A stretch of 62,455 bases of DNA from an uncultured Bacteroidales bacterium (lineage in GTDB: Bacteria; Bacteroidota; Bacteroidia; Bacteroidales; WCHB1-69), in NCBI GenBank assembly GCA_900315705.1, contig ONAB01000018.1:1-62455 (forward strand). The letters are read 5' to 3'. Numbering within the stretch: position 1 is the stretch's first letter; the number at the start of each line of letters is the position of its first letter. The position numbers and the translations under genes were made by a program. This document shows, in pieces, positions 1-62,455 of the stretch. Under the pieces are notes generated by a model. It ran no database searches and was not told the DNA's origin. It saw only the letters and a program-made list of their open reading frames with translations.

Positions 1-329
1 CGGAAATTCCGGAGATGTTCCGCCACCTTCTTGATTCCATCACGGCTGACAACGATACTTCTGTCAGAAGACTTCAGGCAGACACAGTCATCCCAATAGC
101 AGCCAAGCCCTATCTCGCCCCCAACCCCGCCCGTGATGAAGTGACGGTGATGGGCATTGCACCCGAGGAAGTGACTGAAATCACTGTCCTTTCAATGCAG
201 GGCGGACAAGTCGCCGAATACCGCGACACCCACCGCTTCAGCGTCAGCCGTCTGGCAAAAGCAACCTATATCGTCCGTGTAGTCACCACCGACAGAAAAG
301 TACATTACCTGAAACTGGTGAAACAGTAG
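1..329 (+). CDS. T9SS type A sorting domain protein, C-terminal fragment
   Basis: Only the last ~109 codons are in the window; the frame is open to base 3, so the gene begins upstream. The tail has the hallmarks of a T9SS type A C-terminal domain: a YLAPNPARDEV segment, a short beta-rich stretch (ITVLSMQGG), a TYIVRV strand and the basic end LKLVKQ. In this family the domain directs a protein already in the periplasm through the outer membrane and is then removed. The protein's own function cannot be read from this piece. The next cargo gene follows on the same strand after a repeat-filled gap with no visible promoter, so the two may be co-transcribed. Confidence 0.85.
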   Translation, partial: EIPEMFRHLLDSITADNDTSVRRLQADTVIPIAAKPYLAPNPARDEVTVMGIAPEEVTEITVLSMQGGQVAEYRDTHRFSVSRLAKATYIVRVVTTDRKVHYLKLVKQ

Positions 330-431
330 TTGAGAATTAAGAATTGAGAATTAAGAATGAAGAATTGTAGAGGCGCGCGGTCGCGCGCCTTAAGAATCGC
401 AAATCGCAAATCGAATTAAAAATTGATAGTT
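330..431. repeat. Intergenic short-word repeats plus REP-like palindrome
   Basis: The gap holds repeated copies of the word GAATTAAG (about 331-365), then a perfect 8-bp palindrome GGCGCGCG-GT-CGCGCGCC preceded by GTAGA (about 366-388), then a tandem AATCGCAAATCGCAAATCG word (about 394-412). GTAGAG-plus-GC-palindrome elements are common intergenic repeats in Bacteroidota. No TAnnTTTG promoter box is seen. The AAATCGCAAATCG word recurs near 2430. Confidence 0.6.
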
Positions 432-2423
432 ATGAAAACTAAAATGTTTGTTCATGGGATGATGCTGGCGGCATTCCTTCTTTCCTGTTTTGCAATGCCA
501 GTCGCCACTGCCCAGGGCGAATGGAAGTGGGCGAACAGTTGGACAGGAACCGAAGGTAATGGCAATACTTACAATTACATCTCCAATATTGCTTTTGACA
601 ATGACGGGAATATTTACGTCTGGGGTGTTATGGGCGGAGACCCTTCGTTTAATGGCCAGGATCTCCAGTTCGCCTATTCTGTCGACGGCAAACTGTCAAG
701 TCTGCTGGCCAAATTTGACTCGCTGGGCAATATGCTGTGGTACAAGGTGGTGAAGTGTAATGAGGATCTTGTTTGTTTTGCCCATTGGATGGAAGTGAAA
801 AATGACAGAATATATGTGTCGGGAAATTTTAAACTGGATTATGTGGACCAACCTCCCGTCAGTGGTATTTGGCTTTACTATTTTGACACGTTGATTACTG
901 GGGCGCAAGTTCAGGCAATACCTGTAGAACAACGGAAACCTCCCTATAAATCAGGAAGATACACTTATTTCGCCACTTTTGATTTGGATGGCAACCTGCT
1001 TGACAACCATTTTGTGGAAGCACGTGCTAGGAGAATCTCAGCCGGAGGCATAAGGGGGTTGGAATACTTGTGTTCAGGATTGGGATATGGGCGGTGTCCT
1101 GTGCACGTCGATAACGACGGCAACACGTATGTTTACCTCGAGTTGGAGTATGCAGGCCTCGAAAGTGATCCCTACACCATCATCATCGACAATGATTCGA
1201 ACAGGACTTATGACATATATCTTCCCGGTTCTGGTTGGGCTTTGCATACGGGTATGATGTACAAATTTTCGCCAAACTGGGAACTGATATATGCCAAACC
1301 GATGGTGGAGCATACGGAGGGTATTGCCACTTCGTGGGAATGGGCACACGACAGTGTCAATCAGCGTTATAACCTCTACATAGAAGGAATGTCTTTTGAC
1401 GAAGATGACAATATGTATGTGTCTGGCCTAATCTGGCTCGATCTTGTTCATGGCTGGGGTGCGGAGTTGCACCAGTATCCCATCCACATATATTGGGACA
1501 GCACACACTACGCGACCATATACGACGAAAGTTCTTGTGCTGAGATGCACTTTCTCATCAAATATAGTCCTGATGGCGATGTCCTTTGGTGTAATCAGAT
1601 ACACACGAGAGGCAGTGCCGATCCAAATGCCCCGAATCGTATAAGATCAAAATGGAGGGGTAGCTGCTATGAGAGCAATTATCTTTATATAGTTGGCTGT
1701 GGCTTAGTGCATAATGAGAATGCTGAACTGGCCTTTGATGACCAAGGACATATTCTGATTCCCTATACCTACAACAATCATACCACTGCTTTTTTTGTCC
1801 GATATAATGCAATCACAGGGCAATACGTCAATCACGGGATTATACCCGTTGAGAATGCCCAGCCTGGACAGGTCCCCGACGTTATCGGCAACCGTTTGTT
1901 CACTTATTCAAATAAAAGTGCCATACACCAGTGGTGTGTTGACGGAACATATATCGATAGCATCAACATTAGTTATGTCCATATTGACGATTTGGACCGC
2001 TCTTCAGTTCTTTTGGATAGTAAGGGACGCCTGTTGGTAGGTTTGTTAACCAAAGCATCCGGGACATTCGGAGACGGGGTTTCATTCTACGGGTCATCTG
2101 GCCGCTCCAACGCGGTGTTCGCCCTCTATCACGACCCGGAATTCACCACACCATACGTGGGAATAGCCGATCGAAGCGAGACTCTTTCCAACCTGAAAGT
2201 CTGGCCCAACCCTACCACCAGTACTCTTTATATTGAAAGTGACAATGATCCCATAGACTATATCACCGTTATGGATTTGAACGGCAAGACGCTTGTGAAA
2301 GAGTGTGTCGGCAGCAACAGCGCGTCTGTGGACGTGTCCCGCCTGCCCGCAGGGACCTACCTGCTGGAAACGGCGTGTAAGGGTGAGATTTCTGTGGAGA
2401 AGTTCGTCAAAACACTATACTAG
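432..2423 (+). CDS. T9SS type A cargo protein, paralogue of the 5522 gene
   Basis: A 663-residue secreted protein. I start at ATG 432 (MKTKMF) rather than an in-frame TTG nine bases upstream, because this gives a clean signal peptide ending near VATAQG. The body holds beta-propeller-like repeats with phrases such as FDNDGNIYVWG, DNDGNTYVY and FDEDDNMYVSG. The end is a T9SS type A domain (KVWPNPTTSTLYI, PAGTYLLE, EKFVKTLY). It is clearly paralogous to the protein starting at 5522, sharing QGEWKWA right after the signal peptide. It is probably surface-exposed or released; no catalytic motif is recognised. It is convergent with hydF, 35 bp away. Confidence 0.85.
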   Translation: MKTKMFVHGMMLAAFLLSCFAMPVATAQGEWKWANSWTGTEGNGNTYNYISNIAFDNDGNIYVWGVMGGDPSFNGQDLQFAYSVDGKLSSLLAKFDSLGNMLWYKVVKCNEDLVCFAHWMEVKNDRIYVSGNFKLDYVDQPPVSGIWLYYFDTLITGAQVQAIPVEQRKPPYKSGRYTYFATFDLDGNLLDNHFVEARARRISAGGIRGLEYLCSGLGYGRCPVHVDNDGNTYVYLELEYAGLESDPYTIIIDNDSNRTYDIYLPGSGWALHTGMMYKFSPNWELIYAKPMVEHTEGIATSWEWAHDSVNQRYNLYIEGMSFDEDDNMYVSGLIWLDLVHGWGAELHQYPIHIYWDSTHYATIYDESSCAEMHFLIKYSPDGDVLWCNQIHTRGSADPNAPNRIRSKWRGSCYESNYLYIVGCGLVHNENAELAFDDQGHILIPYTYNNHTTAFFVRYNAITGQYVNHGIIPVENAQPGQVPDVIGNRLFTYSNKSAIHQWCVDGTYIDSINISYVHIDDLDRSSVLLDSKGRLLVGLLTKASGTFGDGVSFYGSSGRSNAVFALYHDPEFTTPYVGIADRSETLSNLKVWPNPTTSTLYIESDNDPIDYITVMDLNGKTLVKECVGSNSASVDVSRLPAGTYLLETACKGEISVEKFVKTLY

Positions 2424-2458
2424 CATAGACCATAAATCGCAAATCGTACCCCGTAAAT

Positions 2459-3637
2459 CTATACAAACGGTCTCACCGCGCGGTCGAAAATGCCGTTGAG
2501 GTAGGCGATGGCCATTCCGTAGTTGGAAACGGGAATGCCGCGCTCGATGGCCGGTTTCAGGCGGTTGAGGAGCTGTTTCCGCGTAATCATACAGCCGCCG
2601 CATTGGATGACCATTGCGTATTGGCCGATGTCGGGCAGCTGGTCGAGGCCCGACACGAAGTCGAAATGCAGCTCCTTGCCCGTATATTGGCGTATCCAGC
2701 GGGGCAGCTTGCCGCGCCCGATGTCCTCGCACGAGGTGAGATGGGTGCACGACTCCAGCATCAGGATGCGGTCGCCGTCGCGCAGTTGGCTTAAGTGCGG
2801 GGTGCCCTCCAGATAGTGCTCGAAATCGCCCTTGTGACGGGCCAGCACAATGCTGAACCCGGTGAGAGGCACCTCCTCGGGCACCTCCTGCGCCACCCGC
2901 TTGAACATTTGGCTGTCGGTGACCACCAGCCGAGGGGCGGGGTTCTTCCGGAGCCATTCGCCCACCTTGTCCTCCTTGAGTACGACGGCCACGGCGTCAT
3001 TGTCGAGGATGTCGCGGATCATCTGCACCTGCGGCAGGATTAGGCGCCCCTCAGGGGCTTCCGAGTCGATGGGCGTGACCAGCACCACGGTGTCGCCGTT
3101 GCCGATAATGTCTCCCAACAGCGAGTGCGAGATGTAGGCCGAGGGGGGCATCTTCTCGACCAAAGCCTCCAGCAGGACGCTGATGCCTTGGCCGGTCTTG
3201 GCGCTCACCTCGAGCATACGGGTGTCGGTTACCCCGTCGGGGAGCGAGGTGCCGGTGGCGAGGTCGGTTTTGTTGTTCACCAGCAAAAACGGAATCTCAT
3301 ATTCGTGGAACTTGTCCATCAGCATCCTTTCCGGTTGGCCGCACTGGTGGTTGGTGGTCACCAGGATGGCGAAGTCAATGCTTTTCAGGACCTCCAGACT
3401 CTTTTGGATGCGCTTCTGCCCGATGGTGCCTTCGTCGTCGATGCCGGCGGTGTCGATGATGACCGCAGGGCCGATGCCGAAGATTTCGATGGACTTGCGG
3501 ACGGGGTCGGTGGTGGTGCCGGCGCTGGCATCTACAATGGCCGTCTCCTGGCCGGTGATGGCGTTGATGAGCGAGCTCTTCCCGTTGTTGCGCCGCCCGA
3601 AGATGCCAATATGGGGTTTGTTTTCCTTGCCTTTCAT
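2459..3637 (-). CDS. hydF: [FeFe]-hydrogenase H-cluster maturation GTPase HydF
   Basis: A 392-residue protein matching HydF, the GTPase scaffold on which HydE and HydG assemble the 2Fe subcluster before transfer to the hydrogenase. Visible motifs: P-loop GRRNNGKS (14-21), switch DTAG (62-65), NKTD (122-125), and the Fe-S site with CTH (C297, H299) and CGGC (C346, C349). Length fits the family (~400). It lies 18 bp downstream of rimO on the same strand and is probably co-transcribed. hydE, hydG and the hydrogenase are not in the window. Its presence points to anaerobic hydrogen metabolism. Confidence 0.95.
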   Translation of the reverse strand: MKGKENKPHIGIFGRRNNGKSSLINAITGQETAIVDASAGTTTDPVRKSIEIFGIGPAVIIDTAGIDDEGTIGQKRIQKSLEVLKSIDFAILVTTNHQCGQPERMLMDKFHEYEIPFLLVNNKTDLATGTSLPDGVTDTRMLEVSAKTGQGISVLLEALVEKMPPSAYISHSLLGDIIGNGDTVVLVTPIDSEAPEGRLILPQVQMIRDILDNDAVAVVLKEDKVGEWLRKNPAPRLVVTDSQMFKRVAQEVPEEVPLTGFSIVLARHKGDFEHYLEGTPHLSQLRDGDRILMLESCTHLTSCEDIGRGKLPRWIRQYTGKELHFDFVSGLDQLPDIGQYAMVIQCGGCMITRKQLLNRLKPAIERGIPVSNYGMAIAYLNGIFDRAVRPFV

Positions 3638-3655
3638 AATCGTGCGTAATTAGGG

Positions 3656-4933
3656 TTAGAGAACCACTTCGCCGTAGAGGTCGTAGGGTGCCGCCTCGGT
3701 GATGCGCACCTGGTAAAACTCCCCGACGGTGAGGGCGTGTTTTTTGGAGATGATGACGCAGTTGTCCACGTCGGGCGAGTCGTATTCGGTGCGCCCGATG
3801 TAGGCGTCGGCCTCCTCGCTGTCGATGATGACCTTGAGGGTCTGGCCCACCCGGGACTCGTTGAGTTCGAGGGATATTTTCTCCTGCAGCCGCATAATCT
3901 CGCGTTGGCGGCGGTTTTTCTCCGACATCTTGATGGGGTCGCCGAGCGAATAGGCGGGCGTGTCATCTTCCTGCGAGTAGGTGAACACCCCCAGGCGGTC
4001 GAAGCGGGTTTTGCGGACGAACTCGACCAGTTCGTGGTGCTGCTCTTTCGTCTCGGTGGGGTAGCCGGAGATGAGGGAGGTGCGCAGGGCGATGTCGGGG
4101 ACGGCCTCGCGGATGCGGTCGATCATCTCATAGATGTAGGCCGCGCTCCCGCCGCGCCGCATACTGCGCAGGATGTCGTCGTTGATATGCTGGATGGGGA
4201 TGTCGAGGTAATGGCAGTATTGGGGATACTGTTTCATCACATCGAGAATCTCAAAGGGGAAGTTGAGCGGGTAGGCGTAGTGCAGCCGTATCCACTCGAT
4301 GCCCTGCACCTGCGCGAGGGCCTCCATCAGCGGGGCGAGCTCCCGCTTGCCAGTCAGGTCGATGCCGTAATAGGTCAGGTCCTGCGCGATGAGCATCAGC
4401 TCCTTGACGCCCTGCGCGGCCAGCTTCTGCGCCTCTTCCACCAGCAGGGGTATGGGCTTCGAGACCTGCTTGTCGCGGATGAGCGGGATAGCGCAGTACG
4501 AGCACTGGTGGTCGCAGCCCTCCGAGATCTTCAGGTAGGCGTAATGGTTGGGCGTGGAGAGCAGGCGCTCGGAGGTCTCCAACAGCTCGAAGGAGTCGGA
4601 GGCCACAAGATCCTTCAGCTCTGAGAAGGTGAAAATGCCGTCCACTTCGGGCAGCGACTCCACCAGGTCTTGCTTGTTGCGCTGGGCCAGACACCCCACG
4701 ACGTATATTTGCTTCACCAATCCCTGCTGCTTGCGTTGTACCTGGTCGAGGATCTCGTTGACGGACTCTTCCCGTGCGTCACCGATGAAACTACAGGTGT
4801 TGAGGATAACAATGTCGCTCTTCATCGCGCTCTCAAAAAGGACGCGATGTCCCAAGCGCTGCAGCTGGGCGGCAATGACTTCCGAATCCACGATGTTCTT
4901 TGAACATCCCAATGTGATGATGTTGATGGTCAT
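3656..4933 (-). CDS. rimO: Ribosomal protein S12 methylthiotransferase RimO
   Basis: A 425-residue radical-SAM enzyme that adds a methylthio group to an aspartate of ribosomal protein S12. The N-terminal domain has the three auxiliary-cluster cysteines C10 (LGCSKN), C47 (NTCSF) and C81 (VGCLAQ). The radical-SAM motif is C140-x3-C144-x2-C147 (EGCDHQCSYCAIP), and a TRAM-like domain ends the protein. The sequence GCSKNIVDSE is typical of RimO rather than MiaB. It is the first gene of a probable rimO-hydF transcript; a TATTTTTG box lies at 4960-4953 on this strand. Confidence 0.96.
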   Translation of the reverse strand: MTINIITLGCSKNIVDSEVIAAQLQRLGHRVLFESAMKSDIVILNTCSFIGDAREESVNEILDQVQRKQQGLVKQIYVVGCLAQRNKQDLVESLPEVDGIFTFSELKDLVASDSFELLETSERLLSTPNHYAYLKISEGCDHQCSYCAIPLIRDKQVSKPIPLLVEEAQKLAAQGVKELMLIAQDLTYYGIDLTGKRELAPLMEALAQVQGIEWIRLHYAYPLNFPFEILDVMKQYPQYCHYLDIPIQHINDDILRSMRRGGSAAYIYEMIDRIREAVPDIALRTSLISGYPTETKEQHHELVEFVRKTRFDRLGVFTYSQEDDTPAYSLGDPIKMSEKNRRQREIMRLQEKISLELNESRVGQTLKVIIDSEEADAYIGRTEYDSPDVDNCVIISKKHALTVGEFYQVRITEAAPYDLYGEVVL

Positions 4934-4952
4934 ATTCTATTTTTTCAGGCTG

Positions 4953-4960
4953 CAAAAATA
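4953..4960 (-). promoter_or_regulatory. Probable rimO -7 box
   Basis: On the minus strand this reads TATTTTTG, matching the Bacteroidetes TAnnTTTG -7 box, 20 bp before the rimO start. It lies directly in the T-rich tail of the lipoprotein gene's terminator. No good -33 box is visible, because that position falls in the hairpin. Confidence 0.5.
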
Positions 4961-4983
4961 AAAAAAGCCCCTGAATGAGGGGC
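4961..4983 (-). terminator. Rho-independent terminator of the small lipoprotein gene
   Basis: On the minus strand a 6-bp stem GCCCCT/AGGGGC with loop CATTC (4983-4967) is followed by a run of seven T. It sits 28 bp after the stop of the lipoprotein gene and just before rimO. Confidence 0.8.
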
Positions 4984-5011
4984 TTCCTTTGTAAATCTTT
5001 TTTGCTTTGGC

Positions 5012-5233
5012 TTAGAGCGTGCCTTTGCATTCGATGCCGTTCTTGGTGCCGGCGATGGTGACAACGGTGTTGAGGTCAGAGCACTTGTTGTAGGTATCCT
5101 TGTCAAGTTCGGTTTCCCAAGTGCTTTGGACGGTACCGCCAACATAAGTTTTGCATTCGCATTTCTTGTTGCAGGAGGTGGAAAGAGCAGCCACTAAAAG
5201 GCAAGCAGCACAAATACACAGTAATTTTTTCAT
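5012..5233 (-). CDS. Small lipoprotein, unknown function
   Basis: A 73-residue protein with a signal peptide and a lipobox-like LSTSC (Cys21), so probably a lipid-anchored envelope protein. The mature part is ~50 residues with several cysteines (CECK, KCSD, IECK) that could form disulfides. I do not recognise a family. It has a visible terminator and is divergent from the cargo gene at 5522. A decayed copy of its N-terminal coding region is found near 12533-12571. Confidence 0.75.
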   Translation of the reverse strand: MKKLLCICAACLLVAALSTSCNKKCECKTYVGGTVQSTWETELDKDTYNKCSDLNTVVTIAGTKNGIECKGTL

Positions 5234-5274
5234 TGCAATGATTTTTAGGTTAGTAATTGGTTTTATTACGGCGG

Positions 5275-5282
5275 CAAAAATA
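5275..5282 (-). promoter_or_regulatory. Probable -7 box of the small lipoprotein gene
   Basis: Minus-strand TATTTTTG, 41 bp upstream of the ATG. It matches the TAnnTTTG consensus; no clear TTTG -33 box is seen at the right spacing. Confidence 0.45.
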
Positions 5283-5354
5283 CAAAATTCTTGTATTGTT
5301 CGTGGATTAAAGTGTTAATTATTCTTAATCAATGAAATATTTAATTTTTTTGTG

Positions 5355-5386
5355 TTTGACTTTTCAAAAATTATTATGTATGTTTG
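5355..5386 (+). promoter_or_regulatory. Bacteroidetes-type promoter, copy 1 of a duplicated block
   Basis: TTTG at 5355-5358 is followed after 20 bp by TATGTTTG at 5379-5386, a near-ideal primary sigma factor promoter of this phylum. It belongs to a 140-bp block (5355-5494) repeated at 12582-12721 with two visible mismatches. It should drive the cargo gene at 5522. Confidence 0.75.
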
Positions 5387-5494
5387 CAGCATCGTTTACG
5401 ATAAGAATGCAAAACAATTTTTATTCACCAAAATGTAATGTTATGAAAAAGATTCTATTCTTTATTTGTCTGCTTGGCGGCCTGATGGCCTATG
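5355..5494 (+). repeat. Duplicated promoter plus signal-peptide block, copy 1
   Basis: This stretch and 12582-12721 are both 140 bp. By eye they differ at two positions (GATAAGAATG versus GATAATAATG, CTTGGCGG versus CTTGTCGG). The block holds a promoter, the untranslated leader and the first 17 codons of a signal peptide. In copy 2 these lead into an intact gene. In copy 1 the reading frame is broken just after the block. Confidence 0.9.
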
Positions 5495-5508
5495 TTTTTT
5501 TTCAATAA
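5443..5508 (+). pseudogene. Truncated signal-peptide ORF, remnant of the 12670 gene
   Basis: ATG 5443 opens MKKILFFICLLGGLMAY, the same start as the gene at 12670 apart from one G/V change. It then runs into a T-run and stops after 21 codons (VFFQ-stop). It has no mature part. It overlaps an alternative upstream ATG (5492) of the next gene, so translating it might couple to, or compete with, that gene. Confidence 0.75.
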
Positions 5509-5521
5509 ACAGACAAAGAAT

Positions 5522-7579
5522 ATGGAGCGTATCACACTTCCCCTCCACTTTAGATTGTTCACCGCAATCCTCCTCACCCTTTGCTCTTTCCAAACGGGCT
5601 TTTCGCAGGGAGAGTGGAAATGGGCACACTATTGGAGCGGAGGCGACGACTCCTCCATCAATTATTACAACGAAATTAAAAACACTGCCTTTGATTCAGA
5701 GGGTAATATCTATGTGTATGGCACTATGGGCGGCGACGTACATTTTGACGGAAACGAGTTCCTATTTTGCGATACTCCCGAAGTGAGATATGCCAATGTG
5801 CAGGGAATCCTGCTTGCCAAGTTCGACACCTTGGGCAATATGTTGTGGAACAGAGTGGTAAAATGCAATCCCTACAGTCAGGCTGCTATGCAGATGGTAA
5901 TCCGCAACGACAGGATTTACATTGCTGGGACTGCAGAGATATGGGGGGATAGTCCCTGGGGCACGTGGCAGTTCTATTTGGACACCTTTGTGCGGAAACA
6001 ACAGATAAACAGCATACCCGTATCGGAACGAAAGCCTCCCTTTAAAATTGGAAGCTGGTCGTTCTTCTGCCAGTTCGATACAGACGGAAATCTCATAGAA
6101 GACCATTTCATTGAGTCCTACTCAAGAGAACACTTTTACGTGAATGGAGTTGATCTCGGCAGAAGCGCGGGAGCATTTAATGTTTCCGCTATGCATATAG
6201 ACAACGACGGGAACACCTTCTTGTATTCAAAGATTGTTTATAAGGGAAGGATAGAGGACCCCTACACCATAGTGGTGGACGGAGACACCAACAGGAGGTA
6301 TGACATTTATCTTCCAGGCGACTGTCAGGCTCATTACACACTCTATTATAATGACTGGTACGACACATACGACACAGGTATTGCTTATTCCCAATTGTTC
6401 CAATATTTGATCTACAAGTTTTCCCCTGACTGGGAACTGATGTGGGTCAAGCAGATGGTGGACCATACCGAGGGACTGGCCTTGGATGAACAGGACAGTG
6501 TCAACCCACGGTTCTATGGAGAATTATATGGCCTTTCATACGACGAAGAGAACAATATGTACCTGTCGGGATATATCGCACCAACGGTTTACTGGGATGC
6601 ACACCAATACCCTGTTCGTTTCTACTGGGACAGCACCCATTGCACCACCATAAACGATATGAGTGGGGTGAATCGGACTCATATTGTTATCAAATACGAT
6701 ACAGCCGGCAATGTACTGTGGTGCAACCAAATCTACACAAGGGGGACAGACAACTATCCAGGATATGCTAATGATCAGTGGTGGAGAAACCTCTATCACA
6801 ATAATGTCCTGTATCTGACTGGTCACGGACAATATCACCATAACGGCTATGCGGGAATCTTCTTTGACAGCACCTTCACACAACAACTGATGGGTCCCAA
6901 TCCGGATGTTGATGAGGCTATAATTGGTTTTTTTGTCCGATACGACGCAGAGACGGGGGCATTCCTGAACTATGGGGTCGTGCCGGCGTTCGAAGAGAAT
7001 TCTGATGGCAAGCCTGGCAAGTGTCCTGCAGTTCTGAACAACAGGGTGTTCGCCCTGGCATATTACAAAAGATACTTGACTGACGAGTCTCTGATGCAGT
7101 GGAGGATTGACGGCCATTTTATCGGATATGAACCATTCAATGCTGATGACCCCGCTTTGGGTTCTGTCATTGCCTATGACAATGGCAGTATCCTTTGTGA
7201 TATGCTGTCGAAGGAATCCGTCACCTTCAGCGAAAACGTCTGGGTGTCCTGCTATCCGACCAACAACAGCAGCGCGGTGTTCGCGCTGTACAAGGACCCC
7301 GCGTTTGCCACGCCCTACTCGGGCATCCCCACCCGCAACAACCGTGATGCCGGCCTGCAACTGTGGCCCAACCCCGCCACCTCAATCCTGCAGGTCTCGA
7401 ACGACGGCACGGATATCGACTATGTCACCGTGCTTGATTTGGAGGGCAGGACGCTCCTGCGCAAGGAGGTGCACAGTAACGCTCTTATGTTGGATGTCTC
7501 CGCCCTGCCCTCGGGTTCCTACCTGCTGGAGGCAGTATGCAAAGGGCAGGTCTCCACAGCGAAATTCGTCAAGCATTAA
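5522..7579 (+). CDS. T9SS type A cargo protein, paralogue of the 432 gene
   Basis: A 685-residue secreted protein. I favour ATG 5522, giving a normal signal peptide (MERITL...FQTGFSQ). ATG 5492 would add ten residues and lies on the edge of the duplicated block. The mature start QGEWKWA, the repeats (FDSEGNIYVYG, DNDGNTFLY, YDEENNMYLSG) and the type A end (QLWPNPATSILQV, PSGSYLLEA, AKFVKH) parallel the protein from 432. Its transcription probably depends on the promoter copy at 5355. The next gene follows after 16 bp. Confidence 0.85.
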   Translation: MERITLPLHFRLFTAILLTLCSFQTGFSQGEWKWAHYWSGGDDSSINYYNEIKNTAFDSEGNIYVYGTMGGDVHFDGNEFLFCDTPEVRYANVQGILLAKFDTLGNMLWNRVVKCNPYSQAAMQMVIRNDRIYIAGTAEIWGDSPWGTWQFYLDTFVRKQQINSIPVSERKPPFKIGSWSFFCQFDTDGNLIEDHFIESYSREHFYVNGVDLGRSAGAFNVSAMHIDNDGNTFLYSKIVYKGRIEDPYTIVVDGDTNRRYDIYLPGDCQAHYTLYYNDWYDTYDTGIAYSQLFQYLIYKFSPDWELMWVKQMVDHTEGLALDEQDSVNPRFYGELYGLSYDEENNMYLSGYIAPTVYWDAHQYPVRFYWDSTHCTTINDMSGVNRTHIVIKYDTAGNVLWCNQIYTRGTDNYPGYANDQWWRNLYHNNVLYLTGHGQYHHNGYAGIFFDSTFTQQLMGPNPDVDEAIIGFFVRYDAETGAFLNYGVVPAFEENSDGKPGKCPAVLNNRVFALAYYKRYLTDESLMQWRIDGHFIGYEPFNADDPALGSVIAYDNGSILCDMLSKESVTFSENVWVSCYPTNNSSAVFALYKDPAFATPYSGIPTRNNRDAGLQLWPNPATSILQVSNDGTDIDYVTVLDLEGRTLLRKEVHSNALMLDVSALPSGSYLLEAVCKGQVSTAKFVKH

Positions 7580-7595
7580 AACCGCACAAAACACT

Positions 7596-10500
7596 ATGAA
7601 AACAAAGTTCAACCTGCTGTGCTTTCTCCTGCTGCTTGTACTCGCCGCCCAAGCGCAGTCGCCGCAGGGGTGCGGGATGCACATCATCCCCAATCCAGAA
7701 AGCGACTGTCTGATTGAGGACTACCTTGAGCGATACCCCAATATGGTGGAACCGGGCTCGGGCGACTGTCTGCTGGCCTGCGGGGGAGCCTCCGTGACAT
7801 ACACCGCCGTATGCCCTGGCGCGGTGCGCTACTCGTGGACCATCAGCGGGGCCGACACCGCGCTGGCTTCCGGCCACACGGCAAGGGTCATCTGGGGCAA
7901 CGAAGAGACGGGACACATTTCCGTGACCGCAGTCCTTTCCGACTCCACCCTCTGCACCGCCGAAGCCTGCATCATCTTAATCGAGCCGCCCAAGGCGGCA
8001 TTTACCTCCGTGCCCGCCTGGCACTATGACTCCACTGGAAAAAAGATCATAGAAGTCTGCCTCGGGCAAACCCTGGAACTGCACGACAGAAGCGAGGCGG
8101 GACGCACACCCATCACAGGCTACTATTGGGAAAGCTGCTTCGGAAGCTCCTCGACACAGGACTTTACCGCAAGCAATTATTCGGGAAACTCCGAGTATCC
8201 GATTACCCACTGCGTCACCAACGAGTGCGGTTGCCAAGACTGCGAGGAAATAACTCTCAGGGTTCTGGACTCGGCATCGTTAAGGCTCTCCTGCCACGGC
8301 ACCGTCTGCCAGAACTCCTCGGCCTCCTACTCCTTACTGGAACCCGATTGCGACGGTTACTTCTGGAATATTGAAGGGGGCACACTCGAGGGGCAGGGCA
8401 CACCCGACATCACGGTGCACTGGGGCGCGCCGCCTTCCGGCTTCGGTGTCATTTCCCTTGACACGCGCACCTGCGACGTGGGCTGCGCCTCCCTGCACTC
8501 CATACGGATCCCCATCATTGTGGACAATGCCGAGATACAGGGGCCCGACACGGCCTGCGTGGGCGAGATACAACAGTTCGAACTTCCCTTCTGGGGCTCC
8601 ACACAGTACCTGTGGAACACCGTTTCCGACTCGGCCAGTGGCTTCCTGGAACGCTCTGCTGATTTCCCCAACAAGTATCTTGTAGAGTTCACCCACCCCG
8701 GCACCTACACCATAGGGGCGGAATATGCCTGCGGCTTCCTCCAGTGCGGCCCTTTCCAGACCCAAAAGGCAGTCGTGGTGCGGGACACCCTCTCCATCGC
8801 CTCCCCCGACAATGTGGTCTGCGTCGGCGGAACGGGGCGCTACACCACCCGGCTGGGCGAGCCCCTGGCCTGGCAAGTGTTCGACCGCGACAACACCCTG
8901 CTCCTCTCCGCGCACACCGACACTTTGGTCTGCACCTTCCCCGTTGCGGGCGCCTACAGGGTGACGGCCTATGGCCCCGCCTACTGCCGTAAGGCCGTGT
9001 TCCACGTCTCCGTGCCCGAAAACCCACCTCCAGTATCCTCAGTCCAGGGCCCCGACGAGGCCTGCCCCAACAGCTCCATACCCCTGTCTGCCACACCCTC
9101 TCCCGGATGCTACCTGCAGTGGCAGCCCCTCTGCCCCTCCGCCACACCGCACTCCGTGGAGGGCGACAAGGTCACCATCAACTACAGAAACGAAGTCTGC
9201 CCCGTGGCCGTCTTCCAGGTGGACGGACTGCACGGATGTCGCTCGCAGGCACACATCCACAATGTGGACTCTTTCGTCCTTGCCCCTATTGAGGCTCCCC
9301 CCGTCATTCACCTTTGCGCCGGCGCCGGGGTCACCCTGCCCGTGGCCGACCAGTCCCACCTGGTCACCTACGAGTGGAAAGTCGAACCCGCCTTCGCCGC
9401 CTCCGTGCAGGGCGACCATCTCAAGCCCTCCGTGCAGGTGCTCACCAACCGCCTCTACTCCCCGCCCGAGCCGAACATCGCCTATGTGACACTGGAGAGG
9501 AAATACTGCACCAGCCTTAAGACCGTCGATACGGTGATCTTGTTCATTGACAGCGCGTCCGCCGTCCCCACTGTCACATATCCCGACACCCTGTGCGAGG
9601 GCGGATGCGGCAGCTTCACCGCCATCGGGGCTACCCCTGACAGGAGCCACTACACCTGGGACTTCGGCGGCGGGTATGCCGTCACCGCCCGCGACACCTC
9701 GCTCTGTTTCAGCACTCCCGGAGTCTTCCCCTTCACCCTCACCTACCTCCCCGTGCCCAACTGCGTGCCCGCCTCCGTCGACGGACAGGTGACGGTGGTG
9801 GGCAAGCCCGCCTCCACGCTCACTGTCAGCGGCGACACCCTCCTCTGCGTGCCCCAGCAGACGGGCGTGACCTACGCCTGGGAGTTCAACGGGCAGGAGA
9901 CGGGTCTTTGTCAAGGTTCCCCCTGCTGCATTATGGCGGAGACGGGGAAGTACTGCTGCACGGTCAGGGACTCCCTTTCCCCGCACTGCGAAAGCCGGTC
10001 GTGCCACGACAACACCCCCGGCGGACACGGCGGCCCCGACTCCTGCATCACCCTATACCCGACGGTGACACAGAACTCCTGCACGGAGTTCGTCATAGAG
10101 GCCAGCGGCCTGCCCGCCGGGAGGACTGTGACCTGGGACGCACCCGAGCAGTCCCGGTTCGAACCCCTATCGGGGAACTCCGCTGTCTTCAGCTTCTACG
10201 TTCCCGGCACCTTCACCGTCTATGCCCGCGCGGAGGTAAGCGGCCTTTGCTACCGAGGACGGACCGAGGTTGTCGTGGACTGCATCCCCAGAATAGACCT
10301 CCGCTACGACTGCGACGGACACCTGATTGTGCGCGACACCTCCCTGTACCGCACGGGGATGAACGCACCCATACGTGTTGTCTCCATAGAGGGGACGGGG
10401 TTTGTCTCGCAAATCCCCATTGGGGAGAGCGCAACGGAGGAAATGGACATATCCTCCCTGGAGCGCGGCGATTACAGGGTGACGATGGATTTTGATATGG

Positions 10501-12443
10501 ACGGTGTGCCCTGCAGCGTGTCGGCGGTGTTCAAATGGCTTGGCAACCCCGCTGTCACGAACATTGACATCCGAAGAAAGATGTGCAAGGGCGGGCCCTT
10601 CCCGTTCTACGCCGACACAGACGGCGACATTGCACGGTACAGGTGGGACTTCGGCGACGGCTCCTACAACTTCGGCGACACCATTTACCACACGTATTCA
10701 GCAACTCTGGATCAAAATACTGTTATCGTCACCCTCTCGGTGACGGATGTCTGGGGTTGCACCGCCTCCGACACCGCGCACGTGGAGGTGGGAGAGGAAG
10801 TGATTAAAGGGAAACTGAAACCTGTTGATTCTGTTCTCATATGTCCCGGACAATGCAGAGTCATCCAATATAAGACAGAAGATGATTTGCCGCTTTCTGT
10901 TCCTGCTCATTATACCTGGAGACCTGGGGCCATACCATCCAATGAAAGCTCAACCTGCGTGTATCAGACGGGCGACTACACCGTCTGGGTGGAGACGGAC
11001 AACTACGGCTGCCGTTACAGCAGCATCTGCAACGTGGGGTTTCTCAATGTGCCCACCGCACGCATCACAGGCAGCACGATGTACTGCGAGGGTGAGACGG
11101 TGGCCCTCAACGGCAACTCCGGGGCATCCAACCAGTACTCGTGGAGTGTCGCCCCTGAGGGCATCGCGTTCTCCACACCCAACATCCGGTTTGTGCCCTC
11201 CTTGACGGGCATCCAAACGGCGTCGCTCACGGTGACGGGTCCGGAGGGATGCACCGCCTCCGCCGCCGGAACCTTTACGGTGCATCAAAAGCCGCCCACC
11301 CCTACAATTGCCGTAAACTCTTTGCAATCCTGTCTGCACGAACCACCGGTTGGCGTTGTCTGCCCGTCAGGATTACTGCTCAACTGGAGTAACGGCTGGC
11401 ACGACGACGGCGCAAGCTATTACACCCCCGGTCATCTCTCCGCCCACTACTATGATCCCTTGACGGGATGCCGCTCCGAAAATGCATACGCTTACATAGA
11501 CCCAGCCCCCGACTATGACGCACTGCTCATAGGGTGCTATCGGCTGTGCCCGGACTCCCTGGGGGCACGCCTGCCAGTTTATGGTTTTTACCCTTGCCAC
11601 TCACCTTCGTTGCGCTGGTGGTGGAGCCTCGACGGAAACGATATCGACTCGGGCTCCGTTCTCAGCCCCCTACTGCCCCTTCCCGAATTCGGAACCTACA
11701 TTTTGAAGACCCGTTATGGCAGCGGATGTGAGGTGTCGTCGCCCCCGCTAGAGATAGGAAAGGCTGAATACTGCCCCTGTCCGGATATCGGGTTAAAACC
11801 TGGGGTAACTGAATGTTTCGTGGAAGATTGCCGGATGCTCGGCAGGTTTGCCTATACGGTGTTGAACCAGGGCGGCGATACCGTCACTTTCGATGACCTG
11901 CAGGTGCTCGCTGGCGGCTCCCTGGTGAGCGTCACAGGCCTGCCCCTGTCTCTCCCGCCTGGCACGAGCGGGCAACTGGAGATTGTGGTGGAACTGACAG
12001 ACTTTGTCTCCGCCGCCATAGAGTTCATCCTCATTGATAACGACAAGGGGTGCGAGACGAAACACTCTCTTCCTCTTTTCCTGAAAGACTGCCTGGACAA
12101 CGACTGCCAGATTGAGAACCTCGCGTTCAGTTTCCTGCCCGACGAGAGCACCCCCCACCAGACCGCCTGGTTCCAAGTAAACTTCAATGTCTTCGGGGCT
12201 GCCAATGTGGTCTCCTTGTGGAGCGATCCGTCCCAGGTGATCGATTTCACCCTCGCATCCCCGGACATAGGGGTTGAGGGTCGGCTGATGCTCGACTACG
12301 GGTTGCTGTCACAGATGGCTGCGGCAGACAGGGAGGTCTGTCTGTATGCCTTGATTTGTTTTGATGCGGACCACCTATGTCTCGTCCAGCGCTGCATAAA
12401 GGCAGAAGAATTGATGCGGGAGATGCCGGAAGACCACCGATGA
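7596..12443 (+). CDS. Giant secreted PKD/Ig-like repeat protein
   Basis: A 1615-residue protein. The frame is open upstream to 7107, but that part overlaps the preceding gene in another frame. ATG 7596 gives a signal peptide (MKTKFNLLCFLLLLVLAAQAQ) and lies 16 bp after the previous stop. The body is a chain of Ig-like/PKD domains. The clearest are YRWDFGDGSYNF near residue 1015 and YTWDFGGGY near 686, with many cysteine pairs. It is probably a surface or released adhesin-like protein. I see no T9SS type A or B sorting domain at its end (RCIKAEELMREMPEDHR), which is odd given its neighbours. Codon use is markedly GC-rich. Confidence 0.85.
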   Translation: MKTKFNLLCFLLLLVLAAQAQSPQGCGMHIIPNPESDCLIEDYLERYPNMVEPGSGDCLLACGGASVTYTAVCPGAVRYSWTISGADTALASGHTARVIWGNEETGHISVTAVLSDSTLCTAEACIILIEPPKAAFTSVPAWHYDSTGKKIIEVCLGQTLELHDRSEAGRTPITGYYWESCFGSSSTQDFTASNYSGNSEYPITHCVTNECGCQDCEEITLRVLDSASLRLSCHGTVCQNSSASYSLLEPDCDGYFWNIEGGTLEGQGTPDITVHWGAPPSGFGVISLDTRTCDVGCASLHSIRIPIIVDNAEIQGPDTACVGEIQQFELPFWGSTQYLWNTVSDSASGFLERSADFPNKYLVEFTHPGTYTIGAEYACGFLQCGPFQTQKAVVVRDTLSIASPDNVVCVGGTGRYTTRLGEPLAWQVFDRDNTLLLSAHTDTLVCTFPVAGAYRVTAYGPAYCRKAVFHVSVPENPPPVSSVQGPDEACPNSSIPLSATPSPGCYLQWQPLCPSATPHSVEGDKVTINYRNEVCPVAVFQVDGLHGCRSQAHIHNVDSFVLAPIEAPPVIHLCAGAGVTLPVADQSHLVTYEWKVEPAFAASVQGDHLKPSVQVLTNRLYSPPEPNIAYVTLERKYCTSLKTVDTVILFIDSASAVPTVTYPDTLCEGGCGSFTAIGATPDRSHYTWDFGGGYAVTARDTSLCFSTPGVFPFTLTYLPVPNCVPASVDGQVTVVGKPASTLTVSGDTLLCVPQQTGVTYAWEFNGQETGLCQGSPCCIMAETGKYCCTVRDSLSPHCESRSCHDNTPGGHGGPDSCITLYPTVTQNSCTEFVIEASGLPAGRTVTWDAPEQSRFEPLSGNSAVFSFYVPGTFTVYARAEVSGLCYRGRTEVVVDCIPRIDLRYDCDGHLIVRDTSLYRTGMNAPIRVVSIEGTGFVSQIPIGESATEEMDISSLERGDYRVTMDFDMDGVPCSVSAVFKWLGNPAVTNIDIRRKMCKGGPFPFYADTDGDIARYRWDFGDGSYNFGDTIYHTYSATLDQNTVIVTLSVTDVWGCTASDTAHVEVGEEVIKGKLKPVDSVLICPGQCRVIQYKTEDDLPLSVPAHYTWRPGAIPSNESSTCVYQTGDYTVWVETDNYGCRYSSICNVGFLNVPTARITGSTMYCEGETVALNGNSGASNQYSWSVAPEGIAFSTPNIRFVPSLTGIQTASLTVTGPEGCTASAAGTFTVHQKPPTPTIAVNSLQSCLHEPPVGVVCPSGLLLNWSNGWHDDGASYYTPGHLSAHYYDPLTGCRSENAYAYIDPAPDYDALLIGCYRLCPDSLGARLPVYGFYPCHSPSLRWWWSLDGNDIDSGSVLSPLLPLPEFGTYILKTRYGSGCEVSSPPLEIGKAEYCPCPDIGLKPGVTECFVEDCRMLGRFAYTVLNQGGDTVTFDDLQVLAGGSLVSVTGLPLSLPPGTSGQLEIVVELTDFVSAAIEFILIDNDKGCETKHSLPLFLKDCLDNDCQIENLAFSFLPDESTPHQTAWFQVNFNVFGAANVVSLWSDPSQVIDFTLASPDIGVEGRLMLDYGLLSQMAAADREVCLYALICFDADHLCLVQRCIKAEELMREMPEDHR

Positions 12444-12581
12444 AAATAATTCTTCCTCACCCACTTCCCATTTTTTGGGAATGATATAGTAGTTAACCTG
12501 TCTTTTTGGCCATTGGCTGTTAGCTGTTGGCGATTTTGTTGCAGGAGATGGATAAAGCGGCCACCATAAGTCATTTTTTTA
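12444..12581. other. Gap with lipoprotein-gene relic and dispersed words
   Basis: Between the giant PKD gene and the promoter copy lie three things. A GGGAATGATATAGTAGTT element (12477-12496) resembles GGCAATGATATAGCAGTT at 27945. A run of GGCCATTGGCTGTTAGCTGTTGG-like words follows (about 12508-12532). The third is a decayed minus-strand copy of the lipoprotein gene's lipobox region (12533-12571). Confidence 0.5.
12533..12571 (-). pseudogene. Relic of the small lipoprotein gene (N-terminal part)
   Basis: On the minus strand this can be read MVAALSISCNKIANS-stop, against LLVAALSTSCNKK in the intact lipoprotein (5012-5233). About 31 of 38 bases match 5163-5200. As at the intact locus, the relic is divergent from the duplicated promoter block. 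It suggests the whole divergent intergenic region was copied once and then lost its middle. Confidence 0.55.
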
Positions 12582-12613
12582 TTTGACTTTTCAAAAATTA
12601 TTATGTATGTTTG
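12582..12613 (+). promoter_or_regulatory. Bacteroidetes-type promoter, copy 2
   Basis: TTTG (12582-12585), 20 bp, then TATGTTTG (12606-12613), identical to the copy at 5355. It lies 56 bp before the ATG of the cargo gene at 12670. Confidence 0.75.
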
Positions 12614-12721
12614 CAGCATCGTTTACGATAATAATGCAAAACAATTTTTATTCACCAAAATGTAATGTTATGAAAAAGATTCTATTCTTTATTTGTCTGC
12701 TTGTCGGCCTGATGGCCTATG
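12582..12721 (+). repeat. Duplicated promoter plus signal-peptide block, copy 2
   Basis: Partner of 5355-5494 (same length, two visible mismatches). Here the signal-peptide codons continue into an intact cargo gene, so this is the more likely source copy. Confidence 0.9.
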
Positions 12722-14436
12722 TGCAAGCACAAACGGTCGTTTACAGCGACAACTTCGATTCCTACACGGCGGGCCAGGCGCTTTGTTCGCAGAACAACAC
12801 CAACTGGACTACCTGGAGCAACGCCCCGGGCACGTCTGAGGATGCCCTGATCTCCACGGAACAGGCCTCCAGCGGTGCCAATTCCCTGAAGGTCACCGGC
12901 GCCAATGACATTATCTATCGTTTCTCCAATCAGACCACCGGTGTGTTTGATGTGGATTTTGACTATTACATCCCCTCTACAGGCAGCGGTGCCTATTTCA
13001 ACATCCAGCACTACTACAGCCCCGGTATCCAGTGGGCGTTTGAGTGCTATTTCACCAACAACGGCACGGGTTACATTGATGTGGCCAACAACACCTACAA
13101 TTTCACGAATCCCGTCAATGCCTGGTTCCACATCAAGGCTCATATAGACCTGGACCAGGATCTCATCACGGTGTATGTGGCGGATTCAGCGGTGCAAACG
13201 TGGCCCTTCTCGCACGAGTCGAACTCTATTAACGGTCTCAACCAGTTGGGTTCCGTCAACTTCTATGCCGGTGCCCCCAACAATGCTACGGGTCTCTACT
13301 ATGTGGACAACTTTGTCTTCACCGAAATCACGCAATCCAATGACGGTCAGTTCGTCTTCTCTCCGACCACTGACATCGACCTTACCTTTGACTGTGTCGC
13401 CACCGGCCAGTACACGCTGAATCTGAGCAATCCCGGCGGCGCTCCTGTCAACTATCGCGTGGTGCCGGTGTATGACATTCCCAACCCCAACACCACCTCG
13501 CAGGGTGCGGTGACGCTGACACGTGCCGGCACCCCGTACACGGGTGTTCTCTTCAACAGCACCACTGGTATTGAAGTGGCCGCCGGCTTCACCGCCGAGG
13601 AGATTGTGGCCGCCGATCTGGTGGGCAAGCAGGTCAATGCCATCAATGTCACGATTTCCAACAGCGACTATATGCAAGTGGCCAAAATCCGTATCTACGA
13701 TATGGGCGGCATCCTCGATGGCGGTCCTGGCAATATGGTCTATGAACAGACATTCATCCCGGTGGACGATGCCAATACGATTTACCTCACCACCCCGTAT
13801 GTGCTCGATGGCCGCGACTTCTGGTTTGGCGTCTATTACGAGCAGGATCCCACCGAGACCACTCATCCCTCCATTGGCCTTGACGATGCTGTTACTCCGC
13901 ATCCTTATGGAAACTGGTACAAGACCGGCGTGGCTTGGAGTCTGTTGAACGGCAATCCTGAGCTTACCGGCAACTGGATGCTTTCCGCCGTGGTGGACGG
14001 TACGCCCATCAATGCCTGGATGTCTGTCTCCTCCCCGAGTGGTACGCTCAATGCAGGTGGCCAGGTGACGGAGACGGTCACGTTCCTTTCCCAGGGATTG
14101 GACGTGCCGCACACGGGCAGTCTGGTGATCTATTCCACCGACATTGCCAACTTGGAGAACACGCTCGACGTCACCGTCAGCTTCATCGGGGGCATTGACG
14201 ACAACAATATGATGCATATCTCCATCTATCCCAACCCGACCTCTTCGTATCTCAATGTGTCGGGCGATATCATCAACCGCGTGGAGGTTTTTGATATGAT
14301 GGGCAAGATGGTTTGGAGCAAGAGTTGTGCCGAGAACGAACTCTCCGTGGATGTGCACAACTGGCCCGCCGGCACCTATATGGTGCGGGTGACCGCACAA
14401 GGCACTACCACGATGCGGAAAGTGGTGGTGAAATAA
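12670..14436 (+). CDS. T9SS type A cargo with lectin-like N-terminal domain
   Basis: A 588-residue secreted protein. ATG 12670 gives a signal peptide (MKKILFFICLLVGLMAYVQA); the frame is open further upstream only through the promoter. The first ~220 residues (SDNFDSYTAGQ..., YVDNFVFTEI) look like a concanavalin A-like sandwich. A middle beta-rich part follows, and the end is a type A sorting domain (ISIYPNPTSSYLNVSG, PAGTYMVRV, TMRKVVVK). It is probably a surface carbohydrate-binding or adhesive protein. A strong terminator follows. Its promoter and signal peptide are duplicated at 5355. Confidence 0.85.
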   Translation: MKKILFFICLLVGLMAYVQAQTVVYSDNFDSYTAGQALCSQNNTNWTTWSNAPGTSEDALISTEQASSGANSLKVTGANDIIYRFSNQTTGVFDVDFDYYIPSTGSGAYFNIQHYYSPGIQWAFECYFTNNGTGYIDVANNTYNFTNPVNAWFHIKAHIDLDQDLITVYVADSAVQTWPFSHESNSINGLNQLGSVNFYAGAPNNATGLYYVDNFVFTEITQSNDGQFVFSPTTDIDLTFDCVATGQYTLNLSNPGGAPVNYRVVPVYDIPNPNTTSQGAVTLTRAGTPYTGVLFNSTTGIEVAAGFTAEEIVAADLVGKQVNAINVTISNSDYMQVAKIRIYDMGGILDGGPGNMVYEQTFIPVDDANTIYLTTPYVLDGRDFWFGVYYEQDPTETTHPSIGLDDAVTPHPYGNWYKTGVAWSLLNGNPELTGNWMLSAVVDGTPINAWMSVSSPSGTLNAGGQVTETVTFLSQGLDVPHTGSLVIYSTDIANLENTLDVTVSFIGGIDDNNMMHISIYPNPTSSYLNVSGDIINRVEVFDMMGKMVWSKSCAENELSVDVHNWPAGTYMVRVTAQGTTTMRKVVVK

Positions 14437-14454
14437 GTTAATTAGCAACGCTTT

Positions 14455-14490
14455 AATAAAGGGTCTCGGAAGAGGCCCTTTATTTTTCTC
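14455..14490 (+). terminator. Rho-independent terminator after the 12670 gene
   Basis: The hairpin AATAAAGGGTCTC-GGAA-GAGGCCCTTTATT, with a GGAA loop and one wobble pair, is followed by TTTT. It starts about 18 bp after the stop codon. Confidence 0.85.
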
Positions 14491-14493
14491 TCA

Positions 14494-14520
14494 ATTCGTG
14501 TAATTCGTGTAATTCGTGGA
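14494..14520. repeat. Three tandem AATTCGTGT words
   Basis: AATTCGTGT-AATTCGTGT-AATTCGTGG lies between the terminator and the purE promoter. Short word repeats like this recur in several gaps of the window. Confidence 0.8.
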
Positions 14521-14529
14521 AAATTTTAG

Positions 14530-14537
14530 TATCTTTG
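14530..14537 (+). promoter_or_regulatory. Probable purE -7 box
   Basis: TATCTTTG, matching TAnnTTTG, lies 22 bp before the purE ATG. No convincing -33 TTTG is seen; that position falls near the AATTCGTGT repeats. Confidence 0.55.
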
Positions 14538-14559
14538 CGCTCTCAAAATCCCAGAAACG

Positions 14560-15066
14560 ATGAACGCACGAGTGAGCATTATTATGGGCAGCACGTCGGA
14601 CCTTCCCGTGATGGAGGCTGCCTTCAAGTTCTTAGAAAGCAACGAGATTCCCTTTGAGGTGAAAGCCCTGTCAGCGCACCGCACCCCCGACGAGGTGGCC
14701 GAATACGCCAAGACCGCCCACACCCGCGGCATTGAGGTTATCATTGCCGGCGCCGGTATGGCCGCCCACCTGCCCGGCGTCATTGCCGCGATGACCCCCC
14801 TGCCCGTCATCGGCGTGCCCATCAAGTCCTCCCTCGAAGGAGTGGACGCCGCCCTGGCAATGCTCCAGATGCCCCCCGGCATTCCCGTCGCCACCGTGGC
14901 CATCAACGGCGCCCAGAACGCCGCCATCCTCGCGATGCAGATTATGGCCAACGGAGACCCCGTCCTCCGCGACAAGGTGGTGGCCCACAAACAGAATCTC
15001 AAACAGAAAATCGTCAAGGCCAACGACGACCTGGCCCAGATTAAAGATTACAAGTTCAAGGTTTGA
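14560..15066 (+). CDS. purE: N5-carboxyaminoimidazole ribonucleotide mutase PurE
   Basis: A 168-residue cytosolic enzyme of de novo purine synthesis. In this class it converts N5-CAIR to CAIR. The family signatures are clear: IIMGSTSDLPVM at the N-terminus, SAHRTPDEV, and IAGAGMAAHLPGVIAA. Length is typical for the bacterial class I enzyme. It stands alone, with its own promoter and no purK beside it. The AATTCGTGT repeats and a terminator lie upstream. Confidence 0.97.
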   Translation: MNARVSIIMGSTSDLPVMEAAFKFLESNEIPFEVKALSAHRTPDEVAEYAKTAHTRGIEVIIAGAGMAAHLPGVIAAMTPLPVIGVPIKSSLEGVDAALAMLQMPPGIPVATVAINGAQNAAILAMQIMANGDPVLRDKVVAHKQNLKQKIVKANDDLAQIKDYKFKV

Positions 15067-15334
15067 TTAGCCATTAGCCGTTACTAATGAAATCTTCTAG
15101 CCTGTGGATATATTCGATTGCTCGTGAATATCGAATGTTCCACGCTTTTCTTGTTTGTACGTAAGTGTAGGCGTACCTAAACTTCCTTTATAGTCGCCAG
15201 TGTTGTGTTGTAAGGATAGTGTTTTTTCAAGACAAAAGGAATGAAGTTAAGGCATTGTACTTATGAATTAATCTATGATGTATTCATATATGTGCCTTCA
15301 AATAGAAAATCTGCTGTTTATTATCTATTTTTTG
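15067..15334. other. Intergenic, no clear gene
   Basis: It starts with a TTAGCCATTAGCCGTT word that recurs after the PspC gene (24674). A minus-strand frame is open for about 49 codons around 15260-15110 but has no start and no recognisable family, so it could be a gene relic or chance. The stretch ends at the promoter box before the candidate structured RNA. Confidence 0.4.
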
Positions 15335-15342
15335 TATTTTTG
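15335..15342 (+). promoter_or_regulatory. -7 box of the candidate RNA / defence operon
   Basis: TATTTTTG matches TAnnTTTG. Transcription would start about 7 bp downstream, exactly where the first perfect hairpin of the predicted RNA begins. Confidence 0.55.
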
Positions 15343-15347
15343 CACCG

Positions 15348-15623
15348 TTTTTCTGCAATGGAAAGCAGAAAAATGACATAATAGGAAAATGCGCTGAATT
15401 GGCGCTTTATCTGCGGAACTCTTGAACTTCGCAAATTCAACAAATTCCCCGCATGGTAAGGCAGTGATTCGCAGTCATCATGTGTGTATTATCGATGGAT
15501 TCAAGAATCCTGTTCACAATATGCACAGCGTGGGTTGCGGGCATTGCTTATCTTCGGGGAATAGGCAATGCGAAGGCCTAAGAGTTCGGGGTAAGCAAAG
15601 GTTCTTGCTCCCGCGCTTTTTTA
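15348..15623 (+). ncRNA. Candidate structured RNA or leader, about 276 nt
   Basis: No plausible gene lies here, but paired elements are dense. They are a 9-bp stem 15348-15356/15365-15373; GCGC/GCGC 15391-15405; TGCGG/CCGCA 15412-15416/15449-15453 enclosing TTGAA/TTCAA; GGATT-CAAG-AATCC 15497-15510; and an 11-bp stem 15541-15551/15561-15571 around a TTCG-containing loop. The last hairpin, 15588-15612, is followed by GCGC and six T. A promoter box sits just upstream and the helicase gene starts 60 bp downstream. It could be an independent small RNA or an attenuating leader of the defence operon. It does not show tmRNA, RNase P or SRP RNA signatures. I could not test it against 6S RNA or retron RNA models. 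Confidence 0.5.
15588..15623 (+). terminator. Terminator-like hairpin ending the candidate RNA
   Basis: GGGGTAAGCAA pairs with TTGCTCCC (AGCAA/TTGCT plus GGG/CCC), then GCGC and TTTTTTA (15617-15623). It would end a free RNA or attenuate the operon downstream. Confidence 0.55.
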
Positions 15624-15682
15624 TATGTCTAAGCCAAACAAGTTATTGATTAGCCAGGCTGGGAGTTACTGGTCCTTTTGCG

Positions 15683-18601
15683 ATGCCGATGAGCCCAGAA
15701 AATGTTGTTCAGAATCGAGAATTGCAGACAACATATAATCTAAATGAGGTGCAAAATAAGATTGTACATCATACGGAAGGTCCTGTATTGGTTATAGCTG
15801 GTCCTGGCTCAGGCAAAACAAAGACTCTTGTTGATAGGATTGTAAATCTTGTCAAAAAAGGCGTTGAGCCGGAGACAATTATGGTAGGTACCTTCACGGA
15901 GAAGGCAGCCAAAGAACTCGTTACCCGCATATCTAACAAACTTCTCGAGGATGGCGTTAAGGTAAATCTTAACGAAATGTATGTAGGTACGCTACACTCC
16001 ATTTTTTTGCGGTTTCTTGAAGAGAACCGTGAGTATACCAGACTGAAACGAAATTATAGACTCTTCGACCAATTTGAGCAAGTGTTTACCATCTTCCGAC
16101 ATATATATGAGTTTTTGGCCATCGATGAAATAACTGATTTAATAGGTGAACACAATGTCTCTAATTGGATTAGGGCGAAAACCATTGCAGAGAAAGTCAA
16201 TATCGTTTCGGAAGAAGTACTCGACGTTGGGCAAATTGAGCATTCGAAGCACGGTTCGGTAAGAGCATTAGCAAGATGCTATCGTTTTTATGAAAAAATT
16301 TTGGAGGATGAAAATGCCCTCGACTTTTCTACCATTCAATTAGCGACGTATAAACTTTTAACCGAGCATCCAGAAGTATTGGAAAAGATTCAAGATAAGA
16401 TTCAATACTTTATGGTTGACGAGTATCAGGACACAAACACCATCCAGGAACGCATTCTTCTGTTGCTTGCCTCTCGCAACAACAATATCTGCGTGGTGGG
16501 TGATGATGACCAAGGTCTATATCGTTTCCGTGGGGCAACTATCCGAAATATCCTTGAGTTTGACAAGAATTTCGCTGACGGCGAATGCACAAAATACTTT
16601 CTGCAGACCAACTATCGCTCACATCCTGACATCATCACATTTTACAATAAATGGATGCAAAGTCAGCAGTGGACAGACGAGGGGAAGACATTTAGATTTG
16701 ACAAGGAAATCGTCCCACGTGACGATGTTTTCCCTGATACTCCGGCTGTGATGAAACTCTCCGAGAAAGATGACATTGAGTTATATCACAAGGAAGTGCT
16801 TCGTTTTATACGTTATTTAGAGCGGGAACATATTATAACTGATTTTAATCAAATAGCCTTCTTGTTCCGCTCTGTGAAATCGGACAAAGCAAGGACTTTG
16901 GCTGATTATCTTGAGGAAAACGGCATTCGTGTGTTCTCTCCTCGTTCCGATATGTTTTTCGAACGAGAGGAAATTAAGCTGATACTTGGTTGCTTGGTGA
17001 CCATCTTCCCTCAAGTGGAAGATTTGTTTGATATGGAATCACGGACCGCTGGACTTTGTAGGAATTGGAGCGGTTTCTTTATCGAAAAAATAGGACAATC
17101 GAAGAACGAGAACAAGGACTTGATTCGTTGGATTTTGTTGAAGCAGAAAGAACATACCCCATTGAGAAAATCCACCAATTACGGTTTTACCTCTCTTGTT
17201 TATCAGCTGTTTCAGTTTCCTCTGTTTGCAAAGTTCTTACAGGTTGACTTAGAGGCAAACAAGACTGATTTAAGAGCTGCCTACAACATCGGTATGCTGA
17301 CGAACTTGCTATCAAAGTTTGAGTATCTCTATAACATCACGGTTTTCACGCCCAAAATTATTGATTATGTATTGAAGAACTTCTTCAACTACTACCTTCG
17401 TTTCTTGGTGGATGGTGGTATGGGTGAGTTTGAAGACTTTGACGAGACTTTGCCTTCAGGTTGTGTGTCATTTATGACCATCCACCAGTCGAAAGGCTTG
17501 GAGTTCCCCATCACAATTGTTGGAAGTATGAATGCTGTTCCGAGGAGAGACTATACCGAATTGGACGAAATACTTCAACGTGATTATTACCACAAACCTG
17601 TTTTTGAGCCTTTGGAGTTGACCAAATACTTTGACTTTGCTCGTTTATATTATACTGCATTTTCAAGGGCTCAGAATCTTTTGTTGCTAATGGGGTGTGA
17701 AACCTCTTCGGGCCGCAAAACACCGTCAGCATATTTCGAGAAGTTTTGGCGCGATTTGCCCGATTGGAAAGATTCAAGCATAGACTTGCACAAGGTGGAT
17801 CTGGCGAGTGTAAAGCCGGTGACTCTGAAGCATGAATATTCGTTCACTTCTCATATTCTTCTTTACGAGAACTGTCCTCGTCAATATGAGTTTTATAAAG
17901 AGCTCCAGTTTGTGGAGGAACGTAAAGGTTCTACAATGGGAGGCCAGCTGCTGCACGAAACCATTGAAGATATTCACAAAGCGGTGCTGCGAGGTGAGCA
18001 AGATACACTGACAGATGCCAATATTGAGACGTGGTTCAACGCTAACTATCAACTCTTGGTTAAACAAATGCATTCCTACCTGGCCGAAGCGCAACGCAAT
18101 GCCATTCTTCGCCAAGTACTAAACTATCGGAATCAAAACGCTAACCTATGGCAACGAATCAAAGAGGCTGAAGTGGAAGTTTCTTTGGTGAAAGAAGAGT
18201 ACATATTGAAAGGTAAAATTGACCTGATTGAAGGTAAAAACGATACCGTGGAATTGGTTGACTTTAAGTCAGGTGACAAGCCTGACGTAAATACCCGTGA
18301 TGAGTACAAACGGCAGCAACTGAACCAATACCGTCGCCAATTGGAAATCTATGCCTACTTGATAGAACAACGTTACGGTCACAAAGTGAGCGCGATGCAC
18401 TTGTACTACCCCAAGGAAGAAAACGGCAATCCTCGCATTACTTATCGCTACGACCGAGGCAATGTGGAAAACACCATCGAAGCCTTCGAGGAGGTGGTAC
18501 ACAAGATAGAACAAAAAGACTATTCCATGGAAGGCGTACGCCGCAACGAAAAGCATTGCTCCGATTGCGACTTGCGCTTCTTCTGCAATTATAATTGCTA
18601 A
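15683..18601 (+). CDS. UvrD-family helicase with C-terminal Cas4/AddB-like nuclease
   Basis: A 972-residue SF1 helicase. Walker A GPGSGKT is at 40-46, motif II VDEYQDT near 245-251, then GDDDQGLYRFRGA and NYRSHPD. An SMTIHQSKGLEFP-type motif V (here FMTIHQSKGLEFP) and FSRAQ complete the set. The C-terminal ~220 residues form a PD-(D/E)XK nuclease with an Fe-S site: NCPRQYEFY supplies the first cysteine, D860-F-K862 the catalytic strand, and C959-x2-C962-x5-C968 the other three ligands. This layout is AddB/Cas4-like. The operon continues after 20 bp into a type III-like modification gene, so a role in phage defence is likely. Base composition is AT-richer than the housekeeping genes. ATG 15689 is an equally possible start. 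Confidence 0.85.
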   Translation: MPMSPENVVQNRELQTTYNLNEVQNKIVHHTEGPVLVIAGPGSGKTKTLVDRIVNLVKKGVEPETIMVGTFTEKAAKELVTRISNKLLEDGVKVNLNEMYVGTLHSIFLRFLEENREYTRLKRNYRLFDQFEQVFTIFRHIYEFLAIDEITDLIGEHNVSNWIRAKTIAEKVNIVSEEVLDVGQIEHSKHGSVRALARCYRFYEKILEDENALDFSTIQLATYKLLTEHPEVLEKIQDKIQYFMVDEYQDTNTIQERILLLLASRNNNICVVGDDDQGLYRFRGATIRNILEFDKNFADGECTKYFLQTNYRSHPDIITFYNKWMQSQQWTDEGKTFRFDKEIVPRDDVFPDTPAVMKLSEKDDIELYHKEVLRFIRYLEREHIITDFNQIAFLFRSVKSDKARTLADYLEENGIRVFSPRSDMFFEREEIKLILGCLVTIFPQVEDLFDMESRTAGLCRNWSGFFIEKIGQSKNENKDLIRWILLKQKEHTPLRKSTNYGFTSLVYQLFQFPLFAKFLQVDLEANKTDLRAAYNIGMLTNLLSKFEYLYNITVFTPKIIDYVLKNFFNYYLRFLVDGGMGEFEDFDETLPSGCVSFMTIHQSKGLEFPITIVGSMNAVPRRDYTELDEILQRDYYHKPVFEPLELTKYFDFARLYYTAFSRAQNLLLLMGCETSSGRKTPSAYFEKFWRDLPDWKDSSIDLHKVDLASVKPVTLKHEYSFTSHILLYENCPRQYEFYKELQFVEERKGSTMGGQLLHETIEDIHKAVLRGEQDTLTDANIETWFNANYQLLVKQMHSYLAEAQRNAILRQVLNYRNQNANLWQRIKEAEVEVSLVKEEYILKGKIDLIEGKNDTVELVDFKSGDKPDVNTRDEYKRQQLNQYRRQLEIYAYLIEQRYGHKVSAMHLYYPKEENGNPRITYRYDRGNVENTIEAFEEVVHKIEQKDYSMEGVRRNEKHCSDCDLRFFCNYNC

Positions 18602-18621
18602 ACAAATAAAAGCCTAGAGAT

Positions 18622-20421
18622 ATGAGTGAACTGAATTTAAAAACAGAACAAAACATTGAATCGGTAGAGGACTTTAAGTTTGAGCCTATTAAAGGACAAC
18701 CGATGTTGAATTGGAGAGGGAAACGTCCCTTTACATCTACGCAATTCTATCCAGCCCAACCCAAAGAATCATACGGAGAAGAAGTAAATGGCTGGATGAA
18801 CAAAATCTTTTGGGGTGACAATCTCCAAGTGATGAGCCACTTATTGAAACACTATCGTGGACAAGTCGATTTGATTTACATCGATCCTCCTTTTGATTCA
18901 AAGGCTGACTATAAGAAGAAAATTGAATTACGTGGAAAGAAAGCAGAGAATGATAAAACTGCTTTTGAAGAAAAACAATATACGGATATTTGGAGTAATG
19001 ATGAATATTTACAATTCATGTATGAGAGACTAATTTTGATGCGTGAATTGTTGTCTGATAATGGTTCTGTTTTTCTCCATTGTGATTGGCACAAAAACCA
19101 TCATCTTAGGTCTTTATTAGACGAGGTTTTTGGTCCTGATAATTGCAGAAATGAAATTGTTTGGAAAAAATATAGCGGAGTAAAAAACCAAGCTTCGCAA
19201 AGGTATACAACTCAAACGGATTCGATTTTTTGGTATTCTAAAGGGACCGCCATAGCATTCAATATGCAATATAGACCAATGAGTCAAAAGTATATTGAAG
19301 ACGAGTATAAGTATGTTGATGAAAATGGAAGAAGATATGCACTTTTAAGAGGTAGGGGGTATCAGAACTCTGATGGAGTGGCAAAAAAGAAATATCTCGA
19401 TGAAAATCCAGGTACGCCTATTACATCTTTGTGGGATGATGATAATCTCCAATTAAATACTTCCTCATCAGAAAGGATAGGCTATCCTACCCAAAAACCC
19501 GAATCTTTACTTGAAAGAATAATAAAAGCACATTCCAATCCTGAAGATTTGATATTCGATTGCTTTATGGGAAGCGGTACAACTCAAGCTGTTGCTATGA
19601 AACTCGGGCGGCGTTTTATAGGAGCTGACATCAACCTTGGAGCCATCGACACTACAATCAAACGTCTTAACAAGGTGGCTAATGAATTAAACGAAACCAT
19701 TAAAGATGAAACAAAATATACAGGTTTTGAAGTCTATAATGTAAACAACTACGATGTGTTCCGCAATCCTATTCAAGCAAAAGACCTTTTGATTCAAGCA
19801 TTGGAGCTACAGCCACTTCCGGGTAATGAGCTCTATGATGGCGAGAAAGATGGCCGAATGGTGAAAATCATGCCCGTCAATCGCATCGCCACTAGAGTGG
19901 ATTTGAACGAATTGATAACAGGCTTCCCGCGTGACAAATTTGAAAAAATAAAAGCAAAAAACCCAAATAAACCAGTCGAATTGATTACCTTGGTTTGTAT
20001 GGGCCACGAGCCAGACTTAGGTGCCAGCCTTAAGCTTCAGATGAAGGAAGAAGGATATAATATTGATGTCGAGGTGTTGGATATTCTTCGAGACAAGGTG
20101 AACCTTGAATTTCGAAGAGATTCCAAGGCTGATGTGCGAATTGAAGGTGATAGACTGGTGATTCGTGAATTCTATCCAATGAACCTGCTCCAAAAACTTT
20201 CCATTGAAGAAACCAACGTGGAAGAATGGAGAGAGTTGGTGGATTCCGTCAAGATTGACTTCAACTACGATGGTGCCGTATTTACCCCAACGGTGATTGA
20301 CATTCCTGAAGGCAGAGAGTTGGTAAAGGGCAGCTATGAAATTCCAGAGGAATCTGGCACCATTAAAGTAAAAATCACCGACTTGCTGAGCGAGTCTTGC
20401 GAAGTAACCCTAAACGCTTAA
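18622..20421 (+). CDS. mod: Type III-like DNA methyltransferase subunit (Mod)
   Basis: A 599-residue DNA amino-methyltransferase with the beta-class motif order. Catalytic DPPF (88-91) comes first, and the SAM-binding FMGSG (315-319, CFMGSGTTQA) comes later. The middle region (about 150-290) is AT-rich in codon use and probably holds target recognition. The C-terminal ~230 residues are an extension typical of type III Mod proteins. It is expected to methylate one strand of an asymmetric site, most often at N6 of adenine; the site is not predictable. It sits 20 bp after the helicase and 4 bp before the Res gene, so the three genes are one unit. Confidence 0.9.
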   Translation: MSELNLKTEQNIESVEDFKFEPIKGQPMLNWRGKRPFTSTQFYPAQPKESYGEEVNGWMNKIFWGDNLQVMSHLLKHYRGQVDLIYIDPPFDSKADYKKKIELRGKKAENDKTAFEEKQYTDIWSNDEYLQFMYERLILMRELLSDNGSVFLHCDWHKNHHLRSLLDEVFGPDNCRNEIVWKKYSGVKNQASQRYTTQTDSIFWYSKGTAIAFNMQYRPMSQKYIEDEYKYVDENGRRYALLRGRGYQNSDGVAKKKYLDENPGTPITSLWDDDNLQLNTSSSERIGYPTQKPESLLERIIKAHSNPEDLIFDCFMGSGTTQAVAMKLGRRFIGADINLGAIDTTIKRLNKVANELNETIKDETKYTGFEVYNVNNYDVFRNPIQAKDLLIQALELQPLPGNELYDGEKDGRMVKIMPVNRIATRVDLNELITGFPRDKFEKIKAKNPNKPVELITLVCMGHEPDLGASLKLQMKEEGYNIDVEVLDILRDKVNLEFRRDSKADVRIEGDRLVIREFYPMNLLQKLSIEETNVEEWRELVDSVKIDFNYDGAVFTPTVIDIPEGRELVKGSYEIPEESGTIKVKITDLLSESCEVTLNA

Positions 20422-20425
20422 GACC

Positions 20426-23080
20426 ATGCCAAGAGGAAGATCAACAACAGCGACGATAGACTTCCCGTTCTATCAATATCTACAATACTTCTTGCAGACC
20501 GAGCATAAACGTATTTATGCAACGTTTAAACCGCTTTCTAAAAAGTTCCTGAACTACAACAATCCGAAAGAGAATGCAAAAGCTTACCTGCGTTTGCCTC
20601 AATTCGAGGCTCTGGAGATGTATGTGTTCTTGAAAGAGTTTTGTGAGAATCAGAAACTTTGGCAGATTTTCGAACAGTGGTACAACAAGAATGGCAAATT
20701 TGAAGGGAGACAGTCTGCTGGTATTGAAAGCAAAACCGGGCAGATTACTATGTTCGATGTAACTGAGATTGGTCAAGATGAGACCAAGGGACGCTTTGCA
20801 CAAATCTTTGCCCAAATCAAAGCGATGCAGCAGGAATATCCCAACTATATCTTTGCTTTGACGATGGGCATCGGCAAAACCACACTAATGGCCACCAGTA
20901 TCTTCTACGAATTCCTGTTGGCCAACAAGTATCCGAAGGACCCGCTCTATTGCCACAATGCCATCATTTTCGTTCCCGATAGAACAGTGCGTAAGAGTGT
21001 GATTGACGATGTGCAGAACCTTGATAAAATAAAGGTGGTCCCACAAGAATACCTCTCTTGGCTCGACGCTAACTTGAAGTTCCACTTCTTGGACGACAAC
21101 AGTACACAACTTTCAACGATTGACAATTCAGACTATAACATCATCATCTCCAATACCCAAAAAATCATTCTGAAACAGGAGCACGCCCGTAAATCACCGG
21201 CTCAAACTTTGTTTGGTGAAGAAACGGGAAAATACACGGCGCTCTCGTTGAAAAGCAAAATGGCCGCTTTGGGTGAGGAAGTCGGAATTCAAGATGTGGA
21301 GGATGAAATTCAGCTCATCAACAACCATCGTTTTGTGAAACTCTCTCGATTGAGACAGTTGGGTATCTATGTGGACGAGGCACACCACGTGTTTGGAACA
21401 AAGCTTTCGGAAGATTTATTAACTTCCACGAAAGCCACCAGTTTGCGCGTTACCATCAATGAATTGGCTGCAAGTCTGGCATTGGCAGGTTCGCGTGTGG
21501 TTGGATGTTACAACTATACGGGTACACCTTACGTAAAGAATCGTCTGTTGCCAGAGGTGGTCTATTCCTACGGCCTTCGGGCTGCTATCGACAATGCCTA
21601 TTTGAAGCGAGTGGAACCTTTCGCATTGGAAAATATCAGAGACAACACACAAGTGTTCTGCCGCAAGGCCATTGGCGATTTCTGGGAGAAGTGTGGCGAA
21701 AAACGAGTTGAAGGAATGCTCCCAAAAATGGCCTTCTTTGCTTCCACGATCGAGGAAGCAGTTACTGAACTGCGTCCCGCCATTGAAGATGAATTAGTAA
21801 GATTGGGTATTTCCACTTCCAGAGTCCTTGTGAATGTGGGCGATGAAAGATACACCACCAACGACGACTTGAGAGAATTCAATACGCTTGACACTCCTCG
21901 TTCAGAAAAGCAATTTATCATTTTGGTTGGCAAAGGTAAAGAAGGTTGGAACTGTCGTTCGCTGTTTGCGGTTGCCATGTATCGCAAGGCCAAGTCAACC
22001 GTGTTTGTCCTTCAGGCAACTATGCGCTGTATGCGTCAGATTGGCGACTATCAACACACAGCGTATCTCTTTTTCTCTCAAGAGAACATGGATATCCTCA
22101 ACAATGAATTGAAGGAGAACTTCAACATTACGCTTGAGGAAATGGCTGGTGCGGGTGAAAACAAGAACATTGCAGAAGTGCGTTTGGTGCCGCCATCCAT
22201 TAAGGTGGAGGTGAAGAAAATCAAAAAACTCTATCAGATGAATAAACGTAAGCTTGCGGAGCATGTGGATTTAAAACTCGAAGAAGTTGACGTGGAGAGA
22301 TATAAGATCACCGCGTCAAAGCGAAGTATTGATGACTTGAACAAAGTGGTGGGTGGCCATAAAGACATTACCGCTCTCAAGGATCAGCGGAAGTTTTCGC
22401 CATTTACTTTGGTAGGAGAGATAGCGCGTTATTTGAACATGGACCCATTGGAACTGAAAGCCATTATGCTCACGCTTGCCGAAACGCTTGAAAGCATTTG
22501 CCAACGTGTGAATGAGTTTAACGAATTGCTCTATGACGAGGTAATTCCACGCCTTTTCCGAGAGATATACGAGGTTAAGGAATATACCAATGAAGAAAAG
22601 GTAACGCTTGAACTAGTGAAAGATCCGAAGATAAAAGGCGAGGATTGCTACCGCGTGAAATACAAAGACGGATTGTTGGCCTCGTATGATGATGCGAAAT
22701 ACGAAAAGTATCGCAACAGGACTTTCAACGTTGACAACTATTGCTTTGATTCAATTCCTGAAAGCGAGATGTTTTGGAACCTCATCAACGACAATCGCTT
22801 CTCGAAAGTATGGTTCACTGGTATGCTGACAGCGGGACAAACGGAGTTTGTCATTAACTATATAGATCCCGAGTCGAACACCGTGAGATCTTACTATCCT
22901 GATTTCCTTGTGCAGAAAAAAGATGGGTCTTTTATCATTATAGAGGTTAAAGGAGATAATAAATTGGATGACGCTGTTGTATTGGCTAAAAAGGATTATG
23001 CAAAACAAATTGCAGTAGCAAGTTCTATGGATTATCTCATTGTGCCAGGAACCAAATGTAATGAAAAGTTGGAGATATGA
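20426..23080 (+). CDS. res: Type III-like restriction subunit (Res)
   Basis: An 884-residue SF2 helicase-nuclease. Walker A is TMGIGKT (146-152), motif II DEAH (317-320), and a motif V/VI region reads GKGKEGWNCR ... QATMRCMR. The last is looser than the usual QxxGRxxR. The C-terminus is a PD-(D/E)XK nuclease: P825-D826 then E840-V-K842 in the IIIEVKG strand. The N-terminus (FPFYQYLQYFL) is typical of this group. With Mod it should form an ATP-dependent restriction enzyme. It is 4 bp after mod. A separate UvrD-type helicase in the same operon is not part of textbook type III systems. Confidence 0.9.
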   Translation: MPRGRSTTATIDFPFYQYLQYFLQTEHKRIYATFKPLSKKFLNYNNPKENAKAYLRLPQFEALEMYVFLKEFCENQKLWQIFEQWYNKNGKFEGRQSAGIESKTGQITMFDVTEIGQDETKGRFAQIFAQIKAMQQEYPNYIFALTMGIGKTTLMATSIFYEFLLANKYPKDPLYCHNAIIFVPDRTVRKSVIDDVQNLDKIKVVPQEYLSWLDANLKFHFLDDNSTQLSTIDNSDYNIIISNTQKIILKQEHARKSPAQTLFGEETGKYTALSLKSKMAALGEEVGIQDVEDEIQLINNHRFVKLSRLRQLGIYVDEAHHVFGTKLSEDLLTSTKATSLRVTINELAASLALAGSRVVGCYNYTGTPYVKNRLLPEVVYSYGLRAAIDNAYLKRVEPFALENIRDNTQVFCRKAIGDFWEKCGEKRVEGMLPKMAFFASTIEEAVTELRPAIEDELVRLGISTSRVLVNVGDERYTTNDDLREFNTLDTPRSEKQFIILVGKGKEGWNCRSLFAVAMYRKAKSTVFVLQATMRCMRQIGDYQHTAYLFFSQENMDILNNELKENFNITLEEMAGAGENKNIAEVRLVPPSIKVEVKKIKKLYQMNKRKLAEHVDLKLEEVDVERYKITASKRSIDDLNKVVGGHKDITALKDQRKFSPFTLVGEIARYLNMDPLELKAIMLTLAETLESICQRVNEFNELLYDEVIPRLFREIYEVKEYTNEEKVTLELVKDPKIKGEDCYRVKYKDGLLASYDDAKYEKYRNRTFNVDNYCFDSIPESEMFWNLINDNRFSKVWFTGMLTAGQTEFVINYIDPESNTVRSYYPDFLVQKKDGSFIIIEVKGDNKLDDAVVLAKKDYAKQIAVASSMDYLIVPGTKCNEKLEI

Positions 23081-23162
23081 TTAATATTGAGCGCTTGCGG
23101 CTATTAAGATAAGAGATGCGTCATCCCTTTATTTACAACTCGTTCTTCTAATATAAAAATAG

Positions 23163-23202
23163 TACTTTGCAATACAAGGTATTGTAAAAATTTGTATCTT
23201 TG
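23163..23202 (+). promoter_or_regulatory. padR promoter with overlapping palindromes
   Basis: The -7 box TATCTTTG lies at 23195-23202. Just upstream are the imperfect palindrome TACTTTG-caata-CAAGGTA (23163-23181) and the overlapping perfect palindrome CAATAC-aag-GTATTG (23170-23184). Their position over the promoter core suggests an operator bound by the PadR protein itself, which is common for PadR regulators. Confidence 0.55.
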
Positions 23203-23226
23203 CCGCGTTTTTTAAAACAAAAAACT

Positions 23227-23577
23227 ATGGCAATATCTACAGACAATATCACGTCACAGATGCGCAAGGGCTTCCTTGAGTATTGCATCTTGCTTATTAT
23301 CAACAAGAAACCAGTGTATGTGTCCGACATCATTGCGGAGTTGAAGGAGGCGCACCTCATCGTGGTGGAGGGCACGCTCTACCCGTTGCTGTCGCGGCTG
23401 AAGAACGCGGGGGTGCTTACCTATCATTGGCAGGAGTCGGTGCAGGGACCGCCCCGCAAATATTACGAACTTACCGCCGAGGGGCGTGTTTTCCTGCAGG
23501 AATTGGAAGGGGTGTGGAACGATATCCAACATACCATCCAGAAGGTGGGCGCCGACAGTTTGGTGCCGACAGAGTAG
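23227..23577 (+). CDS. PadR-family transcriptional regulator
   Basis: A 116-residue winged-helix regulator. I start at ATG 23227 (MAISTDNI); the upstream extension runs through the promoter. Hallmarks are MRKGFLEYCILLII, VEGTLYPLLSRLKNAG (recognition helix region) and GPPRKYYELTAEGR. It is followed by a PspC-domain membrane protein 37 bp downstream, a pairing often seen in Bacteroidota, so it probably represses its own operon and responds to envelope or ligand signals. The palindromes upstream are a likely self-operator. Confidence 0.9.
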   Translation: MAISTDNITSQMRKGFLEYCILLIINKKPVYVSDIIAELKEAHLIVVEGTLYPLLSRLKNAGVLTYHWQESVQGPPRKYYELTAEGRVFLQELEGVWNDIQHTIQKVGADSLVPTE

Positions 23578-23614
23578 TTTATCATTGTAGAAATAAATAT
23601 AAAACATTACTAAT

Positions 23615-24685
23615 ATGAAAAAGACATTGACCATAAACTTGGGTGGAACCGTGTTCCACATTGATGAGGATGCCTACCAGAAACTGAACAACTATTTGTC
23701 CGAGCTGGGGCATCATTTCTCCGAAGAGGAGCGTCAGGAGATTATGAACGACATTGAGGCGCGCATTGCCGAGTTGTTTTCCGAACGGCTGCAACATCGC
23801 AATGTGGTGGAAATCAAGGATGTGGAGGAGGTGATAGAGACCTTGGGCAATCCTAACCAGTTTGAAGACGCCGAGGGTGGCAAAACGGGCGATAGTACGA
23901 CTACCGCAGCACCCGGTGCGCCTGCGCCAGGCCGCCGTAAGTTCTACCGTGACGGCACGAACAAGAAGCTCGGGGGCGTGGCCGCCGGCATCGCCGCCTA
24001 TATGGACTGGGATGTGACGATTGTGCGCGTGCTGCTGGTGCTGCTCTTTGTCTTCAGCATCGGCTGGACAATGCTGGGTTATGTGATTGTGTGGATTCTC
24101 ACGCCAGAGGCCACCAGTGTGGCACAGCAACTGGAGATGCAGGGCGTGGACCCGACCATCAACAATATCCGCAATTTCAAGCCCCGGGAAGAGCCCCCCG
24201 CGAGTCGCGGCTCCGATGCACTGGGCATTATAGCCAAAGTGTTCTTGATCGTTGTTTTGGCTTCTATAGGGTTTTCACTTCTGGTGTCGGTGTTGGGGGT
24301 TTTCATCGTCTTGGGGATGCTGTTGTTCGATTTGATGCCGGGTATGACGCTCGGCACGATGGAGATTTTGCTGCTGGTGAGCGCATCGCTGTTCCTGCTC
24401 ATTCCAGCGGTCGGACTGGTGTTGCTCTGCATCCGTCTTTTCAAACGTGACGCGCGCATTCCGGGCTGGTCGCTGGTCGTGATGGCCCTTCTCTTCGTGG
24501 CCAGCATCGTCACAATGGCGGTGTCGGGCGTGGGCGTGGCCAAGAAATATGTCAACGAACCCGGCCCCCGCTTCTGGGAAGAGGAGTATTACGAGAAATA
24601 TTGGGAGAAGCCCCCTTTCTTGGAAAAAGAGCACGATACGGTGTATGTGGTGAAGGAGGACACGTTGCCGGCTATTAGCCATTAG
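23615..24685 (+). CDS. PspC-domain membrane protein
   Basis: A 356-residue protein in three parts. A cytosolic N-terminal ~85 residues carries a helical region (EEERQEIMNDIEARIAELF). A PspC domain spans about 108-165 (FYRDGTNKKLGGVAAGIAAY, then a membrane segment ending WILTPE). A further set of 3-4 hydrophobic helices ends in a charged tail. PspC proteins take part in envelope-stress signalling in other bacteria. The gene is co-oriented with padR and probably under its control. The exact role here is not shown by the sequence. Confidence 0.85.
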   Translation: MKKTLTINLGGTVFHIDEDAYQKLNNYLSELGHHFSEEERQEIMNDIEARIAELFSERLQHRNVVEIKDVEEVIETLGNPNQFEDAEGGKTGDSTTTAAPGAPAPGRRKFYRDGTNKKLGGVAAGIAAYMDWDVTIVRVLLVLLFVFSIGWTMLGYVIVWILTPEATSVAQQLEMQGVDPTINNIRNFKPREEPPASRGSDALGIIAKVFLIVVLASIGFSLLVSVLGVFIVLGMLLFDLMPGMTLGTMEILLLVSASLFLLIPAVGLVLLCIRLFKRDARIPGWSLVVMALLFVASIVTMAVSGVGVAKKYVNEPGPRFWEEEYYEKYWEKPPFLEKEHDTVYVVKEDTLPAISH

Positions 24686-24868
24686 CCGTTTGCTATTAGC
24701 TATTGGCTATTAGTCATAAAACCAATAATTTAATAGTTTAATAACTTAACAACTTAATATTTTATAGAGCGCGAAGAGAAAAAAATAGTAACAGGGTGCA
24801 ACTATTCGCATTTTTTGCATCCTATTTAGAGGATATTGTGGGTGGATTTCGTGCTATTGTTTTTTTAT
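24686..24868. repeat. Intergenic word repeats
   Basis: From inside the end of the PspC gene (24674) runs a series of TTAGCCATTAGCC / CTATTAGCTATTGG words. These are followed by TTTAATAGTTTAATAACTTAACAACTTAAT-like words (about 24728-24762). Related words occur at 12508, 15067 and 27885. No gene is seen. Confidence 0.65.
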
Positions 24869-24876
24869 TATTTTTG
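24869..24876 (+). promoter_or_regulatory. Probable promoter of the M48 protease operon
   Basis: TATTTTTG at 24869-24876, 55 bp before the ATG, fits TAnnTTTG. The -33 box is not clear. Confidence 0.5.
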
Positions 24877-24931
24877 CACGCTTTATAAAAGAGTTTGATA
24901 AAATTGGTTTTTTCATAAGATTCTTAATGAA

Positions 24932-27061
24932 ATGAAGAGATTATTCGCATTATTGTTCGGTGTCTTTGCGATGGTTTCTGTGGTTTTCGGTCAATATGAC
25001 CTGTCCAACTACAAGCCGCTGAAATCGCAAGGTCCCATTCCTTCCGATATCACCAAGATTGCCGTTGCCGACAAGGATCAGCGCGACTACAACGTTTTGC
25101 TGAGATATCTGGTGATGGACGGCGATATCCTGTATGGGACAAAACTGAACCAGTATTTGGATGTCATCGTTGACAATTTGATGAAAGACGACCTTGTGAA
25201 GCGCTCGAAGGTGCACGTCTATATCGTGAAAAGTGCTTCGGTAAATGCCTATTCCACCTCTTCGGGTATGCTTTTCGTCGATATGGGCCTCTTGGCGCAG
25301 GTCTCCAACGAGAGCGAGTTGGCGTTTGTGCTGGGTCACGAGATTGCCCATTACACCGAGAATCACGTTCCGCAGTTCAACGATTACAAGGATTCCCTCA
25401 AGGAGCGCGACAGGGTGGAGTACTATATGAAATACCACACTCGTTCGCGCACGCAGGAGTTAGCGGCCGACCGTGTCTCGATTGAGCGCTATCTGCGGCA
25501 GTCGCCCTATAGTCTTGCCGTGTTGGACGGCATTTTCGATGTGCTGCAATATTCGGACCTGCCCTTTGACGAGGTGCCTTTCAACAAGTCGCTGGTCGAG
25601 ACGGAATTCTATCAATTCCCCGAGAATCATTACCTGAAGAGTGTCACGCCCATCAGCAATCGTGCCGATATGGTGGACACGCTGTTCACGCATCCCAACA
25701 TCGAGCGCCGGCGCGAGGCCGCTCGGTCGCTAGTGATTGGCATCCCCGAAACGGGACGCTCTGTGTTCGTGCAGTCGGAGGAACTTTTCAACGAAGTGCG
25801 TGATATGGCGCGTTTCGAGTGCCTGCGTATTCTGCTCAACGAGCATCGCTACGACCACGCCTTCTACAACACCTACGTGCTTCAACGCGTCAATCCCGAC
25901 AACGCCTTTCTGGAGCAGGCTATGGTGGAAGCCCTCTATGGCTTGTCCAAGCACAAGAACTACGGTCAGGTGAGCGATGTGCTGGAATCCCACAAGGATG
26001 TCGAGGGCGAGTTGCAGCAAACCAGCTACTTTTTCTCCAAGGTCTCCAAGCAGGAATCCACGCTGTTGGCCCTGCGCGCAGCCTGGAAGGCCCGCAAGCA
26101 TCATCCCGAGAACCGCTACTATCAGGAGGTTGTCGACGACCTGATGAAGGACTTGGTGGTGAACAACAAGATGAAATACACTGATTTTTCGGATTATCCT
26201 ATGGGGACCAATCCCGACACCATCAAAGTGGAGGAGGAAGAGCACAGTGCTCAGCAGGATTCCACCATCAACAAATATGCCCGCATCCGGCAGCAGAGCC
26301 GGACTGCCAAGGTGATCCCCACCTCCAAGTTCAAGACGATGAATTATATGCTGGTGGACATCCATCAGGATCCCGACTTTAACGATATGTGGCACAGGGC
26401 AGTGCGGCGCTCGGAAGAGGATGCCGCCCTCGAGCTCATCCATCGGAAGGCCAAGCCGGCGGAGTCCAAGAAGCTGGTTATCGCCTCCCCGCAGTACCTG
26501 ATCTATACCCGCCACAAGAGAACCCCGGCGCAGGCCCTCGACGAGAAACGCTCCACCCAGTTGCGGAAAACTCTGCTCCACTCCGCCCGCCGGCTTCGTC
26601 TTTCCCCGGTCTCGTACACGGCCAAAGACATTGCCTCCTTCAATACTGACCAGTACAACCAGTATGCCAAATTGCAGCAGTTTATTTACGATTATCTGCG
26701 AAGCGACGGCATCGAGATGGTGTATGCGACGTCCAAGGATATGGATGACGTGTTTGACCTGACGGGCACTTCCACCGTCTGCTTCACGGCCGTGCGCCGC
26801 AGTCCCGACAACTTTGTCACGTATAGGAAAATACAGAACCTCTTCTTGGGTGTGTTGAGTCCCTATTACATTCTGCCCGTCGCCGCCGAGTTCGCCTTGC
26901 CGCGCTACGATACGGATATGTATATGCTCATCGTGGATCTGACCTCCGGCAAGACCCTGCTGACCTCCCACGACGGCTACTTGTCCACTATGAGCAAATC
27001 CTATGTGGATGCTTTTATGTATGAGAATCTTTACTATTATGTGAAAGGAGACAAAAAATGA
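24932..27061 (+). CDS. Periplasmic M48-family metalloprotease
   Basis: A 709-residue protein with a signal peptide (MKRLFALLFGVFAMVSVVFG). The zinc site is HEIAH (H136, E137, H140), with the third ligand probably E177 in QELAADRVSIERYL, as in M48 peptidases. The first ~290 residues are the protease. The remaining ~400 have no recognised domain but contain helical TPR-like stretches around 290-410. It probably acts in envelope protein quality control, like BepA. Its stop overlaps the start of the next gene by 4 bp (ATGA), so the two proteins are translationally coupled and may work together. Confidence 0.88.
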   Translation: MKRLFALLFGVFAMVSVVFGQYDLSNYKPLKSQGPIPSDITKIAVADKDQRDYNVLLRYLVMDGDILYGTKLNQYLDVIVDNLMKDDLVKRSKVHVYIVKSASVNAYSTSSGMLFVDMGLLAQVSNESELAFVLGHEIAHYTENHVPQFNDYKDSLKERDRVEYYMKYHTRSRTQELAADRVSIERYLRQSPYSLAVLDGIFDVLQYSDLPFDEVPFNKSLVETEFYQFPENHYLKSVTPISNRADMVDTLFTHPNIERRREAARSLVIGIPETGRSVFVQSEELFNEVRDMARFECLRILLNEHRYDHAFYNTYVLQRVNPDNAFLEQAMVEALYGLSKHKNYGQVSDVLESHKDVEGELQQTSYFFSKVSKQESTLLALRAAWKARKHHPENRYYQEVVDDLMKDLVVNNKMKYTDFSDYPMGTNPDTIKVEEEEHSAQQDSTINKYARIRQQSRTAKVIPTSKFKTMNYMLVDIHQDPDFNDMWHRAVRRSEEDAALELIHRKAKPAESKKLVIASPQYLIYTRHKRTPAQALDEKRSTQLRKTLLHSARRLRLSPVSYTAKDIASFNTDQYNQYAKLQQFIYDYLRSDGIEMVYATSKDMDDVFDLTGTSTVCFTAVRRSPDNFVTYRKIQNLFLGVLSPYYILPVAAEFALPRYDTDMYMLIVDLTSGKTLLTSHDGYLSTMSKSYVDAFMYENLYYYVKGDKK

Positions 27062-27873
27062 AAAAAATAGTGTTATCCCTCTTTGCCCTTTTTGTCCTGA
27101 GTGTTGCCGTGAAAGCCCAGAATACCGGCTATATGGGGCGGTATGTCCTCTTCAACGCCGACTGCAGCATCTCGCCTTCCTGGATTCATCCCAATCCCCT
27201 GTCGAATGCGCTCCGTGAAAGGTTCCCTGACAAAAAAAGCGCCCAGAAATATCTGGGATTGAATTATTTTGTTTCCCCTAACATAGAAGCTATCGTATGG
27301 AAAAAAGGAACCGTGGGGGTGGGCTATAATTTCTACAAGTCCCCGTTTGACGGCGATGCACCACGTTGGGTCGGTTATGAATATAGTGACGGAGACAATA
27401 CCTACTATGACTACGGATCTGAACATTTGTTCGAGTACCGATTCACAGGCACCATCACCGCGCACGGGTTCAATGTCTTCTACAAGCAGTATTTGGGCAA
27501 CACGCGCGCGCCTATGGGAACGTTTCTCAAGGTGGTTTTCGACGGCTTCTTCTATAACCTCGACCATCACGATGCCAGCGGCAATACGGTGCATCCCGAT
27601 GTGGCCGTGGCGTACCCCGATATGGCTGTCAACAGTGGATCGCTGTTTGGCCTGAAACTGGAGTTCGGTCGCGACTATTTCTTCTGCAAGTTCCTCCGGC
27701 TCTCAACGAGTCTCTCGGTCGGCACCACGTTCGGCGGGTTCAAGAGCATCCCGAGCTTTGATCATCGTTATGATGATCCTTATGGGCACACGCCCAACAG
27801 CTTTGCCCGTACACGTATTCTCTCCGCCTACTGGTTCGGCCTGAAAGTAGGCATCGGGGTGCTGACGTTCTAA
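27058..27873 (+). CDS. Predicted outer-membrane beta-barrel protein
   Basis: A 271-residue protein with a signal peptide (MKKIVLSLFALFVLSVAVKAQ). The mature part alternates aromatic and polar residues in strand-like runs and ends in an aromatic residue (KVGIGVLTF). Both suit a small 8- to 10-strand barrel. No specific family is recognised. The 4-bp overlap with the M48 protease suggests a joint role at the envelope. Confidence 0.65.
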   Translation: MKKIVLSLFALFVLSVAVKAQNTGYMGRYVLFNADCSISPSWIHPNPLSNALRERFPDKKSAQKYLGLNYFVSPNIEAIVWKKGTVGVGYNFYKSPFDGDAPRWVGYEYSDGDNTYYDYGSEHLFEYRFTGTITAHGFNVFYKQYLGNTRAPMGTFLKVVFDGFFYNLDHHDASGNTVHPDVAVAYPDMAVNSGSLFGLKLEFGRDYFFCKFLRLSTSLSVGTTFGGFKSIPSFDHRYDDPYGHTPNSFARTRILSAYWFGLKVGIGVLTF

Positions 27874-28036
27874 TGTGGAGCTGTTAAATTATTAAGCTAT
27901 TAAGTTATTAAGTTGTTAAACTATAAGTTGTTAAATTATAGTTTGGCAATGATATAGCAGTTGCCCGTAAAAGTAAAAGAGATTGTTTCCCCATCGCTTT
28001 TTACGCGTGGCACGGCAGTGCCGCGAGGCGCCAACT
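27874..28036. repeat. Intergenic word repeats
   Basis: TTATTAAGCTATTAAGTTATTAAGTTGTTAAAC-type words fill about 27885-27940. They are followed by GGCAATGATATAGCAGTTGCC (27945-27965), which has GGCAA/TTGCC arms and resembles a sequence at 12477. No gene is seen. Confidence 0.6.
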
Positions 28037-28214
28037 CCCCTTCTGATTTTCAGAAGGGGTGCCCGAAGGGCGGGGTAGTTAATATGGATTATAATTCCTT
28101 AATTTATATAAAGGTTGCGGACAGGATATGCTTGTTTCAAGAATTGTGGTTGATTGTCATATTATTTCTGCCAAGGTATTCATATTCTTTTATATTACTA
28201 CCCCGGCCTTCGGG
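28037..28214. repeat. Palindromic REP/MITE-like element
   Basis: A perfect 9-bp hairpin CCCCTTCTG-atttt-CAGAAGGGG (28037-28059) is followed by an inverted-repeat pair. The left arm CCCGAAGGGCGGGGTAGTTAATAT starts at 28062. The right arm is its near complement at 28191-28213 (about 22 of 24 positions, one shift). About 105 bp of AT-rich, non-coding sequence lies between. It looks like a non-autonomous mobile or REP-type repeat; no transposase is present. Confidence 0.6.
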
Positions 28215-28288
28215 AACCCTTTATAAAAGATGTGGAATGGACTGCTCAATGAAAGCCTCCATTCTTCATTCTCCATTCTCCATTCCCC

Positions 28289-28861
28289 TCAGTATATCAC
28301 CACTCCAACCACCCCGCAGATCAGGATGAGCAGGATGGGGCTGATTTTGTATTTCCAGGAGGCAATGAAGACGGCCGCGAAGAGGATGCAGCTGCAGACG
28401 AACTGGAAGGTCTGCGTGCCGGGGGTGCCGAAGTTCTCGGCAGTGAGCAGCAGCAGGGCCGCGGCGGCAATGAGCCCCACAACGGCCAGTCGCAGCACCG
28501 AGAGGGTGGCGGCCACGATGGGGTTGTCCTTGTGCTTGTGCAGCAGACGGCTCACAATCAGCATCAGGATGAAGGGGAGCAGGATGACGGAGAAGGAGGC
28601 CAGAAACGCCCCGGCCACGCCGAGGGTGGGGGAGTAGCCCGCGTTTACCACGGCGGTGTAGCCCGTGTAGGTGGCGGTGTTGATGCCCACCGGTCCGGGC
28701 GTGATCTGCGAGGTGGCCACGATGTCGGTGAACTCCTGCGTGGTCATCCAGCCGTTTTTCTCCACCACTTCGTTCTGGATGAGTGCGATCATCGCATAGC
28801 CGCCGCCGAAAGTGAAGATGCCGATCTTCACGAAGGTGTAGAAGAGTTTCCAGAAAATCAT
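28289..28861 (-). CDS. Chromate transporter family protein, half-size (second of pair)
   Basis: A 190-residue, highly hydrophobic membrane protein of the CHR family. Visible motifs are FGGGYAMIALIQ near the N-terminus and SQITPGPVGINTATYTGY, the family's conserved signature. Short-chain CHR proteins work as pairs of homologous halves. Here its start overlaps the stop of the partner by 4 bp. Substrate in this organism is unproven: members export chromate, but many are uncharacterised. Confidence 0.88.
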   Translation of the reverse strand: MIFWKLFYTFVKIGIFTFGGGYAMIALIQNEVVEKNGWMTTQEFTDIVATSQITPGPVGINTATYTGYTAVVNAGYSPTLGVAGAFLASFSVILLPFILMLIVSRLLHKHKDNPIVAATLSVLRLAVVGLIAAAALLLLTAENFGTPGTQTFQFVCSCILFAAVFIASWKYKISPILLILICGVVGVVIY

Positions 28862-29409
28862 AACGCGCCCTCCTTCCTGTTTTTAAGATAGCCGTAAAGC
28901 ATCCCGCCTGCGATGGCCGCGAGCACTATCCAGGTGGGGGAGACGCCCAGCAGGTAGATGAGCAGGGCCGCCACGATGGGAATCCAGCAGTTGCGCCAGC
29001 TGATCTTGGCGGTTTTGGCCAGTGTGAACACCGGCACGGCGATGAGCGCCACCACGGCGGGACGTATGCCTTTGAAGATGGCCTCCACCACCGCATTGCC
29101 GCGCAACTGGTGGAAGAAGATGGCCAGCCCGATGATGATAAGAATCGGCACCAGGATGTTGCCTAACACCGCCACTATCGCCCCGCGCAGTCCACGCAGC
29201 CGTTGCCCGATTTGGGTGGCCATATTGACCGCAAAAATGCCGGGCATCGCCTGCGCAACGGCCATTGTATCCATAAAATCTTCTTTATCAATCCATTGCC
29301 GACGATCCACCAATTCCTTTTCCATCAAGGGAATCATCGCGTAGCCACCTCCGATGGTGAAAGCGCCGATTTTGAAAAAGGAATAGAAGAGTTGTGCAAG
29401 CTGTTTCAA
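28858..29409 (-). CDS. Chromate transporter family protein, half-size (first of pair)
   Basis: A 183-residue CHR-family membrane protein with IGGGYAMIPLMEKELVD and VAQAMPGIFAVNMATQIG. The open frame runs antisense through atpB for ~1.2 kb, but that part is a shadow. I place the start at TTG 29409 because the family's N-terminus (LAQLFYSFFKIGAF) begins there and a TATTTTTG promoter box lies about 25 bp upstream (29440-29433). The TTG start is the least certain point. The two halves form one translationally coupled operon. Confidence 0.82.
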   Translation of the reverse strand: MKQLAQLFYSFFKIGAFTIGGGYAMIPLMEKELVDRRQWIDKEDFMDTMAVAQAMPGIFAVNMATQIGQRLRGLRGAIVAVLGNILVPILIIIGLAIFFHQLRGNAVVEAIFKGIRPAVVALIAVPVFTLAKTAKISWRNCWIPIVAALLIYLLGVSPTWIVLAAIAGGMLYGYLKNRKEGAL

Positions 29410-29432
29410 GACGGTTATTTTTTTTGAGGTTG

Positions 29433-29440
29433 CAAAAATA
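29433..29440 (-). promoter_or_regulatory. Probable promoter of the chromate-type transporter pair
   Basis: Minus-strand TATTTTTG, matching TAnnTTTG, with an expected transcript start about 18 bp before the TTG start codon. It lies in the short divergent gap shared with atpB. Confidence 0.5.
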
Positions 29441-29517
29441 GAAAAAATTGTATATTGCGGCGCTTTTCCATAAAAGGTCGAAAATCCTTTTTTGGAAATG
29501 TAATTAATTGATAGAAT

Positions 29518-30642
29518 ATGAAATATAATAAACTCTATTACATCTTGTCTCTCTTCACGATAGCGGCTTTGCTGCTGTTTTCCGCGCAATCGCTCAAGGC
29601 GGCGCAGAATGAGGAAGAGGGATTCAATGCTGGTCCTTTCATTATTGAGCACGTCATCGACAGCTACGGATGGCACATCTGCGGCGACGGTGACAAGAGT
29701 GTGACGATACCTCTGCCCATCATTCTTTTCGATGATGGTCTTCAGGTGTTCAGCTCCTCGCATCTGCACCACGGCGAGGCTGCTTACAACGGCTACGCGA
29801 TGGGCTGGGGCGAGAACAAGGGCAGCATCGTCAAGCTGCAGGATGACTACACCGGCCACCTCGAAGAGGGGCAGGAGTATGCCGTGGACCACGTCTGCAA
29901 GTTCAACATCTCCATCACCAAGAATGTGTGTGCGCTTTTCCTCTCTTTGGCGCTGATTATCTGGATATTCCTCTCTGTGGCCAAACAGTACGAGCGTCAT
30001 CCCAATGAGGCCCCGCGCGGCCTGCAGGGACTGATAGAGCCCGTGGTGGTATTCCTCCAGGATGAGGTTATCAATCCTTCCTTGGGCGACAAGGCTGCCA
30101 AGTACACGCCCTATCTGCTCACATTGTTCTTTTTTATCCTGTTGAACAACCTGATGGGCATCATTCCCATCTTCCCGGGTGGAGCCAACCTCACCGGCAA
30201 CATCGCCGTGACGGGTATCTTGGCCCTCTTCACCTTCTTCATCACCCAGTTCTCGGGCAACAAAGAGTACTGGAAGGACATCGTCAACACGCCTGGCGTG
30301 CCCTGGTGGCTGAAGATTCCCCTGCCCATTATGCCCTTTGTGGAGTTCATAGGCATCTTCACCAAGCCCTTCGTGTTGATGGTGCGACTCTTCGCCAACA
30401 TTACCGCCGGACATATCATCATTCTGGGCTTCATCTCCCTGATTTTCATTTTCGGGCAGATGACACCGGTCCTCGGTTTTGCCGTGTCGCCCGTCTCTGT
30501 GCTTTTCTACATCTTTATGGGCTGTCTTGAGTTGCTGGTGGCCTTCATCCAGGCCTTCGTCTTCACCCTGCTCAGCGCCATCTATATCGGTATGGCCTGC
30601 GGAAATGAAGAGCACGAGGAACATACCGAATTAGCAAAGTAA
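29518..30642 (+). CDS. atpB: F-type ATP synthase subunit a
   Basis: A 374-residue membrane subunit forming the ion half-channels of Fo. It has a signal-like N-terminus and a long periplasmic region rich in His and Gly, usual for Bacteroidota. The conserved core then follows, including the essential arginine in LMVRLFANITAGH and the family's last helices. It is first in atpB-atpE-atpF. No clean TAnnTTTG promoter is visible in the 108-bp divergent gap; TATATTGC near 29451 is a weak candidate. Confidence 0.96.
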   Translation: MKYNKLYYILSLFTIAALLLFSAQSLKAAQNEEEGFNAGPFIIEHVIDSYGWHICGDGDKSVTIPLPIILFDDGLQVFSSSHLHHGEAAYNGYAMGWGENKGSIVKLQDDYTGHLEEGQEYAVDHVCKFNISITKNVCALFLSLALIIWIFLSVAKQYERHPNEAPRGLQGLIEPVVVFLQDEVINPSLGDKAAKYTPYLLTLFFFILLNNLMGIIPIFPGGANLTGNIAVTGILALFTFFITQFSGNKEYWKDIVNTPGVPWWLKIPLPIMPFVEFIGIFTKPFVLMVRLFANITAGHIIILGFISLIFIFGQMTPVLGFAVSPVSVLFYIFMGCLELLVAFIQAFVFTLLSAIYIGMACGNEEHEEHTELAK

Positions 30643-30671
30643 ACCCTTTTAATCACTTAAATTAATAAATT

Positions 30672-30926
30672 ATGTCACTCTTAAACGTTTTAATGCAAGC
30701 CACAGGTTTGGCTCTCGGTTATCTTGGCGCCGCCATCGGTGCCGGTCTCGGTGCAATTGGTGCCGGTCTCGGTATCGGTAACATCGGCCGCGATGCAATG
30801 TCTGCCATCGCTCGTCAGCCTGAAGCAGCAGGTGATATCCGTACCAATATGATCTTGGCTGCCGCCTTGATCGAAGGTGTCGCCCTGTTCGCCATCGTGG
30901 TGTGCTTGCTCGTTGCCATTAAGTAA
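30672..30926 (+). CDS. atpE: F-type ATP synthase subunit c
   Basis: An 84-residue, two-helix proteolipid that makes the rotor ring. Helix 1 has the GxGxGxGxG-type packing motif (GAGLGAIGAGLGIG). The loop is ARQPE, and helix 2 carries the ion-binding glutamate in ALIEGVALF. The residues that mark Na+-binding c subunits (Gln in helix 1, Glu-Ser and Tyr in helix 2) are not present: the positions read Ile, Gly and Phe. I therefore infer proton coupling. A strong hairpin follows the gene. Confidence 0.96.
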   Translation: MSLLNVLMQATGLALGYLGAAIGAGLGAIGAGLGIGNIGRDAMSAIARQPEAAGDIRTNMILAAALIEGVALFAIVVCLLVAIK

Positions 30927-30938
30927 CAATGACCTGAT

Positions 30939-30977
30939 AGGTTGCCGCCGCGGTTGGCGGCGGTAACCTGTTTTTTT
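30939..30977 (+). terminator. Strong terminator-like hairpin between atpE and atpF
   Basis: A 13-bp stem AGGTTGCCGCCGC / GCGGCGGTAACCT (one G-U pair, loop GGTTG) is followed by G and seven T. It has all the features of a rho-independent terminator although atpF follows 33 bp downstream. It may stop most transcripts after atpE and so raise subunit c over subunit b. Confidence 0.75.
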
Positions 30978-31009
30978 ATTAAGAGATTATAATTATTTAA
31001 AAACAAGAT

Positions 31010-31504
31010 ATGGAACTCATAAAACCCTCTTTCGGACTTATTTTCTGGATGCTCATCGGTTTTAGCATCCTGTTTTTCATATTAGCCAGGTTCGCCTGGC
31101 CTGTCATCACCAACGGCATCGCTAGCCGCAACAAGAAAATCCAAGACCAGTTGGACGAGGCCGCCAAGGTGCACGAGGAGATGGAGAAAATCCACCTCCG
31201 TCACGACGAGATGGTGGCGCAGGCCAAGGCCGACCGTGATGCTATCCTGGCCGAAGCCCGCAAAATCAGCGCTGAAATCCAGGAGAATGCCAAGGCCAAG
31301 GCCGACAGCGAGGCGCAGGCCATCATCGAGGAGGCCAAGAAGGCTATCCATTTCGAGAAGATGAAGGCGATGACCGATGTGAAGAACGAGATTGCCAACC
31401 TCTCCATCGACATTGCGGAGAAGGTGATGGCGCAGGAGCTCTCCGACAAGGCCAAACAGGAGCAACTCATCTCCAAATGGGTGGAGGAGAACCAGTTGAA
31501 TTAA
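31010..31504 (+). CDS. atpF: F-type ATP synthase subunit b
   Basis: A 164-residue peripheral-stalk subunit: one N-terminal membrane helix (FGLIFWMLIGFSILFFILA), then a long charged coiled coil rich in Ala, Glu and Lys. Length is typical. A terminator follows after 25 bp, and the expected neighbours atpH, atpA and atpG are not in the window. The operon is therefore split compared with the usual bacterial order. Confidence 0.94.
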   Translation: MELIKPSFGLIFWMLIGFSILFFILARFAWPVITNGIASRNKKIQDQLDEAAKVHEEMEKIHLRHDEMVAQAKADRDAILAEARKISAEIQENAKAKADSEAQAIIEEAKKAIHFEKMKAMTDVKNEIANLSIDIAEKVMAQELSDKAKQEQLISKWVEENQLN

Positions 31505-31528
31505 TCCTTGCCTTCCAGATCCCTAAGG

Positions 31529-31554
31529 GCCCCGCGTTATGTGGGGCTTTTTTT
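31529..31554 (+). terminator. Rho-independent terminator after atpF
   Basis: The hairpin GCCCCGC-gttat-GTGGGGC (one wobble pair) is followed by seven T. It closes the atpB-atpE-atpF unit. Confidence 0.85.
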
Positions 31555-31573
31555 ATGGTAAGCCATAACATAT

Positions 31574-31605
31574 TTTGCTGAGTTTGAAAATAAAATGTAA
31601 TTTTG
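31574..31605 (+). promoter_or_regulatory. Promoter of the PAP2 phosphatase gene
   Basis: TTTG (31574-31577), 20 bp, then TAATTTTG (31598-31605): an ideal Bacteroidetes promoter. The leader includes a small hairpin AGAGGGA/TCCCTCT (about 31615-31633). Confidence 0.7.
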
Positions 31606-31674
31606 CACCTCTTAAAGAGGGAGGGTCTCCCTCTGGATTAGTTTTCTTTAAGGATGCTGTTATTATCAAATATA

Positions 31675-32307
31675 ATGGAAACGCTGGACCGCAAGTTCCT
31701 GATACTCGTCAACGGGCATCACGCGCCGTGGCTGGACCGGCTCTTCTGGGCCATCACGCAGACCTACGCGTGGATTCCGTTCTACCTGCTGGTCATCTAC
31801 CTGCTGTTCCGTTGTTATCGTGGACACACTTGGCAGGTGCTGCTGCTTGTGATGCTGGCGGTGGCGCTCTCCGACGTCATCTCCTCGGGTATCTGCAAAC
31901 CCCTGTTGCACCGGTTGCGCCCCACGCACACCCCTGGCCTGGCCGAACATCTGCGCATTTTTGTGAGGCCCAACGGCACACCTTACTACGGCGGCCGCTT
32001 CGGCTTTCCCTCCTCCCACGCCACCAACAGCACCACCATCGCCATCCTGACCTACGCGCTGCTCGCACCCTTTGTGCGGAAACGCTGGCTCCTGGCCCTT
32101 TTTATGGTCTTTTACGTGCTCCTTTTCTGCTATACGCGGCCCTATTTCGGCGTGCATTACCCCACCGACATCCTCGCGGGCTGGTGTCTCGGCACCGCTG
32201 TCGGCCTGTCAGTCGTCGTCTGGGCGCGTCGCCATTACCTGCCCCGTTGCTACCAGGGAGAGGCCCTCGCCCAAGTACCTTTTGATTACGGCAATTACAA
32301 ACTTTAA
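31675..32307 (+). CDS. PAP2-family membrane phosphatase
   Basis: A 210-residue multi-pass membrane phosphatase. The three PAP2 motifs are present: KPLLHRLRP, PSSHAT and TRPYFGVHYPTDILAG (Ser/Thr-Arg ... His ... Asp). Such enzymes remove phosphate from lipid phosphates, including undecaprenyl pyrophosphate. I choose ATG 31675 (METLDRKFLILVNG), which matches the family's usual N-terminus; ATG 31654 would add seven residues. A clean promoter lies upstream and ferritin begins 13 bp downstream. Confidence 0.9.
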   Translation: METLDRKFLILVNGHHAPWLDRLFWAITQTYAWIPFYLLVIYLLFRCYRGHTWQVLLLVMLAVALSDVISSGICKPLLHRLRPTHTPGLAEHLRIFVRPNGTPYYGGRFGFPSSHATNSTTIAILTYALLAPFVRKRWLLALFMVFYVLLFCYTRPYFGVHYPTDILAGWCLGTAVGLSVVVWARRHYLPRCYQGEALAQVPFDYGNYKL

Positions 32308-32320
32308 AAATTATACCATT

Positions 32321-32842
32321 ATGTTAAGTAAAAAAATCGAAGAAGCTATCAACAACCAAATCAACGCCGAAATGTGGTCGGCTTACCTTTATCTCTCTAT
32401 GGCTGCACAATGTCACGACCTCGGTTATGGCGGTATGGCCAACTGGTTTGAGATTCAGTTCAAGGAAGAACAAGATCACGCCCAGATTTTCTACAACTAC
32501 GTCATCTCCCGTGGAGGCCGCGTGATTCTCAAACCCATCGATAAGGTGCAGACTGAGTGGAAAGACGCTTTGGCGATGTTTGAAAACACGCTTGAGCACG
32601 AGCAGGTGGTTACTTCACTCATCAACAACCTGTTTGCGTTGGCTACCAAGGAAAAAGACTATGCCACGCAAAGTATGCTGAAATGGTTCATCGACGAACA
32701 GGTGGAGGAAGAGGAGAACGCCCGCGCGCTGATTGACAGTCTCAAGATGATCAATGGCAATGGATACGGGCTCTATATGCTCGACAAAGAGCTGGCTGCC
32801 CGCACCTATACCCAAGCTTCTCCCCTGACCAAAGAGGAATAA
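32321..32842 (+). CDS. ftnA: Ferritin, non-heme iron storage protein
   Basis: A 173-residue four-helix protein. Ferroxidase-centre residues are visible: E17 (NAEMWSAYLYL), E50 and H53 (KEEQDHAQ), and further glutamates in LEHEQ and DEQVEEEE. It should oxidise Fe2+ and store iron as a 24-mer, with a role in oxygen protection for an anaerobe. The open frame extends upstream inside the PAP2 gene, but ATG 32321 gives the exact family N-terminus. It is probably co-transcribed with the PAP2 gene. Confidence 0.95.
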   Translation: MLSKKIEEAINNQINAEMWSAYLYLSMAAQCHDLGYGGMANWFEIQFKEEQDHAQIFYNYVISRGGRVILKPIDKVQTEWKDALAMFENTLEHEQVVTSLINNLFALATKEKDYATQSMLKWFIDEQVEEEENARALIDSLKMINGNGYGLYMLDKELAARTYTQASPLTKEE

Positions 32843-32860
32843 CATTCCAACGATTTTGCT

Positions 32861-34996
32861 ATGAGAAGACTCTTTTCACTGTTTATCCTGCTGGTCTGTT
32901 GTGTGTCGGTTTGGGCACAGAACGAGACCATTGATTTGAAAGCCTACTTCAAGGGCAAGTATATGGCCGACCGTGTGACTGGCCTGAGCTGGCGCCCCGG
33001 CACCGACACCTATGCCTACATTGACGATGACCACAACATCAAGCTGGTGGATGCCGCCAAGGGCAAGGAGACGATGTGGCTCTCCTCCGCCGATCTCGCG
33101 GCGCAAGGGGTCAGCAATCTCCGCAGCTTCGGCTGGATTGACGCCAACACCATCTACGTGCCCCGCACTCACACCATCCTCGCCTCCGTGAAGGGCAAGA
33201 CCACTACGGAGACACTCGGCGATGTGGACTGGGACAATGTCATCGACCAGTCGGTGAAGAACCGCCTCTTTGTCATCAAGAATGATGAAGGCGTTTTCGT
33301 GCAGACTAAACTCAATGGTTACAAGCCCATTCTGCTCTGTCCCGACACGGGCAAGAACATCGTCTTCGGCGAGTCGGTGCACCGCAGCGAGTGGGGCATC
33401 GACGAGGGACAGTACCTCTCCCCGAAGGGCAACTTCATCGCTTTCTACCGTATGGACGAGAGTATGGTGGAGGACTATCCGCTGGTGAACACCGCCACTC
33501 CTATCGCCACGGTGGAGAATATCAAGTACCCGATGGCGGGCCGCACCTCGCACGTGGTCACCCTCGGCATCTTCGACGTGGCCCAGTCGGCCAAGGCGGG
33601 CAAACCCGTTTACCACTATGTCAAAACCGACAAGGCCGATGGCGAGTTCCTCACCAATGTCACCTTCTCCCCCGACGAGCAATACATCTACATCACGCAC
33701 CTCAACCGCGAGCAGAACCACTCTAAACTCATCCGCTACGACCTCAGGACCGGCAACAAGCTCAAGGTCCTCATCGAAGAAACCGACGATCGCTATGTGG
33801 AGCCCGTGGACAGGATGATTTTCCTCAAGGACAACCGCTTCCTCTGGTTCAGCAAGAGCGACGGATGGCATCATCTCTATCTGTATGATTCCGAAGGTAA
33901 GCTGATCCGCAAGGTGGTGGACGGCCGTTTCGACATTGTGGAGTATTGCGGGAAGGACGAGAAAGAGCAATTCGTCTATTTCACCATCGCTCCGACGGAA
34001 AAACCGGTCAACCAGTATGTGTGCAAGGCCTCTCTGGCCGATGGCAAGGTCACTCGTCTGGCCTCCGCCGATGGCACGCACACTCCATTGTTTAACGACA
34101 AGATGACCTACTTCGTGGATTATTTCACCAACATCACCACACCGCGTGTCATCTCGGTGGTGAACAACCAGGGCAAGACCACAAAGACCATCCTCACCTC
34201 CAAGAATCCCTACAAGGATTGTGCGATGGGCACCACCACGATATTCCCCATCCGCAACCGCGTGGGCGACACGCTCTGGTGCCGTATGATTACCCCGCCC
34301 AATATGGACCCCAGCAAGAAGTATCCTTGCCTGATCTATGTCTATGGCGGCCCGCATTCGCAGCTGGTTACCAACACCTTCATCTCCGGCGGCGTCTTCT
34401 TGGAGTTTATGGCGCAGCAGGGTTATGTGGTCTTCACGCTTGACAACCGCGGCACGCAGAACCGTGGCGCCGAGTTCGAGAAGTGTATCCACCGTAACTT
34501 GGGTGTCAAGGAGGTGGAAGACCAGATGTGTGGCGTTGAATATCTGAAGAAGCTGCCCTATGTGGATTCCGAGCGCATCGGTCTGGATGGCTGGAGCTAC
34601 GGTGGCTTTATGACGCTTTCGCTGATCACGCAGCATCCCGAGGTGTTCCGCGCGGCCTCCTGTGGCGGTCCCGTGGTCAACTGGGAATGGTATGAGGTGA
34701 TGTATGGCGAGCGCTATATGGACACGCCCCAGGAGAATCCCGAAGGCTATGCCAACGCCAACCTTATCCCCAAGATCAAAAACGTGAAGTGTCCGTTGCT
34801 GGTGATGCACGGCTGTCAGGACCATACTGTGGTGTGGCAGCACACTCTGGAGCTGATGCGCCAGGCCGTGACCGACGGTGTGGAGATTGAATACTTCCCC
34901 TACACCGCATACGATCACAACGTGATTGGTCCCGAACGTGTGCATCTTTGGAACAAGTTGCTCCGTTTCCACAACCAGAACCTCAAAGGTGAGTAA
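32861..34996 (+). CDS. S9 family dipeptidyl peptidase (DPP-IV-like)
   Basis: A 711-residue exported serine peptidase with a signal peptide ending near SVWAQ. An N-terminal beta-propeller (DPPIV_N type) precedes an alpha/beta hydrolase domain. The predicted triad is S579 (GWSYGGF), D654 (GCQDHTV) and H686 (YDHNV). Length matches bacterial DPP-IV (~700-720). It probably removes Xaa-Pro or Xaa-Ala dipeptides in the periplasm, supporting peptide feeding. Its stop codon shares one base with the thpR start. Confidence 0.93.
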   Translation: MRRLFSLFILLVCCVSVWAQNETIDLKAYFKGKYMADRVTGLSWRPGTDTYAYIDDDHNIKLVDAAKGKETMWLSSADLAAQGVSNLRSFGWIDANTIYVPRTHTILASVKGKTTTETLGDVDWDNVIDQSVKNRLFVIKNDEGVFVQTKLNGYKPILLCPDTGKNIVFGESVHRSEWGIDEGQYLSPKGNFIAFYRMDESMVEDYPLVNTATPIATVENIKYPMAGRTSHVVTLGIFDVAQSAKAGKPVYHYVKTDKADGEFLTNVTFSPDEQYIYITHLNREQNHSKLIRYDLRTGNKLKVLIEETDDRYVEPVDRMIFLKDNRFLWFSKSDGWHHLYLYDSEGKLIRKVVDGRFDIVEYCGKDEKEQFVYFTIAPTEKPVNQYVCKASLADGKVTRLASADGTHTPLFNDKMTYFVDYFTNITTPRVISVVNNQGKTTKTILTSKNPYKDCAMGTTTIFPIRNRVGDTLWCRMITPPNMDPSKKYPCLIYVYGGPHSQLVTNTFISGGVFLEFMAQQGYVVFTLDNRGTQNRGAEFEKCIHRNLGVKEVEDQMCGVEYLKKLPYVDSERIGLDGWSYGGFMTLSLITQHPEVFRAASCGGPVVNWEWYEVMYGERYMDTPQENPEGYANANLIPKIKNVKCPLLVMHGCQDHTVVWQHTLELMRQAVTDGVEIEYFPYTAYDHNVIGPERVHLWNKLLRFHNQNLKGE

Positions 34997-35574
34997 TGAA
35001 GAGATTGTTCATTGCCACCAAAGTCACTTTGGATGAATCATACACCCGTCTCGTGGCGCAGTTGCAACAGGAACTGCGCCACGATGACGTTGTGTGGGTG
35101 CAGCCTGCGATTCGCCATATCACATTGCGTTTCATCGGGGCCACGCCACCCGATAGGGTGGAGGGCATCCGCGAGGCTTTGCGGCAGGTGTGTGCCGAGA
35201 GTGCACCGTTTTCTTTGGAACTCAATAAGATGGGAGCCTTTGGAAGCCGTTACAAGCCGGAGGTGCTCTGGCTGGGCTTTGAGGAGTTCCAGCCTTTCCG
35301 CCAGCTCTTCGACCGACTGGAACCGCGTCTTCTGGCCCTTGGCGTGGAAGCGAACTACGGCAATTTTGTGCCCCACATCACGCTGGGGCGCGTGAAAGGG
35401 GTGGTGGACAAATCGCGGTTCTGGAAACGGGTGGATGCCCTGACACCGACCTTCTCGCAAAGCGTGCCCGTTCACGAACTGACCCTCTTCCAAAGTTTCC
35501 TCCATAAAGAGGGACCTGAATACAAACCACTGCTTACCTGCAAATTGGGTGAGCAGATGGTGGGCATACGGTAG
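34996..35574 (+). CDS. thpR: RNA 2',3'-cyclic phosphodiesterase ThpR (LigT-like)
   Basis: A 192-residue member of the 2H phosphoesterase family. Both catalytic HxT/Sx motifs are present: HITL in RHITLRFIG (residues 35-38) and HITL in PHITLGRVKG (about 126-129). The enzyme hydrolyses 2',3'-cyclic phosphate ends of RNA. It shares one base with the stop of the peptidase gene, so the two are coupled although functionally unrelated. Confidence 0.92.
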   Translation: MKRLFIATKVTLDESYTRLVAQLQQELRHDDVVWVQPAIRHITLRFIGATPPDRVEGIREALRQVCAESAPFSLELNKMGAFGSRYKPEVLWLGFEEFQPFRQLFDRLEPRLLALGVEANYGNFVPHITLGRVKGVVDKSRFWKRVDALTPTFSQSVPVHELTLFQSFLHKEGPEYKPLLTCKLGEQMVGIR

Positions 35575-35592
35575 AAACTGATAAATTTTTCG

Positions 35593-35600
35593 TACCTTTG
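35593..35600 (+). promoter_or_regulatory. Probable uvrA -7 box
   Basis: TACCTTTG at 35593-35600, 39 bp before ATG 35640. The in-frame TTG at 35598 lies inside this box, which argues for the later start. Confidence 0.5.
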
Positions 35601-35639
35601 TGCCCTCTTTTTCAAAAGAGGCCAAAAATCGTTAACTAT

Positions 35640-38474
35640 ATGGAGGATAATATTTTTGCCGAAGATGAACTTGTCGTGACCGGTGCGCGCGAGAACAATC
35701 TCAAGGACATATCCCTGACGATACCGCAGCAGAAGCTGGTGGTGATTACCGGGCTCAGCGGCAGCGGCAAGTCGTCGCTGGCTTTCGACACCATCTATGC
35801 GGAGGGTCAACGCCGCTATATGGACACCTTTTCCGCGTATGCCCGCCAGTTCATCGGCAACCTCGAACATCCGGATGTGGACCGCATCACCGGTCTTAAT
35901 CCGGTAATCTCCATTGAGCAGAAGACCGTCAACAAAAATCCCCGCTCCACGGTGGGCACTATCACCGAGGTGTACGACTTTATGCGTCTGCTCTATGCCC
36001 GCGTGGCCGAGGCCTTCTCCTACAACACGGGCGAGAAGATGGTTCACTACACTGAAAAAGAGCTTATCGATTTGATTATGAGCCGTTACGACGGCTGCTA
36101 CATCTCTATCCTCTCCCCGGTGGTGAAGCGCCGCAAGGGGCATTATAAAGAGTTGTTCGAGAACCTCCGCAAGCAAGGCTTCACACGCGTGCGCGTGGAC
36201 GGCGTGATGCGCAAACTGCTCCTCAATCTGCAGTTGGACCGCTACAAGATTCACGACATCGAGCTGGCCATCGACACGCTCAACGTGTCGAAGTATTCGC
36301 AGGTGCGCCTCGCCAACAGCGTGCACATCGCGATGAAATATGGCAAAGGCGCCATAATGGTCATCGACAACGACAAGGATGAGGTGAAGAATTACAGCAA
36401 GTTCTTGATGTGTCCCTCCACGGGACTCTCCTATCCCGAACCCGAGCCCAACACCTTTTCGTTCAATTCCCCCTATGGGGCGTGTGAGCATTGCAACGGC
36501 CTTGGCGTAGTTACTGAAATCGACCTTGAGAAGATTATTCCAGATCCATCCAAGTCCATCAAGAAGGGTGGTATCGTGGCTATCGGGGAGTATAAAAACA
36601 CGATGCTGTTCCGGGAGTTGGACGCGTTGGCCGCCAAGTATCATTTCTCTTTGTCGGACCCCATCCGCGACTTGTCGGAACAAAATCTCAATATGGTGCT
36701 GTACGGCTCGCCGGAGCTGCTCCACGTGCAGCGCGAGTATTCAGGTCTTGCTCCCATCAAGAAGAGTTTTGAAGGCGTCATCAACTATATCCAGAATCTC
36801 AATGCCGACACGATGCCGGCCTCTTTGCGCAAGTGGGTCAACCAGTTCGTCAATACGGTGCCCTGTCCGCATTGCGGCGGCACGCGCCTCAAGAAGGAGT
36901 CGCTGCATTTCCGCCTCGCCGGCAAGAACATCGCCGAACTGTCACGGATGGACATCTCGGATCTGGCCGAGTGGATAAAAAATCTGCCCAAGCATCTGAC
37001 CGATGCCCAGAACCGTATCGCCACCGAAATCCTGCGCGAAATATCCTTCCGTCTGCAGTTCCTGTGCGATGTGGGCATCCAGTACCTGTCGCTTGACCGT
37101 TCCGCGGCTTCACTCTCGGGCGGTGAGGCGCAGCGCATCCGTCTGGCCACACAGATCAGCTCGCAGCTGGTCAACGTGATGTATATTCTCGATGAACCCA
37201 GCATTGGTCTGCACCAGCGTGATAACCAGATGCTCATCCAGTCTCTCAAGGAGTTGCGCGACCTGGGCAACAGCGTCATTGTCGTGGAACACGACCGCGA
37301 TATGATGGAGGCCGCCGACTATATCGTTGATGTGGGCCCCTACGCGGGCGAAAATGGCGGCCGGGTGATGGCGTGCGGCACCTACGACGAGATTTTGAAA
37401 GCCGACTCGCTCACCGCCGACTACCTGACCGGACGCAAGAAAATTGTGGTTCCCAAGAAGCGCCGCCCCGGCACGGGCGAGATGCTCACGCTCATCGGCG
37501 CCACCGGCAACAACCTCAAAGATGTGACGGTCGATTTCCCGCTGGGCACCTTCATCTGCATTACCGGGGTCTCGGGCAGCGGCAAATCCACCCTCATCAA
37601 CGACACCCTGTTCCCCATCCTCAACCAGCATATCTACCACTCCGAAAAGAAACCCAAACCCTATACGGAGATTTTGGGGCTGGAGCACATCGACAAGGTC
37701 ATTGAAATTGACCAGCAGCCCATCGGGCGCACGCCCCGTTCCAACCCTGTGACCTACGTGGGTGTGTTCGACGACATCCGCAAGCTCTTCTCCGAGTTGC
37801 CCGAGTCGAAAATCCGAGGTTACAAGCCGGGCCGCTTCTCGTTCAACGTGTCGGGTGGTCGCTGCGAGGAGTGCAAAGGAGCCGGCGTGCAGACTATCGA
37901 GATGAACTTCCTCCCCGATGTATATGTGACCTGCGAAAAATGCGGCGGCAAACGCTATAACGACGAGACTCTGGAGGTGCGCTACAAGGGCAAGTCCATC
38001 AACGATGTGCTGGAGATGGACATCGAGCACGCCATCGAGTTCTTCGAGAATGTGCCCTCCATCGTGAATCCGTTGCGCACAATGGCTGAGGTGGGCCTCG
38101 GCTATTTGCGGCTGGGACAATCCTCCACCACGCTCTCGGGTGGTGAGGCGCAGCGCGTGAAACTGGCCGCCGAGCTGTCGCGAAAGGAAACGGGACGCAC
38201 CCTCTACATTCTGGACGAGCCCACCACGGGCCTCCATTTCCACGACATCGCCATCCTGCTCGACGTGCTCAACCAACTGGTGGAGCGCGGCAACACCGTC
38301 ATCGTCATTGAGCACAATATGGATGTGATCAAGATGGCCGACTGGATTATCGATATGGGGCCTGACGGCGGGCGCGCCGGTGGCGACGTTGTGGCCACGG
38401 GCACTCCCGAGCAGATTGTCAAGAAAAAGGTCGGATTCACGGCCAAGTTTTTAGCCAAAGAACTGAAACAATGA
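35640..38474 (+). CDS. uvrA: Excinuclease ABC subunit A
   Basis: A 944-residue damage-recognition ATPase of nucleotide excision repair. The two ABC modules are complete: Walker [10 protein letters not shown] (38-46) and GVSGSGKST, and signatures [12 protein letters not shown] and [12 protein letters not shown]. Zinc-binding pairs CEHCNG/CPHCGG and CEECKG/CEKCGG are also present. The frame extends to 35598, but that part covers the promoter, so ATG 35640 ([13 protein letters not shown]) is preferred. The stop overlaps the next gene by 4 bp (ATGA). Confidence 0.97.
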
Positions 38475-39322
38475 TAAAAAGAATGGACCATTTTTTGGAT
38501 ATGGACGACGAATTCCTGCAGTTGGAGAGCGCCGCCTATGTCCTGTTGAGTGTGCCGTACGATGGCACCAGCACTTTTGTGAAGGGCGCCGACAAGGGCC
38601 CTCAAGCCATCCTGGACGCCTCCGATAGTTTGGAATTGTATGATATACAGTATGATATAGATGCCTCTAAGGCGGGTGTCTATACAGATCATCACGAATA
38701 TGATCTTTCTACTCCGGAGGCGATGGTGAAGTCGGTATATGGGCGCGTCTCGCACTTTCTGGATATGGGCAAGCGCGTGGCGATGGTGGGGGGCGAGCAT
38801 TCCGTATCGGTGGGCGCCATCCGCGCGATGAGCGAGCGCTTCCCGGACCTTACCGTCCTGCAGATTGACGCGCACGCCGATTTGCGCGACGAGTACCACG
38901 GGTCGCCTTACAACCACGCGTGTGTGATGCGCCGAGCCCAGGAGTGCGCCCGCGTGGTGCAGGTCGGCATCCGTAGCGTCTGCGAGGAAGAGCAGTGTAA
39001 CATCGTGCCTGAGAACATCTTTTACGCCCACAACATCGTGGGGCGCACGGGATGGGAAGATGAGGTTGTGGAGCGCCTGACCGGCAATGTGTACATCTCC
39101 TTCGACTTGGACGGCCTCGACCCTTCGATATTGCCAGCCACGGGCACACCCCTGCCGGGCGGACTGCAGTGGTATCCCACGCTCAACCTGCTGGAAAAGG
39201 TGTTTCGCGCCAGAAGGGTGGTGGGCTTTGATGTGGTGGAACTCTGCCCGCAGGAGGGCAATGTGGTCAGCGACGTGCTGGCCGCCTCGTTAGTGTATAA
39301 GATGATGGGGATGATGAAGTGA
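38471..39322 (+). CDS. speB: Agmatinase/arginase-family ureohydrolase
   Basis: A 283-residue ureohydrolase with the six manganese ligands in place: H110 (GGEHS), D133, H135 and D137 (IDAHADL), D212 and D214 (FDLDGLDPS). The overall length and ATGTPLPGGL loop fit agmatinase, which makes putrescine and urea from agmatine. Guanidino substrates cannot be told apart with certainty from sequence alone. It overlaps the uvrA stop by 4 bp, an unusual coupling to a repair gene. Confidence 0.88.
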   Translation: MIKRMDHFLDMDDEFLQLESAAYVLLSVPYDGTSTFVKGADKGPQAILDASDSLELYDIQYDIDASKAGVYTDHHEYDLSTPEAMVKSVYGRVSHFLDMGKRVAMVGGEHSVSVGAIRAMSERFPDLTVLQIDAHADLRDEYHGSPYNHACVMRRAQECARVVQVGIRSVCEEEQCNIVPENIFYAHNIVGRTGWEDEVVERLTGNVYISFDLDGLDPSILPATGTPLPGGLQWYPTLNLLEKVFRARRVVGFDVVELCPQEGNVVSDVLAASLVYKMMGMMK

Positions 39323-39383
39323 TTTTTGTCGAAAAAAAATAAAATTTTCCTCAAGAAATTTATCGCGATACAATAAAAATAAT

Positions 39384-39391
39384 TACTTTTG
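39384..39391 (+). promoter_or_regulatory. Probable promoter of the DUF937 gene
   Basis: TACTTTTG at 39384-39391, 45 bp before the ATG, fits TAnnTTTG. A weak TTTA lies about 21 bp upstream. Confidence 0.5.
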
Positions 39392-39436
39392 CACCCTTGA
39401 AAATTAACTGATTGTATAATTTAAAACACTATTATT

Positions 39437-39943
39437 ATGGATTTAGCGAACATTATCTCCTCTCTTACCGGGAACAATATGATTGGTGAGATCAGCAAGA
39501 AATTCAACATCGACCCCAACAAGATCATTTCGGTCATCAAAGCGGCCATCCCTAAATTCTTGGCAAGAATGCAGCAGAATGCCTCCACAGCGGCGGGTGC
39601 TTCCGCATTGGCTCAGGCGTTGGGCAACCACGCAGGACAAGGCTTCAACATTAACATTGAGGATGGTATGAAGATTCTCGGCAAGATTTTCGGCAACAAT
39701 CTCAACTCGACGATTTCCGGCCTCTCCTCCCAGACCAACACCACCAACGACCAGGTATCCAACATTCTGGCTTCCATCGCCCCCAACCTGCTCTCTATTC
39801 TCGGCAAGAACGGTGGTAACGTTGTGGGCAACCTCGGCAATCTGCTGGGCGGTCTGTTAGGCGGCGGCGCTGCCTCCTCCAACACCGGTTCTGTAGGCGG
39901 TAAGCTGCTGGGTGGCCTTTTGGGCAAACTGATCAAGAAATAA
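39437..39943 (+). CDS. DUF937-type protein, unknown function
   Basis: A 168-residue protein without a signal peptide. The N-terminal ~110 residues form small helices with a repeating plan (FNIDPNKIISVIKAAIPKFLARMQ; LASIAPNLLSILGK), resembling DUF937. The tail is glycine- and leucine-rich (LGGLLGGG repeated). Function is unknown. It lies 7 bp before the aldo/keto reductase gene, and both should share the promoter at 39384. Confidence 0.7.
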   Translation: MDLANIISSLTGNNMIGEISKKFNIDPNKIISVIKAAIPKFLARMQQNASTAAGASALAQALGNHAGQGFNINIEDGMKILGKIFGNNLNSTISGLSSQTNTTNDQVSNILASIAPNLLSILGKNGGNVVGNLGNLLGGLLGGGAASSNTGSVGGKLLGGLLGKLIKK

Positions 39944-39950
39944 GTTTACA

Positions 39951-41204
39951 ATGAAAAAACAGAACCACCTTTTTCTCAAGGGCCTTTTCTTCCTTTGTCT
40001 GGCTCTTATTGTCATTTCTTGTAACAAGAAAAAAGAGTTTGTTGAAAATCCCGATATGGAGTACCGCACACTGGGCAGCACCGGTCTGCGTGTGGGCGTC
40101 ATCGGCCTTGGCTGCGGCGGCTTCGACGACATCGACTCCGCCACCTCCCGCGAGCTTGTGACCTACGCCCTCGACCACGGGATGAACTATATGGACATCT
40201 ACGACGCCAATCCCAAGGTGCGCAGCAATATCGGCTACGGCCTCGGCGATCGCCGCGAAGAGATGATTATCCAGGGCCATATCGGCTGCTGGTGGAACGG
40301 CGACAGCTACGAGCGTACCCGCGATGTGGAAAAATGCAAAACCGGCTTCGAAGACTTGCTTAAACGCCTCAATACCGACTATATTGACATCGGTATGATG
40401 CACATTTTTGACAAAATGGAAGAGTGGGAGGCCGTGCAGGGCAGCGATTATCTGCAATATGTCAAGGACCTGAAAGCGCAGGGCAAGATCAAGCACATCG
40501 GTGTGAGCAGCCACAATGCTGAAGTGGCCCTCGCCATCGCCAAGAGCGGGCTTGTGGAGGTCATTATGTTCAGCCTCAACCCCGCCTTCGACCGCGTGCT
40601 GTCAGGCAAGAGCCCTTGGGACCCCGCTACGTTTGACAATATGCTGCCGGGCATCGACCCTGTGCGGGTGGAACTGTACGACTACTGCGCCCAGCACAAC
40701 ATCGCCATCACGGTGATGAAGACCTTCGGCGGCGGCGACCGCCTGCTGGATGCTGAGAAGTCACCGTTGAAGATGGCCCTCACCCGCGAACAGTGTTTCG
40801 CCTACGTGCTGGCCAAGCCCTGTGTGGCTACCGCTTTGTGCAGCATTGACAACGCCTCCAAGGTGGACGAGTACCTGCACTACCTCAAGGCCACCGACGA
40901 GGAGAAGGATTACAACGCGGCGCTCAACAAGGCCACGGCGCAAGCCGAAGGCTGCAAGGGCGACTGCACCTACTGCAAACACTGCGCCCCCTGTCCGGTG
41001 GGCATCGACATAGCCAAGGTCAACCAGCTGATGGACAAAGCTCAGCAGGCCGGCAAGGTAACCGACGAGCTGGCAGCCGAGTACAAGGCGTTGGAGCACC
41101 ACGCCTCAGAATGTGTGGGATGCGGACAGTGCGAGGAGCGCTGTCCCTTCGACGTGCCAGTGCGTGAGAAAATGAAGGAAACGGCCAAGGTATTCGGGTA
41201 TTAG
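39951..41204 (+). CDS. Lipoprotein-type aldo/keto reductase with two 4Fe-4S motifs
   Basis: A 417-residue protein. It starts with a signal peptide and lipobox (LIVISC, Cys24), so it appears exported and lipid-anchored. An aldo/keto reductase barrel follows (YRTLGSTGLRVGVIGLGCGG to about 320). The end has two cysteine clusters: CTYCKHCAPCP, and CVGCGQCEERCP of ferredoxin type. The usual AKR active-site tyrosine position appears to be Asn (MDIYDANP), and the catalytic Lys position in EEMIIQGHIG is not Lys; His in MMHIFD remains. It may have changed chemistry or act by electron transfer. Substrate is unknown. Confidence 0.82.
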   Translation: MKKQNHLFLKGLFFLCLALIVISCNKKKEFVENPDMEYRTLGSTGLRVGVIGLGCGGFDDIDSATSRELVTYALDHGMNYMDIYDANPKVRSNIGYGLGDRREEMIIQGHIGCWWNGDSYERTRDVEKCKTGFEDLLKRLNTDYIDIGMMHIFDKMEEWEAVQGSDYLQYVKDLKAQGKIKHIGVSSHNAEVALAIAKSGLVEVIMFSLNPAFDRVLSGKSPWDPATFDNMLPGIDPVRVELYDYCAQHNIAITVMKTFGGGDRLLDAEKSPLKMALTREQCFAYVLAKPCVATALCSIDNASKVDEYLHYLKATDEEKDYNAALNKATAQAEGCKGDCTYCKHCAPCPVGIDIAKVNQLMDKAQQAGKVTDELAAEYKALEHHASECVGCGQCEERCPFDVPVREKMKETAKVFGY

Positions 41205-41218
41205 TCCGGTGCTACGCT

Positions 41219-41917
41219 TTAGCTCAACTCCTCTTGTGCCCGTGCATAGTCTTTCGGAATACCGATGTCGATGAAATAGCCGTCGGATGGCATTGCGAAG
41301 AAGAGTTCTTGGGTATAGAATTTGGTCATCAGGTCCTTCTCGAATGAGAATTTCTTGGGCTGTGGGTGTTTCTCGAACAGTTTCCTGTTGATGAGGTAAA
41401 CGCCCCCGTTGATCAGTCCGCTGCCTTCCGACGATTCTTTTTCGGTGAACAATATGATCATACTGTCGTTGCCGATGGCGACGCTGCCGTAGCGTGAGGT
41501 GTCGTCCACCTCGCGCAGCACGATGGAGAGCAGGCCCTGTTTCTCGAGGTGGAACCGCTCGAACCGGTTGAGGTCCACCTTGAACAGGGTGTCGCCGTTG
41601 ATGACGAGCACATTGTTGGTGGTGCACTTTGACATAGCATTCAGGATGCCGCCGCCCGTGCCCAGAGGCTCGGTCTCCACGGCGTAGTCTATGGCCAGGC
41701 TTTTGTACTGGCTGCCAAAGTACTCCTCAATTTTTTCGTGCAGATAGCCTACCGATAGGATTACTTTATCATATTGATACTCTATCAGATAATCTAAGAT
41801 ATAGGTCAAAAAGGGCCGTCCGTTGATGGGTGCCATCGGTTTGGGCAGGTCCTTGACCACGCCTTGCAGCCGGGTGCCAAACCCGCCGGCCAGGATAATT
41901 GCTTCTTTGGGTTCCAT
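41219..41917 (-). CDS. hddC: D-glycero-alpha-D-manno-heptose 1-phosphate guanylyltransferase
   Basis: A 232-residue nucleotidyltransferase. It has the signature LAGGFGTRLQGVVKDLPKPM, ETEPLGTGGGI, and an INGDTLF metal-binding aspartate. The similarity pattern and the neighbouring heptose kinase favour HddC, which makes GDP-D-glycero-alpha-D-manno-heptose for surface glycans. A related sugar-1-phosphate transferase remains possible. It is convergent with the aldo/keto reductase, 14 bp apart, and lies about 100 bp downstream of hddA. Confidence 0.85.
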   Translation of the reverse strand: MEPKEAIILAGGFGTRLQGVVKDLPKPMAPINGRPFLTYILDYLIEYQYDKVILSVGYLHEKIEEYFGSQYKSLAIDYAVETEPLGTGGGILNAMSKCTTNNVLVINGDTLFKVDLNRFERFHLEKQGLLSIVLREVDDTSRYGSVAIGNDSMIILFTEKESSEGSGLINGGVYLINRKLFEKHPQPKKFSFEKDLMTKFYTQELFFAMPSDGYFIDIGIPKDYARAQEELS

Positions 41918-42019
41918 AGTTATTGTTTCTCATTACTGCCCCCACACTGCGGCTGCGCCTTGTGCGGGGTTACTTGCGCTTCGCGCGTTTTGCCTCTTCG
42001 AGGCTGCTTGAGGTAAAAA

Positions 42020-43042
42020 TCATATTGTCCAAGTTTTGAGGCCTTCTGATACAAACTCATAGCGTTTCGACTGGCCGCCGAATTGGGAGAGGCTGTCGAT
42101 GACGCGGTAGCGGGTGTTGGAGGGGCAGTAGAAGAACATAAAGCCGCCGCCGCCCGCGCCGGAGATTTTGCCGCCGGTGGCGCCAGCGGTGATGGCTGCG
42201 GCGTACACCTCGTCGATGAAGGGGTTGGTGATGCTGTCGGCCATCTGTTTCTTGTGGTGCCAGCCTTCGTCGAGGATTTTCCCGATGGCATCGAGGTCGC
42301 CTTTCAGCAGCACCTCTTTCATCCGGAAGGCCTGTTCCTTGAGGGCCAGCATTGCGTCGATGGACTTCTGCTTTTTGTTTTGGACGTTTTTCTGTTGTTC
42401 CTCGATGATTTTGGCGGAGACGTGGCTGGTGGCGGTGTGGTAGAGCACGAGGTTGTGGGCCAGTTCGTCGAGGTAGCGTTGGCGGATGCGCAGGGGGTTG
42501 ACAATCACGTTGTCGCCGAGGAACTCCATATAGTTGAAGCCCCCGAAGGTGGCGGCGTACTGGTCCTGTTTGCCGCCGGCCATCTGCAGGTCGATGCGCT
42601 CTATCTCGTAGGCCAGTTTCGCGATGTCGTACTCGCCCAGCGGCAGTTTCAGCCATTCCACGAAGGCGCCGAGGATGGAGACCACGAGGGTGGAGGAGGT
42701 GCCGAGGCCCGAGCCGGGAGGCGCGTCCACGAAGGTGCTCATCTTGAATGACAGCGGCTTGTGGGTAAACTGTTTGACGATGCGGTTATAGACGCCCTTG
42801 TGGAGGATGAAGTAGCCTTCGGGTGTCAGCTCGTCGGTTGCCGTCAGGTTTTCCCCCAGCTCTTCTTTGGCCGGGTTCTCGAACACGATTTGACCGTTGT
42901 CGAGCGGCTCCAAGGTGGTGTAGGCGTACATATTGACGGTGGCGTTGAGGATGGCGCCCCCGTAGATGTCGGAGAACGGGGAGACGTCGGTGCCGCCGCC
43001 GGCCAGGCCTAATCGGAGAGGGGTTTTACTGCGAATGATCAT
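42020..43042 (-). CDS. hddA: D-glycero-alpha-D-manno-heptose 7-phosphate kinase
   Basis: A 340-residue GHMP kinase. Visible are RSKTPLRLGLAGGGTDVSPF at the N-terminus, the ATP-binding PGSGLGTSST motif, and GGKISGAGGGGFM at the C-terminus. It is the kinase of the GDP-heptose route and forms the 1,7-bisphosphate. The pathway also needs GmhA and GmhB, which are not in this window. The 102-bp gap to hddC holds no gene. A TATTTTTG box lies at 43149-43142 on this strand. Confidence 0.9.
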   Translation of the reverse strand: MIIRSKTPLRLGLAGGGTDVSPFSDIYGGAILNATVNMYAYTTLEPLDNGQIVFENPAKEELGENLTATDELTPEGYFILHKGVYNRIVKQFTHKPLSFKMSTFVDAPPGSGLGTSSTLVVSILGAFVEWLKLPLGEYDIAKLAYEIERIDLQMAGGKQDQYAATFGGFNYMEFLGDNVIVNPLRIRQRYLDELAHNLVLYHTATSHVSAKIIEEQQKNVQNKKQKSIDAMLALKEQAFRMKEVLLKGDLDAIGKILDEGWHHKKQMADSITNPFIDEVYAAAITAGATGGKISGAGGGGFMFFYCPSNTRYRVIDSLSQFGGQSKRYEFVSEGLKTWTI

Positions 43043-43201
43043 AACTTTATGTTATATTTATTTGTATTTGCAAGAAATAAAATCCCAGGTTTTTGCTTTT
43101 CTTCAGAAATTATCTCCTGAATAATTCAATAAATTGGACTACAAAAATATACAAATACTTGTTTCTCCAGAGTGATATCTGAAAAGAGATATTCACACTG
43201 T

Positions 43202-44326
43202 TTATTGCATTACTTTTTCAATGGAAGCTATGAATTCCGACCACGCGTATTGCTTCTTTTCTTCCACCACATTCCGTTCGAATTCCGCCTGTTTGTTTTC
43301 CGCGAAGAAGCGGTGCAGTGCATCGGCAATCTGTTTCGGGTCGGGCTCCGTCACATAGCCGATTCGGCCGTCGGGCACGATTTCGGGCAGGCCGCCCACG
43401 TTGGTCACGAGCATCGGTTTCTCGAAGTGGAAGGCAATCTGGGTTACGCCGCTTTGCGTGGCGGTTTTGTAGGGCTGTGCCACAATGTCGGCAGCGCTGA
43501 AGTAGCGGTTTACTTCGCTGTCGGGGATGAAATCGGTGCAGAGCACTATGCGGTCTTCAATTTGTAAATCTTTGATCTGCTTGAGATAAGGTTCTGAGTC
43601 TCCGTAAAATTCGCCAGCCACGATGAGTTTGACATTGTCCTCCTTCAGGCGATTGTCGGCAAAGGCCTCCAGCAGAAGGTCCAGACCTTTGTAGCTGCGG
43701 ATAAAGCCGAAAAAGAGCACATAGCAAGAATCCGGGGAGAGTTTCAGCAGTGATAGAGCCTCTTCGCGGGGAAGCCTTTTCCCGTAGTGGTCGTAGAGCG
43801 GGTGTGGGCTGAAAACGGCGGGCTTGTCTGCTGTAAACAGCCTCAGATCGGCCAGCACGGATTTCGACATCGCCACGAAGCCGTCGGTGGGGCGGATGAA
43901 GTAGCGCACGAACATCTTGTCGCCGATGCGGTGCTCGTGGGGAATGACGTTGTCGAGAATGGATATGAGCCGGGTGTGTTTGTTGCGCCGCACGATGCGG
44001 GCGATGGTGCCGAAGCAGGGCGCCATAAAGGGCAGCCAGAACTTGGTGATCATCACATCCGGTCTCTTGCGTTTGATTTCGCGTCCCACCTTAATCCAGT
44101 TGAACGGGTTGTAGGAATGTACCTTGCGTACAATTTTCAGCCCTTCTGGCTCGGGTTCTGTGCTGTATTGGGTTTTACCGGGAAAAAGAAAATCCGGGTA
44201 TTGGTGGGTGAAGGTGTAGATTTCCACCTCGTGTCCTTGGCTTTGATATTCATAGGCGAGGCGTTCGTTGAAAGCCGAAAGCCCGCCGCGGTAGGGATAT
44301 GCTGTTCCGAGGATGATGATTTTCAT
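43202..44326 (-). CDS. Glycosyltransferase family 4
   Basis: A 374-residue GT-B fold enzyme. The N-terminal acceptor domain starts with a glycine loop (GTAYPYRGGLSAFNERLA). The C-terminal donor domain carries FFGFIRSYKGLDLLLEAF and, around residues 295-325, the usual family pattern of TQSGVTQIAFHFEKPMLVT and GLPEIVPDG. It acts at the cytosolic face of the membrane in glycan assembly. Donor and acceptor are not predictable. It is divergent from the YfhO-type gene with overlapping promoter boxes. Confidence 0.9.
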   Translation of the reverse strand: MKIIILGTAYPYRGGLSAFNERLAYEYQSQGHEVEIYTFTHQYPDFLFPGKTQYSTEPEPEGLKIVRKVHSYNPFNWIKVGREIKRKRPDVMITKFWLPFMAPCFGTIARIVRRNKHTRLISILDNVIPHEHRIGDKMFVRYFIRPTDGFVAMSKSVLADLRLFTADKPAVFSPHPLYDHYGKRLPREEALSLLKLSPDSCYVLFFGFIRSYKGLDLLLEAFADNRLKEDNVKLIVAGEFYGDSEPYLKQIKDLQIEDRIVLCTDFIPDSEVNRYFSAADIVAQPYKTATQSGVTQIAFHFEKPMLVTNVGGLPEIVPDGRIGYVTEPDPKQIADALHRFFAENKQAEFERNVVEEKKQYAWSEFIASIEKVMQ

Positions 44327-44345
44327 AGGGATGAATTTGAGGGTG

Positions 44346-44372
44346 CAAAGATAGATATTTTTCGTACTTTTG
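44346..44372. promoter_or_regulatory. Two divergent -7 boxes
   Basis: Minus-strand TATCTTTG (44353-44346) precedes the GT4 gene. Plus-strand TACTTTTG (44365-44372) precedes the YfhO-type gene. They lie only 11 bp apart, so the two promoters must overlap physically. Confidence 0.55.
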
Positions 44373-44408
44373 CCGCTTCAAAATTCGAAATATAAAAATA
44401 ACTGAAAT

Positions 44409-46877
44409 ATGAAACCTATCCTCAAGAAAACTTTAATTCACGGTGGTATTATTCTGTTTTTCTTTCTGATTGCCGCCATCTATATGGCTCCCGCATTCGA
44501 CGGCAAAGTCATACAACAAGGTGATACGCTGAAATGGCAGGCTATGTCCAAAGAGCAAGTCGATTTTCACGATAAGACAGGTGAATATACTACCTGGACA
44601 AGTTCTATGTTTAGTGGTATGCCATCTTATCAAGTGACAGCTTCGCCTGTTAAGTCTGTTTTTTATAAAATCCAACGAGTTTTAAATTTGAATTTTTTAG
44701 GTCTTAGTGGCAATGTGGGGATTTTGTGGCTTTATTTACTTGGGTTTTATGTGGCTTTGATTGCTATCGGACTATCACCGTGGTTAAGTTTGTTAGGGGC
44801 CTTAGCTTTTGGATTAGGGAGTTATAATGTGATTATTATTGAAGCTGGACATATTACCAAAGCGTATGCTATGTCTATGATGGCTCCAATAATAGGAGGT
44901 ATGCTATTAATTCTGAAACAAAAAAAATATTTGTGGGGAGGAGTCCTTTTTACCGTTGCATTAGGTATCCAGATTGCCTGCAATCACATTCAGATCACCT
45001 ATTACACTATGTTGGTGGCTCTTATTCTGGTTTTTGTCTATTTGATTTATGCCATTAAAGACAAAACCTTCAAGCCGCTGCTAATTGGAGTTGGGGTTAT
45101 GTTGGTTGGGGCTGCATTCGCTGTTGGGGCTAACGCTCGTACACTTTTCATCAATCAGGAGTATGTGAAATATACGATGCGCGGAGGTTCTGAAATCACG
45201 GTTGTCCCTGAGGATTTGTATAAAGATGGTGAGCCTAAATCCATTGCCGCTTCCGATGGTTTGGATATTGATTATGCCTACAGCTGGAGCTATGGTAAAG
45301 GCGAAACCTACACATTGCTTGTTCCAGGTGCATACGGTGGCGGTTCTGGCGAGACTGTCGGCACTGATTCCGAATTCTACAAGAACTTCCGCCAGAAAAG
45401 GGCGCCGCTTTATTGGGGCGACCAACCCTTTACTTCCGGACCGGTTTATTTCGGTGCTATTATCATTTTCCTGTTCGTGTTGGGTTTGTTTGTAGTAAAA
45501 GGGCCTGAACGCTGGTGGATCCTTTTAGCCACAATTTTGGCCATTTTGATGTCGTGGGGCAAGAATCTGATGGGCTTCAACAGTTTCCTGTTCGACAATC
45601 TGCCATTATACAATAAATTCAGAACTCCGTCAATGAGTTTGGTCATCGCCAACGTTACTATGGTATTGATGGCTGTCTTGGCGTTGAAAACCATTTTCGA
45701 CAAAGAGAACCCTGTCGATAAGAAGAAGTTGAATCTTGGACTCTATATCTCCACGGGCATAACGGCAGGCTTCATTTTGCTGATGATGGCTTTTTCTGGA
45801 AGTATGTCATTCTCCGGTGCCGGCGACGTGCAAATGGCGGCACAATATGGCGCCCAATGGGATGCGATTCAGGATGTGCTTGTCAAAGACCGTAAGGCTC
45901 TCTTTATGTCGGATTCCTGGCGCTCACTGATTCTGATTCTGCTTGCTGCGGTTAGTCTGTGGCTTTACATCAATAAAGCAATCAAACAATCGGGTATTGT
46001 TATCGGTATCCTGGCCTGCCTGGTGCTGTTTGACCTCTGGGGTGTGGACCGCCGTTATCTTAACGACTCCAATTTCATCACCGAAAAACGGGTTAAGTTG
46101 AGACCTTCAGAGACCGACCAGATTCTGGACCAGTATGCCGCCCAGTTCAAGGATGAAGATTATCGTGTTTTCGACCTGTCAGTCAACACCTTCAACGACT
46201 CCTATCCTTCTGCATACCATCATCAGATTGGTGGCTATAGCGCTGCTAAATTACGTCGTTACCAGGATCTCATTGATTTTTATCTTTCCCGTCACATTAA
46301 TACCAATGTGCTCAATATGCTGAACGCCCGTTACGTGGTGACCCCCGGACAAAACGGTCAGGTTCAGGTGCAGCGCAACCCTGACGCATTAGGCAACGCT
46401 TGGTTTGTGGACCAATACCAGTTGGTGGAGGACCCCAATGCGGAGATTCTGGCACTGAATGAGTTGAATCCGGCCGACACGGCTATTATCGACAAGCGTT
46501 TTGCTTCGATGGTACAGGGCAAGAACTTGGAACGCGACAGTAACTCTGTCATTGTGATGGAGCATCAGAAGCCGTATAATCCCGACTATGTGGTGTATAA
46601 GACCAAGACATCCAAAGAGCAGCTGGTGGTTTTCTCAGAAGTCTATTACGCCCCCGACTGGCGCGCTTACATTGACGGCAAACCGGCTGACTATTTCCGC
46701 GCCAACTATATCTTGCGCGCTATGGTGATTCCCGCCGGCGAACACAAGATTGAGTTCAAAAACGAAGCCCCGCTGATGCACAAATTGGATATGATTTCGT
46801 TGATTGTTTCCATATTATTCATAATGGTTTTTGCAAGTGGTTTGGTCATAAACTATTGGAAAACGAAAGGAAAATAA
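44409..46877 (+). CDS. YfhO-family multi-pass membrane protein
   Basis: An 822-residue protein with about 12 hydrophobic helices (the first is HGGIILFFFLIAAIYM) and a large extracytoplasmic loop around 225-320. Its C-terminal periplasmic domain (VVYKTKTSKEQLVVFSEVYY, WRAYIDG, IPAGEHKIEFK) precedes a last helix. This is the plan of YfhO proteins, which are GT-C-like glycosyltransferases that use lipid-linked sugars to modify envelope polymers. It is followed 3 bp later by a GT2 gene, so the pair may make and transfer a lipid-linked sugar. Confidence 0.85.
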   Translation: MKPILKKTLIHGGIILFFFLIAAIYMAPAFDGKVIQQGDTLKWQAMSKEQVDFHDKTGEYTTWTSSMFSGMPSYQVTASPVKSVFYKIQRVLNLNFLGLSGNVGILWLYLLGFYVALIAIGLSPWLSLLGALAFGLGSYNVIIIEAGHITKAYAMSMMAPIIGGMLLILKQKKYLWGGVLFTVALGIQIACNHIQITYYTMLVALILVFVYLIYAIKDKTFKPLLIGVGVMLVGAAFAVGANARTLFINQEYVKYTMRGGSEITVVPEDLYKDGEPKSIAASDGLDIDYAYSWSYGKGETYTLLVPGAYGGGSGETVGTDSEFYKNFRQKRAPLYWGDQPFTSGPVYFGAIIIFLFVLGLFVVKGPERWWILLATILAILMSWGKNLMGFNSFLFDNLPLYNKFRTPSMSLVIANVTMVLMAVLALKTIFDKENPVDKKKLNLGLYISTGITAGFILLMMAFSGSMSFSGAGDVQMAAQYGAQWDAIQDVLVKDRKALFMSDSWRSLILILLAAVSLWLYINKAIKQSGIVIGILACLVLFDLWGVDRRYLNDSNFITEKRVKLRPSETDQILDQYAAQFKDEDYRVFDLSVNTFNDSYPSAYHHQIGGYSAAKLRRYQDLIDFYLSRHINTNVLNMLNARYVVTPGQNGQVQVQRNPDALGNAWFVDQYQLVEDPNAEILALNELNPADTAIIDKRFASMVQGKNLERDSNSVIVMEHQKPYNPDYVVYKTKTSKEQLVVFSEVYYAPDWRAYIDGKPADYFRANYILRAMVIPAGEHKIEFKNEAPLMHKLDMISLIVSILFIMVFASGLVINYWKTKGK

Positions 46878-46880
46878 CAT

Positions 46881-47804
46881 ATGATTTCTATTATTATTTG
46901 CACTTATAATAGGGATAAATATCTCTACGATGCCCTTAAGCATATCGTGGCTAATGATTTTCCAGTCGGGGAATATGAAATCGTGCTAGTCAATAACAAT
47001 AGTACTGATTGTACAGAACAAGACTGCAAGCGTTTTGCTAATGCTTTCCCAGAAGTGAATTTTCGTTATTTTATAGAAACAAAACAGGGATTGTCACACG
47101 CACGCAATCGGGGAATTAAAGAAAGTGAGGGAGATGTCTTAGTTTTTCTTGATGATGACTCTTTTATAAAACCCGACTATTTATCCTGTCTTAAACGAAA
47201 TCTAGATAATCATCCCGAAGCTATGGCTTTTGGAGGAAAAATCACTCCTTTATTTGAAACTGGAGAAGAGCCGGAGTGGCTAAGCAAATGGACCTATTCC
47301 TGGGTCTCAGCTATTGACAAAGGAAATGAAGTGGTTTTGTTTGAAGGAAATTCATACCCGATTGGAGCAAATATGGGTTTTAGGAAGGAATGTATTGATG
47401 TATGTGGCTATTTCAATACAGAATTGGGACGGTCCAAAAAAAATCTTTTGGGAGGAGAAGAGAAGGATATCTTTAATAGATTAAAGGAAAAAGGATTCAA
47501 GATTTTATATTTTCCAGACATTGAAGTCGAACATGTAATCCCCCCCCATCGTACAACCGAAGACTATATCAAGCGGATGGGACAAGGCATAGGAATAAGT
47601 GAGAAGTTGCGTACTTTGAAAATTTCCAAGAGTCAATATTTGAAACGTCTTTGTTTGGAACTGGTGAAATGGGGAGGCTCGGTCATTTTGTTTATCAAAT
47701 TTGTCCTCTGTGGAAATTATGCAAAGGGTAGCAAATTATTGTTATTCCGTTGGAATGTAACAAAAGGACTATTGGCACAAGTAGAGAAACAGAATGGCGA
47801 TTAG
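46881..47804 (+). CDS. Glycosyltransferase family 2
   Basis: A 307-residue GT-A enzyme. The nucleotide-sugar site starts at IIICTYNRDKYL, the acceptor/donor region has VNNNSTDCTEQ, and the metal-binding DXD is in VFLDDDS. A hydrophobic stretch near residues 265-285 (GGSVILFIKFVLCGNY) suggests membrane association. It is 3 bp after the YfhO-type gene. The codon use is more AT-rich than the genes before 41 kb. It ends 23 bp from the convergent epimerase gene. Confidence 0.88.
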   Translation: MISIIICTYNRDKYLYDALKHIVANDFPVGEYEIVLVNNNSTDCTEQDCKRFANAFPEVNFRYFIETKQGLSHARNRGIKESEGDVLVFLDDDSFIKPDYLSCLKRNLDNHPEAMAFGGKITPLFETGEEPEWLSKWTYSWVSAIDKGNEVVLFEGNSYPIGANMGFRKECIDVCGYFNTELGRSKKNLLGGEEKDIFNRLKEKGFKILYFPDIEVEHVIPPHRTTEDYIKRMGQGIGISEKLRTLKISKSQYLKRLCLELVKWGGSVILFIKFVLCGNYAKGSKLLLFRWNVTKGLLAQVEKQNGD

Positions 47805-47827
47805 ACAGACAATTACCCTTAAGGTTT

Positions 47828-48658
47828 TTACTTGCTCATCACATCTTCTATCTTGCTGTTATCCCCATATATAATAGGTGAGTCGTATGGACGATCCGGG
47901 AATGCACCGTACTCCAGTTTGATATCGAAACCGTGTTCCTTGATGAAGGTTTCCACTTGTTCGGCCAGAGTGACAGGCTTGCCAGAGCAACAATTGATGA
48001 TGCCAGCGACCTTATTCTGCATAACAACGGCTGAAATTTGGTTGGCTAACTCATCTATATGTAAAAAATCGTACTTGGTTTTACCAGAGTTGAATGGGAA
48101 TGTTTTCTTTCCCTCCTGTGCGGCTTTGCATATTTTAGTAAAAATGGAATGATTCTTAGTGTCATCACCAAGAATGTAATATCCTCTAAGCCATTGAAGC
48201 GTAATGTCTTTTTGTGCACAGTAAAGTGTGAGCGACTGTCTCAGGGCATTCTTGGCAATTCCATATTGGGTGATGGGGTTGCAAGGAGTGTTTTCGTCAA
48301 TTTTTCCTTCCCAGTAGCCGATTTCGTGCATCGAACTCATCACAGCCACTTGCTTCAGGCCCTGGTTGATTAATGCGGTCAAAAACTTGTAGTGGGCAGA
48401 CAGATCGCCCATTTGTGTTTCGGCATTATGTACAAAGCCGTTACGCCAAGCTAGATGCAAACAGACATTTGGTTCCCCAAACCGATTGAAAATATCAGTG
48501 TAATCTTCTGAAAACAGATCCATTTGTACAATCTTGGCGCGTTTGTCCACGTCATTCGTAGCAATATCACAAGCCACAACGTCACACCCTTTGTCCAGTA
48601 ATGCGGAAACCACGTGGCTTCCTATATACCCATTTGCACCTGTTACCAATATTTTCAT
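47828..48658 (-). CDS. NAD-dependent sugar epimerase/dehydratase
   Basis: A 276-residue extended-SDR enzyme. The NAD-binding loop is GANGYIGSH (8-16), the catalytic Tyr-x3-Lys is YGIAK with upstream SSMHE, and the later region shows KYDFLHIDELA. It is expected to alter a nucleotide sugar for the glycan made by this locus; the substrate is not predictable. It has its own promoter, so it need not depend on the long upstream operon. Confidence 0.88.
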   Translation of the reverse strand: MKILVTGANGYIGSHVVSALLDKGCDVVACDIATNDVDKRAKIVQMDLFSEDYTDIFNRFGEPNVCLHLAWRNGFVHNAETQMGDLSAHYKFLTALINQGLKQVAVMSSMHEIGYWEGKIDENTPCNPITQYGIAKNALRQSLTLYCAQKDITLQWLRGYYILGDDTKNHSIFTKICKAAQEGKKTFPFNSGKTKYDFLHIDELANQISAVVMQNKVAGIINCCSGKPVTLAEQVETFIKEHGFDIKLEYGAFPDRPYDSPIIYGDNSKIEDVMSK

Positions 48659-48687
48659 ATTTATGCCTATTTATACTTATGAAGGTG

Positions 48688-48717
48688 CAAAAATACAAAA
48701 ATCCACCGAATGACAAA
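48688..48717 (-). promoter_or_regulatory. Promoter of the epimerase gene
   Basis: On the minus strand TTTG (48717-48714), 18 bp, then TATTTTTG (48695-48688), 30 bp before the start codon. Confidence 0.6.
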
Positions 48718-48753
48718 TGATTGATGGATTTTGATTTAAAAAAATAACGATGT

Positions 48754-49788
48754 CTAAAACTCTCCGATTATCTCCAGCATCTCACGCACACGAGCCAGAA
48801 AAGTGTGTTGTTCGGTGACAATCTTGCAGGCCGCAGCTGCGCGTCTTTCCCGTTCTTGTACGTTATTCTCTTCCAAAGCCCATCCGATAAGTTGTAATAA
48901 TTCCTGTTCGTTATGATAAAGTCCAATTTCGCCGTTAGGAAACAAAGATTCGATGTATGGATTTGCATCGCAAATCTGGTACACTCCGGCACCGCAGGCC
49001 TCAAAAAGTCTTTGGTTGGCCCCGTGAAAAGTCTGTTCGTGGTGGATGTTCAGGGCGATTTTGGTGCGGCCGAACAGTTCGTTAACCTTCACTGGCGGAA
49101 TATTTACATTCTTGTATATGTCCCTTTTTTCACGGAATATGCATTTCAAAGGGGATTTTACAAATGGTTTATACCATCCATATACCAGGATTTTTGCATT
49201 GGGGAAATGATTGACGACGGATTGTATCAGATGCATCCGCTTTTGGCTGGTGTACAATGTCGCGACGAAAAGAATATCAATGTCTTTGTCTTGGTTTGCA
49301 AGGGGATAATAAACAGAAGTGTCGCACGCCAGTGGGAGGAAATAGGCTTTCTTCCCTTGCTGGGCATAATACTCCACATCCCTTTCTTCAAAACAGAAAA
49401 CGGCATCCGCGTGGTCAATATGCTTCTCGCAACGTGCCCTGTCGGGTCTTTGCACGCTGTCATACATCCAAAGGATGACTTTTGACTTCTGTCTGAAATA
49501 GTCCAACCGTTCGTCCAACAGAATGGTCCCATTGTAGGAGAACACGATATCAGGCTGATAGTCATCATACACCTGCTTGATGTAGGTGTCGTATTTGGCT
49601 CGGCTTTGTGCGCGAAGACGCTCCTTGTCGTTGGCAAACTTGTGCCTCCACTTTAACAATCCTTTGAACGGGTGGATAGGCTCATCGTAGGTTTCGATCT
49701 TCACTTGGTAGCCGAGAGCCTCAAACGCCCGGCCAACGCTGATTTGGTAGTCGTAAAAAGGGGATGATAAGATGAGTGCTTTTTTCAT
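48754..49788 (-). CDS. CgeB-like glycosyltransferase
   Basis: A 344-residue protein. I start at ATG 49788 (MKKALILSSPFYDYQ); the longer frame runs into the preceding gene. It has a GT-B-like layout with DADAVFCFEERDVEYY, a DIDILFVATLY strand starting the second half, and a donor-site region ANQRLFEACGAGVYQI with the family's conserved acidic and glycine residues. CgeB-type proteins decorate surface or spore glycans. It is the last gene of the long reverse operon, 7 bp after the AAA-ATPase gene. Confidence 0.82.
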   Translation of the reverse strand: MKKALILSSPFYDYQISVGRAFEALGYQVKIETYDEPIHPFKGLLKWRHKFANDKERLRAQSRAKYDTYIKQVYDDYQPDIVFSYNGTILLDERLDYFRQKSKVILWMYDSVQRPDRARCEKHIDHADAVFCFEERDVEYYAQQGKKAYFLPLACDTSVYYPLANQDKDIDILFVATLYTSQKRMHLIQSVVNHFPNAKILVYGWYKPFVKSPLKCIFREKRDIYKNVNIPPVKVNELFGRTKIALNIHHEQTFHGANQRLFEACGAGVYQICDANPYIESLFPNGEIGLYHNEQELLQLIGWALEENNVQERERRAAAACKIVTEQHTFLARVREMLEIIGEF

Positions 49789-49795
49789 TTTTTTC

Positions 49796-51754
49796 TCACT
49801 GTTGGTTTTCAAAATTGTACTGTCGAATTTGCTGAAACGCAATTTCCGTCAATCTATATTTTTGATTTGGTGTCGTGAGTTTTCCAAGATCCGTCTTTGT
49901 TATCCATTTTTTTTCCTGTAATAGATTAATAATACCATTTCTCAGTCTTGTTCTGTTCTTTTCATTTAGCAACAACATCATCTCTGATGTCGACAAATCC
50001 GTTTTCAACAGTTCTGATATTATCCTTGTCAATTTATTTTTTCGTATTGCAGTTGTATCGGGGAAATACTGATTTACAACTAATGCAATTATGTCATTAC
50101 TGGGGACACTTTTTCTTTGAACTGGGGACATATTTATTACATTGCTGGGGACTCTTTCATCCACGACTTGAGACATTTTTTTTATCCGCTTAATCTCACA
50201 TTGGTGCTTCTTAGTCCGTTTGTTGTAATTGATACCCACTAAAATCACATCTCCCACATAGTCCACGAGAGAATCGGAATAATGTTTGTCTTTTATCTGA
50301 TTGATAGCGGTTTTCACTGTGGCATTGTGTTTCAGTTCAAGGACAAGAGCAGGCATATCCATATTTCGTCGAGGAACAAGCACCAAGTCGGCGAATCCTT
50401 TGCCAGTTGGCAATTCCCGAATCATCACGTATTGATCCTTGGCTGCATAAAAAGCCAAAGCCAGCACACAAGCCAGCGAATTTTCATCGTTATATTGCAA
50501 GATGCTGGTGCTGTCGGAATGGACGCGGTCTATTGCCTCTGCCACCCGCTCGGCTTCGCCATTTATAGTCCACTGTAGTAGTTGCTCAGATTGTTTTAAA
50601 GCATTAGAAACTTCTACCCATCCGGTATCTTCAACTGCGGTTTCAAATTCAATTCCGATTTCTTTGTTGGGAATATAACACTCACTCGTATCTCTATTAT
50701 ACGATAGATACCCCAAATGTATCAGCACAGTAAAGACATCGTTTTTACTGTTGATAACATTCACATCGTTTTGGAAATTTTTGGTATTTACAGTGCAACT
50801 TTCTCCCGTAAGCAGTTTAATCACATCATCCTTCAGCCCCTCGTAATTCATCTTGATGTAGTGAGACACCGTTTCGTAAGTGCCTGTGTTCGACCAATAG
50901 CTTTCAAAATATCGACGCTTAATAGCTCTGATTACCGACAAGGGGTTGTATATTGATTCCTCTTCGCCTATCCGATAACCGTCGTACCAAGTTTTGATTT
51001 GTTCTTTGTCAATCTTATTGCGGACACATAATTCCGAAACTTCTTTATCCGTAAAACCAAAGCAGTCAGCCATTTCCCCCGGGGAAATCATTGTATATTC
51101 CTCAAAGTTATTCAATGCCGACTGGGTTTTGTATTTCTTGATGGGTAGGATTCCCGTCATATACACCCCTGCAAATACCGACAATGAATTGCCTGATTTG
51201 AAAAGCAGCCGAAGAAAGTCCACGTATGCTTCCCCATCATTCTGTACAGAGTTGGATTCGCGCAAAATAGCATCCCATTCGTCCACAATCATAATGAATT
51301 TGGCGGGTTCTGCCTGCTGTAAAATGGCGTATAAAACAGACAACAAATCCTCATTTGTATTATATTTTACATTAGGATAAGCCTCTTTTAATTCTGCTAT
51401 AATATCAACTTGAATATGATGAATAATATCACTACTATTCCTATAGCGAGTAATGAAATTGGTCATATCCACATACAGCACTGGATATCTGTTCAGATGT
51501 TGCTTGAATGAAGGACTGTTTGCGATTTTAAGATCGTGGAACAAATCGGCAGATTGGCACGAATGGTCATAATAAGCGTTCAACATCTTGGCTGCCATTG
51601 ACTTGCCAAAACGCCGTGCACGGCTAACGCACATAAACTGCCGTTCCGAATTCAGCGAATTGTTGACAAGCTCAATTAAAGCACTTTTGTCAACGTACTC
51701 GCCATTGCGTGCAGCACGGAAACCATCATTCCCTATGTTGATATATAAGCCCAT
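49796..51754 (-). CDS. AAA-ATPase-like protein with PD-(D/E)XK (PDDEXK_9-like) domain
   Basis: A 652-residue protein starting at ATG 51754 (MGLYINIGNDGFR). The N-terminal ~300 residues are an AAA-ATPase-like domain: P-loop-like SRARRFGKSMAAKML, then FIMIVDEWDAI as Walker B. The C-terminal nuclease-like domain has GFADLVLVP and ALVLELKHN, with the E-x-K strand of PD-(D/E)XK enzymes. A winged-helix-like tail follows. This family is abundant, often multi-copy, in Bacteroidales; its function is not established. It is out of place between glycan genes and may be an insertion: its 3' end carries a short repeat of the acyltransferase 3' end. Confidence 0.85.
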   Translation of the reverse strand: MGLYINIGNDGFRAARNGEYVDKSALIELVNNSLNSERQFMCVSRARRFGKSMAAKMLNAYYDHSCQSADLFHDLKIANSPSFKQHLNRYPVLYVDMTNFITRYRNSSDIIHHIQVDIIAELKEAYPNVKYNTNEDLLSVLYAILQQAEPAKFIMIVDEWDAILRESNSVQNDGEAYVDFLRLLFKSGNSLSVFAGVYMTGILPIKKYKTQSALNNFEEYTMISPGEMADCFGFTDKEVSELCVRNKIDKEQIKTWYDGYRIGEEESIYNPLSVIRAIKRRYFESYWSNTGTYETVSHYIKMNYEGLKDDVIKLLTGESCTVNTKNFQNDVNVINSKNDVFTVLIHLGYLSYNRDTSECYIPNKEIGIEFETAVEDTGWVEVSNALKQSEQLLQWTINGEAERVAEAIDRVHSDSTSILQYNDENSLACVLALAFYAAKDQYVMIRELPTGKGFADLVLVPRRNMDMPALVLELKHNATVKTAINQIKDKHYSDSLVDYVGDVILVGINYNKRTKKHQCEIKRIKKMSQVVDERVPSNVINMSPVQRKSVPSNDIIALVVNQYFPDTTAIRKNKLTRIISELLKTDLSTSEMMLLLNEKNRTRLRNGIINLLQEKKWITKTDLGKLTTPNQKYRLTEIAFQQIRQYNFENQQ

Positions 51755-51758
51755 CTTA

Positions 51759-52331
51759 TTAGTATTGTTTGGTCTCCCATTGTTTGGTTTCAAAGTTGTA
51801 TTGTTTGATGACCTTTGCAGGTGCACCGACAGCAACACAATAGTCTGGTATGTCGTGCGTTACCACAGAATTGGCTCCGATGGTGCAGTGTTTGCCAATG
51901 GATGCGCCAATTACACAAACATTTTCACCCAGCCAACTCCCCTCACCTATTCTGACAGGGTTAATTTGTTTGATTTCTTGTTGTATGATAGGAATATTAG
52001 GATTTCCGTAAGAATGAAGATTATCGGAAATATAAACCTTGTCTGCAGTAAGCACATAATTCTCCAATACGATTCCTTCTGTAGCATAAATGTGATTAAA
52101 GTGACCGATGGTACAACCCTTCCCGAATTTGAGAATGGGATTCTTACAGCCTGTAAGCGGCTGGCAGGCCAACCAAGTATAGGGCTGTACATATACGTGG
52201 TCTTCTATCTCAGTATACTTTTTCCCCTCAATACGAAGAGGTTTGTCAATCCTGCTTTTCTTTCCAAAATGCTTGAATAGAAAAGGATAGAGGAAAAGGG
52301 ATTTCAGTTTGGCGATGAATTTGTGAATCAT
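51759..52331 (-). CDS. Hexapeptide-repeat acyltransferase
   Basis: A 190-residue left-handed beta-helix enzyme. Hexapeptide-type repeats run through ILKFGKGCTIGHFNHIYA and later GEGSWLGENVCVIGASIG, ending with VGAPAKVIKQYNF, the typical close of the NeuD/WbbJ-like group. It probably O- or N-acetylates a sugar of the glycan, using acetyl-CoA. It overlaps the methyltransferase stop by 4 bp. The C-terminal tail has an ETKQWETKQ mini-repeat. Confidence 0.88.
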   Translation of the reverse strand: MIHKFIAKLKSLFLYPFLFKHFGKKSRIDKPLRIEGKKYTEIEDHVYVQPYTWLACQPLTGCKNPILKFGKGCTIGHFNHIYATEGIVLENYVLTADKVYISDNLHSYGNPNIPIIQQEIKQINPVRIGEGSWLGENVCVIGASIGKHCTIGANSVVTHDIPDYCVAVGAPAKVIKQYNFETKQWETKQY

Positions 52332-53257
52332 AATCTTTTTAAATAGAACGTTGCTTGGTCGCCGTCTCTATGTTTATTCAACCATAAGGCAAACTTATTG
52401 AAGTAATTTAATTCGCTTTTATTGAATACATCATAAGAATCATTGAATGTATAGCCTCTTAAATACTTTTCAGAATAAACAAACTGATATTCTGTCGAAT
52501 CGTATATTATTTTATCACATTTTAAGCCACATTTTTCACATAAGAAAAGAAAACTGTATAAAGTATGAAGGTAAATGTGGCGAGGAGCATCCATCTGCAC
52601 CCAATTAGTCCCATATTTTCTCCACGCATAACTATCAATCAAGGGTATTCTTATCAATAAAGTGCCATCCTCTGCCAACAATTGATTTAACTGTGACATT
52701 ACTTTATAGGGATTAGGCATATGTTCAAAAGAATAGTGTAGCATGACTGTATCATACTTATCGTGCTCATCATATATGGAATGGTTCTCAATCACAACAT
52801 CTCCATAATTGAGAACTTGAGGATTATACGGATCAATTCCTTTTAAATGCTTAAAACCACGATGTCTCATTAATTGGAGTAATCTTCCTGATCCGCATCC
52901 AACATCCAAAATGGTTTTATTAAAATCAAAATATGGTGATACTATCCAGTGTTGCAATCTTGAAGCAAATAAACAATTGATAATAGGTCCAAATAATGAG
53001 AATTTTCCTAGGCGATATTTAAAAAACTCGGAACCGATAAAGTCAGCCAAAGAATTATGTGTGTATTGTTGGTTGAAGGAGTAATAATTGTTCTGATAAT
53101 ATTTTGACATATTCATATCCTCATCAACCAATTGCATACATCCACATTTTGAGCACTTTATATATTCAAATGATTCCTCGGACCCGAACATTTTTTCCTG
53201 GACTATAAAATGTTCATTATATAAATCATTTCCACAAATACGACAAGTTTCTTTCAT
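52328..53257 (-). CDS. SAM-dependent methyltransferase with N-terminal zinc-binding motif
   Basis: A 309-residue enzyme; start ATG 53257 (MKETCRICG). The N-terminus has two CxxC pairs (CRICG and CSKCGC), a zinc ribbon seen in sugar C-methyltransferases and relatives. The Rossmann core has the SAM loop ILDVGCGSGRLLQLM and the later MLHYSFEHMPNP. It probably methylates a sugar during glycan synthesis. It overlaps the acyltransferase start by 4 bp and follows the preceding gene by 19 bp. Confidence 0.85.
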   Translation of the reverse strand: MKETCRICGNDLYNEHFIVQEKMFGSEESFEYIKCSKCGCMQLVDEDMNMSKYYQNNYYSFNQQYTHNSLADFIGSEFFKYRLGKFSLFGPIINCLFASRLQHWIVSPYFDFNKTILDVGCGSGRLLQLMRHRGFKHLKGIDPYNPQVLNYGDVVIENHSIYDEHDKYDTVMLHYSFEHMPNPYKVMSQLNQLLAEDGTLLIRIPLIDSYAWRKYGTNWVQMDAPRHIYLHTLYSFLFLCEKCGLKCDKIIYDSTEYQFVYSEKYLRGYTFNDSYDVFNKSELNYFNKFALWLNKHRDGDQATFYLKRL

Positions 53258-53276
53258 AGTGAGATTTCTGAACGGG

Positions 53277-54242
53277 TTAATTATGTGTCCAAGAGCCCCA
53301 GTACTCTTGAATAAATTGTTTTTGCTCCTCTGATATCTCAAATGTTGGTTGGCCGAATATTACACCAAACTTGTGCTTAATTTGAGTCAGATGCTCTTCG
53401 TTATTCTTTACCAGATTCTCAAAGGGATTGTCTTCAAGCTGATATTGATACTCTTGATCATAGTAGTAAACAGGCCTGTTCATACTAATGCCGTATCCGA
53501 TGTAAGATCCTATCCCATTTGTCATAATCATATCCGATAAGAAAATTAAGTCTTTCTGTCTGCTTAGGAACATAGGATCACTGCGATGCCCATTACTGAC
53601 AATAGTGAAATTATTTTTTTTGCATAATTCAATGAATGGGTCTGTGGACAACAAATCCTTCCAATAAGCGCAAATGAAAATGCTGTTAAACTTGTCACGA
53701 ATCTCCAAGATTTTTTCGATAAAATCATTTGCAGAATATTGGGCAGAGGCACCCTCCATTGAATGTACTGGAAAAACAAGTAAAATTTTGCCGTGCTTAT
53801 CCTTGATTTCTTTCAATTCTTTTTCCGAATGGAAAAAATCCGCTCCCAATACATAAGGGCCAACGGCTATTACTTTCTTTTGAAAGTTTCTAGATTTTAA
53901 ATATTGTTCAATGGTTTCCTTTCTTTTGTCACTATAAGTATATATTGTTCTTATTGTTTTGCGATCTATATAGCCTATAGCAGGAACGGCGTTGATGTCT
54001 TCAAAAAACGATAACCCGTGTTCAAGGTAGTCTTTTATAAGGTTAAATCGGCTTCCTTTCAGTTTGGCTACAGCTTTCCAATTTCCGTAATTCAGCACAC
54101 TGGCAAAACCGTATGGCACTTTATGATTTGGATAAACTAACTTCTCATAGTCGAAATAATCTATGTTCCTCACCTTATGGTTGTAATATAAATAGTTAGT
54201 AGTCGTCGAAACGAATCTGAAAAACTTTCTGATTATTGACAT
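53277..54242 (-). CDS. Putative glycosyltransferase-like protein
   Basis: A 321-residue soluble protein; I start at ATG 54242 (MSIIRKFFRF), as the upstream frame overlaps the preceding gene. Two Rossmann-like halves are suggested by KILLVFPVHSMEG and the later LIFLSDMIMTNGIGSYIGYGISM, a pattern seen in surface-carbohydrate GT-B proteins. No family is recognised with confidence. Its place between a ulosonic-acid-like cassette and sugar-modifying genes supports a transferase role. Confidence 0.6.
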   Translation of the reverse strand: MSIIRKFFRFVSTTTNYLYYNHKVRNIDYFDYEKLVYPNHKVPYGFASVLNYGNWKAVAKLKGSRFNLIKDYLEHGLSFFEDINAVPAIGYIDRKTIRTIYTYSDKRKETIEQYLKSRNFQKKVIAVGPYVLGADFFHSEKELKEIKDKHGKILLVFPVHSMEGASAQYSANDFIEKILEIRDKFNSIFICAYWKDLLSTDPFIELCKKNNFTIVSNGHRSDPMFLSRQKDLIFLSDMIMTNGIGSYIGYGISMNRPVYYYDQEYQYQLEDNPFENLVKNNEEHLTQIKHKFGVIFGQPTFEISEEQKQFIQEYWGSWTHN

Positions 54243-54297
54243 AATTTCTTTGTGATTATTAATACTAAAAATACAATTAAGAGATCGCCCATCCCCC

Positions 54298-55218
54298 TTA
54301 ATTAATAAGCAGTTTACCAACTATTTTTTTTACTTTGTTTGAATTCGTCCCATAGCGGACAGCCTTATGACCGTCTTTTGGGAAAAGGACGATGCAAGAG
54401 CCTTCTCTGAGCAACAACCCAGAGCGGTTCCCGTTATCCAAGTAGTTCAAAACATCCGCATCCTTGTCATATTTGGAGCACGGCGTTAAATTTGCGATAT
54501 CTGTCACCAACAATTGTTCCCCACCCTCTATAATTCGTTGTATATCAATATATTTGCGATGTGATTCGTACATAACTTCACTGTTAACCTTAGGAACATA
54601 CTCTATTATATTGTAAAAAAAATCCTCTGAAACAATATAATTGCCAACGTTTTCATTTCCCAAATTATCAATATAAGCAATAGCTTGATTCAGTCGCGAT
54701 ACCACTTTTTCTTCATCATAGTAAAATGCCTCAGTAGTGATAAGAGCCTCAACAAAATCCCTGACAGCTCCTTCTCCACCGTTGTGCGGTGCGACAAAAT
54801 CACTTATTGCAATTACTTCTTTTGCTGCATTTGAGGGGCAGCCGACAATACCTCCGGCCTCTTTGACAGGATTCATACATTGTAAATCAAGCAAATCATC
54901 CCCAATGTAGGCGACATTGGATAGGTCATATTGCTGTTCAATAGAAGAATATCTTTTTAGAATATCATACAAACAGTCCAATTTGTTCATTACACCTTGA
55001 TGGATTTCAGTAATGCCAAGTTCCTTACAGCGGAGATCCACCATCTGACTCTTTCTTGCGGTGATGATGATGGGGATAATACTATGCTTGTTGAGCAATG
55101 TATGCAGTGCGTACCCATCCTTGATGTCAAAGGCCTTCATCATCTCCCCATCGTTGCCCATATACACTTTGCCGTCTGTCAAAGTGCCATCTACATCCAT
55201 TACGAGAAACTTAACCAT
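54298..55218 (-). CDS. KdsC-type HAD phosphatase fused to a YhcH/YiaL-type domain
   Basis: A 306-residue two-domain protein; ATG 55218 gives MVKFLVMDVDGTLTDG. Residues ~1-165 are a KdsC-like HAD phosphatase: D8-V-D10-G-T nucleophile motif, ITARKS, and YIGDDLLDL. KdsC relatives remove phosphate from 8- and 9-carbon ulosonate phosphates. Residues ~170-306 are a YhcH/YjgK/YiaL domain, with YESHRKYIDIQ and LFPKDGHKA. That family belongs to sialic-acid and sugar-acid metabolism and has been linked to anomer handling. The fusion suggests successive steps on one sugar acid. The start lies one base after the stop of the TPP gene. Confidence 0.85.
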   Translation of the reverse strand: MVKFLVMDVDGTLTDGKVYMGNDGEMMKAFDIKDGYALHTLLNKHSIIPIIITARKSQMVDLRCKELGITEIHQGVMNKLDCLYDILKRYSSIEQQYDLSNVAYIGDDLLDLQCMNPVKEAGGIVGCPSNAAKEVIAISDFVAPHNGGEGAVRDFVEALITTEAFYYDEEKVVSRLNQAIAYIDNLGNENVGNYIVSEDFFYNIIEYVPKVNSEVMYESHRKYIDIQRIIEGGEQLLVTDIANLTPCSKYDKDADVLNYLDNGNRSGLLLREGSCIVLFPKDGHKAVRYGTNSNKVKKIVGKLLIN

Positions 55219-55219
55219 A

Positions 55220-56332
55220 TCAGTCAAAATTGAGTAATGACATTGCTTTAGCATTCAGTTCATCGTTTAGCAAGGGCATAATCAAACCAGTTTCCCATTT
55301 GATTTTTGGAATCAGCAATGTGTCAGGATCGATGGACATGTTGATAAGACAGGGTTCATTGTCTGTAAACCACTCCTTATAATCCTTTAATTCTCGATAC
55401 GAGGGAATTGTCGCTGCTTTGATGCCGTATGCAACGGCAATCTTTTCAAAATCAGGAACTGTATAACCGCTCGTTTTGGTCGTTTGTGCATAACGGTCTT
55501 GATACGAACCATGCTGGATTTCACTGATTTTGCCCAAAACGTGATTGTTAAATACGATGATTTTAATGGGTAATTTTTCGCGGACAATGGTCTCCAATTC
55601 TTGTATGTTCATTTGTAAACCACCATCACCTGTAAGGCAATATACGATGCCGTTATTCATGGATATGGAAGCTCCAATGGCGTAAGGCACCCCGCATCCC
55701 ATAGAACCATAGCCACCACCAATCATAATGCGCCCTTTGTGCCCCTTCAGCGTAAGCGACTGGGCGCACCAGCATTGATGCTGTCCTATATCAATCGCAA
55801 GAATGGGGTTCTCTGGCAGAAGTTCTGAAATCGCCTCGGCTGCATCATTACCTTCAGTATTGTCGTATTTGGCAAGCAATTCCTTGACGGCGAGACAGCG
55901 TCTCTTCCATTCAGAATAGTCGGGGAATTCTTTTTTCTCAAGATACTTCATAAAATCCCGGGCATCCATCAGGTGCTTTTCCTCGTCATCTTTAACATTA
56001 CGACTTAATTCAGCCTGGTCAATATCTGCACGGACTAATTTTGCCTTGGGAGCGAACCACTCTCTCTTGTGTCCTATTTGGCGAAGGCCCAAGCGAGCTC
56101 CTACCGAAATAACCACGTCGCACTTTTCAAGGATCATATTAGCCCAACGGTTACCGTATGTGCCAATCATCCCAATTCGAATGTCGTCTTGCGCGATATC
56201 TACTGCGTTCATCGTGGTGAGTACGGGAATATGTGTTTTATGTGCGAACTCAACAACTAAATCTGCTGCACCAGCAGCGCGAACACCCCCGCCCACTAAA
56301 AGGACGGGCTTTTTGAAGTCTTTATAATTCAT
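55220..56332 (-). CDS. TPP-dependent enzyme, large subunit (central and PP domains)
   Basis: A 370-residue protein equal to the last two-thirds of an acetolactate-synthase-like enzyme. A central domain starts KPVLLVGGGVRAAG. The diphosphate-binding domain follows, with G235-D-G ... N262-N263, the GDG-x24-NN motif for TPP and Mg2+. It lacks the N-terminal PYR domain and its catalytic glutamate. These are encoded by the preceding gene, whose stop it overlaps by 4 bp. The pair should make one active site at the subunit interface. Likely chemistry is carboligation or decarboxylation of a 2-oxo acid. Confidence 0.85.
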   Translation of the reverse strand: MNYKDFKKPVLLVGGGVRAAGAADLVVEFAHKTHIPVLTTMNAVDIAQDDIRIGMIGTYGNRWANMILEKCDVVISVGARLGLRQIGHKREWFAPKAKLVRADIDQAELSRNVKDDEEKHLMDARDFMKYLEKKEFPDYSEWKRRCLAVKELLAKYDNTEGNDAAEAISELLPENPILAIDIGQHQCWCAQSLTLKGHKGRIMIGGGYGSMGCGVPYAIGASISMNNGIVYCLTGDGGLQMNIQELETIVREKLPIKIIVFNNHVLGKISEIQHGSYQDRYAQTTKTSGYTVPDFEKIAVAYGIKAATIPSYRELKDYKEWFTDNEPCLINMSIDPDTLLIPKIKWETGLIMPLLNDELNAKAMSLLNFD

Positions 56333-56856
56333 AATTCAACCTCTGACTTTTGAATGTTATAGGGAAAATCTATGATTACACCGCCTTTTCGACCCAGCAT
56401 AGCCATATTATAGGCACGAGATATGATTTCTGGAAAATCAATCGAACTCAAGGGTGTGACCGAAAGTTTTGTGATGTGTCTTGTCATGGAAACAATATCC
56501 ATCTCTTGGAAGCCATTCTGGCGAATTCCGGAGAAACCCTTTTTTTCATTAGTTGGTACGTTGCCACATATTCCCATAATAGGAATCCCGTCAAACCATG
56601 CATCTGCCAATCCGCCAAAAGCATTTACAGCACCAGGGCCAGAAGTTGTGAAATAAACGCCAAGTCTTCCACTAGTTCGGGCATACCCGTTTGCGGCAAA
56701 TGAGCATCCTTGCTCATTGTAACATACGTGCACCTTTATTTCATGTCGCTTATATAATGCATCTTGAAAAGGTACGATGTATCCACCGGCGAAACCGAAA
56801 ATATCTGTGACACCGTGCTTAATCAGAAAATCGACCAAGTATTCTGAACAATTCAT
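56329..56856 (-). CDS. TPP-dependent enzyme, small subunit (PYR domain)
   Basis: A 175-residue protein equal to the PYR domain of acetolactate-synthase-like enzymes. It has the conserved catalytic glutamate E48 (CYNEQGCSFAANGYART), VYFTTSGPGAVNA, and GVIIDFPYNIQ near the end. It stops exactly at the domain border and overlaps the large subunit by ATGA in another frame. Sulfopyruvate decarboxylase (ComD/ComE) is a known precedent for such a split. A frameshift in a formerly single gene is the alternative, but both parts look undamaged. Confidence 0.85.
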   Translation of the reverse strand: MNCSEYLVDFLIKHGVTDIFGFAGGYIVPFQDALYKRHEIKVHVCYNEQGCSFAANGYARTSGRLGVYFTTSGPGAVNAFGGLADAWFDGIPIMGICGNVPTNEKKGFSGIRQNGFQEMDIVSMTRHITKLSVTPLSSIDFPEIISRAYNMAMLGRKGGVIIDFPYNIQKSEVEL

Positions 56857-56858
56857 AT

Positions 56859-57899
56859 TTATGCGTTGTTTTTCTTGTATTCGTTATATATTTTATCCAA
56901 TTGCGAGAAGTCAGTCTTTGAATAGCCAGCTCCATATCTCGTGCGTTGCTGTGGAGTCAATGTTTCAATTATGTTAAAAACATCTGTGATGGAGCAATTG
57001 GTCACCTCATTCAGATGATTCACATTATCCACGTGGGAGTGTTTTGTCCCACAAATAAACATTGGAAGGTCATACCCCCAGTGAATATGATTCCTAACAG
57101 GCAGAATATACTTGTCAATTGTTTCAAGCAATACCTGTATGTTATAATGGGTATCGCAATGTTTATTCAAAAAATCAGCAAGTAGTTCAGTCTTTGCATT
57201 GCCGGCGCCACGCCCCATGCCAAACAAGGATCCGTCTATACAAATCTCCCGATTTGTTTTCTGGGCAAGTTGTACCATACGTTCAGCCAAAGCACAAGAG
57301 AGACCGAGATTGTCGTGTGAGTGAAGACCTATCATTATATCCTTGCTCAACAACTCATCAAATTGTTTGAAAATCTCTTCCAAATCTGTCATGTACATAG
57401 CACCGAATGTATCCACAATAGAAAAAGCAGAAGGTTTCACTTCATTCACTTTGCCGATCAATTCGGCGCGTTCTTCCATCGTATAACTGATACTGTCCAT
57501 CGGATTGAACTGAACGTGATACCCCTTGTTCTTAGCAGCTAGGCAGAACTTTAGAGAGTCCTCTATTTCGTGTTTGGCGAACGATATGCGTAACCATTTG
57601 AAAGATTTGCCATCGCAGACATCCAATTCTTCAGCAGTATAACGGCTATTATCGCAGAAACCCAAGAAGGTTGTGTTTTTCGCGACAGTCGGTAAGTACT
57701 TTATCACATCCTTGGAATTATGATACACCAAAGTTTCGCCATTTACCTTACTTTGCAAAAAACCCGTTTCTATGTAATCCACACCGGCATCCACAAGGCC
57801 TTGTATGATGCCCTTAATAAATTCAGGATTAGAGTTTTTGTCAAAAAGATAGCCGCCATCTCTGATGGTGCAATCTACAATATGAACTTTTGCTCCCAT
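56859..57899 (-). CDS. DRE-TIM aldolase (HMG-CoA lyase / oxovalerate aldolase-like)
   Basis: A 346-residue TIM-barrel enzyme of the DRE-TIM metallolyase group. Markers are DCTIRDGG (9-16), the metal-binding H193-S-H195-D-N, and GMGRGAGN (227-234). Members cleave or form C-C bonds next to pyruvate or acetyl-CoA; HSHDN with this loop is closest to 4-hydroxy-2-oxoacid aldolases. Beside a CMP-sugar synthetase, it may build a 3-deoxy-2-ulosonate from pyruvate and a sugar aldehyde, though the substrate is unknown. It is 2 bp both after the synthetase gene and before the small TPP gene. Confidence 0.85.
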   Translation of the reverse strand: MGAKVHIVDCTIRDGGYLFDKNSNPEFIKGIIQGLVDAGVDYIETGFLQSKVNGETLVYHNSKDVIKYLPTVAKNTTFLGFCDNSRYTAEELDVCDGKSFKWLRISFAKHEIEDSLKFCLAAKNKGYHVQFNPMDSISYTMEERAELIGKVNEVKPSAFSIVDTFGAMYMTDLEEIFKQFDELLSKDIMIGLHSHDNLGLSCALAERMVQLAQKTNREICIDGSLFGMGRGAGNAKTELLADFLNKHCDTHYNIQVLLETIDKYILPVRNHIHWGYDLPMFICGTKHSHVDNVNHLNEVTNCSITDVFNIIETLTPQQRTRYGAGYSKTDFSQLDKIYNEYKKNNA

Positions 57900-57901
57900 T
57901 T

Positions 57902-58576
57902 TTATTGAATATTGTTGTTTAGTTCCTTTTTGCTTTTATAAATAGCATCACAAATTGCAAAATCTTCAGGATAGTCTATGTCCATTGCTTCAATTTTACC
58001 CACCTCGCAAATAAAGGGTTTTATCCCCACTCTTCGGTTGTAACGTAGGAAGGATTCTTTAGTAAAAACGTATGCAATTGAGGTTTCAGCGAACACATCA
58101 GGAAGGTCCTGTGTGCGGGGAAAGTGATCGGGATTAAAATTTATAGGTTGTCCATCCTTCCACAAGAAAGCCTTTATGTTCTCCGCACAAAATGCGCTGT
58201 CGTATTCACCAGAAATAACTTTTTCAATACATTTATTGATAGTGGACACTTCAGCAAATGGTGATGTCGTATGAGCATTCACATACACATCGGCCTCTAC
58301 CGTTTTCATAAACTCTCGGATGATATCATTTGCATTTTTATCATCCCCATCTAATTCGGAAGGTCTTCTCAAAAATTTCACGTTTGGTAAAACGTAGGGT
58401 ATCACAGAATTATCCGAACAGTAAATATAAACATCGTCAATTAAATTTGAACTTAAGCACGTTCGTTGAATGAAAGACATAAGAGGTGTGCCATCAAAAA
58501 AAGGCTTGATGTTTTTTTTCGGTATTCGCTTGCTACCCAGTTTGATAGGAATTAGAGCAACTATTTTTTTCTTCAT
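57902..58576 (-). CDS. CMP-sugar synthetase (acylneuraminate cytidylyltransferase family)
   Basis: A 224-residue nucleotidyltransferase. The CTP-binding N-terminus is ALIPIKLGSKRIPKKNIKPF, close to the NeuA/KdsB signature with Ile-Lys-Leu in place of Ala-Arg-Gly. Further family positions are VNAHTTSPF and the closing MDIDYPEDF. It should activate a 2-keto sugar acid with CMP. The sequence does not tell whether the acid is neuraminate-, Kdo-like or novel. It leads the long reverse operon and has a promoter about 75 bp upstream. Confidence 0.88.
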   Translation of the reverse strand: MKKKIVALIPIKLGSKRIPKKNIKPFFDGTPLMSFIQRTCLSSNLIDDVYIYCSDNSVIPYVLPNVKFLRRPSELDGDDKNANDIIREFMKTVEADVYVNAHTTSPFAEVSTINKCIEKVISGEYDSAFCAENIKAFLWKDGQPINFNPDHFPRTQDLPDVFAETSIAYVFTKESFLRYNRRVGIKPFICEVGKIEAMDIDYPEDFAICDAIYKSKKELNNNIQ

Positions 58577-58911
58577 CTATTATTTGATATTTTTTCTTTT
58601 TTGAAATTGTCTTTTTTGAGCGTTTATGTCTTCAGACATTTACAGGGTGCAAAGGTACGAAAAATTCATATAGAGCTCCCAAAATTTCAGACAGCAAGTT
58701 AACACACAAAAGTTTACTCGTATCGGCAAGTTAGATGCTATAATTGATTTCTTGAAAAGCAGTTGAACATGGTTATTCAAGTGAAATCTAGTGGATGAAT
58801 ATCTCCAAATAGGATGGGCGGATAGAAGTGTATTCTTCTGAACTTGTGAGATTGAGACCGAAAGTAATTAAGATAATGTAGGAAGCGTCTAAGTATTTTT
58901 TACTCATATCT
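58577..58911. other. Gap upstream of the glycan operon
   Basis: The 335-bp AT-rich gap holds the glycan operon promoter (58657-58650) and a palindrome ATGTCT-TC-AGACAT in its leader (58627-58640). I see no gene between the operon and the end of the type B cargo gene at 58912. Confidence 0.6.
58650..58683 (-). promoter_or_regulatory. Promoter of the long glycan operon
   Basis: Minus strand TTTG (58683-58680), 22 bp, then TACCTTTG (58657-58650). Transcript start is expected about 70 bp before the CMP-sugar synthetase ATG. The palindrome at 58627-58640 lies in the leader. Confidence 0.55.
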
Positions 58912-61090
58912 TCACCTCACCACCGTCACACTCGTGTTTGTCCTTTGCCGCTTTTTGGCGCTGGTGGAGCACCAGTAGTCTATCGCGCAGAAATAGACCC
59001 CGTCGGGCATTTCCGTTGCGTCCCAGCGCGGTGCCTCCTTGCCCTCCTGACGGTAAACCCGCTTGCCCCAACGGTTGTAAATCTCCATCTCTATGTTGAC
59101 AAAATCCCCCTCCAGCTGCGGTTCAAACACGTCGTTGAAGCCGTCGCCGTTGGGGGTAATGACATTGTACAGCGTGATCATGCAGGGCCGCCCGTCCACG
59201 TGTGTGGTGTTGTCCGACGTGTCGCACTCGGCCTGCAATCCGCCGTGCTGCGCTATACCTTCCCCCTGATCGTTCAAAACTATCCTCAACGGGAACGGGT
59301 CGTTGAACTGGCTGAAGAGTGACGAAACGTAAGTGAGTCTGATTGTTATGCAGCCGCCCGGCGCAAAGCTCAACTCTACATCGTCCACTATAAGCAACTC
59401 GCCAGATGCGGTGTAGGTGGCAATGTGCAGGGGGGGACCGAATGACACGTTTTCCGTGTTGCAAACCGTTACCTCCACTTGAAGGTTGTCGCCATTGTTG
59501 GTGATTGTAAGGTCTTGCTGTACAGAAAGATTCGCCAGCGACATAAAAGGCCTGCCGTACTGGTCCAGCGTGGTGGCCTGTTGGAGGAAATTGTTGAAGG
59601 GACGGCGCACCACACCGCTGGGGTCGGTGAAAGTTGTGGAAGGGTTGAAATTGACGGCAGGAATCGTCAGGTCGTTGTTGACATTGACGACATTGTAGGC
59701 GTGCTGGCTCCAGACGTGTCGCGCGGGTGCCCAGACAGTGCTGGCCGGGGAGTGGAACACCACCATCTTGGCGTGCTTGTCGTGGTTGACGTCGTAGGTG
59801 CTGGAGGTGTCCGTCGCGGTCGAGGTCCGCGATGGCGGGGTATTCGACGGCGGTGGGCGCCAGGCAGGGGAAGACAGATATGTTGTTGCCGGTGTTTCCG
59901 TCGATGATGCGCATATCGGACTGGTCGCGATAGACGATTTCGACGGAGCCGTCCTGGTTGAAGTCGAAGGCGGTGAGGGTGGTGGCGCCGGAGAGGTCGC
60001 TGGTGCTCTTCAGCCAGAGCTGCTGCAGGCTCTGGGAGGCGGCGAGGTATCGGTAGGCGGCGAGATTGGTGCCGAAGGTGAAGAGGATTTCGGGGTAGCC
60101 GTCGTTGTTGACGTCGGTGAGCAGGGCCCGCCCGGCGGAGTTGGAGCCGTGCGAGTGCGAGGATATGAGTTGGGGGTTGCTGCCGGACCCGCTGTAGGGT
60201 TTCCAGGCGTACATCTGGTGGGATCTCACGACGACGAGGTCGAGGAAGCCGTCGAGGTCGATGTCGGCCACGGAGGTAAGCCCGTCGTCGAAGCCGCTGA
60301 TGGATTTCCAGAGGGAGGCGTTGTTGCCGGCCGTGCCTGTGCTGTTCGTGATGCTGAGTTTGTAAACCTTGTTGCCTCCGGCCAGTTCCATCACCCCGTC
60401 GTTGTCGAAGTCGGCGAAGACGGGCATAACGCCGAACTTGTCCGAGCTCATATAGAGGTTGGCTTTCCCGACGATTTCCGGTAGCGCAATCAGCTCAACG
60501 CCTGACACGGCGTTGAAGATTTTGTTGAGTGACCAGATTTCGGGGATGCCGTCTCCGTTGATGTCGGCCAGGATCAGGCCCGGCGATTTGGAATCGGGCC
60601 CGGAGACGGTGGCGCTGGAGGTCCAGACCAGGGAGCCGTTGTGATGGTAGCATCGCAGAAAACCGTCTGCATTCTGGACGAAGATTTCGGCGAAGCCGTC
60701 CCTGTCCACATCGGCGATGGCAATGGGATACCCGCCGTAAACGAACATTCTCTGGGTGGCGATTGTGTATTTGTGTTGTAGGTTTTGCCCGTAAATCACG
60801 ACGGAAGAGGACAGGCTTGGGGAGTCGTAGTATCCGACTGTGACGACTTCGTTTTGCCCGTCATTGTCGATGTCGCCGATGAGGGGCTGGGCGTACATAT
60901 GGGAGAGGGCAGGGCTGCTGGCTCCCTGGACGATGCCCCAGGCTTGTTCCTCAGGGAAATATGCGCAGGCAACTGAATCCATATTGTCGGGCAGGTAGGT
61001 TTGGCCTTTTGCCTGCAAGAACAAGGATACACCTATCACGAATATGATAGCCAAACGGGGCGCTCGGAAGTGATATGTGTTTCCTTTCAT
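58912..61090 (-). pseudogene. T9SS type B protein with FG-GAP-like repeats, frameshifted
   Basis: The frame from ATG 61090 has a signal peptide and eight D-x-D/N-x-DG-x-x-E/D calcium-type repeats (IGDIDNDGQNEVV, IADVDRDGFAEIF, FADFDNDGVMELA and others). It continues to IADLDRDGH, near 59810. Coding then shifts to another frame (STYDVNHDKHAKMVVFH) that runs to 58912. That part ends in a type B (CHU_C) sorting domain: ITPNGDGFNDVF, YNRWGKRVY, DGVYFCAIDY. The original frame continues only as a shadow to 59123. The break may be a real mutation or an assembly error in a repeat shared with the next gene upstream. The intact protein would be a surface or released adhesin-like protein of ~725 residues. 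Confidence 0.8.
59530..59807. repeat. Repeat shared by the two type B genes, copy 1
   Basis: About 270 bp here match 62178-62455 with roughly nine visible differences at a constant offset of 2648 bp. It encodes KMVVFHSPASTVWAP to QYGRPFMSLANL in both genes. Confidence 0.88.
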
Positions 61091-61116
61091 TATGATGGAT
61101 GCTGAAAAGTTTTGGC

Positions 61117-61124
61117 AAAAATAC
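61117..61124 (-). promoter_or_regulatory. Probable -7 box of the frameshifted type B gene
   Basis: Minus-strand TATTTTTG, 26 bp before ATG 61090. No clear -33 box is seen. Confidence 0.45.
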
Positions 61125-61187
61125 TATTTTAACGGATTTAGATGATGAGCTGCGTTTTTTGTACGCACTTTTTCCAATAATTGTAAA

Positions 61188-62455
61188 TTATCGCAAAACA
61201 GTTATCTCCCCTTTCAGTATATGCTTTTCTCCCAAGATGTCCATAATACGAATTATGTATGGGAAAATAGTGTTGTTCCGAATTTCACCCCGATATACGC
61301 CATCCCATTTAAATCTTTTGTCCTTGGAATAAAAGACCTTCTCGCCCCATCGGTTGAAAATGCGAATTTCGAAGTCCGCAATTTGGGGCAGTATGATTTC
61401 GGGGAGGGAGAAACAATCATTCAAGCCGTCGCCGTTCGGTGTGATGGCATTGGGAAGGTAAAGGGTGAGTTCTGGGAGGGCAATGGAGATGGAGATGCGC
61501 AGTATGCTGTCGCATCCATATAGAGATTGCAGGGAGATAAGGGTGTCGAGATGCCCGAGTCTGGTCAGCAAATCAGCAGGAAAGAAAAGTCCGTGCAGGT
61601 CATAATCGGTGCCTTCAGGAAGGGTCTCTGTGAGATGTATGTCATAGTCTGGATGGACGGTGAGTTTCAGGACGATTACGCTGTCACAATTGCCGGACTG
61701 AAATACGCGGCTAAAAAAGAACGTGCCGGCAATCGCGGTCTCTGTCGCTGGTATGTCAAAGTTTTCGTCGGAGTAGGTGTCTCGTGTACAGATGTCGGCA
61801 TAAACCGTGTCGTACGTAACGATGCGGGGATTTGCAGGAAAGAGGAAAAAATTGTCAGTGGTGTCGCACTCATCCTGCTGTCCGCCTGTCTGTGCCACGC
61901 CCGTACCGTTGTCGTTGATGGCCACCACGATGGTTGTCAGTCCCGTGAAAGCGAGTAACTCTCCATTGGTAAACTGCGCTGTTATGGACGTACAGTTGCC
62001 AACCGGCAAAGAACTGTTGACGGTTTCGGTCCGGATTATCGGTCCGTGGTAGCTGTTTGCGTAGTAAGTAATGCTGAACGGGCTTTCCAGGGTTTGTCCG
62101 CCATTGTTGCAGAAGGTGAAGGAAAAGGAGACGGAATTGTTTCCGTAAGTAACAGAGGTGTCATTGGTGGATGCCAGGTTTGCCAGCGACATAAAAGGCC
62201 TGCCGTACTGGTCCAGCGTGGTGGCCTGTTGGAGGAAATTGTTGAAGGGACGGCGCACTACGCCGCTGGGGTCGGTGAAAGTTGTGGAGGGGTTGAAATT
62301 GACGGCGGGGACGGTCAGGTCGTTGTTGACATTGACCACATTGTAGGCGTGCTGGTTCCAGACGTGTCGCGCGGGTGCCCAGACAGTGCTGGCCGGGGAG
62401 TGGAACACCACCATCTTGGCGTGCTTGTCGTGGTTGACGTCGTAGGTGCTGGAGG
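61188..62455 (-). CDS. T9SS type B sorting domain protein, N-terminus beyond the window
   Basis: About 421 codons are visible and the frame is open at the window edge (SSTYDVNHDKHAK before the first internal Met), so the start lies outside. The first ~90 visible residues nearly equal the same part of the adjacent gene. The middle is different and has a cysteine-spaced repeat style (TVYADICTRDTYS, SLYGCDSILRIS). The end is a type B sorting domain: LPNAITPNGDGLNDCF, IFNRWGEKVF, ILKGEITVLR. By analogy with its neighbour the missing part probably holds FG-GAP-like repeats. Surface or secreted location is inferred. Confidence 0.85.
   Translation of the reverse strand, partial: SSTYDVNHDKHAKMVVFHSPASTVWAPARHVWNQHAYNVVNVNNDLTVPAVNFNPSTTFTDPSGVVRRPFNNFLQQATTLDQYGRPFMSLANLASTNDTSVTYGNNSVSFSFTFCNNGGQTLESPFSITYYANSYHGPIIRTETVNSSLPVGNCTSITAQFTNGELLAFTGLTTIVVAINDNGTGVAQTGGQQDECDTTDNFFLFPANPRIVTYDTVYADICTRDTYSDENFDIPATETAIAGTFFFSRVFQSGNCDSVIVLKLTVHPDYDIHLTETLPEGTDYDLHGLFFPADLLTRLGHLDTLISLQSLYGCDSILRISISIALPELTLYLPNAITPNGDGLNDCFSLPEIILPQIADFEIRIFNRWGEKVFYSKDKRFKWDGVYRGEIRNNTIFPYIIRIMDILGEKHILKGEITVLR
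62178..62455. repeat. Repeat shared by the two type B genes, copy 2
   Basis: Partner of 59530-59807; the window ends while still inside the match. Such long near-identical repeats are typical places for contigs to end. Confidence 0.88.

What the first reader, a model, noticed from the sequence alone, without database searches (positions are those of the whole stretch)
54298..58576. Candidate new pathway to a CMP-activated ulosonic acid
Five tightly packed genes share one reverse operon: a NeuA/KdsB-family CMP-sugar synthetase, a DRE-TIM aldolase, a two-gene TPP enzyme, and a KdsC-type phosphatase fused to a YhcH-type domain. Gaps are 1-2 bp or overlaps. The synthetase, phosphatase and YhcH family all belong to 2-keto sugar acid metabolism. 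The PEP-dependent synthase normally needed (NeuB, KdsA) is not seen. I infer that the aldolase, perhaps with the TPP enzyme, builds the sugar-acid skeleton by a different carbon-joining step, and that the product is CMP-activated and placed on a surface glycan by the downstream transferases.
Basis: partly seen in the sequence, partly recalled or inferred. Interest (0 to 1): 0.78.

Follow-up and report, generated by a model that had tools for sequence, protein, structure and literature searches.

The report
Possible new CMP-sugar acid pathway
A compact set of five genes, shared by distantly related microbes of which several come from animal guts, looks like a self-contained route to an unusual acidic surface sugar that does without the enzyme normally used to build such sugars.

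The parts
57902..58576 (-). CMT: CMP-sugar synthetase of the NeuA/PseF/KdsB superfamily, 224 aa
   Evidence: PF02348 3e-17; best NCBIfam PseF 81 bits, far below the 205.7 cut-off; nearest solved chain 1qwj CMP-Neu5Ac synthetase 3.2e-15; matched in 27 of 30 loci
56859..57899 (-). ALD: DRE-TIM class II aldolase, HOA-aldolase type, 346 aa; invariant D9, R13-D14-G15-G16-Y17, H193, H195, G229-R-G-A-G-N-A235
56329..56856 (-). ThDP(N): PYR-domain subunit of a split ThDP enzyme, 175 aa
   Evidence: PF02776 1.5e-35; matched in 29 of 30 loci
56340..56343 (-). GAGG, candidate ribosome-binding site of the second ThDP subunit, inside the end of the first gene
   Evidence: sequence upstream of the ATG at 56332
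55220..56332 (-). ThDP(C): middle plus PP domains of the split ThDP enzyme, 370 aa; R80-L-G-L-R84-Q85, G235-D-G-G, L266-G-K268 and P342-K343 invariant
   Evidence: PF00205, PF02775; PDB profile best 8rph 9.6e-61, then 5ahk 6.2e-58, 6lpi 3.6e-56; invariance in 21 sequences
54298..55218 (-). KdsC-type HAD phosphatase fused to a C-terminal YhcH/DUF386 domain (longest ORF starts at 55254)
   Evidence: TIGR01670 over cut-off, TIGR00022 over cut-off, PF04074
53277..54242 (-). g6: GT-B-fold protein, candidate glycosyltransferase next to the module
52328..53341 (-). SAM methyltransferase, same strand, possible later part of the glycan cluster
   Evidence: PF13489 7.9e-24
51759..52331 (-). hexapeptide acyltransferase (WbbJ-like), same strand
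   Evidence: PF00132 over cut-off; NF007240 107.5 bits, below its 243 cut-off
48754..49842 (-). glycosyltransferase (Glyco_trans_1_2)
   Evidence: PF13524 2.3e-19
47828..48658 (-). epimerase-like SDR
   Evidence: PF01370 9.7e-30

Best explanation
The five genes are a horizontally moving cassette that makes a CMP-activated acidic keto-sugar without a PEP-dependent synthase. Inferred route: ALD adds the enolate of pyruvate to a (phosphorylated) aldehyde and gives a 4-hydroxy-2-keto acid phosphate. The two-subunit ThDP enzyme joins a decarboxylated 2-keto-acid unit to this carbon skeleton, making it longer or branched; loss of CO2 supplies the drive that PEP supplies in NeuB/KdsA. The KdsC domain removes the phosphate, YhcH (where present) opens or interconverts the ring, and CMT attaches CMP. 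A nearby CMP-sugar-type transferase then uses the product on a surface glycan. Shown here: the genes, their conservation as a unit, the absence of NeuB and KdsA from several host assemblies, the folds, the conserved split of the ThDP enzyme. Inferred: all substrates, the order of the two C-C steps (my odds: ALD first 0.45, ThDP first 0.35, ThDP on another molecule 0.2), and the product.
Against: CMT, ALD and ThDP meet no curated equivalog cut-off, so substrates cannot be read from family names. The HOA-aldolase active-site histidine (H21 of DmpG, recalled) aligns with Y17 in ALD, so the chemistry may differ. NeuB is over cut-off in 9 of 29 hosts, among them all three hosts that look like cultured strains (L082, L083, L092); every host lacking both NeuB and KdsA is a MAG or metagenome record. 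KdsA is present in 11 of 29 hosts, and a KpsF-type isomerase lies directly upstream in L072, so in Gram-negatives Kdo metabolism could feed the module. Four uncut loci have no KdsC match nearby (L074, L083, L088, L090). The g6 fold match is weak by Foldseek (best TM about 0.4) and includes UDP-sugar epimerases. Two tested neighbours (L079, L081) had no Pfam hit and two (L083, L088) were below cut-off.
Confidence: 0.55

Rival explanations
1. The acid (Kdo or a nonulosonate) is made in trans by KdsA or NeuB; CMT and KdsC activate it, and ALD plus the ThDP enzyme only add a carbon branch to it.
For: KdsA over cut-off in 11 of 29 hosts and NeuB in 9 of 29, including the three apparently cultured hosts; KpsF-type isomerase directly upstream of CMT in L072 and relatives within L071 and L073, and in the long-aldolase locus L061; the ThDP enzyme resembles the sugar-branching JanthE.
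Against: 9 of 29 hosts have neither over cut-off, 7 of them Clostridia or archaeal with all five genes. The own genome has a separate KdsA, a second PF02348 protein and a second KdsC outside the cassette, so the cassette copies are not needed for Kdo.
Confidence: 0.2
2. A YerE-like route: the ThDP enzyme transfers the acyl unit of an ALD-made hydroxy-keto acid to a nucleotide-activated keto sugar, and the CMT product is the acceptor, so ALD and ThDP act last.
For: ALD and a full-length ThDP enzyme sit together in loci with CDP-sugar genes (L053, L056, L057); ErwE couples hydroxy-functionalised 2-keto acids to a CDP-4-keto sugar (section 2.1 of PMC12247030); JanthE accepts 4-hydroxy-2-oxovalerate.
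Against: No gene that would make a keto sugar belongs to the five-gene set. The position of JanthE P293, a substrate-pocket position in that paper, is an invariant Arg here (R84), as in acetohydroxyacid synthases, which suggests a carboxylate or phosphate acceptor (the role of this Arg in AHAS is recalled).
Confidence: 0.12
3. Amino-acid metabolism: the ThDP enzyme is this organism's acetohydroxyacid synthase and ALD an isopropylmalate- or citramalate-like synthase; the sugar genes are neighbours by accident.
For: No acetolactate synthase over cut-off elsewhere in the own genome; the two ThDP subunits are its best matches. PF00682 and AHAS-like families are shared with leucine/isoleucine enzymes.
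Against: 27 of 30 loci keep CMT with the ALD and ThDP genes, many with glycan-type neighbours; ALD aligns with HOA aldolases over its whole 346 residues; AHAS and LeuA cut-offs are missed by hundreds of bits; the AHAS RFDDR motif reads RLGLR.
Confidence: 0.05
4. CMT activates a small non-sugar acid or another compound rather than an ulosonic acid; related nucleotidyltransferases are known for phosphonates (recalled).
For: CMT is far below every curated NeuA/PseF/KdsB cut-off.
Against: KdsC over cut-off and the YhcH fusion point to sugar acids. I noticed no phosphonate gene in the loci but ran no search for one.
Confidence: 0.08

Closest known systems
CMP-nonulosonate pathways (NeuB/NeuA; PseI/PseF; LegI/LegF)
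   Same: CMP-transferase of the same superfamily, sialyltransferase-like genes in many of the loci
   Different: No NeuB in the own genome or in 20 of 29 distinct hosts; aldolase plus ThDP enzyme instead of the PEP-dependent synthase
Kdo pathway (KdsD-KdsA-KdsC-KdsB)
   Same: KdsC subfamily phosphatase and CMP activation
   Different: No KdsA in the cassette and none over cut-off in 18 of 29 hosts; CMT misses the KdsB cut-offs
YerE-like branched sugars (yersiniose, erwiniose; YerE, ErwE, JanthE)
   Same: ThDP carboligase of the same superfamily; an ALD beside such enzymes in loci with CDP-sugar genes
   Different: Split gene, CMP-type instead of CDP-type activation, Arg in place of JanthE P293, KdsC/YhcH present
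4-hydroxy-2-oxovalerate aldolases (DmpG/BphI type)
   Same: Whole-length fold, metal-ligand motif, GxGxGAGNA
   Different: RDGGY instead of RDGxH; below NCBIfam cut-offs; no acetaldehyde dehydrogenase partner noticed in the loci (not searched for)
YhcH/NanQ anomerase
   Same: DUF386 domain over the TIGR00022 cut-off
   Different: Fused to a KdsC-type phosphatase; 58.6 bits against the 160-bit cut-off of the Neu5Ac anomerase model

Membership tests
NeuB-type CMP-nonulosonate pathway | PEP-dependent NeuB/SpsE synthase | tested here: not met
   own genome 0 of 1; 9 of 29 distinct hosts have it, one of these (G904) only weakly at 39.8 bits
NeuB-type CMP-nonulosonate pathway | CMP-transferase of the PF02348 superfamily | tested here: met
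   PF02348 63.6 bits against 22.6
Kdo pathway | KdsA in the cassette or always in the genome | tested here: not met
   11 of 29 hosts over cut-off; own genome has it on another contig
KdsC phosphatase subfamily (TIGR01670) | score over curated cut-off | tested here: met
   139.9 against 106.95
YhcH/YjgK/YiaL (TIGR00022) | score over curated cut-off | tested here: met
   72.4 against 45.5
N-acetylneuraminate anomerase (NF040884) | score over curated cut-off | tested here: not met
   58.6 against 160
4-hydroxy-2-oxovalerate aldolase (TIGR03217) | score over curated cut-off | tested here: not met
   83.5 against 286
4-hydroxy-2-oxovalerate aldolase | TIM barrel plus C-terminal domain of HOA aldolases | tested here: met
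4-hydroxy-2-oxovalerate aldolase | pyruvate aldolase activity | not testable with these tools
   needs protein
Acetohydroxyacid synthase (TIGR00118) | score over curated cut-off; single large subunit | tested here: not met
   151.1 and 229.2 bits for the two halves against 538.35; two ORFs in the 29 loci that reach them
YerE-like ThDP enzymes | nearest solved relative is a YerE-like enzyme | tested here: inconclusive
   profile ranks JanthE 8rph first (9.6e-61) but AHAS chains close behind (6.2e-58); the single sequence ranks AHAS first
YerE-like ThDP enzymes | carboligation to a ketone acceptor | not testable with these tools
   needs protein
PseF (TIGR03584) | score over curated cut-off | tested here: not met
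   81 against 205.7
CMP-sugar (sialyl/Kdo) transferases for g6 | GT-B fold with CMP-sugar transferases clearly ahead of other GT-B proteins | tested here: inconclusive

The most novel reading that the evidence does not exclude
A new way to make CMP-activated sugar acids: a reversible pyruvate aldolase and a split, decarboxylating ThDP carboligase together replace the PEP-dependent synthase and build a carbon-branched ulosonic acid, a monosaccharide class not described as far as I know, shared across phyla.
Probability: 0.33. Interest if true: 0.87.

Novelty: new variant of a known kind. Interest (0 to 1): 0.72.

Why it matters
As I recall the field, CMP-sugar acids are made from products of PEP-dependent synthases. 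A cassette that travels between bacterial phyla and into an archaeal MAG, also where those enzymes were not found, would mean a second chemical solution and possibly a new monosaccharide on microbes that include gut and rumen dwellers. It would also give a role to a two-subunit acetohydroxyacid-synthase-like enzyme; I know of no other, but did not search for one. The question is testable because three records are not labelled as MAGs and look like cultured strains (Butyrivibrio sp. INlla18 and NC2007, Lachnoclostridium sp. Marseille-P6806). All three also have NeuB, so gene removal is needed there, and in NC2007 the second ThDP gene is interrupted.

Tried and rejected
Frameshift or assembly error as the cause of the two ThDP genes: rejected. 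Two ORFs are seen in the 29 loci that reach them. A 4-bp ATGA overlap is in the window and 6 loci; a TTG start with a 47-bp overlap in 21; L088 has an ATG. L091 has a TTG at the same place, but its row is a mis-called start, and its ThDP(C) match begins only at residue 35 and lies in another frame, so that copy looks broken, like its ALD and missing CMT. The best match to AGGAGG upstream is 5-6 of 6 in all 21 TTG loci; I ran no shuffle control for this number. The control I have is a codon comparison: the Gly codon that forms the site is GGA/GGG in 20 of 21 TTG loci against 1 of 7 ATGA copies, window included (Fisher p 1.2e-4; the sequences are related, so p overstates). Weak sites: L076, L088, L094. 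A programmed +1 frameshift in the TTG class is not excluded, but a fused chain would lack the usual domain linker (recalled).

A 320-aa ALD-like family next to what looks like chorismate mutase (L063-L065) was set aside as a separate family, from sequence reading only. The extra domain of the long aldolases (L049-L055, L059-L062) has only weak similarity to MptE (E 0.013; hhalign probability 78% over 48 columns). That some GT families are not listed for g6 says nothing and is not used.

Papers: ten searches. No title or abstract start listed described this gene set; searches returned none. The other listed papers were not opened, and the library holds open-licence papers only. PMC12247030 was seen as passages plus section 2.1, PMC12188165 and PMC8141875 as passages. 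The ErwE paper (PMC9306805) is not held. The in-silico YerE survey (Krug 2024) was seen only as a reference line and mentions.

Rows dropped: alignment A3 used 21 of 30 loci and A4 20 of 30 (near-duplicates, cut or mis-started ORFs left out). In one search three of 32 handles repeat genomes reached by another name (judged by equal contig lengths), so 29 are counted as distinct.
Full report
What is there. Families: CTP_transf_3, HMGL-like, TPP_enzyme_N, TPP_enzyme_M+C, and KdsC+YhcH. CMT, ALD and the ThDP halves fall well below the curated cut-offs of the NCBIfam equivalogs listed for them. The KdsC and YhcH parts pass their subfamily cut-offs.

Conservation. ALD is close (83-85%) to proteins in G029, G021 and G346, the last from another family. 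It is rare: at that identity level 3 of 105 genomes of the own family including the window, 3 of 393 of the order sample including the window, and only the window among 395 of the phylum sample. A scan of named genome contigs with a four-sequence alignment gave 30 loci at 57-85% identity: Bacteroidales and Paludibacteraceae, Lachnospiraceae and Butyrivibrio, other Clostridia, one Synergistaceae, one Spirochaetales and one Thermoplasmata archaeon MAG. With starts within 6.5 kb of ALD and on the same strand, CMT is in 27 of 30, ThDP(N) in 29, ThDP(C) in 29, KdsC in 25, and all five in 23. Misses: L093 and L096 are cut by contig ends. L091 has no CMT, a partial ALD and a broken-looking ThDP(C). 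L074, L083, L088 and L090 have no KdsC match nearby, and the ThDP(C) of L083 is interrupted. YhcH is fused in 12 of 30 at E<=1e-5. Gene order varies little; L082 has KdsC before the ThDP genes.

Without NeuB or KdsA. In 29 distinct host genomes NeuB (PF03102) is over cut-off in 9, one of them (G904) only at 39.8 bits, and KdsA (TIGR01362) in 11. The two sets do not overlap, and 9 genomes have neither. One of these nine is a Bacteroidales MAG (G883, the same as G021, 84% complete), where KdsA is probably missing from the assembly. One (G909) carries only a cut ALD fragment. The other seven (L077, L078, L085, L086, L087, L089, L095) are Clostridia or the archaeon and carry all five genes. All seven are MAGs, so incompleteness remains a caveat for each, less for seven together. 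The three hosts that look like cultured strains (L082, L083, L092) all have NeuB. The own genome has no NeuB but has KdsA, a second PF02348 protein of 208 bits and a second KdsC, outside the cassette.

The split ThDP enzyme. The 29 loci that reach it have two ORFs. In the window and six loci the second gene starts at an ATGA overlap, behind a GGAGG-like site in the window and four of the six. In 21 loci it starts at TTG 47 bp before the end of the first gene, behind AAAGGAGG-like sites written into the codons of GRKGGV. The Gly codon that forms the site is GGA/GGG in 20 of 21 TTG loci but in 1 of 7 ATGA copies. L088 has an ATG; L091 looks broken. This points to two translated subunits. By profile, ThDP(C) is nearest to 8rph (9.6e-61) and close to AHAS chains (6.2e-58, 3.6e-56); by single sequence AHAS comes first. 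8rph is JanthE, a YerE-like carboligase that accepts 4-hydroxy-2-oxovalerate (PMC12188165, passages). JanthE P293 and Y297, two of five positions chosen there by docking, correspond to R84 and H88 here (the chain numbering is one higher). R84 aligns with the Arg of the AHAS FDDR motif, which I recall as the acceptor-carboxylate binder. K268 and I272 stand where yeast AHAS has Met and Trp in the GMVTQW stretch. R84 and K268 are invariant in 21 sequences. This suggests an acidic or phosphorylated acceptor larger than in AHAS; it is inference.

Context. Families of CMP-sugar-type transferases lie near the cassette. Over cut-off: GT52 in L070 and L072, PF07388 in L071 and L086, MptE-like/DUF115 in L077, L080 and L095. 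Below cut-off: L083 and L088. No hit: L079, L081 and the g6 relative of G029. By BLAST clusters, GT52/PF07388-type genes are in 9 of 30 loci, MptE-like in 4 and g6 relatives in 4 (one shared), together 16 of 30. The window's own neighbour g6 has a GT-B fold (pLDDT 86.6). Its best matches mix CMP/CDP-using polymerases, Kdo and polysialic acid transferases with UDP-GlcNAc epimerases. Relatives of g6 sit by the cassette in G029 and G021 and by a long-aldolase/CMP-transferase-like/HAD cluster in G026.

Related systems. Among 20 loci read, 11 have a longer ALD (510-540 aa). Nine of these 11 (L049-L051, L054, L055, L059-L062) have a CMP-transferase-cluster gene in the locus, and nine (L050-L055, L059-L061) a common HAD-cluster gene (the first cluster also links KdsC phosphatases). 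In L050 the first is KdsB-family. Three loci (L056-L058) have a short ALD next to a full-length ThDP enzyme, with CDP-sugar genes confirmed in L056 and L057. L053 has a long ALD, an HAD gene and a JanthE-like ThDP enzyme (3.5e-120) with RfbH. ErwE uses hydroxy-functionalised 2-keto acids to branch a CDP-sugar (PMC12247030, section 2.1), so an aldolase as supplier of such donors makes chemical sense. No listing or passage I saw says so.

Reading. The cassette carries what could take pyruvate and a sugar phosphate to a CMP-sugar acid: two C-C bond formers, a phosphatase, in some hosts a ring opener, and an activator. I judge a route to a CMP-activated acidic keto-sugar without a PEP-dependent synthase likely (0.55 for the full statement). 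A carbon-branched ulosonic acid is the boldest reading not excluded (0.33). The rival that Kdo or a nonulosonate comes from elsewhere is weakened by the seven hosts without NeuB and KdsA, but it is alive for Gram-negative hosts and for the three NeuB-bearing strains. The amino-acid rival is weak, although this genome has no canonical acetolactate synthase over cut-off.

Noticed in passing
L049-L055, L059-L062 (long ALD, 510-540 aa): A larger family of aldolases carries an extra C-terminal domain with weak similarity to MptE/DUF115 proteins; many sit with a CMP-transferase-like gene and an HAD gene. Of 194 genomes searched around Butyrivibrio sp. INlla18, 21 have an ALD match at E<=1e-60, 19 of them without the close (five-gene type) ALD.
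   Followed up: partly
L053 8004-12095; L056 6133-9918; L057 1199-8401; L058 7242-9928: DRE-TIM aldolase in one locus with a full-length AHAS/JanthE-like ThDP enzyme; CDP-sugar genes confirmed for the tested members of L053, L056 and L057. Looks like an aldolase supplying the donor for a branched CDP-sugar.
   Followed up: partly
L083 9523-10416 (Butyrivibrio sp. NC2007): The ThDP(C) gene is interrupted after about 160 residues; the following sequence looks like a mobile-element ORF (by eye).
   Followed up: no
L091 8001-10581 (Spirochaetales): The cassette looks degraded: no CMT match, ALD match from residue 28 only, ThDP(C) match from residue 35 and in another frame than its start.
   Followed up: no
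L074 and L075: One MAG carries two copies of the cassette on two contigs; L075 has two CMT paralogues side by side.
   Followed up: no
window 58912-61090 and 61188-62414: Two tandem, partly near-identical genes with C-terminal TPNGDG-type domains; in the first copy the frame changes between ORFs 59123-61090 and 58912-59766.
   Followed up: no
window 49796-51838: A 680-aa ORF resembling AAA-ATPase/PD-(D/E)XK proteins lies inside the glycan cluster; relatives are in L055 and L078. The name is recalled, no family search was run on it.
   Followed up: no
own genome G000: No acetolactate synthase over the TIGR00118 cut-off; the cassette's two ThDP genes are the best matches.
   Followed up: no
L085 2804-6592: The full cassette in a MAG labelled Thermoplasmata archaeon; contig assignment not tested.
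   Followed up: no
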